64,000 nucleotides of DNA from Candidatus Kutchimonas denitrificans (GTDB taxonomy: Bacteria; Gemmatimonadota; Gemmatimonadetes; Palauibacterales; KS3-K002), in the NCBI GenBank assembly GCA_011774835.1, contig JAACAK010000113.1, positions 69,029-133,028 of the forward strand. The letters are read 5' to 3'. The position numbers and the translations under genes were made by a program. Positions 1 through 64,000 of this stretch are shown piece after piece (the first letter of the stretch is position 1; the number at the start of each line of letters is the position of its first letter). The notes under the pieces were generated by a model. The model saw only the letters and a list, made by a program, of their open reading frames with translations, ran no database searches and was not told where the DNA came from.

Positions 1-330
1 TTCCCAGGCCTCGGGCGGTGTCTTCGAGCTGATGGTGGCGGGCGGTCCGCCCGCGTTCGTGACCAGGATGTCGAGCTTGCCGAAGTTCTTCACGGTGCTG
101 TCGACGAATTCGGCTGGGCCGGTGGGCGTGGCCAGATCGACGGGGTAGGGGAAGACCTCGCGGCCCGAGGCGCGGTTGATGGCTGTGGCCGCGCGCTCCA
201 GCCGGTCCGCCCCCCGGGCGCAGATCGCGACCCGGGCGCCCTCCCGCGCCAGAGCCCAGGCGATCGCCTTGCCAAGCCCCATGCTCGCGCCGCCGACGGC
301 GGCGACCCTGCTCTCGATGCCGAGATCCAT
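1..330 (-). CDS. SDR-family oxidoreductase (3-oxoacyl-ACP reductase-like), partial at window edge
   Basis: Reverse-strand translation MDLGIESRVAAVGGASMGLGKAIAWALAREGARVAICAR...DILVTNAGG: Rossmann glycine motif and NAGG motif of SDRs. Confidence 0.85.
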   Translation of the reverse strand, partial: MDLGIESRVAAVGGASMGLGKAIAWALAREGARVAICARGADRLERAATAINRASGREVFPYPVDLATPTGPAEFVDSTVKNFGKLDILVTNAGGPPATISSKTPPEAWE

Positions 331-534
331 CACGCTCCCTCCCAACCAGATTGCGTTCGGCCGGCGCCGGCCCGAGTTCGCTGACGCGGCACTACGGCGC
401 CGGCGTACTCTCGAGTAGAAATGTGAGGTTGAGAATTTATTCTCGATGCGGGGAGTGGCAAGCGAGCGAGTGTTGACAGCTTGGACGGCGCCCCCGACTG
501 TACCGGGCAACCCGAACGAAATCAGGGCTCGATC

Positions 535-2202
535 ATGCTCAAACTCTCCGACGGTCTGTTTGCCCTCGCCGCGATCGCCGGCGTACTCGTCTTCACGTCG
601 TTTTACGATGCAGCGTTTCCCAGTGCCGCCATCGACCTGAAGCTTTCGCGGGGTGCGATCAAGGCACGGGCGGACGATTACCTGCGCCAGCGCGGCGTCG
701 ATCCGGACACGTTCGAGTCGTCTCTGACCTTCACCGTCGACGGCAGCGCCGCGGTCTTTCTGCAGCGGGTCCGCGGAATCGAGGAGACATCGCGCTTCGC
801 CCGCGAGCAGCTGCCGCTATGGAACTGGCGGGTCCGCTGGTTCCGCTCGGGAGAGAAAGAAGAGTTCATCATGCGGCTGGCCCCGGACGGTCGGCCGCTG
901 CGCTTCCTGCATTCGATCCCGGAAGCGGCGCCGGGCGACTCGCTGAGCCAGGATTCGGCGCTGGTTCTGGCGCGCACGTTCGTCAGCGAGGAGCTGAACG
1001 TCGATCTGTCGCGCTGGCGGCTGGAGGACCAGTCGACATCGAGCCGCGAGAACCGGCTCGATCACTCGTTCACCTGGGAGCTGAGCGGGTCCGAGATCGA
1101 GTGGCGGCCCGACGATCCGGAAGCGGGCACGGGCGCGCGTCGGCTCTCGGTCGACGTCAACGGCTCTCGCGTCGGGTACTTCGGCGAGTACCTGCACGTG
1201 CCGGAGCGGTTCGAACGAGAGCAGAGCAAGCAGACAGCCGTCGGCACCCTGCTGGGACTGATCAGCATCGGACTGAGCTTCGCGCTGGTGCTGGCCGCCG
1301 CCGTCGTGGCGGTGATTCGCTACAAGCACGACCGCATCCGCTGGCGCCCGGGCCTGATCGCCGGTGGGTTGCTGGCGGCCGTGCTGATGGTCGGCGGCGC
1401 GCTGAGCTATCCGCTGATCAAGTCTCAGTACGTGACCGAGGTGCCGTACCCGATCTTCGCGGCGCTGGCGCTGGTGGGGGCGATCTTCGGCGGCGTGCTG
1501 CTGGGCGTGGCGATCTGGGTGACGACATCCGCCGGCGTGTCGCTGACGGAGGAGACCTTTCCGCGGACGCTGAAGGCGTTCAACAGCTGGGTCGAGGGGC
1601 GGCTGTTCACCCGGGCGGCGGGGATCGAAACGTTGCGCGGCTATGCTGTGGGGCTTGCCTTCCTGGGGTACATCACGCTGTTCTATGTTCTGGGCCGGAG
1701 GTACCTGGGCGTGTGGGTGCCGGCGGAGGGCCCGCACAGCGAGCTGCTCAGCATGTACCTGCCGTGGCTGGTGCCGCTGCTCATCGCCACGCAGGCGGCG
1801 GTTTCCGAAGAGGTCATCTATCGGCTGTTCGGTGTATCGTTCCTCGAGCGACACCTGAAGGTCACATTCCTGGCCCTTCTGATACCGGCGGTCATTTGGG
1901 CGTTCGGACACTCGACCTACCCGGTATTCCCGGTCTACGTGCGGGGAATCGAGCTGACGATCGCCGGCCTCATCTTCGGCTGGATCTTCATCCGCTACGG
2001 CCTCGTGACCATGCTGGTCGCCCACTTCGCCATCGACGCCATCCTGCTGGCCGTACCGTTTCTCCGCGCGGAGGGCGGCTCGTATGTCGGGTACGGAATC
2101 GCGGCGCTGGTCTGCGCCGCTCTGCCACTGGCGGTGCCGATCGTCGTGTGGATTCGGAAACCGTCGGACGGCCAGGCGGCGCCCGACATCGCGGCCGGTT
2201 GA
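535..2202 (+). CDS. CPBP-family intramembrane metalloprotease
   Basis: Multiple TM segments; C-terminal EEVIYR, FGHSTYP and HFAIDA motifs match the CPBP (Rce1/CAAX protease) signature. ATG at 535 chosen over 481. Confidence 0.85.
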   Translation: MLKLSDGLFALAAIAGVLVFTSFYDAAFPSAAIDLKLSRGAIKARADDYLRQRGVDPDTFESSLTFTVDGSAAVFLQRVRGIEETSRFAREQLPLWNWRVRWFRSGEKEEFIMRLAPDGRPLRFLHSIPEAAPGDSLSQDSALVLARTFVSEELNVDLSRWRLEDQSTSSRENRLDHSFTWELSGSEIEWRPDDPEAGTGARRLSVDVNGSRVGYFGEYLHVPERFEREQSKQTAVGTLLGLISIGLSFALVLAAAVVAVIRYKHDRIRWRPGLIAGGLLAAVLMVGGALSYPLIKSQYVTEVPYPIFAALALVGAIFGGVLLGVAIWVTTSAGVSLTEETFPRTLKAFNSWVEGRLFTRAAGIETLRGYAVGLAFLGYITLFYVLGRRYLGVWVPAEGPHSELLSMYLPWLVPLLIATQAAVSEEVIYRLFGVSFLERHLKVTFLALLIPAVIWAFGHSTYPVFPVYVRGIELTIAGLIFGWIFIRYGLVTMLVAHFAIDAILLAVPFLRAEGGSYVGYGIAALVCAALPLAVPIVVWIRKPSDGQAAPDIAAG

Positions 2203-2225
2203 CGGCGGTTGGAGGCGGCCGACCG

Positions 2226-2600
2226 CTAGAGGCCGGCGCAGGCTTGGAAGAAGAGCGAATCGTGGTCCCGGCGCTGGAGCAGCTCGTGGACCATCTCGTG
2301 CTTGACCACGGGTTCGAAGCTCACCCACTCGCTGTCTATGTATATAGAGTGAGGCGGTTTCCATGCCCCCCGGTGGTCGGTGCCGGCCTCGATGTTGTGG
2401 ATCTGCTCCGCCTCGTACCAGCGGATGCGACCGAACGGCGCCCAGGCGCCGACGCATTCCTGGACCTCGCCCCACCAGATGCGGTACGTCGAAGGCGGCT
2501 CCAGCGGCCGGGCGGCGACCGGCTCGAAATTCGATTCGCCGCAGCCCAGCAGGAGGACCGCCAGGAGCGGGAGGTGCACGTAGTGCCTGGGGGTGGGCAT
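2226..2600 (-). CDS. Small lipoprotein with HExxH-type motif (HEMVH), putative metallopeptidase-like
   Basis: Lipobox-like LLLGCG signal peptide; KHEMVHELL motif. Confidence 0.55.
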   Translation of the reverse strand: MPTPRHYVHLPLLAVLLLGCGESNFEPVAARPLEPPSTYRIWWGEVQECVGAWAPFGRIRWYEAEQIHNIEAGTDHRGAWKPPHSIYIDSEWVSFEPVVKHEMVHELLQRRDHDSLFFQACAGL

Positions 2601-2757
2601 GCTACGCCTTCCGGCTGGAGTCTCTGGATCATCTCAGTCTACAGCCGCCGGGCGCTGCCGTCAATCAGCGCCGAAGGCGTCCTACCTCGGCCGGGAGTAA
2701 CTTCGTTTAGGTCAGACCGGGCGGCCCTTCGTCCGTGTGCATGCTTGTTATGCGCCC

Positions 2758-5700
2758 TCAGATCTCAATCTTCACCTCCTCGATATTGTCACCCATCTCC
2801 AGATCGATCAGCAGGTGATAGGGGTCGATGCCGGCGTGGGCGGGCTTGCGTGGCACCGTCACCGTGATCGTCTGCTCGGTGGAGCGAACGCGATGCATCC
2901 GCATATAGAGCGGCTCACCTGACTGCTCGCTCTCCTCGACGGGGGCGAAAACTCCGACCTCTACCCAGTCATCCATCGGCACTTCAGTCTCGACACCCGC
3001 GGTGTCGACAACAACTTTGCGGGCCCGCACGTCGAGGATCACCTGCCAGGTGCCCGCTTCGGTCTGCTCCGCCGTGGCTTGCTCGATGCCGAGCTCCCAG
3101 AAAGTGTTCGCCTCGAAGAGGTCGTGCAGCAGGTGTTGGAGCGAGTCCGGCGTGACCGCCTGAAGCTCCCGATAGAGATCGAGTGAGGTCGGCAGGGGAG
3201 GCGCTCCCGAACCATGCTCCTCGAGCAGGCGTCGGAGCGCATCGTTTACCCGCTCCGCGCCTATGTACTGGCTCAGTGCATACAACGCGAACGGCCCCTT
3301 GCGATAGTAGAGGAACGCGTCGTTGGCCCGGAGCAGCGGGACGGCAGCGTGTGTGCGCGGGACCTGATACGCCATCCGCAGCCGGCCCAGGAGTCGGCGC
3401 AGATGCTCGGGGCCGTAGCTTTCCTCCACGACCTGGTACGCGGAGTACGACGCGAGGCTCTCGACCAGCACCCCCGCTCCTTCGACACGCGCCGGTATGA
3501 GTTGAGCCCCCCACCACTGGTGCGCGACCTCGTGGGCCACCACGTAGAACGGGAGATCGAGGCCCCGCGGACCGTCCCCCGGATTCAAGAGGGAGAACCC
3601 CTCTTCATAGTCGATCGTGTTCGCCTCGGCATGCATTCCGAGCCCGTGGCCAGGATGCTCGACAAGCCGAATGTGGCCATACGGGTAGGGACCGAAACGC
3701 TCGGTGTAGTGGCCCAGCGAGGCCCGTACGCTTCGGACCATGCGCTCCAGGTTCGCCGTGTGCCCCGGGTGATGGAAGATCTGGATGGCGACGTCGTTCC
3801 ACCGTCCCTCATGTACCGCGTAGTCGGCGGAGAAGAAGGCGTACTCGTTCCCGATCGGCGCATCGGTCGAATAGTGGAAGTAGCGGCGCCCGCCTTCCGT
3901 CCACGTCCGGATGAGCGCTCCCGGCGCGACGGCGATCTGACCCTCGTCCGTGCTAACCACCGCTTCGAAGGCGATCCGCTCAGTCCCGGTCATGTCCAGG
4001 CGCGCTTGGGCGTCGTCGAGGGAGGGGATGGCGGGGCGCGGAGGGAGCCCGTGCAGCCGCCGCGCTCCGGCACTACTGAGCTCGCGACTCGGCTGATAGC
4101 CGATGGCCGGCAACCAGCGGTTCGTGAAGTAGGTGCCGTTCGCCACCACGGAGTTGTCGACTCCGCGGTAGCGGAAGCCACGCGGCTCGATATGCGCCTC
4201 GAAGTCGAGGCGTAGCGAGTCGCCGGGCTGGAGCGGCTCCTTCAGGGCGTAGATCCGGTGGCCGAGCAGCTCGTCCACGAGCACGCCTGTAGCCGGCCGA
4301 TCGAAGTCCACCTCTCCCGGATCGACTTCCGAGGCCAGATGGACGGAGTCGATGGGCACCGCGCTGCCGTTCACGAGGCGGTAGGTCCCGCGGATATCCA
4401 CCGCCCGCCGTTCGGGATGGATCTCGACGTGCAGGTTGGTCCCCGTCAGCCGGGGCTGCGGGATACCCTCGTACTCCCCGTAGCGGCGCTCGTACTCGGC
4501 GCGCCTCTCCATGTCGTCGGAGGCGGTACCGTACTCATTCAACACGTTCGTGTTATAGAAGATGAAACCGCCCGACGTGAGGATGAGCCCCACCGCCGCC
4601 GAGGCAGCCCAGGCCGTCGGACGCGTGAAGCGGCGGCGAGCCACTCGAAGCCGCACCCCGAGGCCCTCCTCATTACCCCGCACCCAGAGCAGCCTCGCCA
4701 CCAGCGCGAGCAGCAGCGCCCACGCGGTCCAGTAGAGATTGAACCACAACCACGGCCCGAGGGACGGCCCGAAGCCGCGCATGTCCGTGTAGGACCACCC
4801 GGGATCGGATCCATAGACGAGCAGGTGGTGACCGATCCCGTTCCCATAAGCAGCGATTATGGCTACAAAGATGAGGAGTACCACCAGGTGACCGACGTGC
4901 TTCTGATTCACCACCACGTGCACCACGAGGGCCAGCAGGGCGAGGAGGAGGTAGTCGGCGAGCTGAAGCCCGAAAAGGATCTGCAGGTACAGCCCGACCT
5001 CTAGATCGTAGTAACCCCTGCCCACCTGATGGAGCACCCCCGCCATCATCCGGAGGACCATGCACAGGGCGAGCACGAGACCGAGTCCCAGGAACCTGCC
5101 TAGGAAGAGGACCCATTCCGGCACCGGTGCCGCGTCGACGATCTCGCTCAGACTTGCTTCCCGTTCCCGCCAGACCAGCTCGGCGGAACAGAAAACGATG
5201 AGTAGCGGGATGATGAGATAGGCGGGGGGGACGCCGGGATCCACCAGGCCGTGGAGTACGTGATCGGCTCTGGGGAGCAGCGGAACGCCCATGTGCCCGG
5301 GATCCACGGATACGAGCGCGAAGATCGCGACGACCGCCAGAAGGAGGAGCCCGCCCCGGCTCTTCGCGATGTTCCCGAAGGATTTCCACGCGATGGCGAG
5401 CGTCTGACGGGCGTGGGCCCTGAAGCCGAAGGTCCGCCGGACCTGCGGCACGGAGACCGGAGTGTTCCCGAGGATCCCGCTAGCTGCAGGTGTCGGGGAG
5501 TGGGCATCGCGTCGTCGCGAAATGCGACTCCAGCACGGGGTCGCGGTATGATGACTCAAGCGAAACCGGAAGTGGGTCACCGCGAGCGTGCCCAGAGCGA
5601 TGCCGAGCCACAGGAGCCGGTTCGCGAGCCACCAACCCTCCAGCGCCATCAGGCGCGTATTCAACTCGATTGGTGTCCATTTGGACCTCAGGTCGTCGAT

Positions 5701-6333
5701 GGCGATGAGGCCGAGCGGATCCAGCAGCTGCCCCACGTCCCGCTCCAGGAGGAGGAAAAGGACGAAGGCAGTGACCAAGAGGAGTACGCCGCCGAGGTAG
5801 CTCGCAATGGCGCGACGGCGGAGTGCCGCGAACGAGAACTGGATCGCCGTGGCGACGAAGGCGTTCGGCAACGCAATGAAGGCGTAGGCGGTGAGATAAG
5901 CCGCCGGCCGGAACGGACCGCGGATCTCGGCCTCCACCCCGGGCGCATGCACGGCGAGCAGGATGCCCGCCAGCACGGCGAGCAGGATCAAGGCATTGAG
6001 GACGAAGGCAGCGAGGAACCGTCCCCCCAGGTAGTCGGCCTTGCGGACGGGGGTGGTGTAGGTGAGGGGATGCATCCCCGTCTCCACGTCCCGCGCGGCC
6101 GCGTCGCCGGCAACGTAGGCGGCCACCAGCATCCAGAACACGCAGAGAACGACCGTGACCTCCGCCACGACGAACGGCGCGCCGAAGAAGAAATCGCCGT
6201 TACGCGCGTAGGCGAGATAGTTCTCTCCGGTCCACACGAAAGCGACGAAGGCCAGGAACGCCACGTAGAGCCACGTCGGAACACGGCGCAACTGGTAGCC
6301 CAACTCGAAGCGGAAGATCTCCCGGAGCCTCAT
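2758..6333 (-). CDS. ABC transporter permease fused to M1-family aminopeptidase domain
   Basis: Starts MRLREIFRFELGYQLRR; many TM segments, then a C-terminal M1 domain with VAHEVAHQWWGAQ. Overlaps the upstream ATPase gene by 4 nt. Confidence 0.88.
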   Translation of the reverse strand: MRLREIFRFELGYQLRRVPTWLYVAFLAFVAFVWTGENYLAYARNGDFFFGAPFVVAEVTVVLCVFWMLVAAYVAGDAAARDVETGMHPLTYTTPVRKADYLGGRFLAAFVLNALILLAVLAGILLAVHAPGVEAEIRGPFRPAAYLTAYAFIALPNAFVATAIQFSFAALRRRAIASYLGGVLLLVTAFVLFLLLERDVGQLLDPLGLIAIDDLRSKWTPIELNTRLMALEGWWLANRLLWLGIALGTLAVTHFRFRLSHHTATPCWSRISRRRDAHSPTPAASGILGNTPVSVPQVRRTFGFRAHARQTLAIAWKSFGNIAKSRGGLLLLAVVAIFALVSVDPGHMGVPLLPRADHVLHGLVDPGVPPAYLIIPLLIVFCSAELVWREREASLSEIVDAAPVPEWVLFLGRFLGLGLVLALCMVLRMMAGVLHQVGRGYYDLEVGLYLQILFGLQLADYLLLALLALVVHVVVNQKHVGHLVVLLIFVAIIAAYGNGIGHHLLVYGSDPGWSYTDMRGFGPSLGPWLWFNLYWTAWALLLALVARLLWVRGNEEGLGVRLRVARRRFTRPTAWAASAAVGLILTSGGFIFYNTNVLNEYGTASDDMERRAEYERRYGEYEGIPQPRLTGTNLHVEIHPERRAVDIRGTYRLVNGSAVPIDSVHLASEVDPGEVDFDRPATGVLVDELLGHRIYALKEPLQPGDSLRLDFEAHIEPRGFRYRGVDNSVVANGTYFTNRWLPAIGYQPSRELSSAGARRLHGLPPRPAIPSLDDAQARLDMTGTERIAFEAVVSTDEGQIAVAPGALIRTWTEGGRRYFHYSTDAPIGNEYAFFSADYAVHEGRWNDVAIQIFHHPGHTANLERMVRSVRASLGHYTERFGPYPYGHIRLVEHPGHGLGMHAEANTIDYEEGFSLLNPGDGPRGLDLPFYVVAHEVAHQWWGAQLIPARVEGAGVLVESLASYSAYQVVEESYGPEHLRRLLGRLRMAYQVPRTHAAVPLLRANDAFLYYRKGPFALYALSQYIGAERVNDALRRLLEEHGSGAPPLPTSLDLYRELQAVTPDSLQHLLHDLFEANTFWELGIEQATAEQTEAGTWQVILDVRARKVVVDTAGVETEVPMDDWVEVGVFAPVEESEQSGEPLYMRMHRVRSTEQTITVTVPRKPAHAGIDPYHLLIDLEMGDNIEEVKIEI

Positions 6334-7241
6334 GACGCAGGCGCCGGATCCGGCTGGACGCGGCGCCTGCCGAGGTGCCCCGCTATTGTGCTGAAGTAGA
6401 CATCCTCCAGGTCCGGCTCGGCGGGCTCGAAGTCGGGGCCGGGCGCCGCGTCGGCGTAGACGCGCGCGACGGTGCGCCCCGCGAAGAGCTTCGTCGAAAT
6501 CACCACGTGCTCGCGCTCGAGTCGAGCGAGATCCTCCTTCGAGATCACGCGACCCCAGATTTTGCCATTGAGCTCCTCGACCGCGGGTAGTGGCTCGGCC
6601 TCGAGCAGAATCTCCCCTTCGTCGATGATGGCCATCCTGGTGCACAGCTCACTTACGTCCTCAACGATGTGCGTGGAGAGGAGGACGACGCTGTTCTCGC
6701 CCAGCTCGCTCAACAGGTTCAGGAATCGCACGCGCTCGGCCGGGTCGAGGCCGGCCGTCGGTTCGTCCACGATCATCAGCTGCGGATTGCCCAGGAGCGC
6801 CACGGCGACGCCAAAGCGCTGCTTCATGCCGCCCGAGTAACCGCCCAGCTTCTGCTTGCGCACCTCCCACAGGTTCGTCTGGCGGAGGAGCGCCTCCACG
6901 ACCTCCTTGCGCGCCCGACGCTCGGCGATGCCCTTGAGCAACGCGAAGTGATCGAGCAGCTTCTCCGCGCTTACCTTGGGATAGACGCCGAACTCCTGCG
7001 GCAGGTAGCCGAGCGTCTTGCGCACCTCAGCCTTTTGCTCCAGCACATCGATGTCGCCGAGGCGGATGCGGCCCTCGTCCGGCTCCTGGAGGGTAGCGAT
7101 CATGCGCATCAACGTGGACTTCCCCGCGCCGTTAGGACCGAGCAGGCCGTACATTCCCGCCGGAATCGTGAGGGTCACGTTCTTCAGCGCCTGCACGCCG
7201 TTGGAATAGGTCTTGGATACGCCTCGAATGTGCAATTTCAT
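6330..7241 (-). CDS. ABC transporter ATP-binding protein
   Basis: Walker A GPNGAGKST, signature YSGGMKQR, Walker B LMIVDEPT. Confidence 0.95.
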   Translation of the reverse strand: MKLHIRGVSKTYSNGVQALKNVTLTIPAGMYGLLGPNGAGKSTLMRMIATLQEPDEGRIRLGDIDVLEQKAEVRKTLGYLPQEFGVYPKVSAEKLLDHFALLKGIAERRARKEVVEALLRQTNLWEVRKQKLGGYSGGMKQRFGVAVALLGNPQLMIVDEPTAGLDPAERVRFLNLLSELGENSVVLLSTHIVEDVSELCTRMAIIDEGEILLEAEPLPAVEELNGKIWGRVISKEDLARLEREHVVISTKLFAGRTVARVYADAAPGPDFEPAEPDLEDVYFSTIAGHLGRRRVQPDPAPAS

Positions 7242-7436
7242 AGCCGTCTCCGGTTAGGCGCACGATGCCCCGGGATGGTAAGCTACGCGGCGGTTGTGCC
7301 GTTCCGCTTTCGGACAGAGGGGTGGGAGCCGCGAGTACGTTTAAGCCGATTTCTCAGCCTTCAGTATTCCGCCGCCCGGCGCGGCGGTCATGCTGCCGGG
7401 CGTCGACGCGAGCGGCTCGGCACACGACCGCACGTG

Positions 7437-8999
7437 TCAGCCGCTCGTCGCGTCTGCCGCTTCGGCATCGTGGTCCGCGTCTCGCTCCCGCCTCGATTCC
7501 GCCGAGCACGCCGATCGCTCCAGTCGATCGCTCGCGCGCCTCACCGATCTCCAGGCTCGGCCTCGCGCCACATTCCACGTCCGCCAGTCGGTCGCTGTCG
7601 GTGGAGACCAGCGTTCGAGGAGTCGAGCGGCGACGATGCAGCGATGTTCTTCCTCGAGTCGCGGAAGGGCGCTCAGCAATACCGGGACCGCGTCGGCGCT
7701 GAGCGAGGACGCATACCTGGCATCGAACTCCTTCCCTTCGATCGCCCGGGTCGTGTTCACGCGTGCGATGATCTCATCAGCGTTGATCAGGTTCAGCGCC
7801 CCCACGAGGGAGAACGCGGCCAGCAAGGCGCCGGTCGCGAAGAAGCGCCGACGTCCGGCGAGGACCGTGACCGCGAACCAGGCGAGTACGATTCCCAGCC
7901 AGGCCATGAACGCGGTGGTGTAGAGGCGCAGTTCGGTCAGCCCGTAGGCATCCTGGTACAGCTGCATGCGAGTCATCGCCGAGGCCACGATGATCAGGAG
8001 AAGCGCCAACATCGCGCCTGCCAGACCACGGAACAGGCGCTTCCCCAGAGCGCTCGAGGGGCCGAGTATCCAGTCGGCGGCGAGGAGCAGGGGAAGCACC
8101 AGGGCGGTGACCGTGACGAGCTCGAAGAAGCCGCGGCGCGCGTACTCGGCGTAGGTCAGGCCGACGGTATCTTGCACCAACGCCGCATCGCCGAACAAAT
8201 AGCGCATCTGGACCAGGACGAACGCGGCGAACAGCAGATCGATCAGCGCCAGCGGCAGGGCGATCTCGGTGACGCCAAGCGGCGGACGACCAATCTTGAT
8301 CATCTCTGCGCGGAATGGCCTGGCGACCCCGAGTATCAAGAGAAAGAATCCGCAAACGATCCAGGCGAAGAAGCCGGTCAGCATGCCGTGTGACATCAGG
8401 TTGGCGAAATCGATGTCGAGCGCTGTCGTCACCATACGGTCGAACACGGCGTCCGCCGCCATGAGCAGCCCGCCAAAAACGAACAGCAGCGGGACGGCGA
8501 TCAGCAGCCCTACGGTGGCAGCGCGGGCGTGCCGCAACGTGGCGGAGCTGGGTGGCGCCGTCTGTATCAGCTCACTCCGCGCCAACGCCGTGGCACCGAT
8601 AAGCGCCGCAGCGCCGGAGTCGACCATGCCGCGCGCGTAGTCGGCGATTCCGCTGATCGAGATTCGCGATCCTGCCAGCGCCAGACTCCATACCGAGATC
8701 CCGGTCAGCATGGCCACGAGATTCAGGAACTTGAGGGCCAGCGAGTCACGCCATGCGAACGCCAGGGCGAAGAGCAGCACCGGAGCTGCGAACCACAGGC
8801 CGTCGCGCGGCCAGGCAACATGATTGCGCCCGGCCAGCGTCATCGCCGCAAAGACCACGAGCGTGGCCCACAGCGTCAAGTTCAGGCTCCACGGCCCGGC
8901 CCTGAGCAGAGCATCTCCCAGCACGCCCAGGGTCACGCCCGCTATGAGGATCTCCCGCGCAAGTCGCGACTTTCTTTCCATTGGCTTCTCCTCAAGCAC
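7437..8999 (-). CDS. DUF4173/DUF4153-like integral membrane protein
   Basis: About 10 TM segments; C-terminal pattern VALNLINADEIIARVNTTRA and GKEFDARYASSLSADAVPVLL typical of DUF4173 proteins. Confidence 0.75.
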   Translation of the reverse strand: MLEEKPMERKSRLAREILIAGVTLGVLGDALLRAGPWSLNLTLWATLVVFAAMTLAGRNHVAWPRDGLWFAAPVLLFALAFAWRDSLALKFLNLVAMLTGISVWSLALAGSRISISGIADYARGMVDSGAAALIGATALARSELIQTAPPSSATLRHARAATVGLLIAVPLLFVFGGLLMAADAVFDRMVTTALDIDFANLMSHGMLTGFFAWIVCGFFLLILGVARPFRAEMIKIGRPPLGVTEIALPLALIDLLFAAFVLVQMRYLFGDAALVQDTVGLTYAEYARRGFFELVTVTALVLPLLLAADWILGPSSALGKRLFRGLAGAMLALLLIIVASAMTRMQLYQDAYGLTELRLYTTAFMAWLGIVLAWFAVTVLAGRRRFFATGALLAAFSLVGALNLINADEIIARVNTTRAIEGKEFDARYASSLSADAVPVLLSALPRLEEEHRCIVAARLLERWSPPTATDWRTWNVARGRAWRSVRRASDRLERSACSAESRRERDADHDAEAADATSG

Positions 9000-9306
9000 C
9001 GCGGGCCGCGCGGATTACGGTCTCCATCCGATCCAGGTAGCTCCCTAGCGCCCGACGCCCCAGCTCGGTGAGGCGGTATTCGGTCTTCGGGACCCGTTCC
9101 TCGAAGTACTTGTGGCATTCGATGTATCCCGCCTCTTCCAGCTTCCGGGCGTGCACGCTCAGGTTGCCGTCGGTAATCCCGAGCAACGCCTTCAGGTCGC
9201 TGAAACTCAGCGTGTCGTTCACGGCCAGCGCGCTCATGATCCCCAGTCTGACCCGCTGGTGGATCAGCCGGTCGAGCTGGCTGGTGCTGGATACCTTAGC
9301 CTCCAT
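8992..9306 (-). CDS. Winged-helix (ArsR/MarR-like) transcriptional regulator
   Basis: SFSDLKALLGITDGNLSVHARKLEEAGYIECHKYFEERVPKTEYRLTELGRRAL matches small wHTH regulators. Confidence 0.88.
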   Translation of the reverse strand: MEAKVSSTSQLDRLIHQRVRLGIMSALAVNDTLSFSDLKALLGITDGNLSVHARKLEEAGYIECHKYFEERVPKTEYRLTELGRRALGSYLDRMETVIRAARGA

Positions 9307-9904
9307 AGCGGCGTGCGATGACGCCCCCGAACACGATGTGGGCTCCGCCGAACCCCAGAGCCATCCACAGATCGCCCCACGCCGCCGGCGACAGGAAGGC
9401 CGCCAGACCGAGGAGCATGAAGCAGAAGCCCATGACGGGCACTACCCGCACCGAGAATACGCCGCCGGTCATCACCGCCGCGCCGTAGAGCAGCAGCCAG
9501 GTACCGGGCAACGCCTCGGGGTTGCCGGCCGCGTACAGGGCTCCGGTAAGCACGGCCCCGGCGAAGAGCGGTGGCATCAGGCCGAGCACGAAACGCGCGC
9601 CCGTGCCCCGAAACAGCGTGACCCCTACGGCTCGAGCTTTCCAAACCAGGGCGGAGACCCCGATCGCGACCGCGACCGCCGCCTCGCCCAGCCACACCAG
9701 AAGCCAGGCGTCGAAGTCGGCCTGCCGCGAGGCGAGCAGGGCAGCGGCCAGTGCGGTGATCCCCATGGCCACGTTCCCCCAGCCCGGAACGGCGGTGAAG
9801 GAGCCGGCTCGCTCCATGGTCTGACGGATGAAGCGGAGGTCGTCGAGGGCTCGAGCGTGGGGTTCGGGGGAAGGTGAGCGTGAGAGGTCCGGTTCTTTAT
9901 CCAT
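9296..9904 (-). CDS. Hypothetical integral membrane protein
   Basis: 202 aa with about 5-6 TM segments; overlaps and is likely co-transcribed with the wHTH regulator. Confidence 0.7.
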   Translation of the reverse strand: MDKEPDLSRSPSPEPHARALDDLRFIRQTMERAGSFTAVPGWGNVAMGITALAAALLASRQADFDAWLLVWLGEAAVAVAIGVSALVWKARAVGVTLFRGTGARFVLGLMPPLFAGAVLTGALYAAGNPEALPGTWLLLYGAAVMTGGVFSVRVVPVMGFCFMLLGLAAFLSPAAWGDLWMALGFGGAHIVFGGVIARRYGG

Positions 9905-9911
9905 GGCGGGG

Positions 9912-9940
9912 AATATGGTGTGGTGAGTTGGCTATGTCAA
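9912..9940 (-). promoter_or_regulatory. Sigma70-like promoter TTGACA-N17-CATATT for the 9904 gene
   Basis: -35 TTGACA (complement 9935-9940) and -10 CATATT (complement 9912-9917), 17-bp spacer. Confidence 0.45.
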
Positions 9941-9993
9941 GTACTTTGTATTCTAAAGTAACGAAGGTGGGTCGGCCTTGTGACTTGGAAAAC

Positions 9994-10022
9994 TTGTCTT
10001 CACCTTTATTTCGGTGTATATT
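9994..10022 (+). promoter_or_regulatory. Putative sigma70-like promoter TTGTCT-N17-TATATT upstream of dnaE2
   Basis: -35-like 9994-9999, -10-like 10017-10022, 17-bp spacer. Confidence 0.4.
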
Positions 10023-10088
10023 CGGTTTCCCAGGGCGGAGGGAACCTCACTCCCCCACCTTCGAAGCGACCCTTCGCCCTGGTCCCCC

Positions 10089-10123
10089 CCCACCCCGGTA
10101 AGACCCCGGCGGTGGGCTCTTTT
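10089..10123 (+). terminator. Hairpin plus U-tract in the dnaE2 5' leader (attenuator or terminator-like)
   Basis: CCCACC-CCGG-TAAGACC-CCGG-C-GGTGGG stem followed by CTCTTTT. Confidence 0.45.
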
Positions 10124-10159
10124 GTCGCCCGTGCTTTCGGTTTTTGTTCGGTTGCCGCC

Positions 10160-13100
10160 ATGTCCTGTTCCTCTTACGCCGAGCTCCACTGCCACTCCGC
10201 CTTCTCCTTCCTCGACGGCGCGGCCACCCCGGAAGCCCTGGTTCGACGGGCGGTGGAGCTCGGCATCCGCGCGCTGGCCCTCACCGACCACGACGACCTG
10301 GGCGGGATCGTCCGCTTCAGCCAAGCGGCCCGGGACCTGGGGGTGGGGGTGGAGGCGATCGTGGGGGCCGAGCTGACACTGGAGCCGGCGGAGGCGGGGG
10401 CGCCCCCCAGCCATCTGACCGTGCTGGCCCGGACGGCGGAGGGGTACGCCAACCTGTCGGAGCTGGTGACCCGTTCGCGGATGCTGCGGCCGCGGGGTCG
10501 ACCGCGGACGAGCTGGGTGGAGCTGGCGGAGCGGGGAGGAGGGCTTCTGGCGTTGACGGGGTGCCCGCAGGGCGAGCTGGCGCGGCGGGTGCGGGCGGGA
10601 GACGGGAAGGGGGCGCGGGAGCTGCTGGAATTCCTGCGGGGCGCCTTCGGCGGCTACCTGGCGGTGGAGGTGTGGGATCACGCGCTGCCGGAGGAGCGGG
10701 AGCTGGCGGACCGTCTGCTGGAGCTGGCGGACCGGCGTGGGTTGCGGGCGGTTGCGACGAACGACGTGCATTACGCGTGGCCGTCGGGCCGGATCGTGCA
10801 CGACGTGCTCACCTGCCTGCGTCACCAGGTGACGCTGGACGAGGCCGGGACGCGTCTGCGGCCCAACGGCGAGTGGTACCTGAAGCCGCCGTCGGCGGTG
10901 TGGCGGCGCTGGCGCCGGCGGCCCGACGTGGTGGAGAACACCCTGGCGCTGGCGGCCGAGTGCCCGTTCCGGCTGGCCGAGCTGTCGCCGGAGATGCCGG
11001 GGTTCCGGGTACCGGCCGAGATGACGAGGCAGGAGTTTCTGGAGCGGCTCGTCTGGCGCGGCGCGAAGGAGCGGTACGCGGGGATCTCCGGCCAGCGTCG
11101 GAAGGGCGATCCGATCCGGGTCGACGACCCGGTCGGGCGCGTTGGGGGGCCCTCGCTTCATGTCGCGCCGGACGGGCGGGGATCGGAGACGGGCAAAGGC
11201 GCTCCAAATGTCCGCTCGTGGCCCCCCAATCGCGCCCTCCCTCTTGCGGTGGAAAGCTCTGCGCCCGGACCGACGGCCAACGGAGGGCCCGGCCTGACGC
11301 AACGGGTCCGGCGGCAGATCCGACACGAGCTCGAGGTGATCGCGCGCCTCGACCTGGCCGGCTACTTCCTGACCGTTTGGGACGTCGTGCGGTTCGCGCG
11401 GCGGCACGGGATCCTGCTGCAGGGCCGGGGCTCGGCGGCCAACTCCTGCGTCTGTTACTGCCTGGGGATCACGGCGGTGGACCCGATCAAGTTCGAGCTG
11501 TTGTTCGAGCGCTTCCTGTCGGAGGAGCGGGGCGGCGCGCCGGACATCGACATCGACATCGAGCACGAGCGGCGCGAGGAGGTGCTGCAGTACGTCTACC
11601 GCAAGTACGGCCGCGACCGTGCGGCGATGGTGTGCGAGACGATCAGCTACCGCGGCCGCTCTGCCGTGCGTGACGCGGCGCGGGCCCTCGGCTTCTCGAC
11701 CGACGTGGCCGACCGGCTGGCGGGCGTGTCGGACCGTCACGAGGCGGCGGAGGCCGCCGCCGCCCTCGAGAACGGCGGCCTGGTCGCCTGCGGGCTCGAC
11801 CCGGCGGACCGAAGGGTGCGGGCGCTGGTCCACGTGGTGCGCGGGCTCGACCGATTGCCGCGTCATCGGTCGATCCACGTGGGCGGCTTCGTGCTCACCG
11901 CCGGCCCGCTGGCCCGCTCCGCGCCCATCGAGCCGGCCTCGATGCCCGACCGCACGGTGATCCAGTGGGACAAGGACGACCTCGAGTTCGCCGGGCTGAT
12001 CAAGATCGACCTGCTGGGGCTGGGGATGCTCACCTGCCTGGCGAAGACGATCCGCTACGTCCGGGAGACGCGGGGGATCGCCATCGACCTGGCGCAGCTG
12101 CCAGCGTCCGATCCCGAGGTCTACGCGATGATCCAGGCCGCCGATACGGTGGGTCTCTTCCAGATCGAGAGTCGGGCGCAGATGAACTCGTTGCCGCGGC
12201 TCAAGCCCCGCAACTTCTACGACCTGGTGGTGCAGGTGGCGCTCATCCGGCCGGGCCCCATCCAGGGCGACATGGTGCACCCCTACGTGCGGCGTCGGCG
12301 CGGCGAGGAGCCGGTGACGTACCTGCACCCGGACCTGGAGCCGATCCTGCACCGCACGCTGGGCGTGCCGCTGTTCCAGGAGCAGGGGATGAAGGTGGCG
12401 GTGGCGCTGGCCGGGTTCACGCCGGGCCAGGCCGACGCGCTGCGCCGGGCGATGGGGTTCAAGCGTTCGAAGGAGGCGATGGCGCTGATCGAGCCGGCGC
12501 TGCGCGACGGGATGACGAAACGCGGGATCGGACCCGACGTGCAGGAGCAGGTCGTCAAGCAGCTCACCGCCTTCGCCAACTACGGCTTCCCCGAGAGCCA
12601 CTCGGCGTCGTTCGCGCTGCTGGTCTACGCCTCGGCCTATCTCAAGCGCTACTACGCGCCGGAGTTCTTTTGCGGATTGCTGAACTCGCAACCGATGGGC
12701 TTCTATGCGCCGGGCACGCTGATCCACGACGCGCGACGCCACGGCGTCGAGGTGCGCCCCGTCGATTTGGCGCTTTCCAGCTGGGACTGCACGCTGGAGA
12801 CCGCCGCGCCCGTCCGACCGCCGGCGCTGCGGGTCGGTCTCCGCTACGTGCACGGCATGGGCTCGAAAGCCGAGGAGCGCTTGCGATCCGCCTGGGAGGC
12901 CGGGGGGGCCTTCACATCGGTGGAGGACGTGGTGAGCCGCTCGGGCCTCGGCGTCCCCGCGCTGAAGACGCTGGCCGAGGCCGGCGCTTTCGATACGCTG
13001 TGGGAGGGTCGGGGCCGCCGCTCCGCGCTGTGGGAGGTGCTGGCCCGGTGCGCCCAGCAGCCGCTGGCGCCGGTGGAGCCCCGCGAGCGGCCGCGGCTCC

Positions 13101-13528
13101 GGGAGATGGAACGGATCGAGCTGGTCGCCGCCGACTACACGACCACGGGGCTCTGCACCCACGGCCACCCGATGGAGCATCTGCGGGCGCCGCTCCAGCG
13201 GCGCGGCGTGCTGTCGGCAGAGGAGCTGGCGCGGGCGCGGAGCGGCTCTCGGGTTCAGGTCGCGGGGGTGGTGATCTGCCGCCAACGGCCCGGCACCGCC
13301 AAAGGGGTCTGCTTCATCACGCTGGAGGACGAGACGGGCTTCTCCAACTTCATCGTCTACGCCAATCTCTTCCAGCGCTATCGCCGCACTATCGTCCGTT
13401 CACCGGTACTGCTCATCGAGGGGATCGTGCAGAACGAGCAGGAGGTGGTGAACGTGCAGGCGCGACACATCGAGGCGGTCGTACCGAGGGCCGGCGCCGA
13501 CGCCATCGAGAGCCACGACTTCCATTAG
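10160..13528 (+). CDS. dnaE2: Error-prone DNA polymerase, DnaE2-like
   Basis: N-terminal PHP domain (AELHCHSAFSFLDGAATPEALVRRA...LTDHDDLGG), PolC-type catalytic motifs (GRGSAANSCVCYCLGIT, PDIDIDIEHERREEV), C-terminal OB fold. Confidence 0.93.
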   Translation: MSCSSYAELHCHSAFSFLDGAATPEALVRRAVELGIRALALTDHDDLGGIVRFSQAARDLGVGVEAIVGAELTLEPAEAGAPPSHLTVLARTAEGYANLSELVTRSRMLRPRGRPRTSWVELAERGGGLLALTGCPQGELARRVRAGDGKGARELLEFLRGAFGGYLAVEVWDHALPEERELADRLLELADRRGLRAVATNDVHYAWPSGRIVHDVLTCLRHQVTLDEAGTRLRPNGEWYLKPPSAVWRRWRRRPDVVENTLALAAECPFRLAELSPEMPGFRVPAEMTRQEFLERLVWRGAKERYAGISGQRRKGDPIRVDDPVGRVGGPSLHVAPDGRGSETGKGAPNVRSWPPNRALPLAVESSAPGPTANGGPGLTQRVRRQIRHELEVIARLDLAGYFLTVWDVVRFARRHGILLQGRGSAANSCVCYCLGITAVDPIKFELLFERFLSEERGGAPDIDIDIEHERREEVLQYVYRKYGRDRAAMVCETISYRGRSAVRDAARALGFSTDVADRLAGVSDRHEAAEAAAALENGGLVACGLDPADRRVRALVHVVRGLDRLPRHRSIHVGGFVLTAGPLARSAPIEPASMPDRTVIQWDKDDLEFAGLIKIDLLGLGMLTCLAKTIRYVRETRGIAIDLAQLPASDPEVYAMIQAADTVGLFQIESRAQMNSLPRLKPRNFYDLVVQVALIRPGPIQGDMVHPYVRRRRGEEPVTYLHPDLEPILHRTLGVPLFQEQGMKVAVALAGFTPGQADALRRAMGFKRSKEAMALIEPALRDGMTKRGIGPDVQEQVVKQLTAFANYGFPESHSASFALLVYASAYLKRYYAPEFFCGLLNSQPMGFYAPGTLIHDARRHGVEVRPVDLALSSWDCTLETAAPVRPPALRVGLRYVHGMGSKAEERLRSAWEAGGAFTSVEDVVSRSGLGVPALKTLAEAGAFDTLWEGRGRRSALWEVLARCAQQPLAPVEPRERPRLREMERIELVAADYTTTGLCTHGHPMEHLRAPLQRRGVLSAEELARARSGSRVQVAGVVICRQRPGTAKGVCFITLEDETGFSNFIVYANLFQRYRRTIVRSPVLLIEGIVQNEQEVVNVQARHIEAVVPRAGADAIESHDFH

Positions 13529-13543
13529 TCGACACGACTCGAC

Positions 13544-14377
13544 CTATGGCAATTCGACGAAGCCTCCCAGGAAATCTCGAGCTGAAGAAGTATCGAGCCG
13601 GTAGTCCCAACTGGTCGCTCGGCACGGGATGTCGCCCCAGTTCACGATGGCGTAAATCTTGTCTCTGTCACCCTTCAGAAACTTGGGCGACCCGGAGTCG
13701 CCAAAGCAATCGCCACCTTCGTCCGTCGCGTGGCTGTTCATGAGCAGGCCGAGCGTCGACTGCGTGAGCCCCATGAACGGGGATTCCGAGACCTTTCGCT
13801 TTCCGTCGACAGAGAAACTCAGCGGACCGTCGGCGCTCGCCGCGGCCCCGTAGCCCACGTTCACGAACAACTGACCGATGAGACCTCCCCGACGCGCCAG
13901 GCGATCCAGCTCGCCGGCTTCTGGCAACTCGAGGGGGTCGATGCCATCTGTTGCCCCGACCGGTAACAGCACGACCCCGATATCGTGGGAATCACCGAAG
14001 TCGCGACCGAATTGCGGATCGAACGCGAAGCCACCCGCCTGGATCAGGCCCGACACACCATCTGACAGGTCCGGGTCGAAAGACACCCAAAACTGCGCAT
14101 CCCCGGGGAAAAACGCGAGACAGTGCGCCGCAGTCAAGAACACGTTCTCGGCGATCAGGCTGCCCGAGCACCAGAGGTCGGAAACACTGATCCCGTCGTC
14201 GTCAAAGTCGAAGAGCAGCGCGCCGACGTTGCCATAATCCGGACCAGTAGGTTCGCCCTGGTTGATGAACTGAGGGCCGAGGTTCTGCGGCGGACCAGGC
14301 GGTCCGTTCGGCTCACTGCAACCAAACGATAACGCCACCGAAATGAGTAAAGCGGTGACAGCCCTGATGGTACGCAT
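13544..14377 (-). CDS. Trypsin-like serine protease lipoprotein (S1 family)
   Basis: Lipobox-like ALSFGC; LTAAHC, SHDIGVVLL and GDSGSP triad motifs. Confidence 0.85.
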   Translation of the reverse strand: MRTIRAVTALLISVALSFGCSEPNGPPGPPQNLGPQFINQGEPTGPDYGNVGALLFDFDDDGISVSDLWCSGSLIAENVFLTAAHCLAFFPGDAQFWVSFDPDLSDGVSGLIQAGGFAFDPQFGRDFGDSHDIGVVLLPVGATDGIDPLELPEAGELDRLARRGGLIGQLFVNVGYGAAASADGPLSFSVDGKRKVSESPFMGLTQSTLGLLMNSHATDEGGDCFGDSGSPKFLKGDRDKIYAIVNWGDIPCRATSWDYRLDTSSARDFLGGFVELP

Positions 14378-15103
14378 GGCTTACTCTCCTTGCTGAATCG
14401 GAGCGGCGCCGTCGAACCTCCACGGCCCCGACGCATCGAATGTTGCGGAAACGATTGGATTAAGGATTACAGGTCTATCTGCCAGAGACCGCTCTGGACA
14501 TCGTGCCCGAAGAAGACCGTCTAGAATTGTGTGTGGTGTACAAACCGCCGAAACTTAACATGATCGAGGCGATCGAGCGAATGCCCGGCGTGGAACGCGA
14601 CCGCCTTTATCATTGGCGCGCCGCTGGCCGATTTCGGAGCCATCGGCAACAACGGAGGCGCTGCACGACCAGTAAACGGCTGCCTCACCTTACTTCCGTT
14701 CGCTGTGCCCGGAACGGAGGAAACCCAATAGAGAATCGAGCATCGGCGGAGGCCTCCTCGGGCCGACGCGGTAGGCCTGGGACGGCTCCGGGTTGGTTTG
14801 CCTAAGGTCGCCTCGGGCCGCATATTTGCACGCAGGACGCCGGGGGTTGCCGATCGGTCCCGGCTTGTCGGCCCCACTAGCCATCGAACGGAGCAGCACG
14901 AACCCGGTGTCTGCTGACCCATGGTTGCCTGACAGTTCATGGATATGCGTAACGGCGCGGTTGACGCAGAAGGTCGGCCAGAGTCGAGTTGCTGCGCTAG
15001 GCGACGCCGTCTTGTAGCTCCGATGCTTCCGTTGGGCAGAGATGGTGAGGCCCCGGGGTACGGGCCGCCCGGAAGAGGATGTTCTATTCGCGCGGGGGGT
15101 AAG

Positions 15104-16315
15104 ATGAAAGTCGCGAACTCGTTCGTTGGAATGGGAAGAGGGTTCAGCACGTTCGCCTTTTCCCTCTTGGTTATCGCCGGTCTCGTCATGCCCGTTTCAC
15201 TCACCGCGCAGGAGCGTGATGTCACCCAGAACCCGCTGGCCGGTTCGCAGGTCTTTGGATCGAAGGGGTGCGTGAAGTGCCACGCGATCAATGGGTTGGG
15301 GGCCGAGATCGGCCCTGACCTGGGGCGGATCTCGCAGCGGCATTCGTTCTACGAGCTGGCGGCGACGATGTGGAACCATCTGCCGGCGATGGGCGCGGCG
15401 ATGCGGGAGTATGGGATCGAGCGGCCGGAACTGACGGCGGAGGAGGCGGGCGACCTGATCGCGTTCCTGTTCACCCTTGACTATTTCGACCCGCCCGGTG
15501 ATGTGGAGAGAGGCAAGCGGCTGTTCGTGGAGAAGAAGTGCGTCGTCTGCCACCAGGTCGGTACCTACGGCGGCGTCGTCGGACCCAGCCTCGACCATCT
15601 CAGCCAGTACGGCTCCCCGATCCTCGTGGCGGCGGCGATGTGGAACCACGGTCCGGCGATGGCAGAGATGATGGAGGAGCGGGGGATCGACCGTCCCACC
15701 TTCAGCGGAACCGAGCTCAACGATCTCATCGCTTATCTCGAGTCGGTGGGCCCGGCCCCGCTGGAAGGTCCGCTCTACGTCCTGCCGGGCGCGGCCGAGG
15801 AGGGGCGGGTGGTGTTTGTGGAGAAGAACTGCATAGAGTGTCACTCGGTGCAGGGTGTGGGAGGAAGGGTAGGACCGGACCTGGCGAAGCGGAGCTATCA
15901 GTGGGGGCTCACCGAATTCGCTGCCGCGATGTGGAACAAAGCCCCCGACATGATGCAGGTGATGCGCCAGCGAGACATCGATGTCCCGCAGCTGGGCGCG
16001 GGCGAGATGGCGGACCTGGTGGCTTACCTGTACTCGGTCCAGTACTTCGCCGAATCCGGGGATGCCGAAGAAGGGCGCGTGGCCCTGCGCACCCGGGGAT
16101 GCCTGGCCTGTCATTCTCTGGGCGGCCGGGGCGCCGGGGAGACGTCCGATCTGCAGGGCAACTTCCAGATGGAATCCTCGGCTGAGGTGATCGCCACGCT
16201 CTGGAACCATGCGACGCTGATGGAGGGTGAGGGCGCTGAGCCGTGGCCGATTTTGACCGCTAAGGACATCGCGGACATCTCGGCGTTCATGCAGAAGAAC
16301 GCGGAAGATCGATGA
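15104..16315 (+). CDS. Tetraheme protein of four tandem class I-like cytochrome c domains
   Basis: Signal peptide; CVKCH, CVVCH, CIECH and CLACH each followed by an MWNHxPxM-like repeat. Confidence 0.88.
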   Translation: MKVANSFVGMGRGFSTFAFSLLVIAGLVMPVSLTAQERDVTQNPLAGSQVFGSKGCVKCHAINGLGAEIGPDLGRISQRHSFYELAATMWNHLPAMGAAMREYGIERPELTAEEAGDLIAFLFTLDYFDPPGDVERGKRLFVEKKCVVCHQVGTYGGVVGPSLDHLSQYGSPILVAAAMWNHGPAMAEMMEERGIDRPTFSGTELNDLIAYLESVGPAPLEGPLYVLPGAAEEGRVVFVEKNCIECHSVQGVGGRVGPDLAKRSYQWGLTEFAAAMWNKAPDMMQVMRQRDIDVPQLGAGEMADLVAYLYSVQYFAESGDAEEGRVALRTRGCLACHSLGGRGAGETSDLQGNFQMESSAEVIATLWNHATLMEGEGAEPWPILTAKDIADISAFMQKNAEDR

Positions 16316-17619
16316 TGATGACGATGGGAAAACTGCTTCGCTGCACACCCGCCCTGCTCGCCGGATTCCTGTTGGCCCCAAAAGCAACGGCTCAGGAGCC
16401 CGAGAGCAGCTGCGTGACCTGCCACGCCGCGTTCGGTGATGAGCGTCTGTCCGGGCCCGTCGAGAGCTACCCGAACGATGTCCACGCTGCCCAGGGGTTC
16501 GACTGCGTGGCTTGCCACGGCGGTGATGCGACGGTGGCGGGGATGGGCGCGATGGACCCGGCGGCCGGATACCTGGGCGTGCCCGAAGGCGAGGACGTGC
16601 TGTCGGTCTGTGGGCGTTGCCACTCGAGCGCGCAGTTCATGCGCCGCTACGATCCGTCGCTGCGTGTGGACCAGGTGGCCGAGTACCGGACCTCGGTCCA
16701 CGGCCAGCGACTGCTTCAGCAGGGAGACGATCGCGTGGCCACCTGCTCCAGCTGCCATCCGGCACACGCGATCAAACCGCCCAGCGATCCGAACTCGAGC
16801 GTTCACCCGCTCAACGTCGCGGCGACCTGTGCGGACTGCCACGCCAATCCCGAGTACATGTCGCCCTATCCCATACCCACCGACCAGCACGAGAAGTACC
16901 TGGAGAGCATCCACTGGGAGAAGCTGTCGGTGGCCCGCGACCTGTCGGCGCCGACCTGCAACGATTGTCACGGCAACCACGGGGCGGCGCCGCCCGGGGT
17001 CTCTTGGGTCGGCAACGTCTGCGGTCAGTGTCACTCGGTCATGGCGGAGCGATTCAACCAGAGCTTCCACTCACGCATCTTCGCAATGCTCGGCAACCCC
17101 GGCTGCGCGACATGCCACAACAACCACGAGATCAAGCTCGCGGATATCGAGATGCTGGGTGTGGATGAGGGCTCGGTCTGCGGTCGCTGTCATTCGGCGG
17201 AGAGCCGAGGCGGTATAGTGGCGACCCGCATGAGAACGCTGATCGATTCGCTCTCCTTGGCGCGCGAGCGGGCCGATTCGATTCTCGAGCGCGCCGAGAA
17301 CGCAGGCATGGAGGTCAGCCAGGCCCAGTTCGACCTGAACGGTGCGACCACGGCCCTGGTCAGTGCCCGAACCGCCGTCCACTCCTTCGACGTGGAAGGG
17401 GTCCGTGAAGAGGTCGAGTCGGGACTGGAGGTTGCGGCGCAGGCCTGGGAGCGCGGTCAGGAGGCGATGGACGACCTGAGGTTCCGTCGGACCGGCCTGG
17501 CGATATCGGTGGGGATCATCGTGCTGCTGATCATCGGGCTGGTGCTCAAGATCAGGCAGCTCGAGCCGGCCGGAGCAGGGCCGTCGCGCAAGAGTGCTCC
17601 AGGAGGGGAGGCACGATGA
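16312..17619 (+). CDS. Nine-heme c-type cytochrome with C-terminal TM anchor
   Basis: Nine CXXCH motifs (CVTCH, CVACH, CGRCH, CSSCH, CADCH, CNDCH, CGQCH, CATCH, CGRCH), signal peptide, TM near C-terminus. Confidence 0.9.
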   Translation: MMMTMGKLLRCTPALLAGFLLAPKATAQEPESSCVTCHAAFGDERLSGPVESYPNDVHAAQGFDCVACHGGDATVAGMGAMDPAAGYLGVPEGEDVLSVCGRCHSSAQFMRRYDPSLRVDQVAEYRTSVHGQRLLQQGDDRVATCSSCHPAHAIKPPSDPNSSVHPLNVAATCADCHANPEYMSPYPIPTDQHEKYLESIHWEKLSVARDLSAPTCNDCHGNHGAAPPGVSWVGNVCGQCHSVMAERFNQSFHSRIFAMLGNPGCATCHNNHEIKLADIEMLGVDEGSVCGRCHSAESRGGIVATRMRTLIDSLSLARERADSILERAENAGMEVSQAQFDLNGATTALVSARTAVHSFDVEGVREEVESGLEVAAQAWERGQEAMDDLRFRRTGLAISVGIIVLLIIGLVLKIRQLEPAGAGPSRKSAPGGEAR

Positions 17620-18071
17620 TGGAGAGGGGCGGCAGGAACGAACAAACGCGTCGAGGCTTCGTCAACTGGATACTGGGCACGGGCGTCGGCGGCCTGCTGC
17701 TGGCCGTGCTCTATCCCGTCGGCCGTTATCTCGTGCCGCCGGCGGCGGGCGAGTCGGCGGCGGCGTCGGTCACGCTGGATATCACGCCGGCCGAGGTCAC
17801 GCCGAATTCGGGTCATATCTTCAAGTTCGGCAGCCGACCGGCGATCCTGATCCGCACGCCCAGCGGGGAGCTGCGGGCGTTTTCGGCCGCCTGCACGCAC
17901 CTCGGCTGCATCGTCCAGTACCGCGAAGACATCGGCCACATCTGGTGTGCCTGTCACAACGGACACTTCGATCTCAACGGCCGAAACATACAGGGTCCGC
18001 CGCCCCGGCCGCTCGATTCGTTCGTCGTCAACGTGCGCGGCGACGAGATCGTCGTCAGCAAGACGAGTTGA
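17616..18071 (+). CDS. Rieske [2Fe-2S] protein of bc-type complex (module A)
   Basis: N-terminal TM anchor; CTHLGC and CACHNGH cluster-binding boxes. Confidence 0.93.
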   Translation: MMERGGRNEQTRRGFVNWILGTGVGGLLLAVLYPVGRYLVPPAAGESAAASVTLDITPAEVTPNSGHIFKFGSRPAILIRTPSGELRAFSAACTHLGCIVQYREDIGHIWCACHNGHFDLNGRNIQGPPPRPLDSFVVNVRGDEIVVSKTS

Positions 18072-18074
18072 GCG

Positions 18075-19172
18075 ATGAGCGACATCAAAAAGCGGCTCGG
18101 GGAGGTGTGGGGCTGGCTCGACGATCGCCTGGGGCTGTCAAGCTGGGGCGAGCTTGCACGCAAGAAGGATGTGCCGTTACACAAGCACACCGTCTGGTAC
18201 TATCTGGGCGGCATGACGCTGTTCCTGTTCTTGATTCAGGTCGCCACCGGGATTCTGCTTCTTTTCTACTACCGTCCCAGCGCCGAGGACGCCTACGAGT
18301 CGATCCAGTTCCTGATGGCGGAGGTGGAGTTCGGCTGGCTGATCCGCTCGATCCACGCCTGGGCGGCCAACCTGATGATCTTCACGGCGTTCCTCCACCT
18401 GTTCAGCGTCCTGTTGATGAAGGCGTATCGGGCGCCGCGGGAGATCACCTGGATCTCGGGCTTCATGCTCCTCGCGCTCGCCATGGGGTTCGGGTTCACC
18501 GGCTACCTGCTCCCCTGGAACGAGCTGGCGTACTTCGCCACCCGGGTCGGCACCGAGATCATGGGGGCGGTGCCTCTCGTGGGCAGCTTTTTGGGCCGGG
18601 TGCTCAAGGGCGGCGAGGACGTGTCGGGTGCGACCTTGACGCGCTTCTACGCGATCCACGTCGCGGTGTTGCCGATGATCACCGCGGCTCTGCTGGGCCT
18701 CCATCTCTATCTGGTTCAGAAGCACGGGATGAGTATTCCGCCCGAGGTGGAGCGCCGAGGCGGCGGCCGTCGCTCGATGAGCTTCGCCCCGAATTTCCTG
18801 CTCCGCGATCTGGTCGGCTGGCTCTCGGCGCTGGCGATCATCGCGGTCCTGGCGGCGTATTTCCCCGCCGAGCTGGGGGAGAAGGCGGATCCGTTCGCAC
18901 CGGCGCCGGCCGGAATCAAGCCGGAGTGGTACTTCATGTTCATGTTCCAGACGCTGAAGTACCTGCCGGCTCACATCCTGGGGATCGAAGGGGAGGCGCT
19001 GGGGATCATGGCGTTCATGGTCGGCGGCGCTTTGCTGATGATCGTCCCGTTCCTGGATCGACGTTCGGGCCGGAACCAGCCGAGCCCGTTGTTCACCTGG
19101 ATCGGAGTGGCGATCATCGTCTACATCATAGTGCTCACGATCCTGGGCTACGCGGCGAACCCCACGCAATAG
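18075..19172 (+). CDS. Cytochrome b of bc-type complex (module A)
   Basis: Heme-b histidine pairs spaced 14 and 15 residues (b6-type), GYLLPW, and intact PEWY Qo-site motif. Confidence 0.93.
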
Positions 19173-19199
19173 AGCTCGCGACGATAGACCCGGATGCGA

Positions 19200-19235
19200 A
19201 ACGCCGCCGCGTGGCGCCTGGCCCGCGGCGGCGTT
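19200..19235. terminator. 12-bp perfect stem between convergent modules A and B, putative shared terminator
   Basis: AACGCCGCCGCG (19200-19211) and CGCGGCGGCGTT (19224-19235); no clear U-tract. Confidence 0.4.
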
Positions 19236-19259
19236 GGCGTGCTGCGCCGTTCCTGTCCT

Positions 19260-20486
19260 CTACCGCAGCGGCACCGCCCCGGTCACCGCACCGCTGTCGT
19301 CTTCCGCCCGTGGCAGCTTCGCTTCTGCCTCCGGCCACGGGGGCAGGATCTTCACCAGCACCCAGAGGATCACGAACGGCAAAATCAGGAGCGCAGCCGC
19401 CGCCAGCAGCCCCTCGACCCCAAAGAGCTCCAGCTTGTACACCGTCAGGCCGCGCAGGCTCTTCGAGAACAGCTGGCCGCCGATCACCACGTTCCAGCGG
19501 ATGCTGAAGATCCCGATCTGCACGAGTATGGCGGAGCCCAGGTAGATCAGCCGCTTCAGCTCGTCCGGTAGCTTCACGGCGCTTCGTTTGCTCAGCGCCG
19601 GTGCGGTGAGCCCCAGGGTGATCATCGGCAACAGCGTGCCGAGCGCGACCTGCAGTACGATCAGGCTGATGAACAGCCGGCTCTCGATCATCTGCGAAAG
19701 GATCTCGATCGACTCCTCGGACTCGTAGAGCCGGTGGATGAAGTCGAGCATCTCGAGGGAGAAGTCCACCACCATCGCGTAGAACAGAAAGGCGGCCAGC
19801 TTGTCGACGCATTTCATGTCGACCGGCTTCCAGCGCAGCATGGCGGAGACCATGTAGATGATCAGAACCAGTGCGATCCCCGAGACGATGGCCGAGAACA
19901 GGAACACGACCGGCATCAGCACGCTGCTCCACCACGGGTTCGCCTTGACCGAGCCGAAGATGAAGCCGACGTAGCCGTGGAGCAGGAAGGCGGACGGGAT
20001 GCCGATGATCGTGATCCAGCGGCCCATGCGCTCGTCGAAGCTCAGCGCCCGCGGCGAGAGGTCCGTGGCTCCCAGGGTGAGTGCATAATGGATCCACCGT
20101 GTCAGGCCTTTCTCCTGACGAGCCCACAGCACGAGGTCCTTGCGGTAGTCGAACCAGATCTCCAGCAGCAGCACCACCATCAGGTACCAGGCGTAGACGA
20201 AGCCGAACATCGCCATCGCCGACTGCCGGTTCGGCGTCAGGAAGATCTCGTACGAGCGGAGCGGGTGGCCGAGGTGAGCCAGGAGCGGCAGGGGCGCCAC
20301 GAGCAGGAACGCGAGCGCCGTGAGCAGGGCCAGCCGGTAGGTGGGCTGGACCTCCTTGACGTTGAACACGCGCTCGAGCGATGCGAGGATGAAGGCGCCC
20401 GCCACGAGACCGGTGACGTACGGATAAACGACGACCAGGATGCTCCAGTGGAGCTCGAACTCGTTGGGGTAGATGTACCCTTGCAT
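19260..20486 (-). CDS. NrfD/PsrC-like quinone-interacting membrane subunit
   Basis: About 10 TM segments; YVTGLVAGAFILASL, HLGHPLRSYEIF and SPRALSFDERMGRW typical of the NrfD family. Confidence 0.88.
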   Translation of the reverse strand: MQGYIYPNEFELHWSILVVVYPYVTGLVAGAFILASLERVFNVKEVQPTYRLALLTALAFLLVAPLPLLAHLGHPLRSYEIFLTPNRQSAMAMFGFVYAWYLMVVLLLEIWFDYRKDLVLWARQEKGLTRWIHYALTLGATDLSPRALSFDERMGRWITIIGIPSAFLLHGYVGFIFGSVKANPWWSSVLMPVVFLFSAIVSGIALVLIIYMVSAMLRWKPVDMKCVDKLAAFLFYAMVVDFSLEMLDFIHRLYESEESIEILSQMIESRLFISLIVLQVALGTLLPMITLGLTAPALSKRSAVKLPDELKRLIYLGSAILVQIGIFSIRWNVVIGGQLFSKSLRGLTVYKLELFGVEGLLAAAALLILPFVILWVLVKILPPWPEAEAKLPRAEDDSGAVTGAVPLR

Positions 20487-20489
20487 CGG

Positions 20490-21293
20490 CTACCTCACCT
20501 CGCCGTCGAGATTGGCGTAGTAGGCCTTGGGCTCCGTGTTCAGGTGCGGCTTGAGCACCTGGACTTCGTTGAATCGCATGAAGCGGGCTAGCGGCGTGGC
20601 CCGGCGCTCGACTTCGCCGAAGATGCGGGCGCCGGTCGGACAGACCTCGACGCAGGCCGGCACCAATCCCTCGACGATGCGGTGGTAGCAGAACGTGCAC
20701 TTCGCCGCGACGTGCTTTTCCGGGTCCAGCCAGCGGGCGCCGTACGGACAGGCCTGGATGCAGTAGCGGCAGCCGATGCAGTACTCGTCGTCGACCAGCA
20801 CCACGCCGTCCTCGGTCTTGAAGGTGGCGCCGACCGGGCAGACCTGAACGCAGGGCGGGTTGGCGCAGTGGTTGCACAGCTTCGGCACGAAGAAGCTTCT
20901 GCGTATGTCGCCCTCGGCCGTAGTCGGAGGAAATCCCTCCATGCCGCCGTTGGGACTGTCGACCTCGACCTCGCCGTCGGTTCGAATCAGGTAACGCTCG
21001 ACCCAGGTGTTGAAGAAGTAGGGCTCGTCGGGTACGTCGTTCTCGGTCCCGCAGGCGACCACGCACTGACCGCAGCCGATGCACTTGTCGACGTCGATGC
21101 CCATGGCGTAGAAGTGCTCGCTGGGGTCGTAGTCGTCGCCCTCGGACTCCTGCGCATTCAGCAGCGGCACGCGGACGACACCCAGGATGATCGGCGCCAG
21201 AAGGCTGCAAGCCTTGAGAAACTCGCGGCGGTCGACCTCTTGCGTCGGTCGGGTCGATTCTTCTCGCGCCGGGTCGCGCTCGCTCGGGTTCAT
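20490..21293 (-). CDS. Ferredoxin-like Fe-S subunit with four [4Fe-4S] motifs (NrfC/PsrB-like)
   Basis: CIGCGQCVVAC, CNHCANPPCVQVCPVGA, CIGCRYCIQACPYGA and CTFC...CVEVCPTGAR; N-terminal RREFLK Tat-like motif. ATG at 21293 chosen. Confidence 0.9.
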   Translation of the reverse strand: MNPSERDPAREESTRPTQEVDRREFLKACSLLAPIILGVVRVPLLNAQESEGDDYDPSEHFYAMGIDVDKCIGCGQCVVACGTENDVPDEPYFFNTWVERYLIRTDGEVEVDSPNGGMEGFPPTTAEGDIRRSFFVPKLCNHCANPPCVQVCPVGATFKTEDGVVLVDDEYCIGCRYCIQACPYGARWLDPEKHVAAKCTFCYHRIVEGLVPACVEVCPTGARIFGEVERRATPLARFMRFNEVQVLKPHLNTEPKAYYANLDGEVR

Positions 21294-22051
21294 GGGGTCT
21301 CCGGGTAGTGTGGGTAGTGACACTGCCAGCACACGTAGCGCGGGTTGTGCAGGCGCAGGTTTATCCTCGGAATGTGCGGCGGGCTGTCGGCATCCCGGGC
21401 ATGACATCCGCCGCAGAAGCTTCGCTCGGTCGGCTTCGTCGGACGGACCAGACGCGGCGTGACCTTGTGCTCCTCGGGCGCCTCGTGACACGTCGTGCAC
21501 TCCAGCCCCGCGTGATGCGAAACCGCCTTCTGGCGAGCGATCTGACCGTGGCAGGCGCTGCACTGGCCGGGGATGACCGGCGGCTCGGGCGCGTGCGGGT
21601 CGTGACAGTTCGAGCAGAAGGACATGGGATTGTGCCGCACCGGATCGATCTGCGGGAAGCCGGTGGGTCGCGAGGGCGAGTACTCATGACACCGCAGGCA
21701 GAACTCTCGCTCGCTGGGAATCGATGGCTTTATCTGAGCCGGATCGGATACGTGCGTCGCCGCCGGGCCGTGACAGGATTCGCAGCCAACCCCCTTATGG
21801 TTGCCCGCCAGCCGTTTCTGCATGATCTGGAAGTGGCAGAGCTGGCATGCCTGCTGACCGGCGTACTTCTTCTCGTGGGCGACGATCGTGTCGAGCGCCG
21901 CGGCCCGATAATGTCCGAGTTGCCCGAACGTGTCCGGAACCAGAAAGTACCGCGCCACGAGAAGTCCGATGATGGCGACGGCGAAGACAGCCACCAGTCG
22001 GGGGACTTGCTGGGGCACGCGGGTGCCCCGGAACGGATCGAATTTCGCCAT
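21290..22051 (-). CDS. Octaheme c-type cytochrome, N-terminally anchored
   Basis: Eight CXXCH motifs (CQLCH, CESCH, CLRCH, CSNCH, CSACH, CTTCH, CGGCH, CWQCH); N-terminal TM; overlaps Fe-S gene by 4 nt. Confidence 0.9.
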   Translation of the reverse strand: MAKFDPFRGTRVPQQVPRLVAVFAVAIIGLLVARYFLVPDTFGQLGHYRAAALDTIVAHEKKYAGQQACQLCHFQIMQKRLAGNHKGVGCESCHGPAATHVSDPAQIKPSIPSEREFCLRCHEYSPSRPTGFPQIDPVRHNPMSFCSNCHDPHAPEPPVIPGQCSACHGQIARQKAVSHHAGLECTTCHEAPEEHKVTPRLVRPTKPTERSFCGGCHARDADSPPHIPRINLRLHNPRYVCWQCHYPHYPETP

Positions 22052-22325
22052 CGGCGTGACCGGTCTGTGGTGGAACGGCGTCCGCCGGAGGCGGACGCTT
22101 CGACCAGGGTCAGCGGGGCAAGAAGGATGCCATGCGACTCAATCGTATCGCCTTGCTGGGCTTCGAGTTACAGCGTCGGCAGCGTTCGATCGATCGCGCA
22201 GCGATACTCGGCTCGGCGAGTTTCCCCGTTTTGTAGCGAAATGTCCCCGGCATCAGGTCGAGCCCGGGTCCCTGGTCGGAACGATTCTCAGAACTCCCAA
22301 AAAGAGCGAGGGATGGCGGACCGGA

Positions 22326-24347
22326 CTACTCGCCCAGCGCGGGGATGTCCCGATGGCAGAGAACGCAGTTCGCCGGTGCGTTGTGCTCCACCATGTCGGC
22401 GTGGCAAACCAGACAAACCTCCCGGGTCCAGTTCTCGATCCAGGCCGCCCGATCCTGGTGGCAGATGGTGCACCCGTTGTGAGCCATCGGCGGGTGTTTG
22501 TCTCTCACGCCGCCGCGATGGCACGAGAGGCAGGAGTTGTCGGGCTGGTGGTGCAGCGTGTGACACATCTGGCAGCGGTCGGCGCTGACGCTCATGTCGG
22601 GCGACGAGTGGCAGAGTGAACAGTCGAGGCCCGCCTCGCGATGCGGGGTGTGGGGGAAGTCGGCCATGGCGGTGGCCACCGGCCGTGCCGGCGCGCCGGC
22701 GGGTCCCTCGTGACAGGCCGAGCAGTCGGCCTCCGCCGAGCGGTGGTGGCACGCGGTGCAGCTTGCGGTGCCGGTCAGAGTGGTTTCGCCGTGCTGGTCG
22801 AGCGGCGTGTGGCACGCGGTGCACTCGAGCCCGGCGCCCTGGACGTGGGGTGCGTGGTCGAACGAGACGCCGGCGAAGCGTCCCGCCTGGTCGCTGATCC
22901 CCACATGGCACTGCAGACAGACGTTGCGACCCACCGGCGGCCCCAGCGCCACCGCGGGGATGTCGTACGGGAGCTGTCCGGTCTGGACCGCGTCGCGGAC
23001 CAGCTCGAGCGAGGTGCGCAGCAGCTGGTCGGCGTAGGCGATGTTATGAGCACCCTTCCCGCGCTGAACGAAGTCGACGTTCTCGGCGGCGAGCCGGAGG
23101 AGACTGTCGGCGGTGGCGCGACCCGCGACCGGGGCGGAGCCGAGGGTGGCACGGGCCGAGCTGACAACCTGGTCCACCTGCTCTACCTTGCGCTCGATCT
23201 CTCGCTGCCAGGCTGGGAGGATGTTGGCGTAGCGAATTCCGTGACACGACATGCAGGTCGCCTCGCCCGCCTTCATGACCTCCTCGTGTCCGGGGATCTG
23301 TGTCGGGATGGCGTGACAACTCTGGCAGGAGACTCGAGCGAGGAACATGGAGCTCGGCATGTTCTCGGTGCCGTGGCCGCCCATCCCCGAGTACATCTGC
23401 CGCTGCTCATCGTGGACGCGCTGGTGACAGGCGGCGCAGTCCAGCTCGAACGTCTCGGCCAGTGAAACGACGCGATGCAGGATCGGAGTATGGCACTGGG
23501 TGCATTCGACGTTGTGCTCGGCGATGTGCACCCGGTGCACGAAGGTGGTGTTCTCGAATTGGTCGATCCGCTCCGGCTCGTTGTGGCAATTGAAACAACG
23601 TCGCTGTCCCGCCTCGCCCGTACCGCTGGTGACCGATTCGTGGCATCCCACGCACGATACCAGGTTCTCCACGTATTGCGGATGATCGACCACGAAGCCG
23701 GCCGGCGAGCGGAAGCGCGGCGGCGACTTGTGGCAGCCGACGCAGCCGGCGAGCGGCTGGCCGGGGGGCCGGTCCTTGAAGTGGCACAGGTAGCAGGTGA
23801 CCGCGGTGACACGCAGGTGCGCAGCACCGATTGACACCCCTTGGAAGACAAGGGACTCGCTTCCCTGTACGATCTGGGAGTGACAGCTGGTGCAGCGGAG
23901 CCGCTTTCCGCGCCGCAGCTCTCCCAGATGCTGAGAGTGGTCGAAGCGAATGCCCTCGTAGTTGACCTGGCCTTCCAGCTCGCGTTCGGTGTGGCATCCG
24001 GAGCGCAGGCAGGCGGCGTCCTCGATCTCGGCCCACGGCTTCGTCCCGTAGGCGCCGGTGACGTATTTGACGACCTGGTTGGCGGCCTGGAGCTTGCCCA
24101 TCGCCTCGGCCTTGATCCCCGGCGCGTAGTGGCAGCTGATGCACTTCACGTCGTTGTGGGACGACGTTTTCCAGGAATCGTAGTAGGGCTGCATGATATG
24201 ACAGTTAGTACAGAAGCTTGGTTGAGCGCTGTACTCGATGAACCCTACCGTGGTGACGGCGAGCAGGATCACCGCCAGGATAGCGACCTGGATCGTGATC
24301 TTGATCGGGCGCGAGAAACGATCGAGGAAACCGGTCAGGCGCTGCAT
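22326..24347 (-). CDS. Large multiheme c-type cytochrome with NapC/NirT-like N-terminus
   Basis: 21 CXXCH motifs plus one CX4CH (CLRSGCH); N-terminal TM followed by CTNCH...CISCH as in NapC/NirT. Confidence 0.92.
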   Translation of the reverse strand: MQRLTGFLDRFSRPIKITIQVAILAVILLAVTTVGFIEYSAQPSFCTNCHIMQPYYDSWKTSSHNDVKCISCHYAPGIKAEAMGKLQAANQVVKYVTGAYGTKPWAEIEDAACLRSGCHTERELEGQVNYEGIRFDHSQHLGELRRGKRLRCTSCHSQIVQGSESLVFQGVSIGAAHLRVTAVTCYLCHFKDRPPGQPLAGCVGCHKSPPRFRSPAGFVVDHPQYVENLVSCVGCHESVTSGTGEAGQRRCFNCHNEPERIDQFENTTFVHRVHIAEHNVECTQCHTPILHRVVSLAETFELDCAACHQRVHDEQRQMYSGMGGHGTENMPSSMFLARVSCQSCHAIPTQIPGHEEVMKAGEATCMSCHGIRYANILPAWQREIERKVEQVDQVVSSARATLGSAPVAGRATADSLLRLAAENVDFVQRGKGAHNIAYADQLLRTSLELVRDAVQTGQLPYDIPAVALGPPVGRNVCLQCHVGISDQAGRFAGVSFDHAPHVQGAGLECTACHTPLDQHGETTLTGTASCTACHHRSAEADCSACHEGPAGAPARPVATAMADFPHTPHREAGLDCSLCHSSPDMSVSADRCQMCHTLHHQPDNSCLSCHRGGVRDKHPPMAHNGCTICHQDRAAWIENWTREVCLVCHADMVEHNAPANCVLCHRDIPALGE

Positions 24348-24351
24348 GCCG

Positions 24352-25614
24352 CTACTGCCCCTCTGCCGTGGCGGACCTCTCGGACCCGCGCAGCTTGAAC
24401 CAGGCGAGCACGCCGGCGGAGAGAGCCAGGAACCAGACGGGCACGAGGATCAGCCTGTGCTCCCAGCGGTGCTCGGCCGCGACCTCGGCGGAGGAGCGAA
24501 TGTCGAGCGAGATCGAGGCGACCTCGCGCCGCAGGTCGTCGAGCGCGGTCAGGTCCAGGCTGTGCTGGGTCTGCGAGACCTGCATGAAGGCGGTCAGGGC
24601 GCTCTGGTATCGGAGACGCGCGTCGGACACGTCACGGCCGGCGCTTACGAGCTCGTCGATCGCTTCGGCGGCGCTGCGCAGTTCCTCGGCGGCGCGGGTG
24701 GCCTTCTCCTCGATCTCGATTCCGATGCCAGCGGCCTCGCTGCCCGCCTCGTGGCACTCGGTGCAGGTCTCGGCGATGCGGTCCGGGGGGATGACCTCGG
24801 TTCCATGGTTCGAGTGACAGGCCGTGCAGCCGGACAGCTTGGCGGCGCGGGCAGCGGTGCCGTGGGGGCCGACGTCGAACGCTTCGCGCACCCGCACGTG
24901 GCACTGGCCGCAGACGTTGGCGATCTGGGCGACCGCGGGCGGCAACGCGGAATGTGATCCGTGACAGCCGACGCAGGTCGGTGCGGCGAAGTTGTGCTTT
25001 TCGTAAAGGGCCACGCCGTGCGCGCTCGATCGGTAGGTGTCGAACTGGTCGGTGGGCAGACCATAACCCGCCATGAGCGACTCGTCCTCGTGACAGGTGG
25101 CGCAGGTGCCCGCGATGTTGGTCGGGTAGACGTTGCTGCGAGCGTCGGTCGGCCGCAGGATCGTATGCGCGTCGTGGCAGTCGGTGCAGGTGGGCGCGTT
25201 CAGGTCGCCGCGATCGAGGAGCAGCATGCCATGCCGGCTCGTCCGATATTCGGCCAGCTCGCCGGCCGGCAGCCCGTACTGGCGCATCTGGTCGGGATCG
25301 GCATGGCAGTCGGTGCAAAGCTCGACCGTCTGCAGCTTGTCGGGCGAGCCGATGTAGTCGACTGCCCTGTGGGCGCTCTCCACCTCGAAGCCCCGCGGGT
25401 CACCGCCGTGGCAATCCTCGCAATGGATGCCGCGATCGGAATGGACACCGAGCCGGAAGGCGCGGCGCTTGTCGATGTGGCAGACGACGCAGCTGTAGTC
25501 CCGCTCGATCTCTAACTCACGCTGCTGCGCGTCGGTGGTCTGCGCCGTTACCCACCGGGGGTTGGCGCCGGCCATCAGCAGCAGGCCGGGGATCAGGGTC
25601 AACTTGAAGTTCAA
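24352..25614 (-). CDS. Nine-heme c-type cytochrome, paralog of the 16312 gene (module B)
   Basis: Nine CXXCH motifs and C-terminal TM; aligns with the 16312 product (YRTSxHG, APTCxxCHGxH, NVCGQCH). TTG start at 25614 overlaps the upstream stop (TTGA). Confidence 0.85.
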   Translation of the reverse strand: MNFKLTLIPGLLLMAGANPRWVTAQTTDAQQRELEIERDYSCVVCHIDKRRAFRLGVHSDRGIHCEDCHGGDPRGFEVESAHRAVDYIGSPDKLQTVELCTDCHADPDQMRQYGLPAGELAEYRTSRHGMLLLDRGDLNAPTCTDCHDAHTILRPTDARSNVYPTNIAGTCATCHEDESLMAGYGLPTDQFDTYRSSAHGVALYEKHNFAAPTCVGCHGSHSALPPAVAQIANVCGQCHVRVREAFDVGPHGTAARAAKLSGCTACHSNHGTEVIPPDRIAETCTECHEAGSEAAGIGIEIEEKATRAAEELRSAAEAIDELVSAGRDVSDARLRYQSALTAFMQVSQTQHSLDLTALDDLRREVASISLDIRSSAEVAAEHRWEHRLILVPVWFLALSAGVLAWFKLRGSERSATAEGQ

Positions 25615-26870
25615 GGCCCGCCCTCTCCTTCGTCGCCTTGCGGCGCGTCCTCGGTTTCCGGTGGGGCGGCCGGTCCCGGCTCCTCTGTGACCGACTCGAT
25701 CCCGCTCCCGGGGCGCAGCTGAGTGCCGGGTGGAAGCGACCGCAGTTGTCTCCCCGCCAGCCAGGCGATCAGGAATCCGCCGAAGAAGACGACGCCGAGG
25801 ATCAGGATCACCGGCCGGCGTTTTAGGCGCCGCTCCGGCCGTCGATCGAAGAGCGGCAGCAGCGCCATGCTGAGTCCCAACACTGTGAAGATCGTGAATC
25901 CCCATACCCCCAGATATCGGATTAGTGCCAGGGATACGTCGACCACGATCCAGGTCGAGACCAGCTCCTCGGGCAGCATGAACGGGTCGGCCCGGTCGCC
26001 GGTGGGGCGCGGGAAGAGCGCCGCCAGGCTGATCGCCACGGCGAGCACGAGCACGCCGACGATGAACGATCGCAGCAGGTGGGTGGGGTAGAACCGGACC
26101 CCGTCACCGGCCGTGGGAGGGCCGTCGGTGGGCGGTGCGATCCCGTGCCGGCGCACCAGGGAGAAGTGGAACAGCAGCAGGGCCAGCGCCATCCACGGAA
26201 GTATGATCACGTGCACCGCGAAAAACCGGCTCAAGGTGGCGCCGGAGACGTTGACGTCGCCGCGCAGCACGTCGGCAACGATGGCGAGAATCGGGATCCG
26301 CGACACCACGTCGAGCACTTCGGTCACGGTCCAGTAAGCCCACTGGTCCCAGGGGAGCAGGTAACCCGTTGCGCCGAAAGCGAGTACGACCAGGAGCAGC
26401 AGCAAACCGACAAGCCAGTTGGTCTCGCGGGGGGGCTTGTAAGTACCGGTGAAGAAGACCCGGGCCATGTGCGCGAGGAGCGCCACGACGATCAGGTTCG
26501 CCGACCAGACGTGGAGGTCACGAACCAGCCAGCCCATCGGCACGTCGGTAACGATGTACTGGATGCTCGGGTAGGCCTCCTGGACCGAAGGCCGGTAATA
26601 GAAGGACAGCAGGACCCCGGTGACGATCAGGACGATGAAGAGCAGGTAGGTGATGCCCCCCAGCGCGTGGCGCCAGCCCACGTACGACGGCAACCGCCGG
26701 GCCAGAGACTTCCGCAGCGACTGGTCGATCGGCAGGCGGCGATCGATCGGTCCGTAGATGAGTCCGAGGAACCGGGCGATGCCCAGCAGCCCGGGGTCGG
26801 TGCTGGCTTTGATGTCTTCCCAGAGCTGGGTCAACCAGCTGAATCGCGGCTTCTTCCTGGAGTCTCTCAC
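25611..26870 (-). CDS. Cytochrome b-like subunit lacking PEWY (module B)
   Basis: Heme-b His pairs at spacings 14 and 15 retained, GYLLPW retained; PEWY position is TWIV in a gapless alignment anchored on ADPF and KYL/RYL. Confidence 0.92.
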   Translation of the reverse strand: MRDSRKKPRFSWLTQLWEDIKASTDPGLLGIARFLGLIYGPIDRRLPIDQSLRKSLARRLPSYVGWRHALGGITYLLFIVLIVTGVLLSFYYRPSVQEAYPSIQYIVTDVPMGWLVRDLHVWSANLIVVALLAHMARVFFTGTYKPPRETNWLVGLLLLLVVLAFGATGYLLPWDQWAYWTVTEVLDVVSRIPILAIVADVLRGDVNVSGATLSRFFAVHVIILPWMALALLLFHFSLVRRHGIAPPTDGPPTAGDGVRFYPTHLLRSFIVGVLVLAVAISLAALFPRPTGDRADPFMLPEELVSTWIVVDVSLALIRYLGVWGFTIFTVLGLSMALLPLFDRRPERRLKRRPVILILGVVFFGGFLIAWLAGRQLRSLPPGTQLRPGSGIESVTEEPGPAAPPETEDAPQGDEGEGGP

Positions 26871-27319
26871 CTTACCTCATCCGATACGTAGACGACCCCA
26901 TTGCGCACCGAGACCGCGTAGCGGGTGAGTGATTGGGTCGACAGGCCGGCCACGACATCGCCGCGCAAATCGTACTCCGCGTAGCCGCAGGGCGAAAAGA
27001 CCCGCAGGCTCTCCTGGTCCCACTGCAGCAGGCAGCCGTCGACGGGCGACACACCTTCCAAGGCGAAGTAGCGCGTCGAGTCCGGCCGGATCACCAGAAT
27101 GATCCGTTCGCCCCAGGAGCGGTTGCGGGTCGCACCCACCGGAAAATTGGACTCGCGCTCTACCCGGATCACCGGCTGCAACTCCGGGATGGCGAGGCGC
27201 TCGGAAGGGGCGACATACAGCGCGGCCGCCAGCGCCGTCAGGGTGATGATCAGAAGAAGCACGCCGCCGAGCAGAAGCTCGGTGAACCCCGGCCGCCTGG
27301 TCGTTCGCTCTCTCACCAT
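26867..27319 (-). CDS. Degenerate Rieske-fold protein without [2Fe-2S] ligands (module B)
   Basis: Gapless alignment with the module A Rieske: CTHLGC to SPVDGC, CACH to SPCG; N-terminal TM; sits upstream of and overlaps cytochrome b by 4 nt, the usual Rieske position. Confidence 0.82.
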   Translation of the reverse strand: MVRERTTRRPGFTELLLGGVLLLIITLTALAAALYVAPSERLAIPELQPVIRVERESNFPVGATRNRSWGERIILVIRPDSTRYFALEGVSPVDGCLLQWDQESLRVFSPCGYAEYDLRGDVVAGLSTQSLTRYAVSVRNGVVYVSDEVR

Positions 27320-27611
27320 CGGGCTGACGCGCCTGCCGCTGTCCGTGACGATACCCCGGATTCGTTCGCGCGAGTCGGGTTTGGGCTATGGGCACGAACC
27401 GACGTGTGGGCTCGTCGCCCCACGGTCGGGTTGGGGATGTTGGTCGCTACATAAGTAGCGTGGGGGCGGTCCGGCGCAACCCCTCGCGACGCCGCCCTCC
27501 CTGGCCCCCGGGCCCCCGTCCCCCGGCCCTGCAGCTCGCCGGCGCCGTGCGGACCGGTACGCTCCGCGTTGTTGTCACCCCTCCCCGACATTTCGTATCT
27601 TGTCGTTGGTC

Positions 27612-28040
27612 ATGAGACTCCGATATCTGGTCCTCGCCTCCGCGCTGGTCCTCGGCTCGAGCGCCTGCGACGACACCAGCTCTTCCGGCGTGGTGGTCGG
27701 CCCTCTGGTCGGTCCCCGGGTCGTCGAGTCGCAGCTGGCGATGGATGTCATCGACGGCGCCCCCGCCGGGATCACGGACATCTTCGCGCCGGGTGATTTC
27801 GTCAACCTCTGGATACACTGGGCGGAGCTCGATCCTCCGCACGTGGTCGATGTGATCTGGTTCGACCCGTCCGATCAGAGCTTCGAGACAACGCTCGACC
27901 TGACGGAGGACGTTTCGGAGCAGGTGACCGTATTCACCCTGGAGCTGGGCGATTTCGCGCCGACCGGCCGCTGGGAGGTGGAGATCTTCATCGACGGCGA
28001 GTTCATGCGCAGTCACCTCTTCCTGGTTCTCAGTCCGTAG
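27612..28040 (+). CDS. Hypothetical lipoprotein
   Basis: Signal peptide with lipobox-like LGSSAC; no family recognised. Confidence 0.7.
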   Translation: MRLRYLVLASALVLGSSACDDTSSSGVVVGPLVGPRVVESQLAMDVIDGAPAGITDIFAPGDFVNLWIHWAELDPPHVVDVIWFDPSDQSFETTLDLTEDVSEQVTVFTLELGDFAPTGRWEVEIFIDGEFMRSHLFLVLSP

Positions 28041-28153
28041 ACGCCGCCGCGTTCTGCCGGCTGGAGCGCAGTGATTGACAGGAAGCGCGCTCCGCCGAAA
28101 TAATACGAATGAGGCACGCTGGCGCCGCCTGCCGCTAACTCACTCGGTATCGT

Positions 28154-28426
28154 ATGACGGTCACTCACTGGCTCGGCGTATCGACTTTCATCCTGCTGGC
28201 CCTGCTCATCGCGGCGGGCATGGTGCAGGTGGCACGCCGTCGCCGGCGGAAAGTTCCGCCTGAGACCGGTTGGCTCACCGATGACATGGTGCGCGAGATC
28301 ATCGAGGAGGGCGAGCTGAGCGGCCGCTACGTGCCCGAGGAAGCACTCGACCTGGAGGAGATCGCCCGAGAAGAGGAGCGGTTCTGGTCCGAGACCTGGG
28401 ACGAGACCGAGCCCTACTGGGAGTAG
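28154..28426 (+). CDS. Small membrane protein with acidic cytoplasmic tail
   Basis: One N-terminal TM, then charged tail; ORF of 90 aa. Confidence 0.6.
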   Translation: MTVTHWLGVSTFILLALLIAAGMVQVARRRRRKVPPETGWLTDDMVREIIEEGELSGRYVPEEALDLEEIAREEERFWSETWDETEPYWE

Positions 28427-28436
28427 GGCGCCGGTC

Positions 28437-28658
28437 TCACTCGGCCAGCAACTCGAACAGTTCGTCCTCCTCGGGGAAACGGCCTCTCTTCAGCTTGGAG
28501 AAAACCAGGTCCCCTTCGCGGCGAACTTCGAAGGCGCCGCCGCTGCTCTCGACCAGTTCGACATCGATGGGGTCGAATCGCGTTCGCAAGGCGTCCGCCA
28601 ACCTGGCGGCGTGTGGCTCGTAGTTTCAAACGACGCAGTACTCGATACTTACGTGCAT
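28437..28658 (-). CDS. Rdx/SelW-like selenoprotein, CxxU motif with in-frame UGA (codon 11)
   Basis: MHVSIEYCVVUNYEPHAARLADALRTRFDPIDVELVESSGGAFEVRREGDLVFSKLKRGRFPEEDELFELLAE; UGA at 28626-28628; RBS AAGGGG upstream; SECIS-like hairpin downstream. Confidence 0.87.
28595..28609 (-). promoter_or_regulatory. Putative bacterial SECIS hairpin
   Basis: RNA-sense CCGCCA-GGU-UGGCGG, perfect 6-bp stem with GGU in the loop, beginning 17 nt after the UGA. Confidence 0.65.
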
Positions 28659-28819
28659 CGGCTTTCCCCTTCCATCTGTGCGAGCCTCAGCCCGGTATGT
28701 TGACCGTCCGCGTGGGCGCCTCTAATTTGTGCCGCGCTTCTCCTATGTCGCAAGCCGGGTCAGCCCATCGCACCGATCGGGGAGCGGCCCGGGCCGAACC
28801 GGGAGCACGGTAGCCCAAC

Positions 28820-29815
28820 ATGGGTTTTCTGGAAAAGATCTTTGGCCCTTCACGGCCCGATAGCGTACAGGATTCCTCTGCTGTAATGGCGAGCGAGGAT
28901 CTGGAGCGCATCGAGCGTGAACTAAAGAAGATCGGCCACGGCTACGAGGCTGCCCGTCTGCTGAACCGGGCCGGGGACCTTTACCTGGTGAAGGGCGACC
29001 GCCAGAAAGCATTGCAGCGGTACGGCGACGCCATCGACGCCTACCTGAAGTCGAGCGAGTACGACAACGCCATGGCGGTTTGCCGTAAGATCATCCGGGT
29101 CGTGCCGGAGGTGATCCGCACGCGCCGGACCCTGGCGTGGCTGTGCCTGGGGAAGGGCTTCCTCGAGATCGCGCGGGAACACATCGACGCGTATGTGAAG
29201 GCGTCGATCGAGGCGGAGTTGGAGGAGCTCGCCGTTCAGCACCTACTCCTCATGTCGCAGTACGTCGATCGCTCCGATTTCCGCCGTTTCCTAGGTGACA
29301 AGCTCGCCGAGCTCGGCGACGAGGAAAGCGCCGAGCGCGTGCGCAAAGGCGGAGCCCGCGAGAATGTCCGGGCCGCCGGCTGGACACCCGTCGTCTTCGC
29401 CGCAATGCTGACTCCGGAGGATCTCCGCCGGGCGGCGGACAAAGGGGTCGAGATCAAGGCGCCGACCGATGATCTGGCCGGCGACGAGCTGGACGTGGAG
29501 GGGTTCGATTCCCTCCTGTTCGACCCCGAGATCGCCGGGCCCGCCAAGGGGCGAGAGAGCGCCCCTGAGGAGTCGGAGGATGCGGACGAAGGGGAAGAGG
29601 CGGAGCAGGAGCGCGAAAAGGAAACCATGAAGGCGCAGGGGAAGGAGAAAGAGGAGGAAGAAGAAGAGGAGGAGGAAGAAGAAGAGGAGGAGACAGACGA
29701 CGACGAGGACGAGAGCGAGGAGGAAGAGGAAGAGAAGAAAGAAGAAGACGAGGGTGACGTAGACGACGAGGACGAAGAAGGCGAGAACGACGAAGAAGAC
29801 GAGAAGGAGAAATAA
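28820..29815 (+). CDS. TPR-like repeat protein with very acidic low-complexity C-terminal tail
   Basis: N-terminal helical repeats (YEAARLLNRAGDLYLVKGDRQKALQRYGDAIDAYLKS); ~80-residue Glu/Asp tail. Confidence 0.8.
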   Translation: MGFLEKIFGPSRPDSVQDSSAVMASEDLERIERELKKIGHGYEAARLLNRAGDLYLVKGDRQKALQRYGDAIDAYLKSSEYDNAMAVCRKIIRVVPEVIRTRRTLAWLCLGKGFLEIAREHIDAYVKASIEAELEELAVQHLLLMSQYVDRSDFRRFLGDKLAELGDEESAERVRKGGARENVRAAGWTPVVFAAMLTPEDLRRAADKGVEIKAPTDDLAGDELDVEGFDSLLFDPEIAGPAKGRESAPEESEDADEGEEAEQEREKETMKAQGKEKEEEEEEEEEEEEEETDDDEDESEEEEEEKKEEDEGDVDDEDEEGENDEEDEKEK

Positions 29816-30035
29816 CTCGAACCGGCGGCGCTCCGGTGACGCCGGGCCCCGACAGTTCGCGCTCCCCCGAACCAGCGAAAGCCGGAATCCCCTAATCCGT
29901 CTCGGCGATCCGAGCCAATTCGACCTTCCACCAATCAGAGTCCCGATTCAAGACTTTTCGAATTCCCCAGGATCCCTCAGGAGCCGGATCCCGTTCGACG
30001 GTGCCGTGCACGCAGCGGCGCGTTATGATGGTTGC

Positions 30036-31142
30036 ATGAGAGAGGGCGAGGAGCCACGCGCCGAAATACTCCGATTCATCCGGCGTGGCGCAGCGGATGA
30101 CGAGATCGCGTTCAGGCATTTGGCGCTGAGCGTTTTCGAGTTCCAGTTCGCCGAGAACGAGCCGTACCGACGATTCTGCGAGCGGCGCGGGGTGAGTGCG
30201 GGCTCGTTGTCCGACCCGTTCGAGATCCCGGCGGTTCCGACGGCGGCGTTCAAGGAGGCGGCGCTGATCTGCGGGGGGCCGGAAAACGCGGAGATCGCCT
30301 TCCGGACCAGCGGGACTACGCAGGGACCCGAACGGCGGGGCACGCACTACGTTCGGGACCCGAAGCTCTACGAGGCGGCGGCGATCTCGAGCTTCCGGCG
30401 ATTCGTCGTGCCCGAGGTCAGCCGGATCCGGGTGGTCATCCTGGGCCCCGGGCCCCAGCTGGCGCCCGACTCGTCGTTGACCTGGATGTTGGAGAGAATC
30501 CGGCGTGAATTCGGTACGGCGGGCAGCGGCTTTTACGTGGATGAGGATGGGTTGATGACGGAGGCGCTGCTGGGAGTTTTGGCTGCGAGCGAGCAGGAGG
30601 GGCAGGCGATCGCGCTTCTGGGCACGGCCGCGGCGTTCGCGCATCTGATCGAGTTTCTTGGTGGCCGAGGTCAGCATTTCCGGCTCCCCCCGGGCTCGCG
30701 GGCGATGGAGACGGGCGGGTTCAAGGGGCTGCGGCGCGAGATCCCGCGTGACGAATTTTACGCCGCGCTGACGCGGACCTTCGGGCTCTCGGAATTCTAC
30801 TGCGTCGCGGAGTACGGAATGACTGAACTGTGCTCGCAGTTCTACGACAACGTGCTGCGCGAGCGGTCTTTGGGCCGGTCGCCGGAGCTGCGCTTCAAGG
30901 TGGCGCCCCGTTGGGTGCGGACGCGAGTGGTCGACGCCGAAACGCTGGAGCCGCTTCCCTACGGCGCGGTCGGTGTGCTGCGTCACTACGACCTCGCCAA
31001 CCTGTATTCGGTGATGGCGATTCAGACGGACGACCTGGGTGTAGCCGTTGACGGTGGGTTCGAGATTCTGGGGCGGGCGACGGGTTCCGAGCTGCGGGGT
31101 TGTTCGATCGCGATGGACCAATGGCTGACGGCGCAGCGCTAG
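30036..31142 (+). CDS. LuxE-like acyl-protein synthetase
   Basis: AFKEAAL...FRTSGTTQGPERRGTHYV matches the LuxE adenylating family; adjacent to a LuxC homolog. Confidence 0.85.
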   Translation: MREGEEPRAEILRFIRRGAADDEIAFRHLALSVFEFQFAENEPYRRFCERRGVSAGSLSDPFEIPAVPTAAFKEAALICGGPENAEIAFRTSGTTQGPERRGTHYVRDPKLYEAAAISSFRRFVVPEVSRIRVVILGPGPQLAPDSSLTWMLERIRREFGTAGSGFYVDEDGLMTEALLGVLAASEQEGQAIALLGTAAAFAHLIEFLGGRGQHFRLPPGSRAMETGGFKGLRREIPRDEFYAALTRTFGLSEFYCVAEYGMTELCSQFYDNVLRERSLGRSPELRFKVAPRWVRTRVVDAETLEPLPYGAVGVLRHYDLANLYSVMAIQTDDLGVAVDGGFEILGRATGSELRGCSIAMDQWLTAQR

Positions 31143-32527
31143 AGGGATACTGGCTCCCCGGGATCTCGGAGGCGCCGGCTGAGCGGTTGGAGCACGAGGA
31201 GCGAGCCTTCGGGCCGGGTCGCGTCCCGATCCGCGTCCCCGTGCTGACGCCGCGTCTCCTCCGTTCCCAGCTGAGCGCGTTGCGCGACGGTACAGACCGT
31301 CTGCGTGCCTGGCGGTCGGCCCGGATCGTCGAGGTCATCGGGGCGGCGAGTCGCCGGCTGGTCGAGCCGGGCTCTCCCCTCCGGGAGCACCTGGTCGAAG
31401 TGATGCCCGAGCTCACCGGCTACTCGCGGCCGATGATCGAGATCGGTCTCGAGCGAATGGGGGACGGCTGGACGGCGGGCGCGCTGCGGCGAGCGCTGGA
31501 GGGAGAGTTGGGCAGCACGGAAGTCCTAGACGAGTTTCGCCCGCGGCCAGGCGGGGGCTCGTGCCGGGCCTTCGGTCCGGCGCTCACCTTTCATGTGTTC
31601 AGCGGCAATATCCCTGGCGTGGCGGTGAGCAGCCTGATCCGGGCGCTTTGCGTGAAGTCGGCCAGCTTCGGGAAGACGGCGGCCGGCGAGCCCTACCTGG
31701 CGGTCTGCTTCTGTCGGGCGCTGGCGGAGGAGGATGCCGAGCTGGCCGGCTGCCTGGCGGTCTCCCACTGGCCCGGCGGTAGCACGGATCTGGAAGCCGT
31801 GGCGTTGGAGGAGGCGGAGGCCGTTGTGGTCTATGGCAGCGATGAGACCGTTGCCGACATCGGCGCTCGCGTTCCACCCTCGACTCGGCTTCACGCCTAT
31901 CCCAATCGTGTGGGGGTCGCCGTCGTCTCCCGAAGGGCGCTGACGTCGAAGGCCGCGCCGACGCTCGTACGCGCCCTCGCCAGCGATGTCGTGATGTTCG
32001 ATCAGCAGGGCTGTGTGTCGCCGCACGCCATCTACGTCCAGCGCGGCGGAGCGGTCGCCCCATTAGAGCTGGCCGAGCGACTCGCCGACGCGCTCGTCGA
32101 TCTGGCGGAGCGGATCCCGCGCGGCCCGCCGAGCGCCGGCGAATCGTCGCTCATCCATCAGCTGCGTGCCCAGGCGGAGATGCGGGGCGCTACCGTCTTT
32201 GCCAGCCAGCGTGGGACGGACTGGACCGTCATCTTGGAGGAGCGTTCCGGATTCGAGCCGTCACCGCTCAACCGGGTGATACAGGTCCACCCGATCGATG
32301 ATCTATCGGAGGCACTGACGTTGCTTCGTCCCGTCGGTCGGCATCTGCAGACGGTCGCGCTGGCGGCGGACCCGAGCGAGGTCGGAGATCTGGCGGGCGA
32401 GCTGGGCGCCGTGGGTGCCACGCGCATCGTGGCACCCGGCGAAGCGCCGTGGCCGCGGAGCGACTGGCATCACGACGGCCGCTTTCAGTATCTGGACCTG
32501 GTGCGTTTCGTCGACCTGGAGGCGTGA
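31121..32527 (+). CDS. LuxC-like acyl-CoA/acyl-protein reductase
   Basis: HVFSGNIPGVAVSSLIRALCVKSASFGKTA and FDQQGCVSPHAIYV (catalytic Cys region) of the LuxC family; overlaps luxE-like gene. Confidence 0.87.
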   Translation: MADGAALEGYWLPGISEAPAERLEHEERAFGPGRVPIRVPVLTPRLLRSQLSALRDGTDRLRAWRSARIVEVIGAASRRLVEPGSPLREHLVEVMPELTGYSRPMIEIGLERMGDGWTAGALRRALEGELGSTEVLDEFRPRPGGGSCRAFGPALTFHVFSGNIPGVAVSSLIRALCVKSASFGKTAAGEPYLAVCFCRALAEEDAELAGCLAVSHWPGGSTDLEAVALEEAEAVVVYGSDETVADIGARVPPSTRLHAYPNRVGVAVVSRRALTSKAAPTLVRALASDVVMFDQQGCVSPHAIYVQRGGAVAPLELAERLADALVDLAERIPRGPPSAGESSLIHQLRAQAEMRGATVFASQRGTDWTVILEERSGFEPSPLNRVIQVHPIDDLSEALTLLRPVGRHLQTVALAADPSEVGDLAGELGAVGATRIVAPGEAPWPRSDWHHDGRFQYLDLVRFVDLEA

Positions 32528-32548
32528 CGGCGACGCTGATGCAGCGAG

Positions 32549-33490
32549 TCACTCGGCGGCGGGAGGTAACGGTGCCCGCTCCACCCGACCCAAGCGCACG
32601 AGTATCGTCCCGGCCACGATGCCGGCGGCGCCGGCCAGCTGCAGCCAGGTCGGCTGCTCTCCCAAAGTCAGCCAGGCGATGACCAACGCCACCACGGGAA
32701 TCAGGTTGGAGTAGACGGCGGTGCGCGTGTTGCCGATTGCCCGGATGCTGTAGTACCAGATGAAATAGGCCAGCGCGATGGCGAAGGCGCCGCTGTAGAT
32801 GAGAGCGAGCCAGGAGCCGGCTCCGACGGCGCTCCAATCCTGCTCGACGATGACGGGTAGCGAAACGATCACCAGCCCCACGCAGCCGATCCACATCGTC
32901 ACCGCCGTCACGGGAAGGGGCCCATACCGGCGCACCAGAGGGTTCGATCCGACGGTGTAGGCCGACCACGCCGCGGCCGCCGCCAACACGGCCAGATCAC
33001 CCTTCACGGTATCGGCGCCGAAGGTCACGGCGGCGCGACCGCCCAGCACGACCAGCACGATGCCCACGAAGGATAGCGCCACCCCCGACCAGGCCATGAG
33101 CGCGATGCGTTCCTGGCGGAAACCGGCCGAGAGCAGCGTGGTGAAGACCGGTGTCGTTGCCAGCATCAGGCTGGCGTTCCCCGCCAGCGTCCAGTCGATC
33201 CCGTAGACGAAGAAGACCTGGTAGATCGTGTTGCCCAGCACGCCGAGTCCGATCAGGGCGGGCCAATGCCGGCGATCGATCCGGGCCTCGCGGCCGCGGA
33301 GCGTGATGACCAGCCAGAGCAGCAGGGAGGCGAGGGTGAAGCGCAGGCCGTTGAAGGCCAGCGGCTCGAACTCGCGCAGGGCGAACTTGACGGCGGAGAA
33401 GTTGGAGGCCCAGACGAAGATGAGAACCGCCAGGGCCGCGTAGGTTACGGCGTTGGATGAGCTCGAGTGATCCGGCTGTCGTTTCGTCAA
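32549..33490 (-). CDS. EamA/DMT-family transporter
   Basis: Ten TM segments, duplicated EamA pattern. Confidence 0.88.
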   Translation of the reverse strand: MTKRQPDHSSSSNAVTYAALAVLIFVWASNFSAVKFALREFEPLAFNGLRFTLASLLLWLVITLRGREARIDRRHWPALIGLGVLGNTIYQVFFVYGIDWTLAGNASLMLATTPVFTTLLSAGFRQERIALMAWSGVALSFVGIVLVVLGGRAAVTFGADTVKGDLAVLAAAAAWSAYTVGSNPLVRRYGPLPVTAVTMWIGCVGLVIVSLPVIVEQDWSAVGAGSWLALIYSGAFAIALAYFIWYYSIRAIGNTRTAVYSNLIPVVALVIAWLTLGEQPTWLQLAGAAGIVAGTILVRLGRVERAPLPPAAE

Positions 33491-33567
33491 GCTTCACCCG
33501 ATATTACGTGCGTTCGAACCGAGGGCGAACGTCGCATCCCCGAGGGCTACCTTTTCGGCCAGGGCCG

Positions 33568-34743
33568 ATGACCGGCAACGCAGTCAACTTCGACGTCGAG
33601 ACGCTCCGCCGTTCCGAGTTCCCGGAATTCGACGAGCGCGGCAGCGTGTACCTGAACTCGGCGTCGGTGGGTCCGCTCCCCCGGCGCACACGCCGTGCGC
33701 TGCAGGAGTTCAGCGCCGAGGCCGGCGCGCCGGACCATCGCGTCCACGAGTACGTCGAAGAGATCCCGGCCACGGCACGCCGGCTGTGCGCCCGGCTGAT
33801 CGGGGCGCGGCCTCACGAGATCGCTCTGGGCGCCAACACGACGTTCGGCCTGGCGCTGGCGGCTTCGGCACTGCCGGTCGAGCCGGGCGACACGGTCCTG
33901 CTGCTCGACGGCGAGTTTCCCGCCAACGTCTACCCATGGTTGAACCGCGAGCGGGATGGCGTACGGATCGAGTTCGTGCCGCGCGACGAACGGGGCCTGC
34001 CGAACGAGAGCGCGGCGCTCGAACGCATCGAACGCGGCGACGTCCGTATTTTCGCGGCCTCGCTGGTCAACTTCGTGTCGGGCTTTCGGCTCGACCTCGA
34101 GGCGATCTCCCGCGCTTGCCGGCGGCACGGAACATACCTGGTGATCGATGGAATACAAGCGGTGGGTGCCGTGCCGGTGGACGTGTCGGCCGTCGACGTC
34201 GACATGCTGGCCTGCGGTGGCCAGAAGTGGCTGCTCAGCCCCAACGGTGTGGGGTTCGTGTACGTGAGGGAGGGTCTCATCGGAGAGCTCGATCCGGCGA
34301 CGGTGGGCTGGTTGTCGTTCAAGGCGACGCAGAACTTCGAAGAGCTGCTCGACTACCAGTTCGAGCCGCTCGACGACGCGCGGCGTTTCGAGCTGGGCTC
34401 GCTGCCGTTTTATTGTCTGCGGGGTCTGAGCGAGTCCCTGTCGCTCCTGTTGGAGCTGGGCGTGCCGGCGATCGAAAAGCATGTCCGGAAAGTCCAGGCG
34501 AAGCTGACTGCCTGGGTCGAGTCGCGACGGGATGTCGATTGGGTCAGTGACCCGAGCCCGGCCCGGCGGTCGGGGATCCTCAGTTTTCGCGTTCCGGACC
34601 CGGCATTCACCGACGCACGGTTGCGCGAATCAGGGATCACGGTATCGGTGAGGGAGGGTGCTGTACGCGCTGCCACCCACGCCTTCAACACGTGGGAAGA
34701 CATCGAACGCCTGACCGCGTGCGTCGAGTCGACCCTCGATTGA
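33568..34743 (+). CDS. Class V aminotransferase (cysteine desulfurase-like)
   Basis: VYLNSASVGPLP, LVIDGIQAVGAVPVDV, CGGQKWLLSPNGVGFVYV (PLP lysine). Confidence 0.9.
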   Translation: MTGNAVNFDVETLRRSEFPEFDERGSVYLNSASVGPLPRRTRRALQEFSAEAGAPDHRVHEYVEEIPATARRLCARLIGARPHEIALGANTTFGLALAASALPVEPGDTVLLLDGEFPANVYPWLNRERDGVRIEFVPRDERGLPNESAALERIERGDVRIFAASLVNFVSGFRLDLEAISRACRRHGTYLVIDGIQAVGAVPVDVSAVDVDMLACGGQKWLLSPNGVGFVYVREGLIGELDPATVGWLSFKATQNFEELLDYQFEPLDDARRFELGSLPFYCLRGLSESLSLLLELGVPAIEKHVRKVQAKLTAWVESRRDVDWVSDPSPARRSGILSFRVPDPAFTDARLRESGITVSVREGAVRAATHAFNTWEDIERLTACVESTLD

Positions 34744-34758
34744 GGACCGAAGCCCGCT

Positions 34759-35580
34759 ATGGATGAAGCCGCACATGGACTGATCCGGATCGCTCTGGCA
34801 CCCGTCAGGTCGGAACCGAACGTGCGCGCCGAGTTGATATCGCAGGAGCCCCTCGGTGCGGCGGTGACCGTTCTGGAGCGTGAGGGCGAGTGGGTCGAGG
34901 TGCGGGGCGAGGACGGATACGCGGGTTGGATGAGTGATGGCGCGCTTCGCTTCTGCGACGCCGATCTGGCGCGAGCCTGGTGGGACGAGCTGGGCGGCCG
35001 TCCGGCTCTGTCACTTGACGCGACGATCCTCGACGACGCGGGATCGCCGCTGGTCCGACTTCCGTGGGGTGCGCGGGTGGCCGTTGACGGCGAGACGATC
35101 GTGCTGCCGGATGGCCGGCGCGGTCGGGCTGGCGAAGGCCGGCTGATCGCCTGGACCTCGGTGGCCGATCTGTTCCCGGGCTCCGGACCCGCGGTGGTCG
35201 ATACGGCGTTCAGCTGGATCGGCGTTCCGTATCTCTGGGGTGGCCGTACGCGGTGGGGCGCCGACTGTTCGGGCTTCGTACAGGCCGTGTACCGCCTCCA
35301 CGGCTTTCAACTGCCCCGCGACAGCCACCAGCAGGCCGAGTACGGCGAGCCGGTCGATCACGACGGCGGCCTCAACGAGCTGCAGCCGGGCGACCTGGTT
35401 TTCTTCCACGCGACGGACTCAAACCGGATCGTGCATGTGGGATTCTCTTTAGGCGGCCCGGCGATCTTGCACGCGGCCGTCGGCAACGGGGCGGTCCAGA
35501 CCGACCGGCTGGGGGAGACCGAACTGGGAAGCCGTCTGGTGAGGCGGCTCAGCGGGGTCCGGAGGTTCTTCTGGTCTTAG
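34759..35580 (+). CDS. NlpC/P60-family peptidase with SH3-like domain
   Basis: WGADCSGFVQAVYRLHG catalytic Cys; N-terminal SH3 pattern. Confidence 0.9.
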   Translation: MDEAAHGLIRIALAPVRSEPNVRAELISQEPLGAAVTVLEREGEWVEVRGEDGYAGWMSDGALRFCDADLARAWWDELGGRPALSLDATILDDAGSPLVRLPWGARVAVDGETIVLPDGRRGRAGEGRLIAWTSVADLFPGSGPAVVDTAFSWIGVPYLWGGRTRWGADCSGFVQAVYRLHGFQLPRDSHQQAEYGEPVDHDGGLNELQPGDLVFFHATDSNRIVHVGFSLGGPAILHAAVGNGAVQTDRLGETELGSRLVRRLSGVRRFFWS

Positions 35581-35597
35581 AGTTCGGGAGGACTCGC

Positions 35598-37304
35598 TCA
35601 GTGACGCAGGCCGACGGCTGAGTAGCCGGCGGCCGCGCCGTTCCACCTGAGCAGGACGGTCGCCTGCCGCCCTTCGCGCTCGCGGCCGCGGATCGCCCGG
35701 ATCCGCAAAGTGGCCGTCGCCTTCGATCCGGCGACCCCGGGGAGATCGGGGTCGAGCCCGTCGAGCGGGATCGTGATCCGCTGGCGCGCACCGACGCCGG
35801 CCTCGGCCCGCCCGGCGGCTTCGATCTGATGATAGACGTCTTTCAGCATCCATTCGTAACGGGTCGCGCCGGCTTCCCAGACACGCTCCTTCAGGCCGAG
35901 GTCATCGAACGCGAGCTCCAGTGCCGGCTCGGGCCCCTCGAGCGTCCGGACTTCCGGCTGCTCGATCGGTGTCACCTTACCGTACCAGTACCGGACGATC
36001 TTGTCGCGCCGGATCGCCAGGATCCTGGCCAGCGTCCGTTCCACCTCCTCGGTGGGGAGATGCCCTTCCTTGATGGCGGAGCGTATGTGTTCGTCGCTGA
36101 AGCCCGCCACCAGCTTCGCTCCCCAATAACCGTCCGCCGGTGTGACCCAGCGGAAGGCGGCGTTCGGCCAGTTGGCTCGCCAGCTCCCGGGTTCGAAGCG
36201 CTCCGCCGGGAACCAGCCGAGCGACGAATGGTATTCCTCGAACTCGACTCCCTCCCACCCATGCTGGTAGAACCCCAGCGTCAGCACGCGACCCACCGAT
36301 GGCCAGAACGCGAAGTTGAACTCGCTCCCTTCCCGTGGCTTGTGAGGACGGATCGTTCCGCTTCCCAGCGTCGCTGCGAAGTCGATCAGGTAGTGCCGGA
36401 CGTAGCCCGGCGGGTCGATGTACGCATCGAGCGTGTTGGCGAAGCGCATGTCGACGTGGTTGAGCCACGATGACACCACGTAGAGGCCGCGGAGCTCGCG
36501 ACGATACTCGTGGTGGTAGTAGTCGTTGGGATCATCGCGGCGCACTCCCGAGAAGAAGAACGGTCCGATGGGCCGACCGGGCACGAACTTGCTGGCCAGA
36601 GCCAGATAACGGCCGTTGGGCAGCGAGTCGGTGAGGGCGAGAACCCGGGCGAGGTCCTCTTCGGTCATCGGTCGGTCCTCGCCCTCCACGGTGATCTCGG
36701 CCTCGGGATCGACGGCCAACCGCGCGGCGTCGAAAACGACGATGTAGTCCTCGGGTGTGTTGTAGCCCGCGGCATAAAACAGGCGCCCGGAGATCACGCC
36801 CGCCGCACTGGCCATGTGGAGGTTCCCCTTCGGGTCCAACTTGACGAGGTAGCGGTCGCCGCGGGCATCACGGATGGTGAAGCCCGGCGAGATGCCCTCG
36901 GCCTTCCCCGCGACGACGGTCAGCGTGCGGCTCGTGTCGGGTCCCAGCGTCGTCGGGCCGCGGGCCGCTTCCTGCGGGGAGAGCCTGCCGGTGCCGATCC
37001 GATGCTCGAACCACGCCGAGCTCACCACATCGTCGAATCGTGTCAGGTTCACCGCCTCGTGACCCCGTCCGATCCAGCGGCGCAGGCTGAAGCCGTAGCC
37101 GATCTCGCCGCCGACAGAGATGACCAGCAGTCGCTTGATCTCGTTGACCTCCCGCTCCTCGGGAGGCTCGATGGGAAGCGTGTCGGCGTAGGCGACAGGC
37201 TCGAGGGGCAGGGTCAACGTCGCACGCTTGGGTCCCGAGCAAGCGGCCAGCAGGATGATCGCGACGCCGAGGGAGGATCGCATAAAGGGGAACCGCCGCA
37301 TCAT
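35598..37304 (-). CDS. Hypothetical lipoprotein
   Basis: 568 aa, lipobox ILLAAC; no family recognised; overlap-free neighbour of the OMP gene. Confidence 0.65.
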   Translation of the reverse strand: MMRRFPFMRSSLGVAIILLAACSGPKRATLTLPLEPVAYADTLPIEPPEEREVNEIKRLLVISVGGEIGYGFSLRRWIGRGHEAVNLTRFDDVVSSAWFEHRIGTGRLSPQEAARGPTTLGPDTSRTLTVVAGKAEGISPGFTIRDARGDRYLVKLDPKGNLHMASAAGVISGRLFYAAGYNTPEDYIVVFDAARLAVDPEAEITVEGEDRPMTEEDLARVLALTDSLPNGRYLALASKFVPGRPIGPFFFSGVRRDDPNDYYHHEYRRELRGLYVVSSWLNHVDMRFANTLDAYIDPPGYVRHYLIDFAATLGSGTIRPHKPREGSEFNFAFWPSVGRVLTLGFYQHGWEGVEFEEYHSSLGWFPAERFEPGSWRANWPNAAFRWVTPADGYWGAKLVAGFSDEHIRSAIKEGHLPTEEVERTLARILAIRRDKIVRYWYGKVTPIEQPEVRTLEGPEPALELAFDDLGLKERVWEAGATRYEWMLKDVYHQIEAAGRAEAGVGARQRITIPLDGLDPDLPGVAGSKATATLRIRAIRGREREGRQATVLLRWNGAAAGYSAVGLRH

Positions 37305-37306
37305 GG

Positions 37307-38632
37307 TCAGAAGGCCGTGGAGAATCTGAAGCGATAACGCACGCCGTCATCGCCGAACGCTATGTAGTTGGTCAGAAGGCCACTGCGGCTCGTGATCAGC
37401 CGCCAGCCGATACCGACGCTCCTTCGCACGTCATCGATTCGAAAGTCGGCAAGTCGCGGCATCACCGAGCCGGCGTCATAGAACAGGAAGCTCTCGATCC
37501 GCGACCGTTCGTGAAGCTCCCGCCAGATCTCCCACCGCCATTCGAGCATCATGGCCGCCATCGCCAGGTCCTGAAATCGAAGCTGATGGTAGGCCCGTCC
37601 GCCGTGTTCGCTGCCCAGGTCGGCCAGGTGATAGAACGGTACGCCCGTCCCGCTCAGGCTCCGGTTGACCTCGGTCAGCAAACGAAGCGCCAGTTGCTGA
37701 CGCGGGTTGATGGGCAGGTAGCCGTACAGGTCGACGGCCACGCGACGGAAGTCGGATTCGGTGTCGTCGACCCCGAAGAAATGGTCGTAGCTTCCCTCGA
37801 TGTAGAGCCCGCGGGTCTGCAGACCTTCGTTGTATCTCAGGTCGAGCCCGATGATGGCCCCGCCTCGTAGATATTTCACCCGCTCCTCGACGCCGAAGAG
37901 GCCAGCGGTCAGCGTGTCGTCCTGGATCGGTGTCGTCCCCGGGTCCCGGCCGCGTCCCACCCGGTTGTCCTCGTAGGCCAGGCGTCCGACCAGCGAAAGC
38001 ACGGCGGAAGGGCGTATCGGTAGCCTCAGCGACCCGGCCAGCGCGAAGGTCTGCTGATCCCAAAGGTAGACCCGATTGATGTCTTCGGCGGAATCGATTC
38101 CACCGTAGAAATACGGCTCGTCGTTGCGCCAGAACGTGTAGGCGATCTCCAATCGCTCTCCCTCCCTCCCTTCGAAACGAAGACCGGCCCGGTGCCGTTG
38201 CGAGCCGCGAATCGAGAACGCCGATTGGAGGAAGAGCGGCGGCAGACCGACGAAGCCGCCGCGTGCGGCCACGCCGCTGCGCGGCCCGATGCTGCCGACC
38301 CCTCCGCGGAACCCGACGTCCTTCAGCGCTTCGATGAATTGTACCGGCTCCGGGTCCGGCTTGACCGCCAATCCGACCAGCTCGGCCACGGTGAGCCCGG
38401 CCACACGGAGCGGGAAGAACACGATCTCGAACGGCAGGCCCACGGCGTCGACCGCGTCGAACGGCGGCTTCGGTGGCGGCCGCTCCAGCGAGGCACGGAT
38501 CGCGTCGGCGCTGTCGGGTGTGACCGCGCCGCCGCCATCGGTGTCCTGAGCCAGGCAGGGTACCGTGTCGAGGGACATGCACATCGCGATGAACGCGACG
38601 GGCGGAAGCAGCCACTTGCGAATCGAGCTCAA
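37307..38632 (-). CDS. BamA/TamA-like outer membrane beta-barrel protein
   Basis: Signal peptide, alternating beta-strand pattern, C-terminal YRFRFSTAF. Confidence 0.7.
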   Translation of the reverse strand: MSSIRKWLLPPVAFIAMCMSLDTVPCLAQDTDGGGAVTPDSADAIRASLERPPPKPPFDAVDAVGLPFEIVFFPLRVAGLTVAELVGLAVKPDPEPVQFIEALKDVGFRGGVGSIGPRSGVAARGGFVGLPPLFLQSAFSIRGSQRHRAGLRFEGREGERLEIAYTFWRNDEPYFYGGIDSAEDINRVYLWDQQTFALAGSLRLPIRPSAVLSLVGRLAYEDNRVGRGRDPGTTPIQDDTLTAGLFGVEERVKYLRGGAIIGLDLRYNEGLQTRGLYIEGSYDHFFGVDDTESDFRRVAVDLYGYLPINPRQQLALRLLTEVNRSLSGTGVPFYHLADLGSEHGGRAYHQLRFQDLAMAAMMLEWRWEIWRELHERSRIESFLFYDAGSVMPRLADFRIDDVRRSVGIGWRLITSRSGLLTNYIAFGDDGVRYRFRFSTAF

Positions 38633-39698
38633 TCCTCTTTCTCCCGCTCCTCTTCCAGCACGCGTCTCAGCGCCTCCCTGTGCGCGCCCTCCGCGAACAG
38701 CGTGGCGCCGGTCTTGACCAGATCCGATACGACATCGCTAAGGGGCCTCATGGATCGTTCGCGCTGGTACTGGCTCACGTCGCCGATGAACGGCCACAGC
38801 CTCCGCCGAACGTCCGTCGGCAGAACCTGCTCCAGGTACTCGAGCGAGAAGTTCTTCAGTCGTTCGTCATCCAGCACGACGCCATGAAACGCGGCGCGCA
38901 CTACCTCGGGTTCCAGGACCAGGCTGAGCAGTCGGAACGCGTGCTCGAGGCTCAACTCACCGCGCACGCCGACACGTCTGGCGACGAGGTCGTCGCTCTC
39001 CCTGTCGTCCAGCAGGTTCTGCAGTTCCCAGACCGCCCGACCGCGGCCGACCTCCGCTCGTATCGCTGCCACGGTCCGCCGCAGCAGAGAAGGGATCGGC
39101 AGATAGACGACCTCGAGGGCGGAGCGATAGAGCGACTTGCGCAGGGACGCATCGGCGCCACGGACCAGGGTGGCCACGAACAGTCGGGACATGACGAGGA
39201 GACCCCCCGAGCCCAGCATCAGCACCAGCGGCAGGATCGCCAGGGTCCAGGCGATGCCCGCGAAGGCGAGGAATCGCGATACGAGGAGCAGCCCACCCAG
39301 AACCCCGAGGTGAGGAGCAGGGTGCCGATCGCTGTGCACAGGTAGAACGCGACGACTTCCGCGCCGCCGGCGCTGGCGGGGCCGGCGACCCATGGCAGGA
39401 GCACGGCGAGGCCGGTCGCCAGCAGCAGCAGAATCGCCATCAGGACCTGGCGCGGCGGGTGCCGGGCCAGCAGGCCGGAGAAGCGCCCCACGGCGGGAAC
39501 GCTGAGGACGGCCACGCCCCCCATCACATAGGGCAAGGTCTCGACGGGAAAGGCGGGCAGGTACAGAGCTTCGCGGATCGAGCGGGCCAGCACGACGAAG
39601 CTCATGACGAGAAAAGCGCCGAGGATCAGCAGCGTGACCGACCGCACTTCGTGCGGCCGCACGTCGAGCCACGCGATCAGCCGTTGCCACAGGGTCAA
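38629..39698 (-). pseudogene. Frameshifted NTP/NDP translocase (MFS-like) with HEAT-like C-terminal region
   Basis: N-terminal TM half lies in ORF 39219-39698, C-terminal half in another frame (to 38629); switch near 39290-39320. Confidence 0.5.
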
Positions 39699-40126
39699 GA
39701 CGCGCGCCTCCGCCCAGTCGACTCAAGCGGGTTGGGCGTGGCGCGGCGAACCGCTGTCGCCGTCGGCCTGTGGTTCCGACACATGTCGTTCCCCCGGTGG
39801 TATCGGATCTGTGTGCGTCGTCGCCGGGGTCAGCGGGTGTCGGCTCCTGACCGACCGATGGCCCGGACCGGCAACTTGTCGCGCCGGTCCGGGGGCTTAG
39901 TTTGGCGATCCCGGAACAGCGAAAGGGGCCGGCGAGCCCGCTCGGATCTCGAGGTGAGATTCTGCATTCTGTGAAGGCGAGACTACCGCGGTTCGCGGGA
40001 GGCGTCAAGCTGGACGCCGTCCCCCGACGGCACCATCGCCGTCGTTTCCGCGTTCTTCAGGGTGCCGGGGGGTGGGCGTGTGTGGCTGTGACGGAACTTG
40101 TGTAATGATTTAGCTGGGAGAAAACG

Positions 40127-41557
40127 ATGGTTCGCAGGATCGGACTGGCGCTCGTGATGGTCGCGGCCGGCGTCGTAGGGCTGCCGCCGGGCACTACGGA
40201 AGCGCAGCAGGATCAGCGGCCGCTGCGCGCGCTGGGGGAGTTGAGCGCCTCGTTCGAGGCCCTGTCGGAGAAGGTGACGCCCGCTGTGGTGCAGATCACG
40301 GCGAGCGGCTACCAGCCGCCGCAGTCGGGCGACGCGCCCGGCAGCGGGCTGCTCACGCGACGCCAGGTCGGAGGGTCCGGGGTCATACTCGATCCCGCCG
40401 GCTACATCGTTACCAACCTCCATGTCGTGGATGGGGCGACGCGGATCCAGGTCCGCTTGCCGAGGCCGGCGGAGGATACGGGACCGGGTGCGTCGGTTTT
40501 GAAACCGGCGGGCGAGCTGGTTGGAGCTCAGGTGGTGGGCATCGATCGCGAGACCGACCTGGCCGTGCTCAAGGTAGACAGGCGTGATCTTCCCCACCTG
40601 GCACTGGGCGACTCGGAAGCGATCAAGAAGGGCCAGCTCGTCTTCGCGTTCGGAAGCCCGCTCGGACTGGAGAACTCGGTATCGATGGGCGTGGTGAGCG
40701 CGGTGGCCCGACAGCTGCGGCCTGAGGACCCGATGATCTACATCCAGACCGACGCGCCGATCAATCCCGGCAACAGCGGCGGTCCGCTGGTCGACACGCG
40801 CGGTGTGGTGGTGGGCATAAACACGCTGATCCTCTCGATGTCCGGTGGAAACCAGGGGCTCGGCTTCGCCGCACCCGCCAACATCGTGCGCAGCGTGTTC
40901 AACCAGATCAAGAACAGCGGGTATGTGAGGCGCGGAGAGATCGGTGTCCACGTGCAGACGGTGACGCCGATACTCGCCGGCGGCCTGAATCTGCACCGGG
41001 ACTGGGGCGTCATCATCGGCGATGTGTATCCCGGCAGCCCGGCCGAGCGGGCGGGCCTGCAGATCGGTGACATCATCTTGAAGATGGATGGCAAGGTGAT
41101 GGAAAACGGCCGCCAGTTCGATGTGAACGTGTATCAGCGCACCGTCGGCGACCGGGTCGTGCTCGAGATCCTGCGCGATCAGTCGAACATCGCCGTCCAG
41201 GTCCCCGTCTACGAGCGGCCGGATGACGCGAACCGCTTTTCGCCCATGGTTACGCCGGAGGAGAACCTGGTGCCCAGCCTCGGCGTGCTGGGGGTCGACC
41301 TGACGCCGCGAACCGCGGCCCTGCTCCCCGGCCTGCGAGGCGAGCGCGGCGTGGTCGTGGCCGCCCGGGCGCCCGACGCCACCTACGGGAAAGTCGGGCT
41401 CCTTCCCGGAGACGTCATCCACGCGGTGAACGGCGAGCGGGTGACCAGCCTGGTGGAGCTGAGAGAAAAGGTCCAGGGGATCGAGGCGAGCGAAGCGGTG
41501 GTGTTGCAGGTGCAGCGTCGTGGCCAGCTGATGTTCCTGGCGTTCCAGATGGAATAG
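40127..41557 (+). CDS. HtrA/DegP-like serine protease with PDZ domains
   Basis: GSGVILDPAGYIVTNLHVV, TDLAVLKVD, INPGNSGGPLVDTRG, two PDZ regions. Confidence 0.93.
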   Translation: MVRRIGLALVMVAAGVVGLPPGTTEAQQDQRPLRALGELSASFEALSEKVTPAVVQITASGYQPPQSGDAPGSGLLTRRQVGGSGVILDPAGYIVTNLHVVDGATRIQVRLPRPAEDTGPGASVLKPAGELVGAQVVGIDRETDLAVLKVDRRDLPHLALGDSEAIKKGQLVFAFGSPLGLENSVSMGVVSAVARQLRPEDPMIYIQTDAPINPGNSGGPLVDTRGVVVGINTLILSMSGGNQGLGFAAPANIVRSVFNQIKNSGYVRRGEIGVHVQTVTPILAGGLNLHRDWGVIIGDVYPGSPAERAGLQIGDIILKMDGKVMENGRQFDVNVYQRTVGDRVVLEILRDQSNIAVQVPVYERPDDANRFSPMVTPEENLVPSLGVLGVDLTPRTAALLPGLRGERGVVVAARAPDATYGKVGLLPGDVIHAVNGERVTSLVELREKVQGIEASEAVVLQVQRRGQLMFLAFQME

Positions 41558-41733
41558 TCGGCGGGAGGCGGCGGCAAACGCCTGTTTGTCCGCCGCCTCG
41601 CGCTCCGCACCCGCCCGACCCTATCTTCGTTCTGCCTTACCCAATCACCAGTTCCTGACCGCGGGGTCGCCCGACGCAGGCGCCGACCCCGGCGCGCGGC
41701 ATGATGGTCCCAAAACGAACCGGGAGGTTGAAC

Positions 41734-42291
41734 ATGCCTGACGTCTCACTGGTTTCCCTCTGGCTGCCGATACTCCTGTCAGCGCTGATCGTCTTCGTCG
41801 CCGCTTTCGTCGCGTGGACGGTCCTTCCGCACCATCGCAGCGACTGGGTGGGCATTCCCAACGACGAGCTGCTACTGAACGCGATTCGCAGCCTGAACCT
41901 GGGCCGGGGGCAGTACGTCTTTCCGTACGCGGCGACGCCGGAGGGTCGCAAACAGGAGGGCGCCGAGGAAAAGATCAAACAGGGTCCAATGGGCATGCTG
42001 ATCGTCAGCGAGCCGCCGAACATGACGAAGAGCTTGATCCAGTACTTCATCTTCTGTCTGGGCGTCTCGTTCATGGTCGGTTACGTCGGCTACGCCGCGA
42101 TCGATGCCGGCGCCGAATATCTGCACGTCTTCCGCGTACTGGGAACGGTGGCGTTCCTGGCCTACGGTGCGGCGGAAATTCCGGGGGCGATCTGGCTGGG
42201 GCGCACGTGGAGCAGCGTCTGGAAGAGCGTGATCGATGCCCTCGTATTCGGCCTGCTGACCGGCGGCGTCTTCGGCTGGTTGTGGCCGTAA
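41734..42291 (+). CDS. Hypothetical membrane protein
   Basis: Four or more TM segments; ATG at 41734. Confidence 0.7.
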   Translation: MPDVSLVSLWLPILLSALIVFVAAFVAWTVLPHHRSDWVGIPNDELLLNAIRSLNLGRGQYVFPYAATPEGRKQEGAEEKIKQGPMGMLIVSEPPNMTKSLIQYFIFCLGVSFMVGYVGYAAIDAGAEYLHVFRVLGTVAFLAYGAAEIPGAIWLGRTWSSVWKSVIDALVFGLLTGGVFGWLWP

Positions 42292-42339
42292 AGCGAGAAA
42301 AATAAACAGCGGAGGGTAAGGAGTAGGGGGTGGGCTGTG

Positions 42340-42396
42340 CGGAGTGGGGAGTGGAGAGCAGCCGGCGAACCTTCTCCCCACTCCCTACTCCCGACC
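42340..42396. repeat. Inverted repeat of GGGAGTGG-type low-complexity sequence
   Basis: GGAGTGGGGAG and CTCCCCACTCC perfect 11-bp arms in the intergenic region. Confidence 0.55.
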
Positions 42397-42636
42397 GACA
42401 TACGCCGTTCGTTTCCGGGATGCCCGGTCCCGGGCTCGGTAAACCGGTTCAGCCCCGGGCGGCGCGTTGCGCGGCCCGACCAGGACAAATCCGCGCCACG
42501 CGGTGCGTTTGGCCCTCCCGATCCAACCCGATGGCTGGCACGCAACTTCCATTAGTAATGAATCGCTGGCAGGGTGCACGGGGGCCGATCCCCTGACCCC
42601 TTACTGTTTCACTGTTCACCTGTCTACTGATTCTCT

Positions 42637-45084
42637 ATGGAATCTATCTGGCAAGACGTTCGTTTCGGTGTCCGGAAGCTGGCGCGGAATCCCGCCTTCG
42701 CCGCGATCACGGTGCTGACCCTGGCGCTGGGGATCGGTGCGAACACCGCGATCTTCAGCGTGGTCTACGACGTGCTGCTCCGGCCGTTGCCGTTCGAGGA
42801 TCCGGATCGCCTGGTGATGGTGTGGGAGCACGCGATCGAGCGGAACCGCACCCAAAACGTCGTATCGCCGGCGAACTACCTGGAGTGGAAGGACCAGAAC
42901 CGGGTGTTCGAGGACATGGCGGCGATGTTCAGCCGCGGCGCGGTGCTGTCGGGACCGGACGGGCCGCAGCGGATCCAGGCATCGCTGGTGCAGCCCGGCT
43001 ATTTCGAGATCCTCGGGGTCGATGCGGCGCTCGGCCGCGTGTTCACGCCGGAAGAGGGGGTGGAAGGCAATGACCGGGTGACCGTGCTAAGCCACGGGCT
43101 GTGGCAGCGGCGCTTCGGCGGCGACCCGGAGATCATCGGGCGGACCGTGACGGTGGAGGGGATCGAGCACACCGTCGTCGGGGTGGCCCCGGCCGGCTTC
43201 GAGGGGATCCGCTTCCGACCCCAGGCGGCGGCGTTCCGGTCCGATTGGCTGCAGGCCCAGGACCTCTGGGTCCCGCTGACGCTGGGTGAGGACGCACGGT
43301 CCTCCTACGGTCGCTCGCTGTTCGTTCTGGCCCGGCTGGCGCCGGATGTCAGCCTGGAACAGGCGCAGGCCGAGATGAAGACGATCGCGGGCCGCCTGGA
43401 GGAGGCCCACGACTTCAACGCCGGCTGGACCGCCAACGTCGTCCCGCTGCACAGCCAGGTGGTGGGGAACGCGCGGCCAGCGCTGCTCATCCTGGTGGCC
43501 GCGGTAGGGCTGGTCCTGCTCATCGCCTGCGCCAACGTGGCCAACCTGCTGCTCGCCCATGCGTCGGCCCGGGGCCGGGAGATCGCGGTCCGTGGCGCGT
43601 TGGGCGCCGGCCGGCGACGGCTGCTGCGACAGATGATCACCGAGAGCCTCATCCTGGCGCTGGCGGGCGCGGCGGTCGGGGTGGTGTTCGCGGTGTGGGG
43701 GATCGAGGCCCTGGTAGCGCTCAGCCCGGGCGACATCCCGCGTCTGGAGAACGTGGGGCTCAGCTGGCCGGTGCTGGCTTTCACCGCCGGCGTGGCGCTG
43801 GTGGCGGCGCTTTTGTCCGGCGTGGTGCCCGCGCTCCAGGCTTCTCGGACGGACCTGCAGGCGCCGCTTCGGGAAGGCGGCCGGGGTGGCACCGAGCTGA
43901 GCGGGCGTCGGGCCCGGCGCGGCCTGGTAGTGACGGAAATGGCGCTGGCGGTGGTCCTCCTCATCGGCGCCGGCCTCATCATGCGCAGCTTCTGGGCGCT
44001 GTGGCAGGTCGACCCCGGGTTCCAGGCCGAACGCCTGATCAGCGCCCAGGTGACCCTGCGAGGGAGCGACTACACGGGGATGAGGGGCCGGGCCGAGTTC
44101 GCCGACCGGCTGCTGGAGCGGGTGCGGGGATTGCCCGGCGTGGAGTCGGCGGCCACCACGGTGGCCCGCCCGCTGGGTGGCGGACTGGCGCCGGGGACAT
44201 CGTTCTGGCCCACCGATCGGCCGACCCCGTCGCCGGGCGACCGGCCGACGGCGGACATCCGCATGATCAGCCCGGAGTATTTCCGGACCATGGGGATTCC
44301 GCTGCTCCGGGGCCGCGAGTTCGATTCTCGGGATGGCCCCGATTCGCCGCCGGTGATCATCATCAACCGGACGGCGGCGGCGACCCACTGGCCGGATCAG
44401 GATCCGATCGGCAAGCGGATGGTGGTGCGCATGGGAGACGAGACCCCGCGCGAGATCGTCGGGGTCGTGGGAGATGTGCGGCACAGCGAGCTGGGCGTGG
44501 CCCCGCGAGCCAAGATCTACTTTCCGCATACCCAGCTGAATTTCCCGTGGATGGACATCATGGTTCGCACCGCCAGCGATCCGGCTACGCTGGTCCCGGC
44601 GCTCCGACGCGAGGTGCAGGCACTCGACCCCAACCTGCCCGTCTACTCGGTGAAGCGGATGAACGCGGTGGTCTCGGAATCGGTAGCGCATGAACGGTTC
44701 AGCACCCTCCTGATGGCCGGGTTCGCGTTCGTGGCGCTCGTCCTGGCCGCCGTGGGGATCTACGGTGTCATGGCCTATTCGGTGAACCAGCGAACCCAGG
44801 AGATCGGGGTCCGGATCGCCCTCGGCGCTGAGAGCGGCAAGGTGCTGACCCTGGTGGTGCGTGAGGGGATGTCGCTTGCCCTGCTCGGCGTGGCCATCGG
44901 GCTGGCCGTCGGCTTCGGGCTGGCCCGGCTCCTCTCCAGCCAGCTCTACCAGATCAGCGCCGCCGATCCGTTCACCTTTTCCGCCGTCGCGCTGATCCTG
45001 GCGCTCACCGCGCTCCTCGCCTGCTGGTTCCCCGCCTGGCGGGCGGCCCGGACGGACCCGGTTGACGCCTTGAGATACGAGTGA
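42637..45084 (+). CDS. ADOP/MacB-like ABC transporter permease
   Basis: MESIWQDVRFGVRKLARNPAFAAITVLTLALGIGANTAIFSVVY; two FtsX-like domains with MacB periplasmic regions. Confidence 0.92.
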   Translation: MESIWQDVRFGVRKLARNPAFAAITVLTLALGIGANTAIFSVVYDVLLRPLPFEDPDRLVMVWEHAIERNRTQNVVSPANYLEWKDQNRVFEDMAAMFSRGAVLSGPDGPQRIQASLVQPGYFEILGVDAALGRVFTPEEGVEGNDRVTVLSHGLWQRRFGGDPEIIGRTVTVEGIEHTVVGVAPAGFEGIRFRPQAAAFRSDWLQAQDLWVPLTLGEDARSSYGRSLFVLARLAPDVSLEQAQAEMKTIAGRLEEAHDFNAGWTANVVPLHSQVVGNARPALLILVAAVGLVLLIACANVANLLLAHASARGREIAVRGALGAGRRRLLRQMITESLILALAGAAVGVVFAVWGIEALVALSPGDIPRLENVGLSWPVLAFTAGVALVAALLSGVVPALQASRTDLQAPLREGGRGGTELSGRRARRGLVVTEMALAVVLLIGAGLIMRSFWALWQVDPGFQAERLISAQVTLRGSDYTGMRGRAEFADRLLERVRGLPGVESAATTVARPLGGGLAPGTSFWPTDRPTPSPGDRPTADIRMISPEYFRTMGIPLLRGREFDSRDGPDSPPVIIINRTAAATHWPDQDPIGKRMVVRMGDETPREIVGVVGDVRHSELGVAPRAKIYFPHTQLNFPWMDIMVRTASDPATLVPALRREVQALDPNLPVYSVKRMNAVVSESVAHERFSTLLMAGFAFVALVLAAVGIYGVMAYSVNQRTQEIGVRIALGAESGKVLTLVVREGMSLALLGVAIGLAVGFGLARLLSSQLYQISAADPFTFSAVALILALTALLACWFPAWRAARTDPVDALRYE

Positions 45085-45089
45085 GTGGT

Positions 45090-45195
45090 AGCGGGTAGTG
45101 GGTAGTGGGTAGTGCGCAGCGGGTAATCAGCGCCTGAGGAGCCAATGGATGGAGCGCCCCACCACCCACCACCCACTACCGCCTACCCACTACCG
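45090..45195. repeat. GGGTAGT low-complexity tandem and inverted repeat
   Basis: AGCGGGTAGTGGGTAGTGGGTAGTG versus CACTACCGCCTACCCACTACCGCT across about 100 bp. Confidence 0.55.
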
Positions 45196-45393
45196 CTCGC
45201 CGCCCACCCCTTCCCCCTTGCCACCACAGGGGTCCGGTGCGTAAAGTCCCGCTGGCAGCGGGCACACCAACCCCCGCAGGACAGGACCCGGTCCAGATTG
45301 ACGATCGCGACCGGTGGCTCCGATAAGCGACGGAATAGGGCCAGGAACAACTTGAGCGGCGATACGGACCAGACGCCACTCCCGAAGCCGGGC

Positions 45394-46605
45394 ATGAAGT
45401 CGGCCGACGAACTCGAGGACATCCTCCGCGAGGAGCTGACGCCCGAGTTGCAAGTCGTCCGGCGGTTGGGCCGAGGCTCGATGGGTGACGTGTACCTGGC
45501 GAGGGAGGAGACGCTGAAGCGCATGGTCGCGGTGAAGGTTCTGTCCCCCCGGCTCGCCCGGGACAGCCAGGCGCGGGCCCGGTTCGAGCGCGAGGCCCAA
45601 TCTTCCGCCGCCCTCGAGCACCCCAACATAGTGGGCGTCTATCGCGTCGGCCGCCTCTCGAACGACTTGCCATACATCGTCATGCAGTACGTGAAGGGGA
45701 CGACGATGGCCAATCGTTTGAAGGCGCAGGGGCCGTTGCAGGTCGACGTGGCGCGACGCGTGATCGCCGAAATGGCGTCGGCCCTGCAGGCGGCGCACAA
45801 GCGGGGGATCGTTCACCGCGACATCCGTCCCGACAACGTGCTTTACGAAGAGGAAACGGGCCGCGCGCTGCTGAGCGATTTCGGCATCGCTGCGATCCTG
45901 GCGCGCGGCGACAGCAGCCAGCCGACCCGCATCACCCGCACGGGCGAACTGGTGGGCGATCCGCGGTACATGAGCCCGGAGCAGCTGATGGGGAACGAGG
46001 TCACGGAGCGAAGCGACGTTTACGGCCTGGGCTTACTGGGCTACGAGCTGCTGACCGGCAGTGGTCCGTACGACGCGACCTCCAAGCGCGAGATGTTCAC
46101 GGCTCACGTCCACCACGAGCCGAGGAAGCTCTCGGAGCTGCGCGCCGGAATCGACCCGGAGTTGGAGCGAGTGCTGGCGGCCTGCCTCAACAAGAAGCCG
46201 GAAGACAGACCCAGCTCCGGCGACGTTCACGAGCGGCTGACCGATCTGTCGACGGGGGAAGTGACCCCGGTGCCGGGGGGCGCGGCGCGGTCGGCTTCGT
46301 CGGGCGATGTGTTCGGCAAGATGAAAGAGCGCTACCTGCCGCAGATCATGCTGGTCTACGGGGCGATCGGTTGGGGCGCGCTCGAGGTCTCCTCGCAGCT
46401 GGTCGAAATGAACGTCGTGCCGAACGTCCTTTACAAGCTGGTGCTCGTGGCGGTCCTCACCGGGCTTCCCGCCGTGCTGATCGGCGCCTGGTTCCACGGC
46501 AAAAAGGGAAGACAGCGGTTCCGGGCGATCGAGTACTGGCTGTTCGGCGTCCTCTTCCTGGTCTGGCTGGTGGTCAGCACGGTGATCCTCATCGGCTGGC
46601 TGTAG
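45394..46605 (+). CDS. Serine/threonine protein kinase with C-terminal TM segments
   Basis: GRGSMGDVY, VAVKVL, HRDIRPDN, SDFGIA, MSPEQ; start at ATG 45394. Confidence 0.93.
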   Translation: MKSADELEDILREELTPELQVVRRLGRGSMGDVYLAREETLKRMVAVKVLSPRLARDSQARARFEREAQSSAALEHPNIVGVYRVGRLSNDLPYIVMQYVKGTTMANRLKAQGPLQVDVARRVIAEMASALQAAHKRGIVHRDIRPDNVLYEEETGRALLSDFGIAAILARGDSSQPTRITRTGELVGDPRYMSPEQLMGNEVTERSDVYGLGLLGYELLTGSGPYDATSKREMFTAHVHHEPRKLSELRAGIDPELERVLAACLNKKPEDRPSSGDVHERLTDLSTGEVTPVPGGAARSASSGDVFGKMKERYLPQIMLVYGAIGWGALEVSSQLVEMNVVPNVLYKLVLVAVLTGLPAVLIGAWFHGKKGRQRFRAIEYWLFGVLFLVWLVVSTVILIGWL

Positions 46606-46620
46606 GTCGCCGAACCCTCC

Positions 46621-47268
46621 TCAGGCCCCGTTCCGCGAGACGCGATTGATCAGCCAACGCAGGCGGCGCGGCGCGCCTAGCTGTTTGAGCGCGCGGAGCT
46701 GGACGGAACGCAGCCGCCCGTCCGACCACCACGAATCCGCCCGGCGAAGATTCTCTTCGAAGATAGGGATCAGCGGCACGCCCTCGGGATGGGTGCGAAC
46801 GAAGGCGAGCTGCGCCCTGATGCAGGCGCGCTCGACCCGCGGGCGGATCGCCTCGTCGAAGGCGATGCCCCGACGCCGCACGCGCGCGTGGGTCGCCTCG
46901 TGTACCAGGAGGGCGGCGACGTAGGAAACGGATACCTTCTCGTCGCCGACGAACGAGTCGCGAAGCATGCAGAGCCGCAGTTCGTCGATCCACTGGCCTC
47001 GGGCATAATCCGGGATCGGTCCGATCCAGATCTTCGGCATGTCTCGCTTCAGGTGAGCGTAGCGCGGCGGATCGAAGCGGGCGATGGTGGTCAGAGCCGC
47101 GTCCACCTTGCGGAAAGAATCCTCTACGTCGTGCGTGCCGATGCGCGAGGAAGCGACGGTGATGCCGTGGAGCACGCGCTTCGGTGCCAGCGCGTAAAGC
47201 AGCGCATAGAACCAGTGGCCCAGGCGCCAGTTGCGCAGGTCGATGTCGTGATCGGCGCTCGTAGTCAA
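46621..47268 (-). CDS. Hypothetical protein with HExxH (HEATH) motif
   Basis: ALLVHEATHAR zincin-like motif; no family recognised. Confidence 0.65.
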   Translation of the reverse strand: MTTSADHDIDLRNWRLGHWFYALLYALAPKRVLHGITVASSRIGTHDVEDSFRKVDAALTTIARFDPPRYAHLKRDMPKIWIGPIPDYARGQWIDELRLCMLRDSFVGDEKVSVSYVAALLVHEATHARVRRRGIAFDEAIRPRVERACIRAQLAFVRTHPEGVPLIPIFEENLRRADSWWSDGRLRSVQLRALKQLGAPRRLRWLINRVSRNGA

Positions 47269-47442
47269 GGTGCGTACGCCTAATCCGGCAGATTCGGTAT
47301 CGCGGGGGAGGTTTTAGGCGGATTCGAGACAACGTCGGGGGTCACTAATATGGGGCTTCGGCCCGGAAAGTCCAATATCCGCCGCACGGCGGTGGCGCCC
47401 CCCGCGCACCCGCCCCCCGGTCCGGCGCCCTAGCCCCGCCTC

Positions 47443-48243
47443 CTACTTCGTGCTGCGGACCAGGCGGTAGAGCTCCCGGTAGATCGCCGGGTTCCCGGCG
47501 ATGAAGCCACCGTGCTCGATGACGTCGTCGTTGCCCGCCAGGTCTGTGATCACGCCGCCCGCCTCGCGCAGGATGAGCACACCGGCCGCCACGTCCCAGG
47601 GGGCCAGGTGCAGCTCCCAGAAGCCGTCCAGCCGACCGCAGGCGAGGTCGCACAGATCGATGGCGGCGGACCCGGTGCGGCGGATGCCACTGGTCCGGGG
47701 CAGTATTTCGCCGAATTGCTTCATGTACGTCCCCAGCAGCTCGGTCTTCTTGAACGGGAACCCCGTCCCGATGAGCGCCAGCTTCAGCTCGTCGACCTTC
47801 GAAACCGCGATCGGATGCCCATCCATCCGGGCTCCTTCGCCGCGCATCGCCTCGAACGTCTCCCAGCGGCCGCTGTTCACCACCACGGCCGCCGCCAGGC
47901 CCTGCGAATCGACGGCGGCGATGGACACCGAGTGATACGGATAGCCGTGCAGGTAGTTGGTCGTGCCATCGAGAGGGTCGACGTACCAGGTGACCTCCGC
48001 ATCGTCGGACTCCGGACCGCCCCAATCGCTCTCCTCCGCGGCGATCGCGTGGTTCGGGAACGTCTCGCGGATCGCGCCCACCGCCGCCGCTTCGGCCTCG
48101 TGGTCGACCTCGCTCACCCAGTCGGCGTGGCCCTTCTCTGTCCAGGCCTCCGGGTCGAGGCGGCTGGCGCCACGCCGGTGGATCGCGGCCGCCGCTTCAG
48201 CGGCGTTCCGGGCGGCGTGCAGCAGGTCTTCCAGCGAGTTCAT
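47443..48243 (-). CDS. Inositol monophosphatase family protein
   Basis: AAEESDWGG, WYVDPLDGTTNYLHGYP, DVAAGVLILREAGG. Confidence 0.93.
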   Translation of the reverse strand: MNSLEDLLHAARNAAEAAAAIHRRGASRLDPEAWTEKGHADWVSEVDHEAEAAAVGAIRETFPNHAIAAEESDWGGPESDDAEVTWYVDPLDGTTNYLHGYPYHSVSIAAVDSQGLAAAVVVNSGRWETFEAMRGEGARMDGHPIAVSKVDELKLALIGTGFPFKKTELLGTYMKQFGEILPRTSGIRRTGSAAIDLCDLACGRLDGFWELHLAPWDVAAGVLILREAGGVITDLAGNDDVIEHGGFIAGNPAIYRELYRLVRSTK

Positions 48244-48344
48244 AGCTTGATCGGGTTATAGCGGTTCGGTAACTTAAGCCGCCGTTCAGCCGGGTACCAG
48301 TCGGTAACTTGCGGGACCCGGATTCCTCGTATTCGAATCAGCGA

Positions 48345-49352
48345 ATGACGAAGAAGAAGCGCGTATTCAGCGGTATTCAGCCTTCGGGCGAGCTGCACAT
48401 CGGCAACTATCTCGGCGCGGTGAAGAACTGGGTCGAGCTGCAGGAGCAGTACGAGTGCTTCTTCTGCATCGTCGATCTGCACGCCGTGACGCAGCCTTAC
48501 GAGCCGGAGGAGATGCCGGCGCGCGTGTTCGACATGGCGCTCACGCTGATGGCGGCTGGCCTCGATCCTGAGAAGTGCACGATCTTCGTCCAGTCGCACG
48601 TGCCACAGCATGCCGAGCTGGCCTGGCTGTTCAACACCGTGACGCCGATAGGCGAGCTGGAGCGGATGACCCAGTACAAGGACAAGGCGTCGCGGCAGGA
48701 ATCGGTTCTGGCGGGGCTGCTGAACTACCCGGTGCTGCAGGCGGCGGACATCCTGCTCTACCAGGCGGAGCTGGTGCCGGTGGGCGAGGACCAGGTGCAG
48801 CACGTGGAGCTGACGCGGGAGATCGCGCGGAAGTGGAACGGCCGGTTCGGAGAGTACTTCCCGGAGCCGGAGGCGCTGGTCGGGGAGGTGCGTCGGGTGA
48901 TGGGTCTCGACGGACAGGCCAAGATGTCGAAATCGCTGGGCAACACGATCGGCCTGCTCGAGTCGCCGGACGAGATCTGGGCGAAGCTGCGGCCGGCTGT
49001 CACCGATCCGGCACGGGTGAGGCGCGAGGACCCGGGTAATCCCTTCGTGTGCAACATCTTCAGCCTGCATCGCCACTTCTCCAGTCCGGCCGACATCGCC
49101 TGGTCCGAGCACGGATGCCGCACGGCGGGGATCGGCTGCATCGATTGCAAGCGGCGGCTGGCCGACAACATCATCAAGGAGCTGGACCCGATCCGCGAGC
49201 GGGCGATGGAATTGAAGCGGCATCCGGAGCGCGTCGCCGAAACCCTGGAACGGGGTGCCGAGCACTGCCGGGAGATCGCGTCGAGCACCATGCAGGAGGC
49301 GCTGGCGCGGATGGGCCTCAGGGGCGGCGGTCCGAAGGTGAAGGGGAGGTAG
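48345..49352 (+). CDS. trpS: Tryptophanyl-tRNA synthetase
   Basis: FSGIQPSGELHIGNYLGAVKNWV and KMSKS. Confidence 0.96.
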   Translation: MTKKKRVFSGIQPSGELHIGNYLGAVKNWVELQEQYECFFCIVDLHAVTQPYEPEEMPARVFDMALTLMAAGLDPEKCTIFVQSHVPQHAELAWLFNTVTPIGELERMTQYKDKASRQESVLAGLLNYPVLQAADILLYQAELVPVGEDQVQHVELTREIARKWNGRFGEYFPEPEALVGEVRRVMGLDGQAKMSKSLGNTIGLLESPDEIWAKLRPAVTDPARVRREDPGNPFVCNIFSLHRHFSSPADIAWSEHGCRTAGIGCIDCKRRLADNIIKELDPIRERAMELKRHPERVAETLERGAEHCREIASSTMQEALARMGLRGGGPKVKGR

Positions 49353-49432
49353 ATTCGGACGGTTCGGCGCGGCCCGCTCGCATCCGTCGCCGCATAGCAT
49401 TCCACGGTTCCGGCCTCGGCAGGAGGGGTCAC

Positions 49433-50116
49433 GTGTTCGATTGGCTCGACCCGCAGTTGTTGGAAACGCTCGAGCTCGGCCTGCTCGGCCGCCTGGTGCT
49501 GGCCACGCTGCTCGGCGGCGTGATCGGACTGGAGCGCGAGCTGCAGAGCAAGCCCGCCGGCCTGCGCACCAACATACTGATCTGTGTGGGCGCGGCTCTC
49601 CTGATGGACATCTCGCGGGGAGTGGCGGCGGCGGCGGTGGTGGGTCCGGCGGATCCGGGCCGGATCGCGGCCCAGGTCGTATCGGGGATCGGCTTCATCG
49701 GTGCCGGAACCATCCTGGTGCAACGTGGCAGCGTGGTGGGCCTGACGACCGCGGCCACGTTATGGGTGGTGGCGGCCATCGGTCTGGCGGTGGGGGCCCA
49801 TTTCTACGTGCCGGCGATCGGCGCGACGGCGCTCGTGGCGGTGACGCTGATCCTGTTGGGTTGGGTCGAGGGCTTCGTGTTCACGCGTCGCCGCTCGGTG
49901 GATATCCAGGTGACCACGGAGCCCAACGCCGAGGTGCTGGCGGCGATCGTCGGGATAATAGAGGGATACCGGCTGAAGGCGCGGACCGAGAAGGTGGAGA
50001 AACAGCGCGAGCGTTTCCGCGCGTCGTATTCGGTGCGTGGTCCGGCCGTCGATCGGGAGAGCGCGTTCCACGAGGTCGCGTCCCTGCCGGGCGTCAGGCG
50101 AATCACGATGAATTGA
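49433..50116 (+). CDS. MgtC/SapB family membrane protein
   Basis: LLGGVIGLERELQSKPAGLRTNILICVGAAL, GIGFIGAGTI; GTG start with AGGAGGGG RBS. Confidence 0.9.
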   Translation: MFDWLDPQLLETLELGLLGRLVLATLLGGVIGLERELQSKPAGLRTNILICVGAALLMDISRGVAAAAVVGPADPGRIAAQVVSGIGFIGAGTILVQRGSVVGLTTAATLWVVAAIGLAVGAHFYVPAIGATALVAVTLILLGWVEGFVFTRRRSVDIQVTTEPNAEVLAAIVGIIEGYRLKARTEKVEKQRERFRASYSVRGPAVDRESAFHEVASLPGVRRITMN

Positions 50117-50182
50117 AGCGAAAGTCGCCACGAATCGGTTTCTTGCATTATAATATGAGATGTGGCCACGCCGGCTCGAGTC

Positions 50183-51226
50183 ATGACTCCCCTGCCTAAA
50201 CGACGCTTCGTCATAGACATGTACTCGTCTCGCTACCCGCTCTGGTGTATGCCCGAGGAGGACAGCGCACGGATTCGGGCGGCGTTGCCGGCCGATTGGG
50301 AGCTGATCGAGGTCGAGGAGGAGGCCGACGGGTCGGGCGACGGCGTGCCGCGCCGGACCCCGGCGCTGCTGGCGGCGCTGGCCGACGCGGAGGTCTACGT
50401 CGGGTTCGGGATACCGCGGGAGGTGTTCGAGTGCAGCGATCGCATCCGCTGGGTCCATTCCGGGGCGGCCGGTGTCGGCGGATCGCTCTACCCGGAGATG
50501 CGCGAGAGCGACGTGATCTTCACGAACTCCTCGGGGACACACGGCGTGCCGATGGCCGAACACGCGATCGCCATGATGTTCTACTTTGCCCGGGCCCTCG
50601 ATCACGCCGAGGTCGGGCGCCGCCAGCGACGCTGGAACCGGGACCCGATCGCCGACGTCCCGGGTCCGGTGCGCGAGCTGACCGACTCCGTGGTGGGGAT
50701 CATCGGTTACGGCGGCATCGGGCGCGATGTGGGCCGGCGCGCGAAAGGGCTGGGGATGCGGGTCTGGGCGGTGAAGCGCCACCCGGATCAGGACTATCCC
50801 GAGGTCGAGCGACTATTCGGCCCGACGGACCTTCACGAGGTGTTGGCGGGTAGCGATTACGTGGTGCTGACCGTGCCCAGCACGCCCGAGACCGAGGGTC
50901 TGATCGGCGCAGCGGCGCTGGCCGGGATGAAGCGGGAGGCGGTGCTGGTCAACGTGGCGCGGGGCACCCTGGTGGACGAGGCGGCGCTGGTCGAGGCGCT
51001 GCGGTCCCGCTCGATCCGCGGTGCCGGGCTTGATGTGTTCGTCGACGAACCGCTGCCGGCCTCCAGCCCGCTCTGGGAGCTGGACAACGTGTGCCTGACC
51101 CCGCACGTCGGGGGTGTGAGCCCCCGTTTCTGGGCGCGCGAGACGGAGCTCATCATCGAGAACCTGCGGCGTTATCTTAAAGAGGAGCCGCTACTCAACG
51201 TGGTGGACAAGCAGGCAGGGTACTAG
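50183..51226 (+). CDS. D-2-hydroxyacid dehydrogenase
   Basis: GIIGYGGIGRDVGRRAKGLGM, VNVARGTLVDEAAL, LTPHVGG. Confidence 0.92.
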   Translation: MTPLPKRRFVIDMYSSRYPLWCMPEEDSARIRAALPADWELIEVEEEADGSGDGVPRRTPALLAALADAEVYVGFGIPREVFECSDRIRWVHSGAAGVGGSLYPEMRESDVIFTNSSGTHGVPMAEHAIAMMFYFARALDHAEVGRRQRRWNRDPIADVPGPVRELTDSVVGIIGYGGIGRDVGRRAKGLGMRVWAVKRHPDQDYPEVERLFGPTDLHEVLAGSDYVVLTVPSTPETEGLIGAAALAGMKREAVLVNVARGTLVDEAALVEALRSRSIRGAGLDVFVDEPLPASSPLWELDNVCLTPHVGGVSPRFWARETELIIENLRRYLKEEPLLNVVDKQAGY

Positions 51227-51236
51227 GGAGCGCGTT

Positions 51237-52328
51237 ATGGAGAAGATTCTCAGAACGGCGATCGAGCGTGGAGCGAGCGACCTGCACATCAAGGCGGGTG
51301 ATGTTTTCCGTGCCCGGGTCCACGGCGACCTGGTCCCGATGACCAAGCAGCTGCTCACACCGGAGCAAACGCGCGAGGTCGCGTTGCGGTTGATCCCCAA
51401 CGAACGGGACAGGAACAACATCGACCGCATCACCGACTACGACTGCGCCTGGGGCGTGCCCGGGCTCGGCCGCTTCCGCGTGAACATCCTGAGGCAGCGC
51501 GGCAGCTTCATGATCGTGCTGCGGATCATCCCGGTGGAGATCCCCAAGTTCGACGAGCTGGGCCTGCCCGAGGTCGTGGCCGACATCTCCTCCATGCCGC
51601 GCGGGATGGTACTGGTGACGGGTGTGACGGGTTCCGGTAAGACGACGACGCAGGCGGCGATGATCAACCACATCAACCAGAAGTTCCGCAAGCACGTGAT
51701 CACGCTGGAGAACCCGATCGAGTACCTGCACCGCGACATCAACTGCTCGATCACCCAGCGCGAGGTGGGCAGCGACACCAGCTCGTTCCAGACGGGCCTG
51801 CGCGCGGCGCTGCGCGAGGACCCCGACGTGATCCTGATCGGTGAGATGCGCGACACCGAGACCATCGACACGGCGATCAAGGCCACCGAGACCGGCCACC
51901 TGGTGATCTCGACCCTGCACACGCCCGATGCCGCCACCACGATCAGCCGGACCATCTCGGTCTTCCCACCGGAGGAGCAGGAGATGCTGCGCGTGCGGCT
52001 GGCCGAGTCGCTGGTCGCCGTGATCTCGCAGCGCCTGTTGCCGCGGAAGGATGGGAGCGGGCGCCAGCTGGCGGCCGAGGTCATGCGGGTCACCGGCGCG
52101 ATCCGCGACTGCATCCTCGATCCGAAGAAGATCGGCGAGATCCGGGACCTGATGGAGGAAGGCAGACAGCAGTACGGCATGCAGACCTTCGACCAGCACC
52201 TGATGGACCTGGTGAACAAGAACCTGGTCGAGTACGAGACCGCGAAGTACGCGGCCTCCAACCCGGCAGATTTCGAGCTGAAGATGAAGACACTGGGCCA
52301 GGACGAACTGGTGCAGGAGCTCATCTGA
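51237..52328 (+). CDS. pilT: Type IV pilus twitching motility ATPase PilT
   Basis: VTGVTGSGKTTTQAAMI, ASDLHIKAG, EDPDVILIGEMRDTETI. Confidence 0.93.
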   Translation: MEKILRTAIERGASDLHIKAGDVFRARVHGDLVPMTKQLLTPEQTREVALRLIPNERDRNNIDRITDYDCAWGVPGLGRFRVNILRQRGSFMIVLRIIPVEIPKFDELGLPEVVADISSMPRGMVLVTGVTGSGKTTTQAAMINHINQKFRKHVITLENPIEYLHRDINCSITQREVGSDTSSFQTGLRAALREDPDVILIGEMRDTETIDTAIKATETGHLVISTLHTPDAATTISRTISVFPPEEQEMLRVRLAESLVAVISQRLLPRKDGSGRQLAAEVMRVTGAIRDCILDPKKIGEIRDLMEEGRQQYGMQTFDQHLMDLVNKNLVEYETAKYAASNPADFELKMKTLGQDELVQELI

Positions 52329-53240
52329 GTGACGCTCGCCGGCGTAACGCTGCCCGTCACCACGCCGTTCGACCCCAAGAGCGGGGACATCGCGCCGGTC
52401 TCCTTCCGTGACAACCTGCGCGCCTGGCTGGACGCCGGCGTCCAGGGCCTGGTGATCGCCGGGTCCACCGGCGAAGCGCCGCTCCTCGACGAGGACGAGG
52501 TGGTGCAGCTGGTGGAGTGGGCCCGGGACGTGGTGCCGCCGGAGCGGACGCTGGTGGCCGGCACCGGCGCCGAGGCCACACGGGCGGTGATCCGATTGTC
52601 GCGCGCGGTGGCCGCTGTGGGTGCCGATGCGGTGCTGGTGCGGCCGCCGGCCTACTACCGGGGACGGATGGACGCCGAGACCGTTCGCCGCCACTACGAG
52701 GCGGTGGCCGACGCCATCCCGGTCCCCGTGATCCTGTACAACGTGCCGCAGTTCGTGCCGCTGGAGATCACCCCCGGTCTGCTGGCGGAGCTGGGCAGCC
52801 ACCCCAACGTGGCCGGCATCAAAGACTCCACCGGCGACCTGAAGAACTTGGGCGCGCTGCTCGACGCGGCGCCGCCGGACTGCAGCGTGCTGGTGGGCGC
52901 CGGGTCCAGGCTCTACGCCGCGCTGGAGATGGGCGCGGCGGGCGGCATCGTGGCGGTGGGATGCCTCGCGCCTCGGGAGACGGTGGAGGTCTACGAGCAG
53001 TTCCGCGCCGGCGCGATGGGTCCAGCCGGCGCCGTTCAGGGACGCCTGACGCCGGTCCACAACCGGATCGTCCGCGAGCTCGGCGTGGCCGGCGTGAAGC
53101 ACGGATTGGACCTGCTGGGCTTGGACGGCGGACTGCCCCGGCCGCCGCTGCGCCCCCTGGACGAGAAGTCGCGGCGCACCGTGCAGAAAGAGCTGAAGAA
53201 AGCCGGGCTCGTGTCGGAACAGGCTAGCGCGTCGGGCTGA
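52329..53240 (+). CDS. Dihydrodipicolinate synthase family protein
   Basis: GVTLPVTTPFD, GSTGEAPLLDEDE, VILYNVPQF, AGIKDSTGD; GTG start. Confidence 0.9.
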   Translation: MTLAGVTLPVTTPFDPKSGDIAPVSFRDNLRAWLDAGVQGLVIAGSTGEAPLLDEDEVVQLVEWARDVVPPERTLVAGTGAEATRAVIRLSRAVAAVGADAVLVRPPAYYRGRMDAETVRRHYEAVADAIPVPVILYNVPQFVPLEITPGLLAELGSHPNVAGIKDSTGDLKNLGALLDAAPPDCSVLVGAGSRLYAALEMGAAGGIVAVGCLAPRETVEVYEQFRAGAMGPAGAVQGRLTPVHNRIVRELGVAGVKHGLDLLGLDGGLPRPPLRPLDEKSRRTVQKELKKAGLVSEQASASG

Positions 53241-53249
53241 GCCGAGCTG

Positions 53250-53750
53250 ATGGATCTGACGCTCTTCCTCGCCCTGGTCGCCCTCTTCCTCGTCGGGCTG
53301 GTGTTGATCCCCTTCGGCCTGCCCGGTCTCTGGCTGATGGTCATCGCGCTGGTCGGCTATGCCGTGCTCGACGGGTTCACCCGTATCGGCTGGGGCACCC
53401 TGGCCCTCGTGGTGGTTCTCGCCGGGCTGGCCGAGGCGGCGGAGGCGTGGCTCTCCTTCCGCTTCGCCCGCCGCTACGGCGGGTCGAGCCGCGCGGGATG
53501 GGGCGCTCTGTTGGGTGGCCTGATCGGCGCCGTGATCGGCACGCCGGTTCCCATCATCGGCAGCGTGATCGGCGCCTTCCTGGGCGCCTTCGCCGGCGCG
53601 GTGGGTCTCGAGTTGCTGGGCGGGGCCGAGCGGCGCGCATCGTTCAGCGCCGGCTGGGGCGCCGTTCTCGGCAAGGCGGCGGGCGCGGCGACGAAGATCT
53701 TCGTCGGGCTCTGCATCGCCATTATCGGGGTCTTTTCCGTCATCTCGTAG
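53250..53750 (+). CDS. DUF456 domain-containing membrane protein
   Basis: Small TM protein with Gly-rich repeated helices typical of DUF456. Confidence 0.75.
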   Translation: MDLTLFLALVALFLVGLVLIPFGLPGLWLMVIALVGYAVLDGFTRIGWGTLALVVVLAGLAEAAEAWLSFRFARRYGGSSRAGWGALLGGLIGAVIGTPVPIIGSVIGAFLGAFAGAVGLELLGGAERRASFSAGWGAVLGKAAGAATKIFVGLCIAIIGVFSVIS

Positions 53751-53769
53751 TCGGAACGTTTGTGGGGCT

Positions 53770-53877
53770 GGGCGTCGGGACGAGTCGTCTCGCTCCGGCC
53801 TCCCCCGCGCTCACGGCTGCGCCGTGATCGCGGGGTCGCTAAAACCAGCTCCGCTCCGACGACCCGTCCCGACGCCC
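53770..53877. repeat. 108-bp palindromic intergenic element with nested inner hairpins
   Basis: Outer arms 53770-53789/53858-53877 match 19/20; inner CCCCGCG/CGCGGGG and TCACGGC/GCCGTGA stems. Confidence 0.75.
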
Positions 53878-53938
53878 GGAAATGTCGGTCGGGCCCAATG
53901 AGGGCTGCGCACCGGTCAGTATCCGGCTCCGACTTGGC

Positions 53939-53967
53939 ATTGACACCCGCCGACCGCGGATCTAGCT
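53939..53967 (+). promoter_or_regulatory. Putative sigma70-like promoter TTGACA-N17-TAGCTT upstream of purA
   Basis: -35 TTGACA and -10-like TAGCTT with 17-bp spacer. Confidence 0.5.
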
Positions 53968-53993
53968 TGCTTCAAAGGATACGCGAAAACCGC

Positions 53994-54017
53994 AGCCCCC
54001 CGAGACGGGGGCTTTTT
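53994..54017 (+). terminator. Rho-independent terminator-like hairpin immediately upstream of purA
   Basis: AGCCCCC-CGAGAC-GGGGGCT followed by TTTTC. Confidence 0.7.
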
Positions 54018-54031
54018 CATTGAGGTCGATC

Positions 54032-55330
54032 ATGTTCGATGGCGATGTCCGCGGTCTGGTAGTGGTGGGCTCCCAATGGGGTGACGAGGGGAAGGGCAAG
54101 ATCGTCGACGTGCTCGCCAGAGACGCCGACTGGATCGCTCGCTATCAGGGCGGTGCCAACGCCGGCCACACCGTGCGCGTGGGCGAGGACGAGTTCATCC
54201 TGCATCAGATCCCGTCCGGAATCCTGTACGCGGGCAAACGCTGCGTCCTCGGCAACGGGATGGTTCTCGACCCCGCCGGACTGTTCGACGAGCTGGACGG
54301 CCTGATGGAGCGGGGCTACGAAGACGCCGAGGAGCGGATCTACGTCAGCTCGCGAGCGCAGCTCGTCCTGCCGATCCACAAGCTGCTCGACCGGGCCGAG
54401 GAAGAGAGCCGCGGTGCGGACCGAATCGGGACCACGGGCCGGGGGATCGGGGCGGCGTACACCGACAAGGTGGCTCGAGTCGGAATCCGCGTGGGTGACC
54501 TGGCGGCGCCGGACCGTCTGAAGGAGCAGATCGATGCCGCCGCCGAGCGAGCGCGGAAGCGGCTGCAGCTGCTCGGCTCGGACCTGGAGGTCGACGGCGA
54601 ACGTCTCTTCGACGAGACGATGAGCGGGGCCGAACGGCTGCTGGCCATGTCCACCGATGTGGGCGCCGTTCTGAAGCGCGCGCTCGATCGGGACGAGCGG
54701 GTCCTGCTCGAGGGCGCGCAGGGCACCATGCTGGACGTCGATCACGGGACCTACCCGTACGTCACGTCCTCCAACACCACCGCCGGTGCGGCCGCCACCG
54801 GAGTCGGGCTCGGGCCCACCGACGTCGACGCGGTGCTGGGCGTGGTGAAGGCGTACACCACCCGGGTGGGCGCCGGCCCGTTGCCCACCGAGCTACCGGA
54901 GGAAGAAGCGGCGCGCCTCCGCGAGCTGGGCGCCGAATACGGCGCCACCACCGGCCGGCCGCGACGGACCGGCTGGTTCGATGCCGCGGTGGTCCGCTAC
55001 GCCGGCCGGATCAACGGGTTGACGGCCCTGGCGGTCAGCAAGCTCGACGTGCTCGACGGGCTGCCCGAGGTGAAGCTGGGCGTGGGCTACCGGCTGGGCG
55101 GCGAGCGGCTGGACGAGTTTCCCGCCGACCTCACCACGCTGTGCGAGATGGAGCCCATCTACGAGGCGATGCCCGGCTGGCAGGCGTCAACGGCGGAGGC
55201 GCGTCGCGTGGCGGACCTGCCGGCGGCGGCCCGTGCCTACCTGGACCGCATCGCCGAGCTGACGGGTCGGCCGATCCGCTACATCTCGGTGGGTACCCGA
55301 CGCAAGCAGATCATCGACGTCGAGGCCTGA
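54032..55330 (+). CDS. purA: Adenylosuccinate synthetase
   Basis: VVVGSQWGDEGKGKIVDVLA, QGGANAGHTV, TTGRGIGAAYTDK. Confidence 0.96.
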   Translation: MFDGDVRGLVVVGSQWGDEGKGKIVDVLARDADWIARYQGGANAGHTVRVGEDEFILHQIPSGILYAGKRCVLGNGMVLDPAGLFDELDGLMERGYEDAEERIYVSSRAQLVLPIHKLLDRAEEESRGADRIGTTGRGIGAAYTDKVARVGIRVGDLAAPDRLKEQIDAAAERARKRLQLLGSDLEVDGERLFDETMSGAERLLAMSTDVGAVLKRALDRDERVLLEGAQGTMLDVDHGTYPYVTSSNTTAGAAATGVGLGPTDVDAVLGVVKAYTTRVGAGPLPTELPEEEAARLRELGAEYGATTGRPRRTGWFDAAVVRYAGRINGLTALAVSKLDVLDGLPEVKLGVGYRLGGERLDEFPADLTTLCEMEPIYEAMPGWQASTAEARRVADLPAAARAYLDRIAELTGRPIRYISVGTRRKQIIDVEA

Positions 55331-55401
55331 AGGCCGCGGCCCTTGATGCGGACCGGGGGTTCTCGTAAGTTTCGCGGCCTTTTCGACACCAGAGGAGTAG
55401 T

Positions 55402-56001
55402 ATGGCGACACGGATCAGACTGCGTAGAGTAGGCCGGAAGAAACAAGCGTCCTTCCGGATCGTTGTGGCGGGTAGCATGCACGCCCGCGGGGGCCGCGTG
55501 ACCGAGAGCATCGGCAAATACAATCCGCGGACCCGGCCCTCGTACATCGAGATCGACGAGCAGCGTGCCCTGTACTGGCTGAGCCAGGGGGCCAGCGTGA
55601 GCGAGTCGGTGGAAAAGCTGTTCCGCAGGGGCGGCATCCTGAAGAAGTTCGCCGACGGCACCGACGGTGAAGGCGTGGTCAAGATCGGCGATCCCAAGGG
55701 CAAGACGATCCACCCGGCCGAACCGTCGAAGGAGAAGGCGAAGGTGGCAGAGGCGGCTCCGGCCGCAGTGGAGGCCGAGGTGAAGGCCGAGGAGGCGGCT
55801 CCGGCCGAAGCGGAAGCCGAGGCCACCGAGGAGGCGCCGGAAGCGGCTTCCGAAAAGGACGAGGAGCCCGAGGCGGCGGCGGAGAAGGCGGAAGAGCCCG
55901 AGGCGGCCGGGGAAGCGGAGGCGGAGGAACAGGAAGAGGAAGAGTCCACGCCGGACGAGGCCGAAGAGGGGGAAGCCGAAGAGGCCGAAGAGAAGAAGTA
56001 G
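55402..56001 (+). CDS. rpsP: 30S ribosomal protein S16 with long acidic C-terminal extension
   Basis: MATRIRLRRVGRKKQASFRIVVAGSMHARGGRVTESIGKYNP; then ~110-residue Ala/Glu tail. Confidence 0.93.
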   Translation: MATRIRLRRVGRKKQASFRIVVAGSMHARGGRVTESIGKYNPRTRPSYIEIDEQRALYWLSQGASVSESVEKLFRRGGILKKFADGTDGEGVVKIGDPKGKTIHPAEPSKEKAKVAEAAPAAVEAEVKAEEAAPAEAEAEATEEAPEAASEKDEEPEAAAEKAEEPEAAGEAEAEEQEEEESTPDEAEEGEAEEAEEKK

Positions 56002-56030
56002 TCCGGCCGGCCTCACCAGGCTGAGAGAGC

Positions 56031-56070
56031 GCGCCGACCTGTCCCCGAACGGGTCGGCGCTCATCTTTTC
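56031..56070 (+). terminator. Hairpin with U-rich tail between rpsP and rimM
   Basis: GCGCCGACC and GGTCGGCGC 9-bp stem followed by TCATCTTTTC. Confidence 0.5.
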
Positions 56071-56184
56071 TGGTGTCGGCGCGCCGTTCCTGCTGCTGGC
56101 GGTCGCGGTCGGTGCCGGGGAGGATGTCCGGAGGCCGCCCTTCAACGTGGCAGATTGTTCGAACTGGGCGGAGCGGTTTGCAAG

Positions 56185-56751
56185 ATGAGTGAAGCGGGAG
56201 ACGCGGACGAGAGAAAGGACGCGGACACGGGGCACCTGACCGTGGGTGAGATTCGCAGGGCTCACGGGATCAAGGGCGAGTGCATCGTGACGCCGACGAC
56301 CGACGACGTGGTCGACGTGTACGCCGCCGGTCGCGTGCTGCCGCTCGGCGACCGCGACGGTCGGCGGCTCGAGCCAGAGGAACGGCTCACCGTTCGGCGG
56401 GCCAGGCCGACCAAAGGTGGCCTGATCGTCCAATTCGACGAGATTACCGATCGAACACAGGCGGGTTCGTTGTCGGGGACCACGCTGCTCCTCGCCCGGG
56501 ACGAGGTGCGGCCGCTGGACGAGGGCGAGATGTTCGTCCACGATCTGTTCGGCCTCGAGGTCTACCTGGTGGACGGTGGCCGGGTGGGCCGCGTGGCCGA
56601 TGTGTACGAGGGGGCCACGGGCTACATTCTGGGCGTCGAAGGCGCGAACCGGGAGCACCTGATCCCGCTGGGCACCGGGATCGTACGCGAACTCGACCTG
56701 GCGAGCCGCAGGCTGATCATCGAGCCGCCACCCGGGTTGCTGGAAACCTGA
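56185..56751 (+). CDS. rimM: Ribosome maturation factor RimM
   Basis: VGEIRRAHGIKGECIV; conserved position between rpsP and trmD. Confidence 0.9.
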   Translation: MSEAGDADERKDADTGHLTVGEIRRAHGIKGECIVTPTTDDVVDVYAAGRVLPLGDRDGRRLEPEERLTVRRARPTKGGLIVQFDEITDRTQAGSLSGTTLLLARDEVRPLDEGEMFVHDLFGLEVYLVDGGRVGRVADVYEGATGYILGVEGANREHLIPLGTGIVRELDLASRRLIIEPPPGLLET

Positions 56752-56780
56752 GACCCGGCGAGCGCCGAACGGGTGACGAA

Positions 56781-57482
56781 ATGCGGATCAACATTCTGAC
56801 GATCTTCCCGGACTTTTTCGCCGGCGCGCTGGGCCTCGGCATCCCCGGGCGTGCCGCACAGAAGGGTCTGGTCAGCTACCGGACCGTCGACCTGCGGGAC
56901 TACACCCACGACCGGCACCGGACCGTCGACGACGAGCCGTACGGCGGCGGCGCCGGCATGGTGATGAAGCCGGAGCCGTTCTTCGAGGCGGTGGACGATC
57001 TGGAGCCGGTCGGCGCGATCGTGCTGCTCGACGCCCGCGGCCGGGTCTTCCGGCACGAGGATGCGGTGCGACTTTCGCTGCAGCGCGATCTCACCCTGCT
57101 CTGCGGACACTACAAGGACGTCGACTGGCGGGTCGCCGAAGGGCTGGCCACCGACGTCTTCTCCCTCGGCGACTTCGTACTCAGCGGCGGCGAGCCGGCG
57201 GCGCTCTGCCTGGTCGACGCCGTGGTTCGGCTGCTCCCCGGCGCCCTCGGCGACCACGATTCGGCGGCTACCGACTCCTTCTATGACGAACCGCCGCTGC
57301 TGGCGCCGCCGGGCTATACCCGGCCGCCGGAGTATCGGGGGATGGAGGTGCCTGAAGTTCTGCGCTCCGGTGACCACGAGGCGATCGCCCGCTGGCGCCG
57401 CCAGGCGGCGGAGCGTCTGACCCGGGAGATGCGGCCGGACCTCTGGGAGCGGGGCGGGGCGGGCGACGACAGGGTGGGGTAG
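56781..57482 (+). CDS. trmD: tRNA (guanine-N1)-methyltransferase TrmD
   Basis: ILTIFPDFF, DDEPYGGGAGMVMKPEP, LLCGHYKDVDWRV. Confidence 0.95.
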   Translation: MRINILTIFPDFFAGALGLGIPGRAAQKGLVSYRTVDLRDYTHDRHRTVDDEPYGGGAGMVMKPEPFFEAVDDLEPVGAIVLLDARGRVFRHEDAVRLSLQRDLTLLCGHYKDVDWRVAEGLATDVFSLGDFVLSGGEPAALCLVDAVVRLLPGALGDHDSAATDSFYDEPPLLAPPGYTRPPEYRGMEVPEVLRSGDHEAIARWRRQAAERLTREMRPDLWERGGAGDDRVG

Positions 57483-57488
57483 AGGCGC

Positions 57489-57634
57489 GAATGTCAATTC
57501 TGGATATTCAATCATAAAGGGGAAGGCTCAATGTTCACGTTCGATTCTCAATTTGCCAATTGATTGAAAAGTGATAATTGGATGTGAACATTGAGCCTTC
57601 TCCTTGAGAGTTGAATATCGAGAATTGAACATTC
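57489..57634. repeat. AT-rich imperfect inverted repeat between trmD and rplS
   Basis: About 50-bp arms (57489-57538 / 57584-57634) sharing GAATGTYCAATTCTSGATATTCAA...GAAGGCTCAATGTTCAC; inner CCAATT/AATTGG. Confidence 0.8.
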
Positions 57635-57735
57635 ACACCCCCAAAGAGGGGGGTTTGACGTCCGCCCGGCGCCGATTATCTTGTAAGGCTGGCTAGTAGA
57701 CCGAACGTTGTCGCCGGGTATGGAGACGTGTGGAG

Positions 57736-58083
57736 ATGGACGTAATACAGCAGATCGAGAAAGAGCAGCTCAAGAAAGACCTTCCCGACCTCGATCCCGG
57801 CGATACGGTGCGCGTCATGGTCCGGGTGAAGGAAGGCGACAAGGAGCGCTTGCAGCCGTTCGAGGGCATCTGCATCGCCCGGCGTGGCGGCGGTCTCAGC
57901 GAGACCTTCACCGTCCGGAAGGTATCGGGCGGCGTCGGCATCGAGCGGGTCTTCCCCATCAACTCGCCGTCGGTGTCCGAGATCAAGGTTCTCCGCAAGG
58001 GCAAGGTCAGGCGGGCCAAGCTCTATTATCTGCGCCAGCTGAAAGGCAAGAAGGGGCGCATCAAAGAGAAGCGCACCCGCTGA
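57736..58083 (+). CDS. rplS: 50S ribosomal protein L19
   Basis: [52 protein letters not shown]. Confidence 0.95.
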
Positions 58084-58092
58084 GGCGCGGCC

Positions 58093-58719
58093 ATGGGCCG
58101 CCGGGCGATCGCCCTCACCACCGAGCGCCGGTACTGGCGCGCCGGATTCCCTCACATCGCTGGCGTCGACGAAGTCGGCTGCGGCTGCCTGGCCGGACCG
58201 GTCGTGGCGGCGGCGGTCATCCTGCCCGTCGAGGGCGGCGTCAAGGGCGTCGTCGACTCGAAGCTCCTGAATGCGGTGCAGCGCGAGGAAATCGCCGCGG
58301 CGGTGCTCGAGCGGGCGGTGGGCGTGGGCGTCGGCGCCGCGTCGACCCGGGAGATCGAACGGCTGAACATTCGGCGCGCCACGCGCCTGGCCATGCAGCG
58401 CGCGCTCGGCCGCCTTCCGGTGGAGCCCGACACCGTGCTGGTGGACGGGCGCCCGCAGCCGGAGCTGGGCGACCACCTGGCCATCATCAAGGGTGATCGG
58501 AAGTGCCACTCGATCGCCTGCGCGGCCATCGTCGCCAAGGTCGTCCGCGATCGGCTGATGACGCGGCTGGCGGACCGCTACCCGGGCTACGGCTGGGAGC
58601 ACAACGTGGGCTACGCGACCCGCGACCATCGCGAGGGGATCGTGCGCCACGGCGTGACGCCGCACCATCGCCGCACTTTCTTGGGCGTACAGTACACCCT
58701 CGACTTGGCAGACGGGTGA
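58093..58719 (+). CDS. rnhB: Ribonuclease HII
   Basis: AGVDEVGCGCLAGPVVAAAV, VDGRPQPELGDHLAIIKGDRKCHSIACAAIVAKVVRD. Confidence 0.95.
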   Translation: MGRRAIALTTERRYWRAGFPHIAGVDEVGCGCLAGPVVAAAVILPVEGGVKGVVDSKLLNAVQREEIAAAVLERAVGVGVGAASTREIERLNIRRATRLAMQRALGRLPVEPDTVLVDGRPQPELGDHLAIIKGDRKCHSIACAAIVAKVVRDRLMTRLADRYPGYGWEHNVGYATRDHREGIVRHGVTPHHRRTFLGVQYTLDLADG

Positions 58720-58741
58720 AGCGGGCAGCCAGACCCGGGAT

Positions 58742-58936
58742 GTGCTGAAGGCGGGTAGCGGCACACCCGGCCAGCTGGCCGACCTGCTCGCCTACCGCCG
58801 GGTCATGAGCCAGGTGGCCGGGTGGCCGATCGCGGCGGCGAGCTACGCTCGCTTCGGTCTGTACCTGCTGTTGCCCGTGGCCGCCTGGATCCTGGGCGCG
58901 CTGATCGAGTCGTTGATCCAGGCGCTCTTCTTCTGA
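58742..58936 (+). CDS. Short ORF with C-terminal TM, possible fragment of a larger membrane protein
   Basis: AYRRVMSQVAGWPIAAASYARFGLYLLLPVAAWILGALIESLIQALFF; GTG start, 64 aa. Confidence 0.4.
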   Translation: MLKAGSGTPGQLADLLAYRRVMSQVAGWPIAAASYARFGLYLLLPVAAWILGALIESLIQALFF

Positions 58937-59245
58937 CCGCCGTGGGATCCTACGAGACCAGCCAGCTCACCAGCAGGTGACATAGGCAGGAGAGGATGAT
59001 CCGTCTGATCACGCGGGGCTCCTTTCGGGGTGATTCGAGCGCCGGGACGATCCGGCTGGGGCCGCGAGGGGACGAGGTTTTCGTCTTCGCGGGCAAGCGG
59101 TGTGCCGCGGGCGATGTGACTGCGAAGCCGCCTGCGCTGTGCTTCGGTCGCGCTCCTCGCGCCTCGACGCTGCGTCGGCCCCGTGTGACCTCGACACTTC
59201 CGTGTCTCATCGGGACGCGGGGGACCAAGCTGCAGGAGGTGTGAG

Positions 59246-60064
59246 TTGTTCCCGCCCGCCGTGAGCGCGGTTCACCTGGTGACGTTGCGGAGCCGGTTGC
59301 TCCGGCAGGGCGTTTGGGTCTACCGTGTGGGTCCGTGGCTCATCGACACCGGGCCGGCGCACGCGCGGCGGCAGCTGCTCGGGTGGTCGGGAAGTGCAGA
59401 GGCCGACGGCTGCCTGATCAGCCATGGCGACGAGGACCATGTGGGGAACGCCGGCGCGCTCCAGCGGCGCGGAATCGTCTTGCGGGCGCCACCGGAGGTA
59501 CTGGCCGAGCTGAACTGGACGCCGCGCCTGCCGCTCTACCGGCGCTGGGCCTGGGGAACGCCCGAGGCCGCCGATGTCCTGCCGCTCCACGGCCCGGTCG
59601 ACCGGGACGGCTGGCGCCTGGTTCCGATCCACACACCGGGCCACTCGGCCGATCATTTCGTCTACCACGAGCCGGAACGGGCCCTGGTCTTTTCGGCAGA
59701 CCTTTACGTCGCCGCTCGCGTCCCCGTCGCCCGACCTCGCGAGAACGTCGGCCGCCTGATCGACTCGCTCCGTCGCGTCCGCGAGCTCGAGCCCGAGATG
59801 CTGTTCTGCGCGCACCGCGGCCCGATCGACGATCCGGCCGCACGGCTGACCGCCAAGCTCGACTGGCTCGAGGAGCTGGTCGGTCGAGCCCGCGAACTGG
59901 CCGGTCGAGGGTGGGAAACGCGACGGATCGCACGCCGCCTGCTGGGCCGCGAGGGCGTGATTACCTGGGTGACGGGCGGCGAATACTCGAAGGCGAACCT
60001 GATCGAGGCGGCGCTGGCGGATAGCGGTTCTAACGGTCCTGGCACGGACATCGACACGATCTGA
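59246..60064 (+). CDS. Metallo-beta-lactamase-fold hydrolase
   Basis: LISHGDEDHVGNAG, HTPGHSADHFVYH; winged-helix-like C-terminal region. Confidence 0.9.
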   Translation: MFPPAVSAVHLVTLRSRLLRQGVWVYRVGPWLIDTGPAHARRQLLGWSGSAEADGCLISHGDEDHVGNAGALQRRGIVLRAPPEVLAELNWTPRLPLYRRWAWGTPEAADVLPLHGPVDRDGWRLVPIHTPGHSADHFVYHEPERALVFSADLYVAARVPVARPRENVGRLIDSLRRVRELEPEMLFCAHRGPIDDPAARLTAKLDWLEELVGRARELAGRGWETRRIARRLLGREGVITWVTGGEYSKANLIEAALADSGSNGPGTDIDTI

Positions 60065-60112
60065 ACCGCCGCGATCCTGCCGTCGCCGGCATCGAGCTCA
60101 ACGGAGGAGGCT

Positions 60113-60664
60113 ATGCGTACTCTCTTGTTCGTCGCGTGCTGCTGGCTCGTCGTCGGCGTCGGGGTAGTCGACGCCCAACACGAACAGCACCGCTCGCCCT
60201 ACGCCGATGAAGCGGCCAGCGAGATCGCATCGCTCTCGGCCAAAGAGGTCGAGGGGTTGCGCAACGGCGACGGGATGGGCTTGGCCCGGGCGGCGGAGCT
60301 CAACAGTTACCCGGGTCCCCGGCACGTCATCGACCTGGCCGACGAGCTGAGTCTCTCCGCCGAGCAGCGAGCCCGGGTGACGGAGATCTTCGACGCGATG
60401 CACGAGGCGGCGGTCCGCCTGGGCGCCGAGATCATCGAGGCCGAAGGCACAATGAGCCGACGGTTCGAGCATCGGCACATCGATCGGGCGGCGCTCGAGG
60501 AGCTAACCGAAAAGCTGGGCGCGCTCTACGGCGACCTTCGCAACGTTCACCTCGAGGCGCACCTGGCGGTGGCGGAGGTGCTCGATCCCGAGCAGATCGC
60601 GGAGTACGATCGATTGCGTGGTTACGCTGACCGGCGTGAAGAGATGGAGGACGGCGAGGGTTAA
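60113..60664 (+). CDS. Spy/CpxP/ZraP-like periplasmic protein
   Basis: Signal peptide; LSLSAEQRARVTEIFDAMHEAAVRLGAEI and LDPEQIAEYDRLRGY helical pattern. Confidence 0.75.
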   Translation: MRTLLFVACCWLVVGVGVVDAQHEQHRSPYADEAASEIASLSAKEVEGLRNGDGMGLARAAELNSYPGPRHVIDLADELSLSAEQRARVTEIFDAMHEAAVRLGAEIIEAEGTMSRRFEHRHIDRAALEELTEKLGALYGDLRNVHLEAHLAVAEVLDPEQIAEYDRLRGYADRREEMEDGEG

Positions 60665-60675
60665 GCGTTCGCGGC

Positions 60676-61530
60676 TCAGCGGTCGCCCCGCCGTCCGAGG
60701 AACGACACGCCCAGGCTGCCGGAGCGCACGTCGCCCCCCGACTCGAGCCCGGCGACCCCGGTCGCGCGGGTCGAGGTGCCGTGCAGGTTGACGCCGATCC
60801 GGAAACTCTCGAAGTCGCCGTCACCGTTCCACTCCGCCAGCGCCAGGAACTCGAGCTGTGGGATCACCCGCCACGATCCGCCGATCCGAAACGCCCGGAA
60901 GTCGCCGGTGGTTCGGTAGTCGCCCTGAGCCGACAGGCTGAACCGCCCGGTCTCCGGTTCTCGGAACGTGACCGCGCCGACCACACGCTCGTCCAGCAGG
61001 GTGTCCCGGACGACCGGCGACCCGATGTCGCGCCAGGTGAGACCGAGGCTGAAGCCGGAGGGGGCGACGAACAGATAACCGAGGTCCCAGCTGCCGTCTG
61101 CGTCGCCCACCGTGCGCCACGTCCGGGTGACGCCGAACCCGTTCCCCCGAGTCGCCAGTCCCACCGACAGCGTGTAGCTGTCACCCTGCGGGGCGCGCCC
61201 CGGATCCCGGTACTCGTCGTGGCCGTACCCGAACCCGACGGGTCCCCACTGAAGGCCGATCAGATACTGGCCCGCCTTCCAGCTCCGATCTTCCGGACGG
61301 TCGAACGCGACGTGTCCGCCCAGCAGCGACGCGTTGAAATAGCCGGAGGCGGCCGGGTTCACCCAGAGGCCCGCCGCGTTCCCGTACTCGGAGACGAACC
61401 GGTACGTCTGCACGTCGGTCACCCGGTACTGGCCGGCCGCGGGCGTCGCGGTCAGCGTCAGGATGGCCAGTCCCAAGATTTTGGAGAATCGCACCGGTCG
61501 GCAGCTCCCCCGCTGGTAACCACCCCCCAT
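60676..61530 (-). CDS. Outer-membrane beta-barrel-like hypothetical protein
   Basis: Signal peptide; repeated amphipathic strands. Confidence 0.65.
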   Translation of the reverse strand: MGGGYQRGSCRPVRFSKILGLAILTLTATPAAGQYRVTDVQTYRFVSEYGNAAGLWVNPAASGYFNASLLGGHVAFDRPEDRSWKAGQYLIGLQWGPVGFGYGHDEYRDPGRAPQGDSYTLSVGLATRGNGFGVTRTWRTVGDADGSWDLGYLFVAPSGFSLGLTWRDIGSPVVRDTLLDERVVGAVTFREPETGRFSLSAQGDYRTTGDFRAFRIGGSWRVIPQLEFLALAEWNGDGDFESFRIGVNLHGTSTRATGVAGLESGGDVRSGSLGVSFLGRRGDR

Positions 61531-61648
61531 CCCGCCCCTATTCTGCGCCTTACGTCGCGAGGGGGCAAGGGAACCTCGTCCGGTCCTTGACCTGACCGGG
61601 CTGGTGAGGTATCACTTCGGGTTCAAAAACACGCCTCAAGGGAGTTGC

Positions 61649-62398
61649 ATGAATCATAGAGCACAGGCTGCCGGCTCGGACACCGGCCGCAGGGTGGTGG
61701 TCGAGGCCCGGGAGGTCAGCAAGCGGTACGCCCGCAACTGGGCCCTCAAGGCGGTGGACCTCCGGGTCGAGGGGGGTGAGCTGGTCTCGCTGCTGGGACC
61801 CAACGGTTCCGGGAAGAGCACGCTGCTGCGGGTTCTGACTGGCGTGACGCGTCCCACCTACGGCTCGGTCGAGCTGTTCGGCGCGCCGCCAAAGACCAGC
61901 AACGGAAAGCGTCAGCACCTCGGTGTGCTGCCGCCCCAGTCGTATTTGTACGGCGAGCTCACGGCTCTCGAGAACCTGAACTTCGCCGCCGTCATGTACG
62001 GCCTGAAGAGCCACGACGACGAGCTGGTCGAGGCCCTGGCCCACGTGGGGCTGGAGCAGGCGGCCGACCGGCAGGTCCGTACCTTCTCCAGCGGCATGCG
62101 CAAGCGGCTGGCGCTGGCCCGAGCGACGCTCCACGACCCGGAGCTCGTGCTGCTGGACGAGCCGTACGGCGCGCTGGACGTCGAGGGGATCGGGTGGGTG
62201 GACGCTTTCGTGGGCGAGCTTCGCGAGGCGGGCAAGACGCTGGTGATCGCCACCCACGAGATCGGCCGGGCGCTGGCGCTGTGCGATCGTGCGGTCTCGC
62301 TGCGCGGCGGCCGTGTGGTGTACGACGGCCCCACCTCCTCCTACGAGGGCGCCGTATCCGGCGCCACCGATTCGGTCCGGATGGAGGCGAAGCGCTGA
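61649..62398 (+). CDS. ccmA: Heme exporter ABC ATPase CcmA
   Basis: GPNGSGKST, SSGMRKRLALARATLHDPELVLLDEP; followed by ccmB and ccmC. Confidence 0.9.
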   Translation: MNHRAQAAGSDTGRRVVVEAREVSKRYARNWALKAVDLRVEGGELVSLLGPNGSGKSTLLRVLTGVTRPTYGSVELFGAPPKTSNGKRQHLGVLPPQSYLYGELTALENLNFAAVMYGLKSHDDELVEALAHVGLEQAADRQVRTFSSGMRKRLALARATLHDPELVLLDEPYGALDVEGIGWVDAFVGELREAGKTLVIATHEIGRALALCDRAVSLRGGRVVYDGPTSSYEGAVSGATDSVRMEAKR

Positions 62399-63102
62399 TG
62401 GGTGACGCCAGGCGGGCGCTGGCGCTGGTCCGCAAGGACCTGCTGACCGAGCGGCGGAGCAAGGCGGCGTTCAACGCCATGGCGTTCTTCGCCGCCATGG
62501 TGCTCTTCATCTTCAGCTTCGCACTGGGGCCCGACGCGCCAGGCATGGCCGCGGGCTCGGGACAGACGCTGCTGCAATATCTGTGGCCGGGTCTGCTCTG
62601 GGTGGCGATCTTCTTCACCGGGATCCTGGCCCTCAGTCGCTCGTTCCAGGTCGAGATGGAGAGCGGTGGCATGGAGGCGCTGCGGCTCTACCCCGGCGAC
62701 AAGAAGGCGATCTACGCCGGCAAGCTGGCCGCCAACCTGATCATCCTTGGGGCGATGGAGCTGATCCTGATCCCCGTCTCCGCCATCCTCTATAACATAG
62801 ACCTGATCGACAAGCTGCCGGCGCTGCTCGGTGTCGTCGCCCTCGGCAGCCTGGGGTTCGCCGCGGTGGGCACGTTCTACGCGGCGCTCACCGCGAACTT
62901 GCGGGCCCGCGACGTCATGTTGCCGGTGCTCCTCTTCCCGGTGCTGGTCCCGGTCATCGTGGCGGCGGTGAAGGCGACCACACTGGTTGTCCGCGGCGAC
63001 CTGATGGGCGAGCTTTGGACCTGGATCCGCATCCTGGGACTGATCGATCTGGTGCTGCTGACCGTCTGCACGCTCACCTTCGAGTTCGCGATCGAGGAGT
63101 AG
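62398..63102 (+). CDS. ccmB: Heme exporter protein CcmB
   Basis: VRKDLLTERRSKAAFNAMAFFAAMVLFIFSFALGP, LWVAIFFTGILALSRSF. Confidence 0.92.
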   Translation: MGDARRALALVRKDLLTERRSKAAFNAMAFFAAMVLFIFSFALGPDAPGMAAGSGQTLLQYLWPGLLWVAIFFTGILALSRSFQVEMESGGMEALRLYPGDKKAIYAGKLAANLIILGAMELILIPVSAILYNIDLIDKLPALLGVVALGSLGFAAVGTFYAALTANLRARDVMLPVLLFPVLVPVIVAAVKATTLVVRGDLMGELWTWIRILGLIDLVLLTVCTLTFEFAIEE

Positions 63103-63134
63103 ACGGTCAGAGCTTTCATAAGGAGGGCAAGCCC

Positions 63135-63815
63135 GTGACGGCTGACAAATTCGGTAAGATCTGCGGCATCGCCGCGCTCGTCCTGCTCGCTGTGGGACTC
63201 GCCACCGGCATGCTCGTCGCCCCTCGAGAGCGGATCATGGGGGACGTGTACCGCATCATGTTCGTCCACTTCCCCAGCTGGGTGGGTACTGCCGCCGGCT
63301 ACCTCACCGCGTTCGTTGCCAGCATCGCCTACATAAAGACCCGTGACTTCAAGTGGGATTACTGGGGCCAGGCGGGCGCCGAGGTCGGCCTGCTGTTCAA
63401 CGTGACCGGCCTGATCACCGGCGCGCTGTGGGGCCGGCCGACCTGGGGCGTCTACTGGACCTGGGACCCGCGGCTCACCACCACCGCGATCATGGCGATC
63501 ACCTTCGCCGGCTACCTGGTGCTGCGCGCGTTCATGGAGGACCCCGAGAGCCGGGCGCGCGCGGCGTCGCTGGTCGCGATCGTCGGCTTCGTGAACGTGC
63601 CGATCGTCTACTTCTCGGTCCGCTGGTGGCGCACGCTGCACCAGGTGCAGTCCAGTCCCGAGACCGTCGACCCGCAGATGGTCTGGCCGCTGCGCGCCAT
63701 GATGCTGGCCTTCCTGCTGCTCGGCGTGTTCATGATGACCCGACGCGTCATGCTCGCGCGCCTGCGCGGCGAGGAGGAAATGGAAATGGTGAGATTGGAG
63801 GTGGCACGTGACTAA
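63135..63815 (+). CDS. ccmC: Cytochrome c biogenesis protein CcmC (CcsA-type)
   Basis: YRIMFVHFPSWVGTAAGYL, WGRPTWGVYWTWDPRLTT tryptophan-rich motif; GTG start. Confidence 0.92.
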   Translation: MTADKFGKICGIAALVLLAVGLATGMLVAPRERIMGDVYRIMFVHFPSWVGTAAGYLTAFVASIAYIKTRDFKWDYWGQAGAEVGLLFNVTGLITGALWGRPTWGVYWTWDPRLTTTAIMAITFAGYLVLRAFMEDPESRARAASLVAIVGFVNVPIVYFSVRWWRTLHQVQSSPETVDPQMVWPLRAMMLAFLLLGVFMMTRRVMLARLRGEEEMEMVRLEVARD

Positions 63816-64000
63816 GACCGCAATCGTCGCCATCGTCGTCGGCCTGGCCGCCATCGCACTCGTCGTCTTCGCTGCCACCACCCGCGACATGAGCAACGCC
63901 GACTTCCTGATTGCCGCCTACGCCTCGGCGACCGTCATCCTGGTCATCTATATCGTGTCCCTGAGCAACCGGCTGAAGAAGGCGCAGGAAGCTAGAGGCG
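63808..64000 (+). CDS. Small membrane protein, CcmD-like position, partial at window edge
   Basis: GTG start overlapping ccmC stop; single TM followed by RLKKAQEA. Confidence 0.5.
   Translation, partial: MTKTAIVAIVVGLAAIALVVFAATTRDMSNADFLIAAYASATVILVIYIVSLSNRLKKAQEARG

Follow-up and report, generated by a model that had tools for sequence, protein, structure and literature searches.

What can a cytochrome b do once its Qo motif has been erased, and once the Rieske protein encoded next to it has lost its cluster ligands? This question is raised by a gene, here B2, in the window, the whole stretch of 64,000 nucleotides from Candidatus Kutchimonas denitrificans that was analysed. B2 is a single minus-strand open reading frame with a GTG start encoding 419 amino acids. 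Its designation as a cytochrome b homolog in a preliminary description of the locus held up, with a Pfam match to PF00033 (6.6e-49; 166.8 bits, cut-off 27.2) and a match to b6 in the PDB at 3e-68. Pfam gave no match of B2 to PF00032, the C-terminal domain with the Qo motif, whereas the cytochrome b of the adjacent module A matches both PF00033 and PF00032. Also as described, both histidine pairs (H120-H134, spacing 14; H220-H235, spacing 15) and GYLLPW at residues 169-174 are intact. With its PF00033 domain and four axial histidines, B2 belongs to the cytochrome bc homologous family. The genes of its module (module B, B1 to B7) and of module A are arranged as follows:

26867-27319, minus strand: B1, pseudo-Rieske protein with one transmembrane helix and a Rieske fold
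25611-26870, minus strand: B2, cytochrome b homolog retaining all four heme histidines, with the Qo motif erased (S305-T306-W307-I308)
24352-25614, minus strand: B3, membrane-anchored nine-heme cytochrome c with a C-terminal transmembrane helix; TTG start
22326-24347, minus strand: B4, cytochrome c with about 22 hemes and an N-terminal, anchored NapC/NrfH-like domain (CxxCHxM)
21290-22051, minus strand: B5, eight-heme cytochrome c
20490-21293, minus strand: B6, ferredoxin-type [4Fe-4S] subunit, TtrB/DsrO-like
19260-20486, minus strand: B7, NrfD-type membrane subunit
18075-19172, plus strand: canonical cytochrome b of module A with PEWY, used for comparison
17616-18071, plus strand: canonical Rieske protein of module A (CTHLGC ... 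CACHNGH)
16312-17619, plus strand: nine-heme cytochrome c of module A, paralog of B3
14939-16315, plus strand: module A cytochrome with four CxxCH motifs

In an alignment of module A and module B cytochromes b with about 60 relatives, W307 of B2 falls on the invariant tryptophan of PEWY with one gap before and one after it, so that PEWY corresponds to S305-T306-W307-I308. The preliminary description had read the replacement as TWIV from a gapless register; this register is off by one and was rejected in favour of STWI, but the motif is erased and its glutamate lost in either register. Among about 45 ortholog rows in which the region is complete, representing about 31 distinct loci, none keeps the motif glutamate or tyrosine, and no B2 row has a PEWY-type motif or even W-Y alone. 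The tryptophan is kept in nearly all rows and lost in the two most divergent ones. Some genomes were retrieved twice in this set; a reduced set of 32 rows leads to the same result, and all four axial histidines for hemes bL and bH are present in 32 of 32. Because no intact ortholog row keeps the glutamate and dN is low relative to dS (see below), chance and assembly error are excluded, and B2 stands as a cytochrome b that has lost the Qo motif while keeping its four heme histidines.

The two quinone pockets were compared in bovine cytochrome b numbering, with the reference sequence verified letter for letter against PDB 1be3. The 32 rows all keep H83, H97, H182, H196, G34, G48, G116, G130 and R80, and 31 keep R100. 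In the same rows E271 is replaced by T, S or L, P270 mostly by S, Y273 by V, I, F or L, F274 by V, P or L, and F128 mostly by A or G. The lists of residues lining the Qo and Qi pockets follow general knowledge of bc1 structures and were matched in part to PMC9162462. By column resampling, which treats columns as independent and ignores the kinship of rows, so that all P values are to be read accordingly, mean conservation of the Qo-lining residues drops from 0.90 in module A to 0.71 in module B (P=0.001); their conservation reaches significance in A (P=0.002) and fails to do so in B (P=0.72). For the Qi-lining residues the mean goes from 0.86 to 0.81 without a significant drop (P=0.61). Seven family-wide invariants have gone in B, every one of them on the P side or in mid-membrane. 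One of them is the proline between the ef helix and transmembrane helix F, and where these two meet, the AlphaFold2 model of B2 has one continuous helix, 308-341, next to a nine-residue deletion and within a predicted fold that is still that of bc1 cytochrome b. On the N side, R240, at the position of b6f Arg207, is invariant (32 of 32), and R267, H68 and H264 are kept at 91-97%. All canonical relatives examined have D or E at the equivalent of Qi Asp228; B has S, Q, L or others. The N-side pocket of B2 is kept as a putative quinone site, but a different one, since this aspartate has been lost.

The partner subunit is altered at its own active centre. In B1 the four ligand positions C, H, C and H are replaced by S91, V93, S109 and G112, while the disulfide cysteines C96 and C111 are kept, as both are in every pseudo-Rieske row. 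The pattern is [S/A/G]xxDxC ... SPCx, compared with CTHxxC ... CxCH in Rieske proteins, and no pseudo-Rieske row has a [2Fe-2S] cysteine or histidine ligand in the aligned positions. Substitute cluster ligands were considered and rejected: the two former histidine positions vary, one former cysteine position is S, A or G, and the only invariant candidates left are the disulfide cysteines and one serine. AlphaFold2 predicts for B1 a Rieske fold with one transmembrane helix (pLDDT 86), and the PDB entry closest to this model, the Chlorobaculum Rieske domain 8hn2, is also the best profile match. The pseudo-Rieske gene precedes each B2 ortholog where the 5' flank is present and was found in 26 of 26 B2 genomes, adjoining B2 unless the assembly is broken. 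The count of pseudo-Rieske genomes is higher by one, as a 27th genome (G332) has the gene directly before the end of its contig at base 3918.

That description had also held the PEWY glutamate to be needed for quinol oxidation, which is too strict. E295 of Rhodobacter can be replaced by a non-protonable residue, with E295V active, and some organisms naturally have no protonable residue at this position (PMC10583091); an APWY paralog in Gemmatimonadota and Chloroflexota keeps an intact Rieske protein. Loss of the glutamate alone proves little. What carries weight is that two subunits have lost their sites together throughout the ortholog clade, and the argument against bifurcation rests on the whole pocket together with the ligand-free Rieske protein. 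Motif variation is known and glutamate mutants are functional (PMC10583091; PMC9162462), and B2 could accordingly belong to a standard quinol:cytochrome c reductase whose Qo motif has diverged, as in the APWY and PDWY complexes. We consider this very improbable, since APWY paralogs keep W-Y and a cluster-binding Rieske protein, whereas module B loses Pro, Glu, Tyr and F274 together and its partner is ligand-free. With no Rieske ligands and an eroded Qo pocket, the two-branch Q-cycle reaction should be impossible. Of the earlier claim that electrons cross the membrane without bifurcation, the structural side stands (two b-heme sites kept, Qo erased, pseudo-Rieske partner); the non-bifurcating function is what we infer from it.

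Besides the window's own B2, 16 orthologs with 57-75% identity were found in 60 related genomes, and a scan of 85,000 GTDB species genomes gave 33 orthologous loci. Where a phylum is named these are all Gemmatimonadota (two records read 'uncultured bacterium'), and nearly all named source records are metagenome-assembled genomes. The same scan gave six more distant matches that still have APWY or PEWY; four are from Chloroflexota and two from Planctomycetota. B2 is present in at least 26 of 399 Gemmatimonadota genomes, a lower bound as the phylum scans scored the best few candidates per genome; scores are bimodal, with at least 467 bits in 25 genomes (plus a fragment in G036) versus at most 308 bits elsewhere. 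A plasmid collection gave only distant cytochrome b, with less than 60% identity. In a maximum likelihood tree, the 28 B2 rows form one clade with support 100/100. This clade is not sister to module A and groups weakly with APWY-type cytochromes (90/64); an origin of B2 as a recent duplicate of module A is unsupported.

Ortholog pairs show dN values of about 0.08-0.17 for B2 (n=8) and 0.06-0.12 for B1 (n=6), with dS from 0.6 to saturation in both, and B1 and B2 are under strong purifying selection. The loss of catalytic motifs in both subunits could be the mark of a decaying, non-functional duplicate, but this has next to no probability given the low dN/dS in these eight B2 and six B1 pairs, the invariant heme ligands and an operon kept in six family-level groups; a pseudogene is ruled out by dN/dS. 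It could also be argued that B2 and the pseudo-Rieske protein pair with module A in a heterodimer whose A half alone bifurcates while B offers an extra exit via bL-bL transfer, as bc complexes are dimers and modules A and B adjoin in several genomes. Yet a 95% complete genome (G169) yielded no bc-type cytochrome b besides B2, and a module A ortholog was not found in other B2 genomes, for example the single-contig G229, which disfavours an obligate A/B heterodimer. Module B moreover has its own nine-heme subunit, and B2 is not sister to A in the tree, making such pairing highly improbable.

B1-B4 form a tight operon, in which the B1 stop and the GTG start of B2 overlap in GTGA, the B2 stop and the TTG start of B3 in TTGA, and four bases separate B3 from B4. 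The order B1-B2-B3-B4 is the same in loci long enough to show it, a few being truncated or interrupted, and the operon is conserved across six family-level groups. B5 and the FeS/NrfD genes lie beside module A in some other genomes (L061, L065), or apart, and for this reason B1-B4 are taken as the core. The eight-heme/FeS/NrfD trio (19260-22051) possibly functions with module A instead of module B. A cytochrome c1 or f partner is absent from module B, which has the nine-heme and 22-heme cytochromes instead. B3 shares 34% identity with the nine-heme subunit of module A, with all nine CxxCH motifs in register, and judged by these alignments the two complexes share one plan. In the module A cytochrome at 14939-16315, the four CxxCH-bearing units of the single chain look alike, and a protein with a very long Glu/Asp-rich tail is encoded at 28820-29815 of the window.

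The N-terminal domain of B4 is NapC/NrfH-like (TIGR03153, 1.4e-15) with a conserved CxxCHxM and a conserved lysine, and could hold a P-side quinol site of its own. Quinol might then be oxidised on the P side without a Rieske protein, by this CymA-like domain or in a remodelled P-side pocket delivering to the B3 hemes, with the cytochrome b as a link to the N side; W307 and GYLLPW are indeed mostly kept in B2. However, the Qo-lining residues of B2 are no longer conserved, and a path from a P-side quinol site to an N-side quinone site would have a net driving force only if the c hemes also supplied or withdrew electrons. We regard this course as unlikely, if worth keeping in mind.

Our preferred reading, to which we give a probability of roughly 0.62, is that B1-B4 form a complex of the cytochrome bc type that has become a transmembrane electron conduit without bifurcation; this second copy of the bc complex would probably be a plain electron wire across the membrane. 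We also lean towards the broader proposal that a whole bc complex lost Qo and the [2Fe-2S] cluster in a coordinated way and so became a fixed, non-bifurcating, electrogenic quinone:multiheme-cytochrome conduit, a separate device in one bacterial phylum that sometimes stands beside a normal complex. From the observed sequences, conservation, operon and phylogeny, and from the predicted folds, we infer heme and quinone binding, Qo inactivity, route and direction as follows. The b subunit would keep hemes bL and bH and the N-side quinone pocket, the P-side Qo pocket would be remodelled by the loss of PEWY and fusion of the ef helix to transmembrane helix F, and the Rieske protein would persist, cluster-free, as a structural subunit only. 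Electrons would pass between N-side (mena)quinone, bH, bL, the nine B3 hemes, the 22 B4 hemes and periplasmic or outer-membrane carriers. Their direction is not readable from sequence. On the model of CbcL and CbcBA in Geobacter, the conduit may oxidise menaquinol and pass its electrons to extracellular acceptors of low potential; such acceptors would suit it because electron flow from N-side menaquinol to the P side costs proton-motive force. Alternatively, it may take up external electrons to reduce menaquinone and would in that case build proton-motive force; CbcBA has been proposed to run in reverse in some syntrophic bacteria (PMC10553843).

The genomic surroundings suggest a role in extracellular electron transfer. 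In other genomes module B is flanked by a nine-heme lipoprotein-like cytochrome, an 11-heme cytochrome, a b561-type cytochrome, a CbcL-like 19-heme/b561 fusion (a gene separate from B2) and beta-barrel-like proteins, with multiheme, CbcL-like and barrel-like flanks in many of them. In the window's own genome, a different contig encodes both the fusion (70% identity) and a homolog of the barrel protein (33%). The fusion, of about 950 amino acids with 19 hemes and a b561/FdnI-type membrane part, resembles an enlarged CbcL (L060:14862-17714; own genome, C10:101886-104636). The beta-barrel-like outer-membrane family lies beside multiheme cytochromes (L060:17736-19409, L070:19461-20909, L123:13260-14966) and is possibly the porin part of an electron conduit; its genes have no Pfam or PDB match above threshold, and an MtrB-type identity was dropped on the same grounds.

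Two other kinds of cytochrome b were observed. In Planctomycetota, a cytochrome b fused to a two-heme c domain (L090:9872-11878, L091:9908-11806) keeps PEWY and the bL histidines and has lost both bH ligands (to Y and I), mirroring module B. A Rieske gene was not seen beside the fusion. A second, distant Gemmatimonadota family without PEWY (FWPxLWxY; L112, L113 and L031 in G002, G037 and G043) has about 31-32% identity to B2 or the module A cytochrome b, and no Rieske motif was seen near its genes.

Module B is a real, conserved and unusual variant of the cytochrome bc family, and the open-access literature searched, with subscription journals mostly not covered, yielded no description of a bc complex in which both the Qo motif and the Rieske ligands are erased. 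If our reading is true, it would represent electron bifurcation knocked out by nature with the heme wire kept, a state otherwise approached by mutating bc1. Module B shows that Qo and the Rieske cluster can disappear together with selection still acting on both subunits. This makes testable what role a cluster-free Rieske subunit has, and how, with no Q cycle, electrons are transferred between quinone and multiheme cytochromes in cells near the energy limit.

Compared with known systems, module B resembles bc1 and b6f (PF00033 and PF00355) in its cytochrome b fold, its membrane-anchored Rieske-fold partner and its c-type cytochrome partner, with the 14/15 histidine spacing of b6f. Unlike them, it has an erased Qo motif, no Rieske ligands, and nine- and 22-heme cytochromes in place of c1 or f. 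Module A follows the same three-part plan, with a homologous nine-heme subunit whose hemes are in register with those of B3, but keeps PEWY and all four Rieske ligands. The anammox complexes Kuste4569-4574 and Kustd1480-1485 are likewise bc-type with multiheme c subunits (PMC12954380); they differ in having Rieske clusters of high potential and NAD(P) oxidoreductase subunits. ANME-2 Mco is similar in its proposed transfer from a membrane carrier to a multiheme conduit (PMC9012536), but combines a VhtC-type cytochrome b, from another family, with a 7-11-heme MHC. Geobacter CbcL and CbcBA wire a membrane b-type cytochrome to periplasmic multiheme c (PMC9129911; PMC10553843). The b domain of CbcL, linked to nine c hemes, has six helices and two hemes; B2 is by contrast a bc-family cytochrome b with seven helices and not of the Ni_hydr_CYTB/FdnI type (PF01292, 22.5 bits, below the cut-off of 30.1). 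The combination that characterises CbcL and CbcBA, a b-type di-heme membrane subunit with multiheme c, is present in module B.
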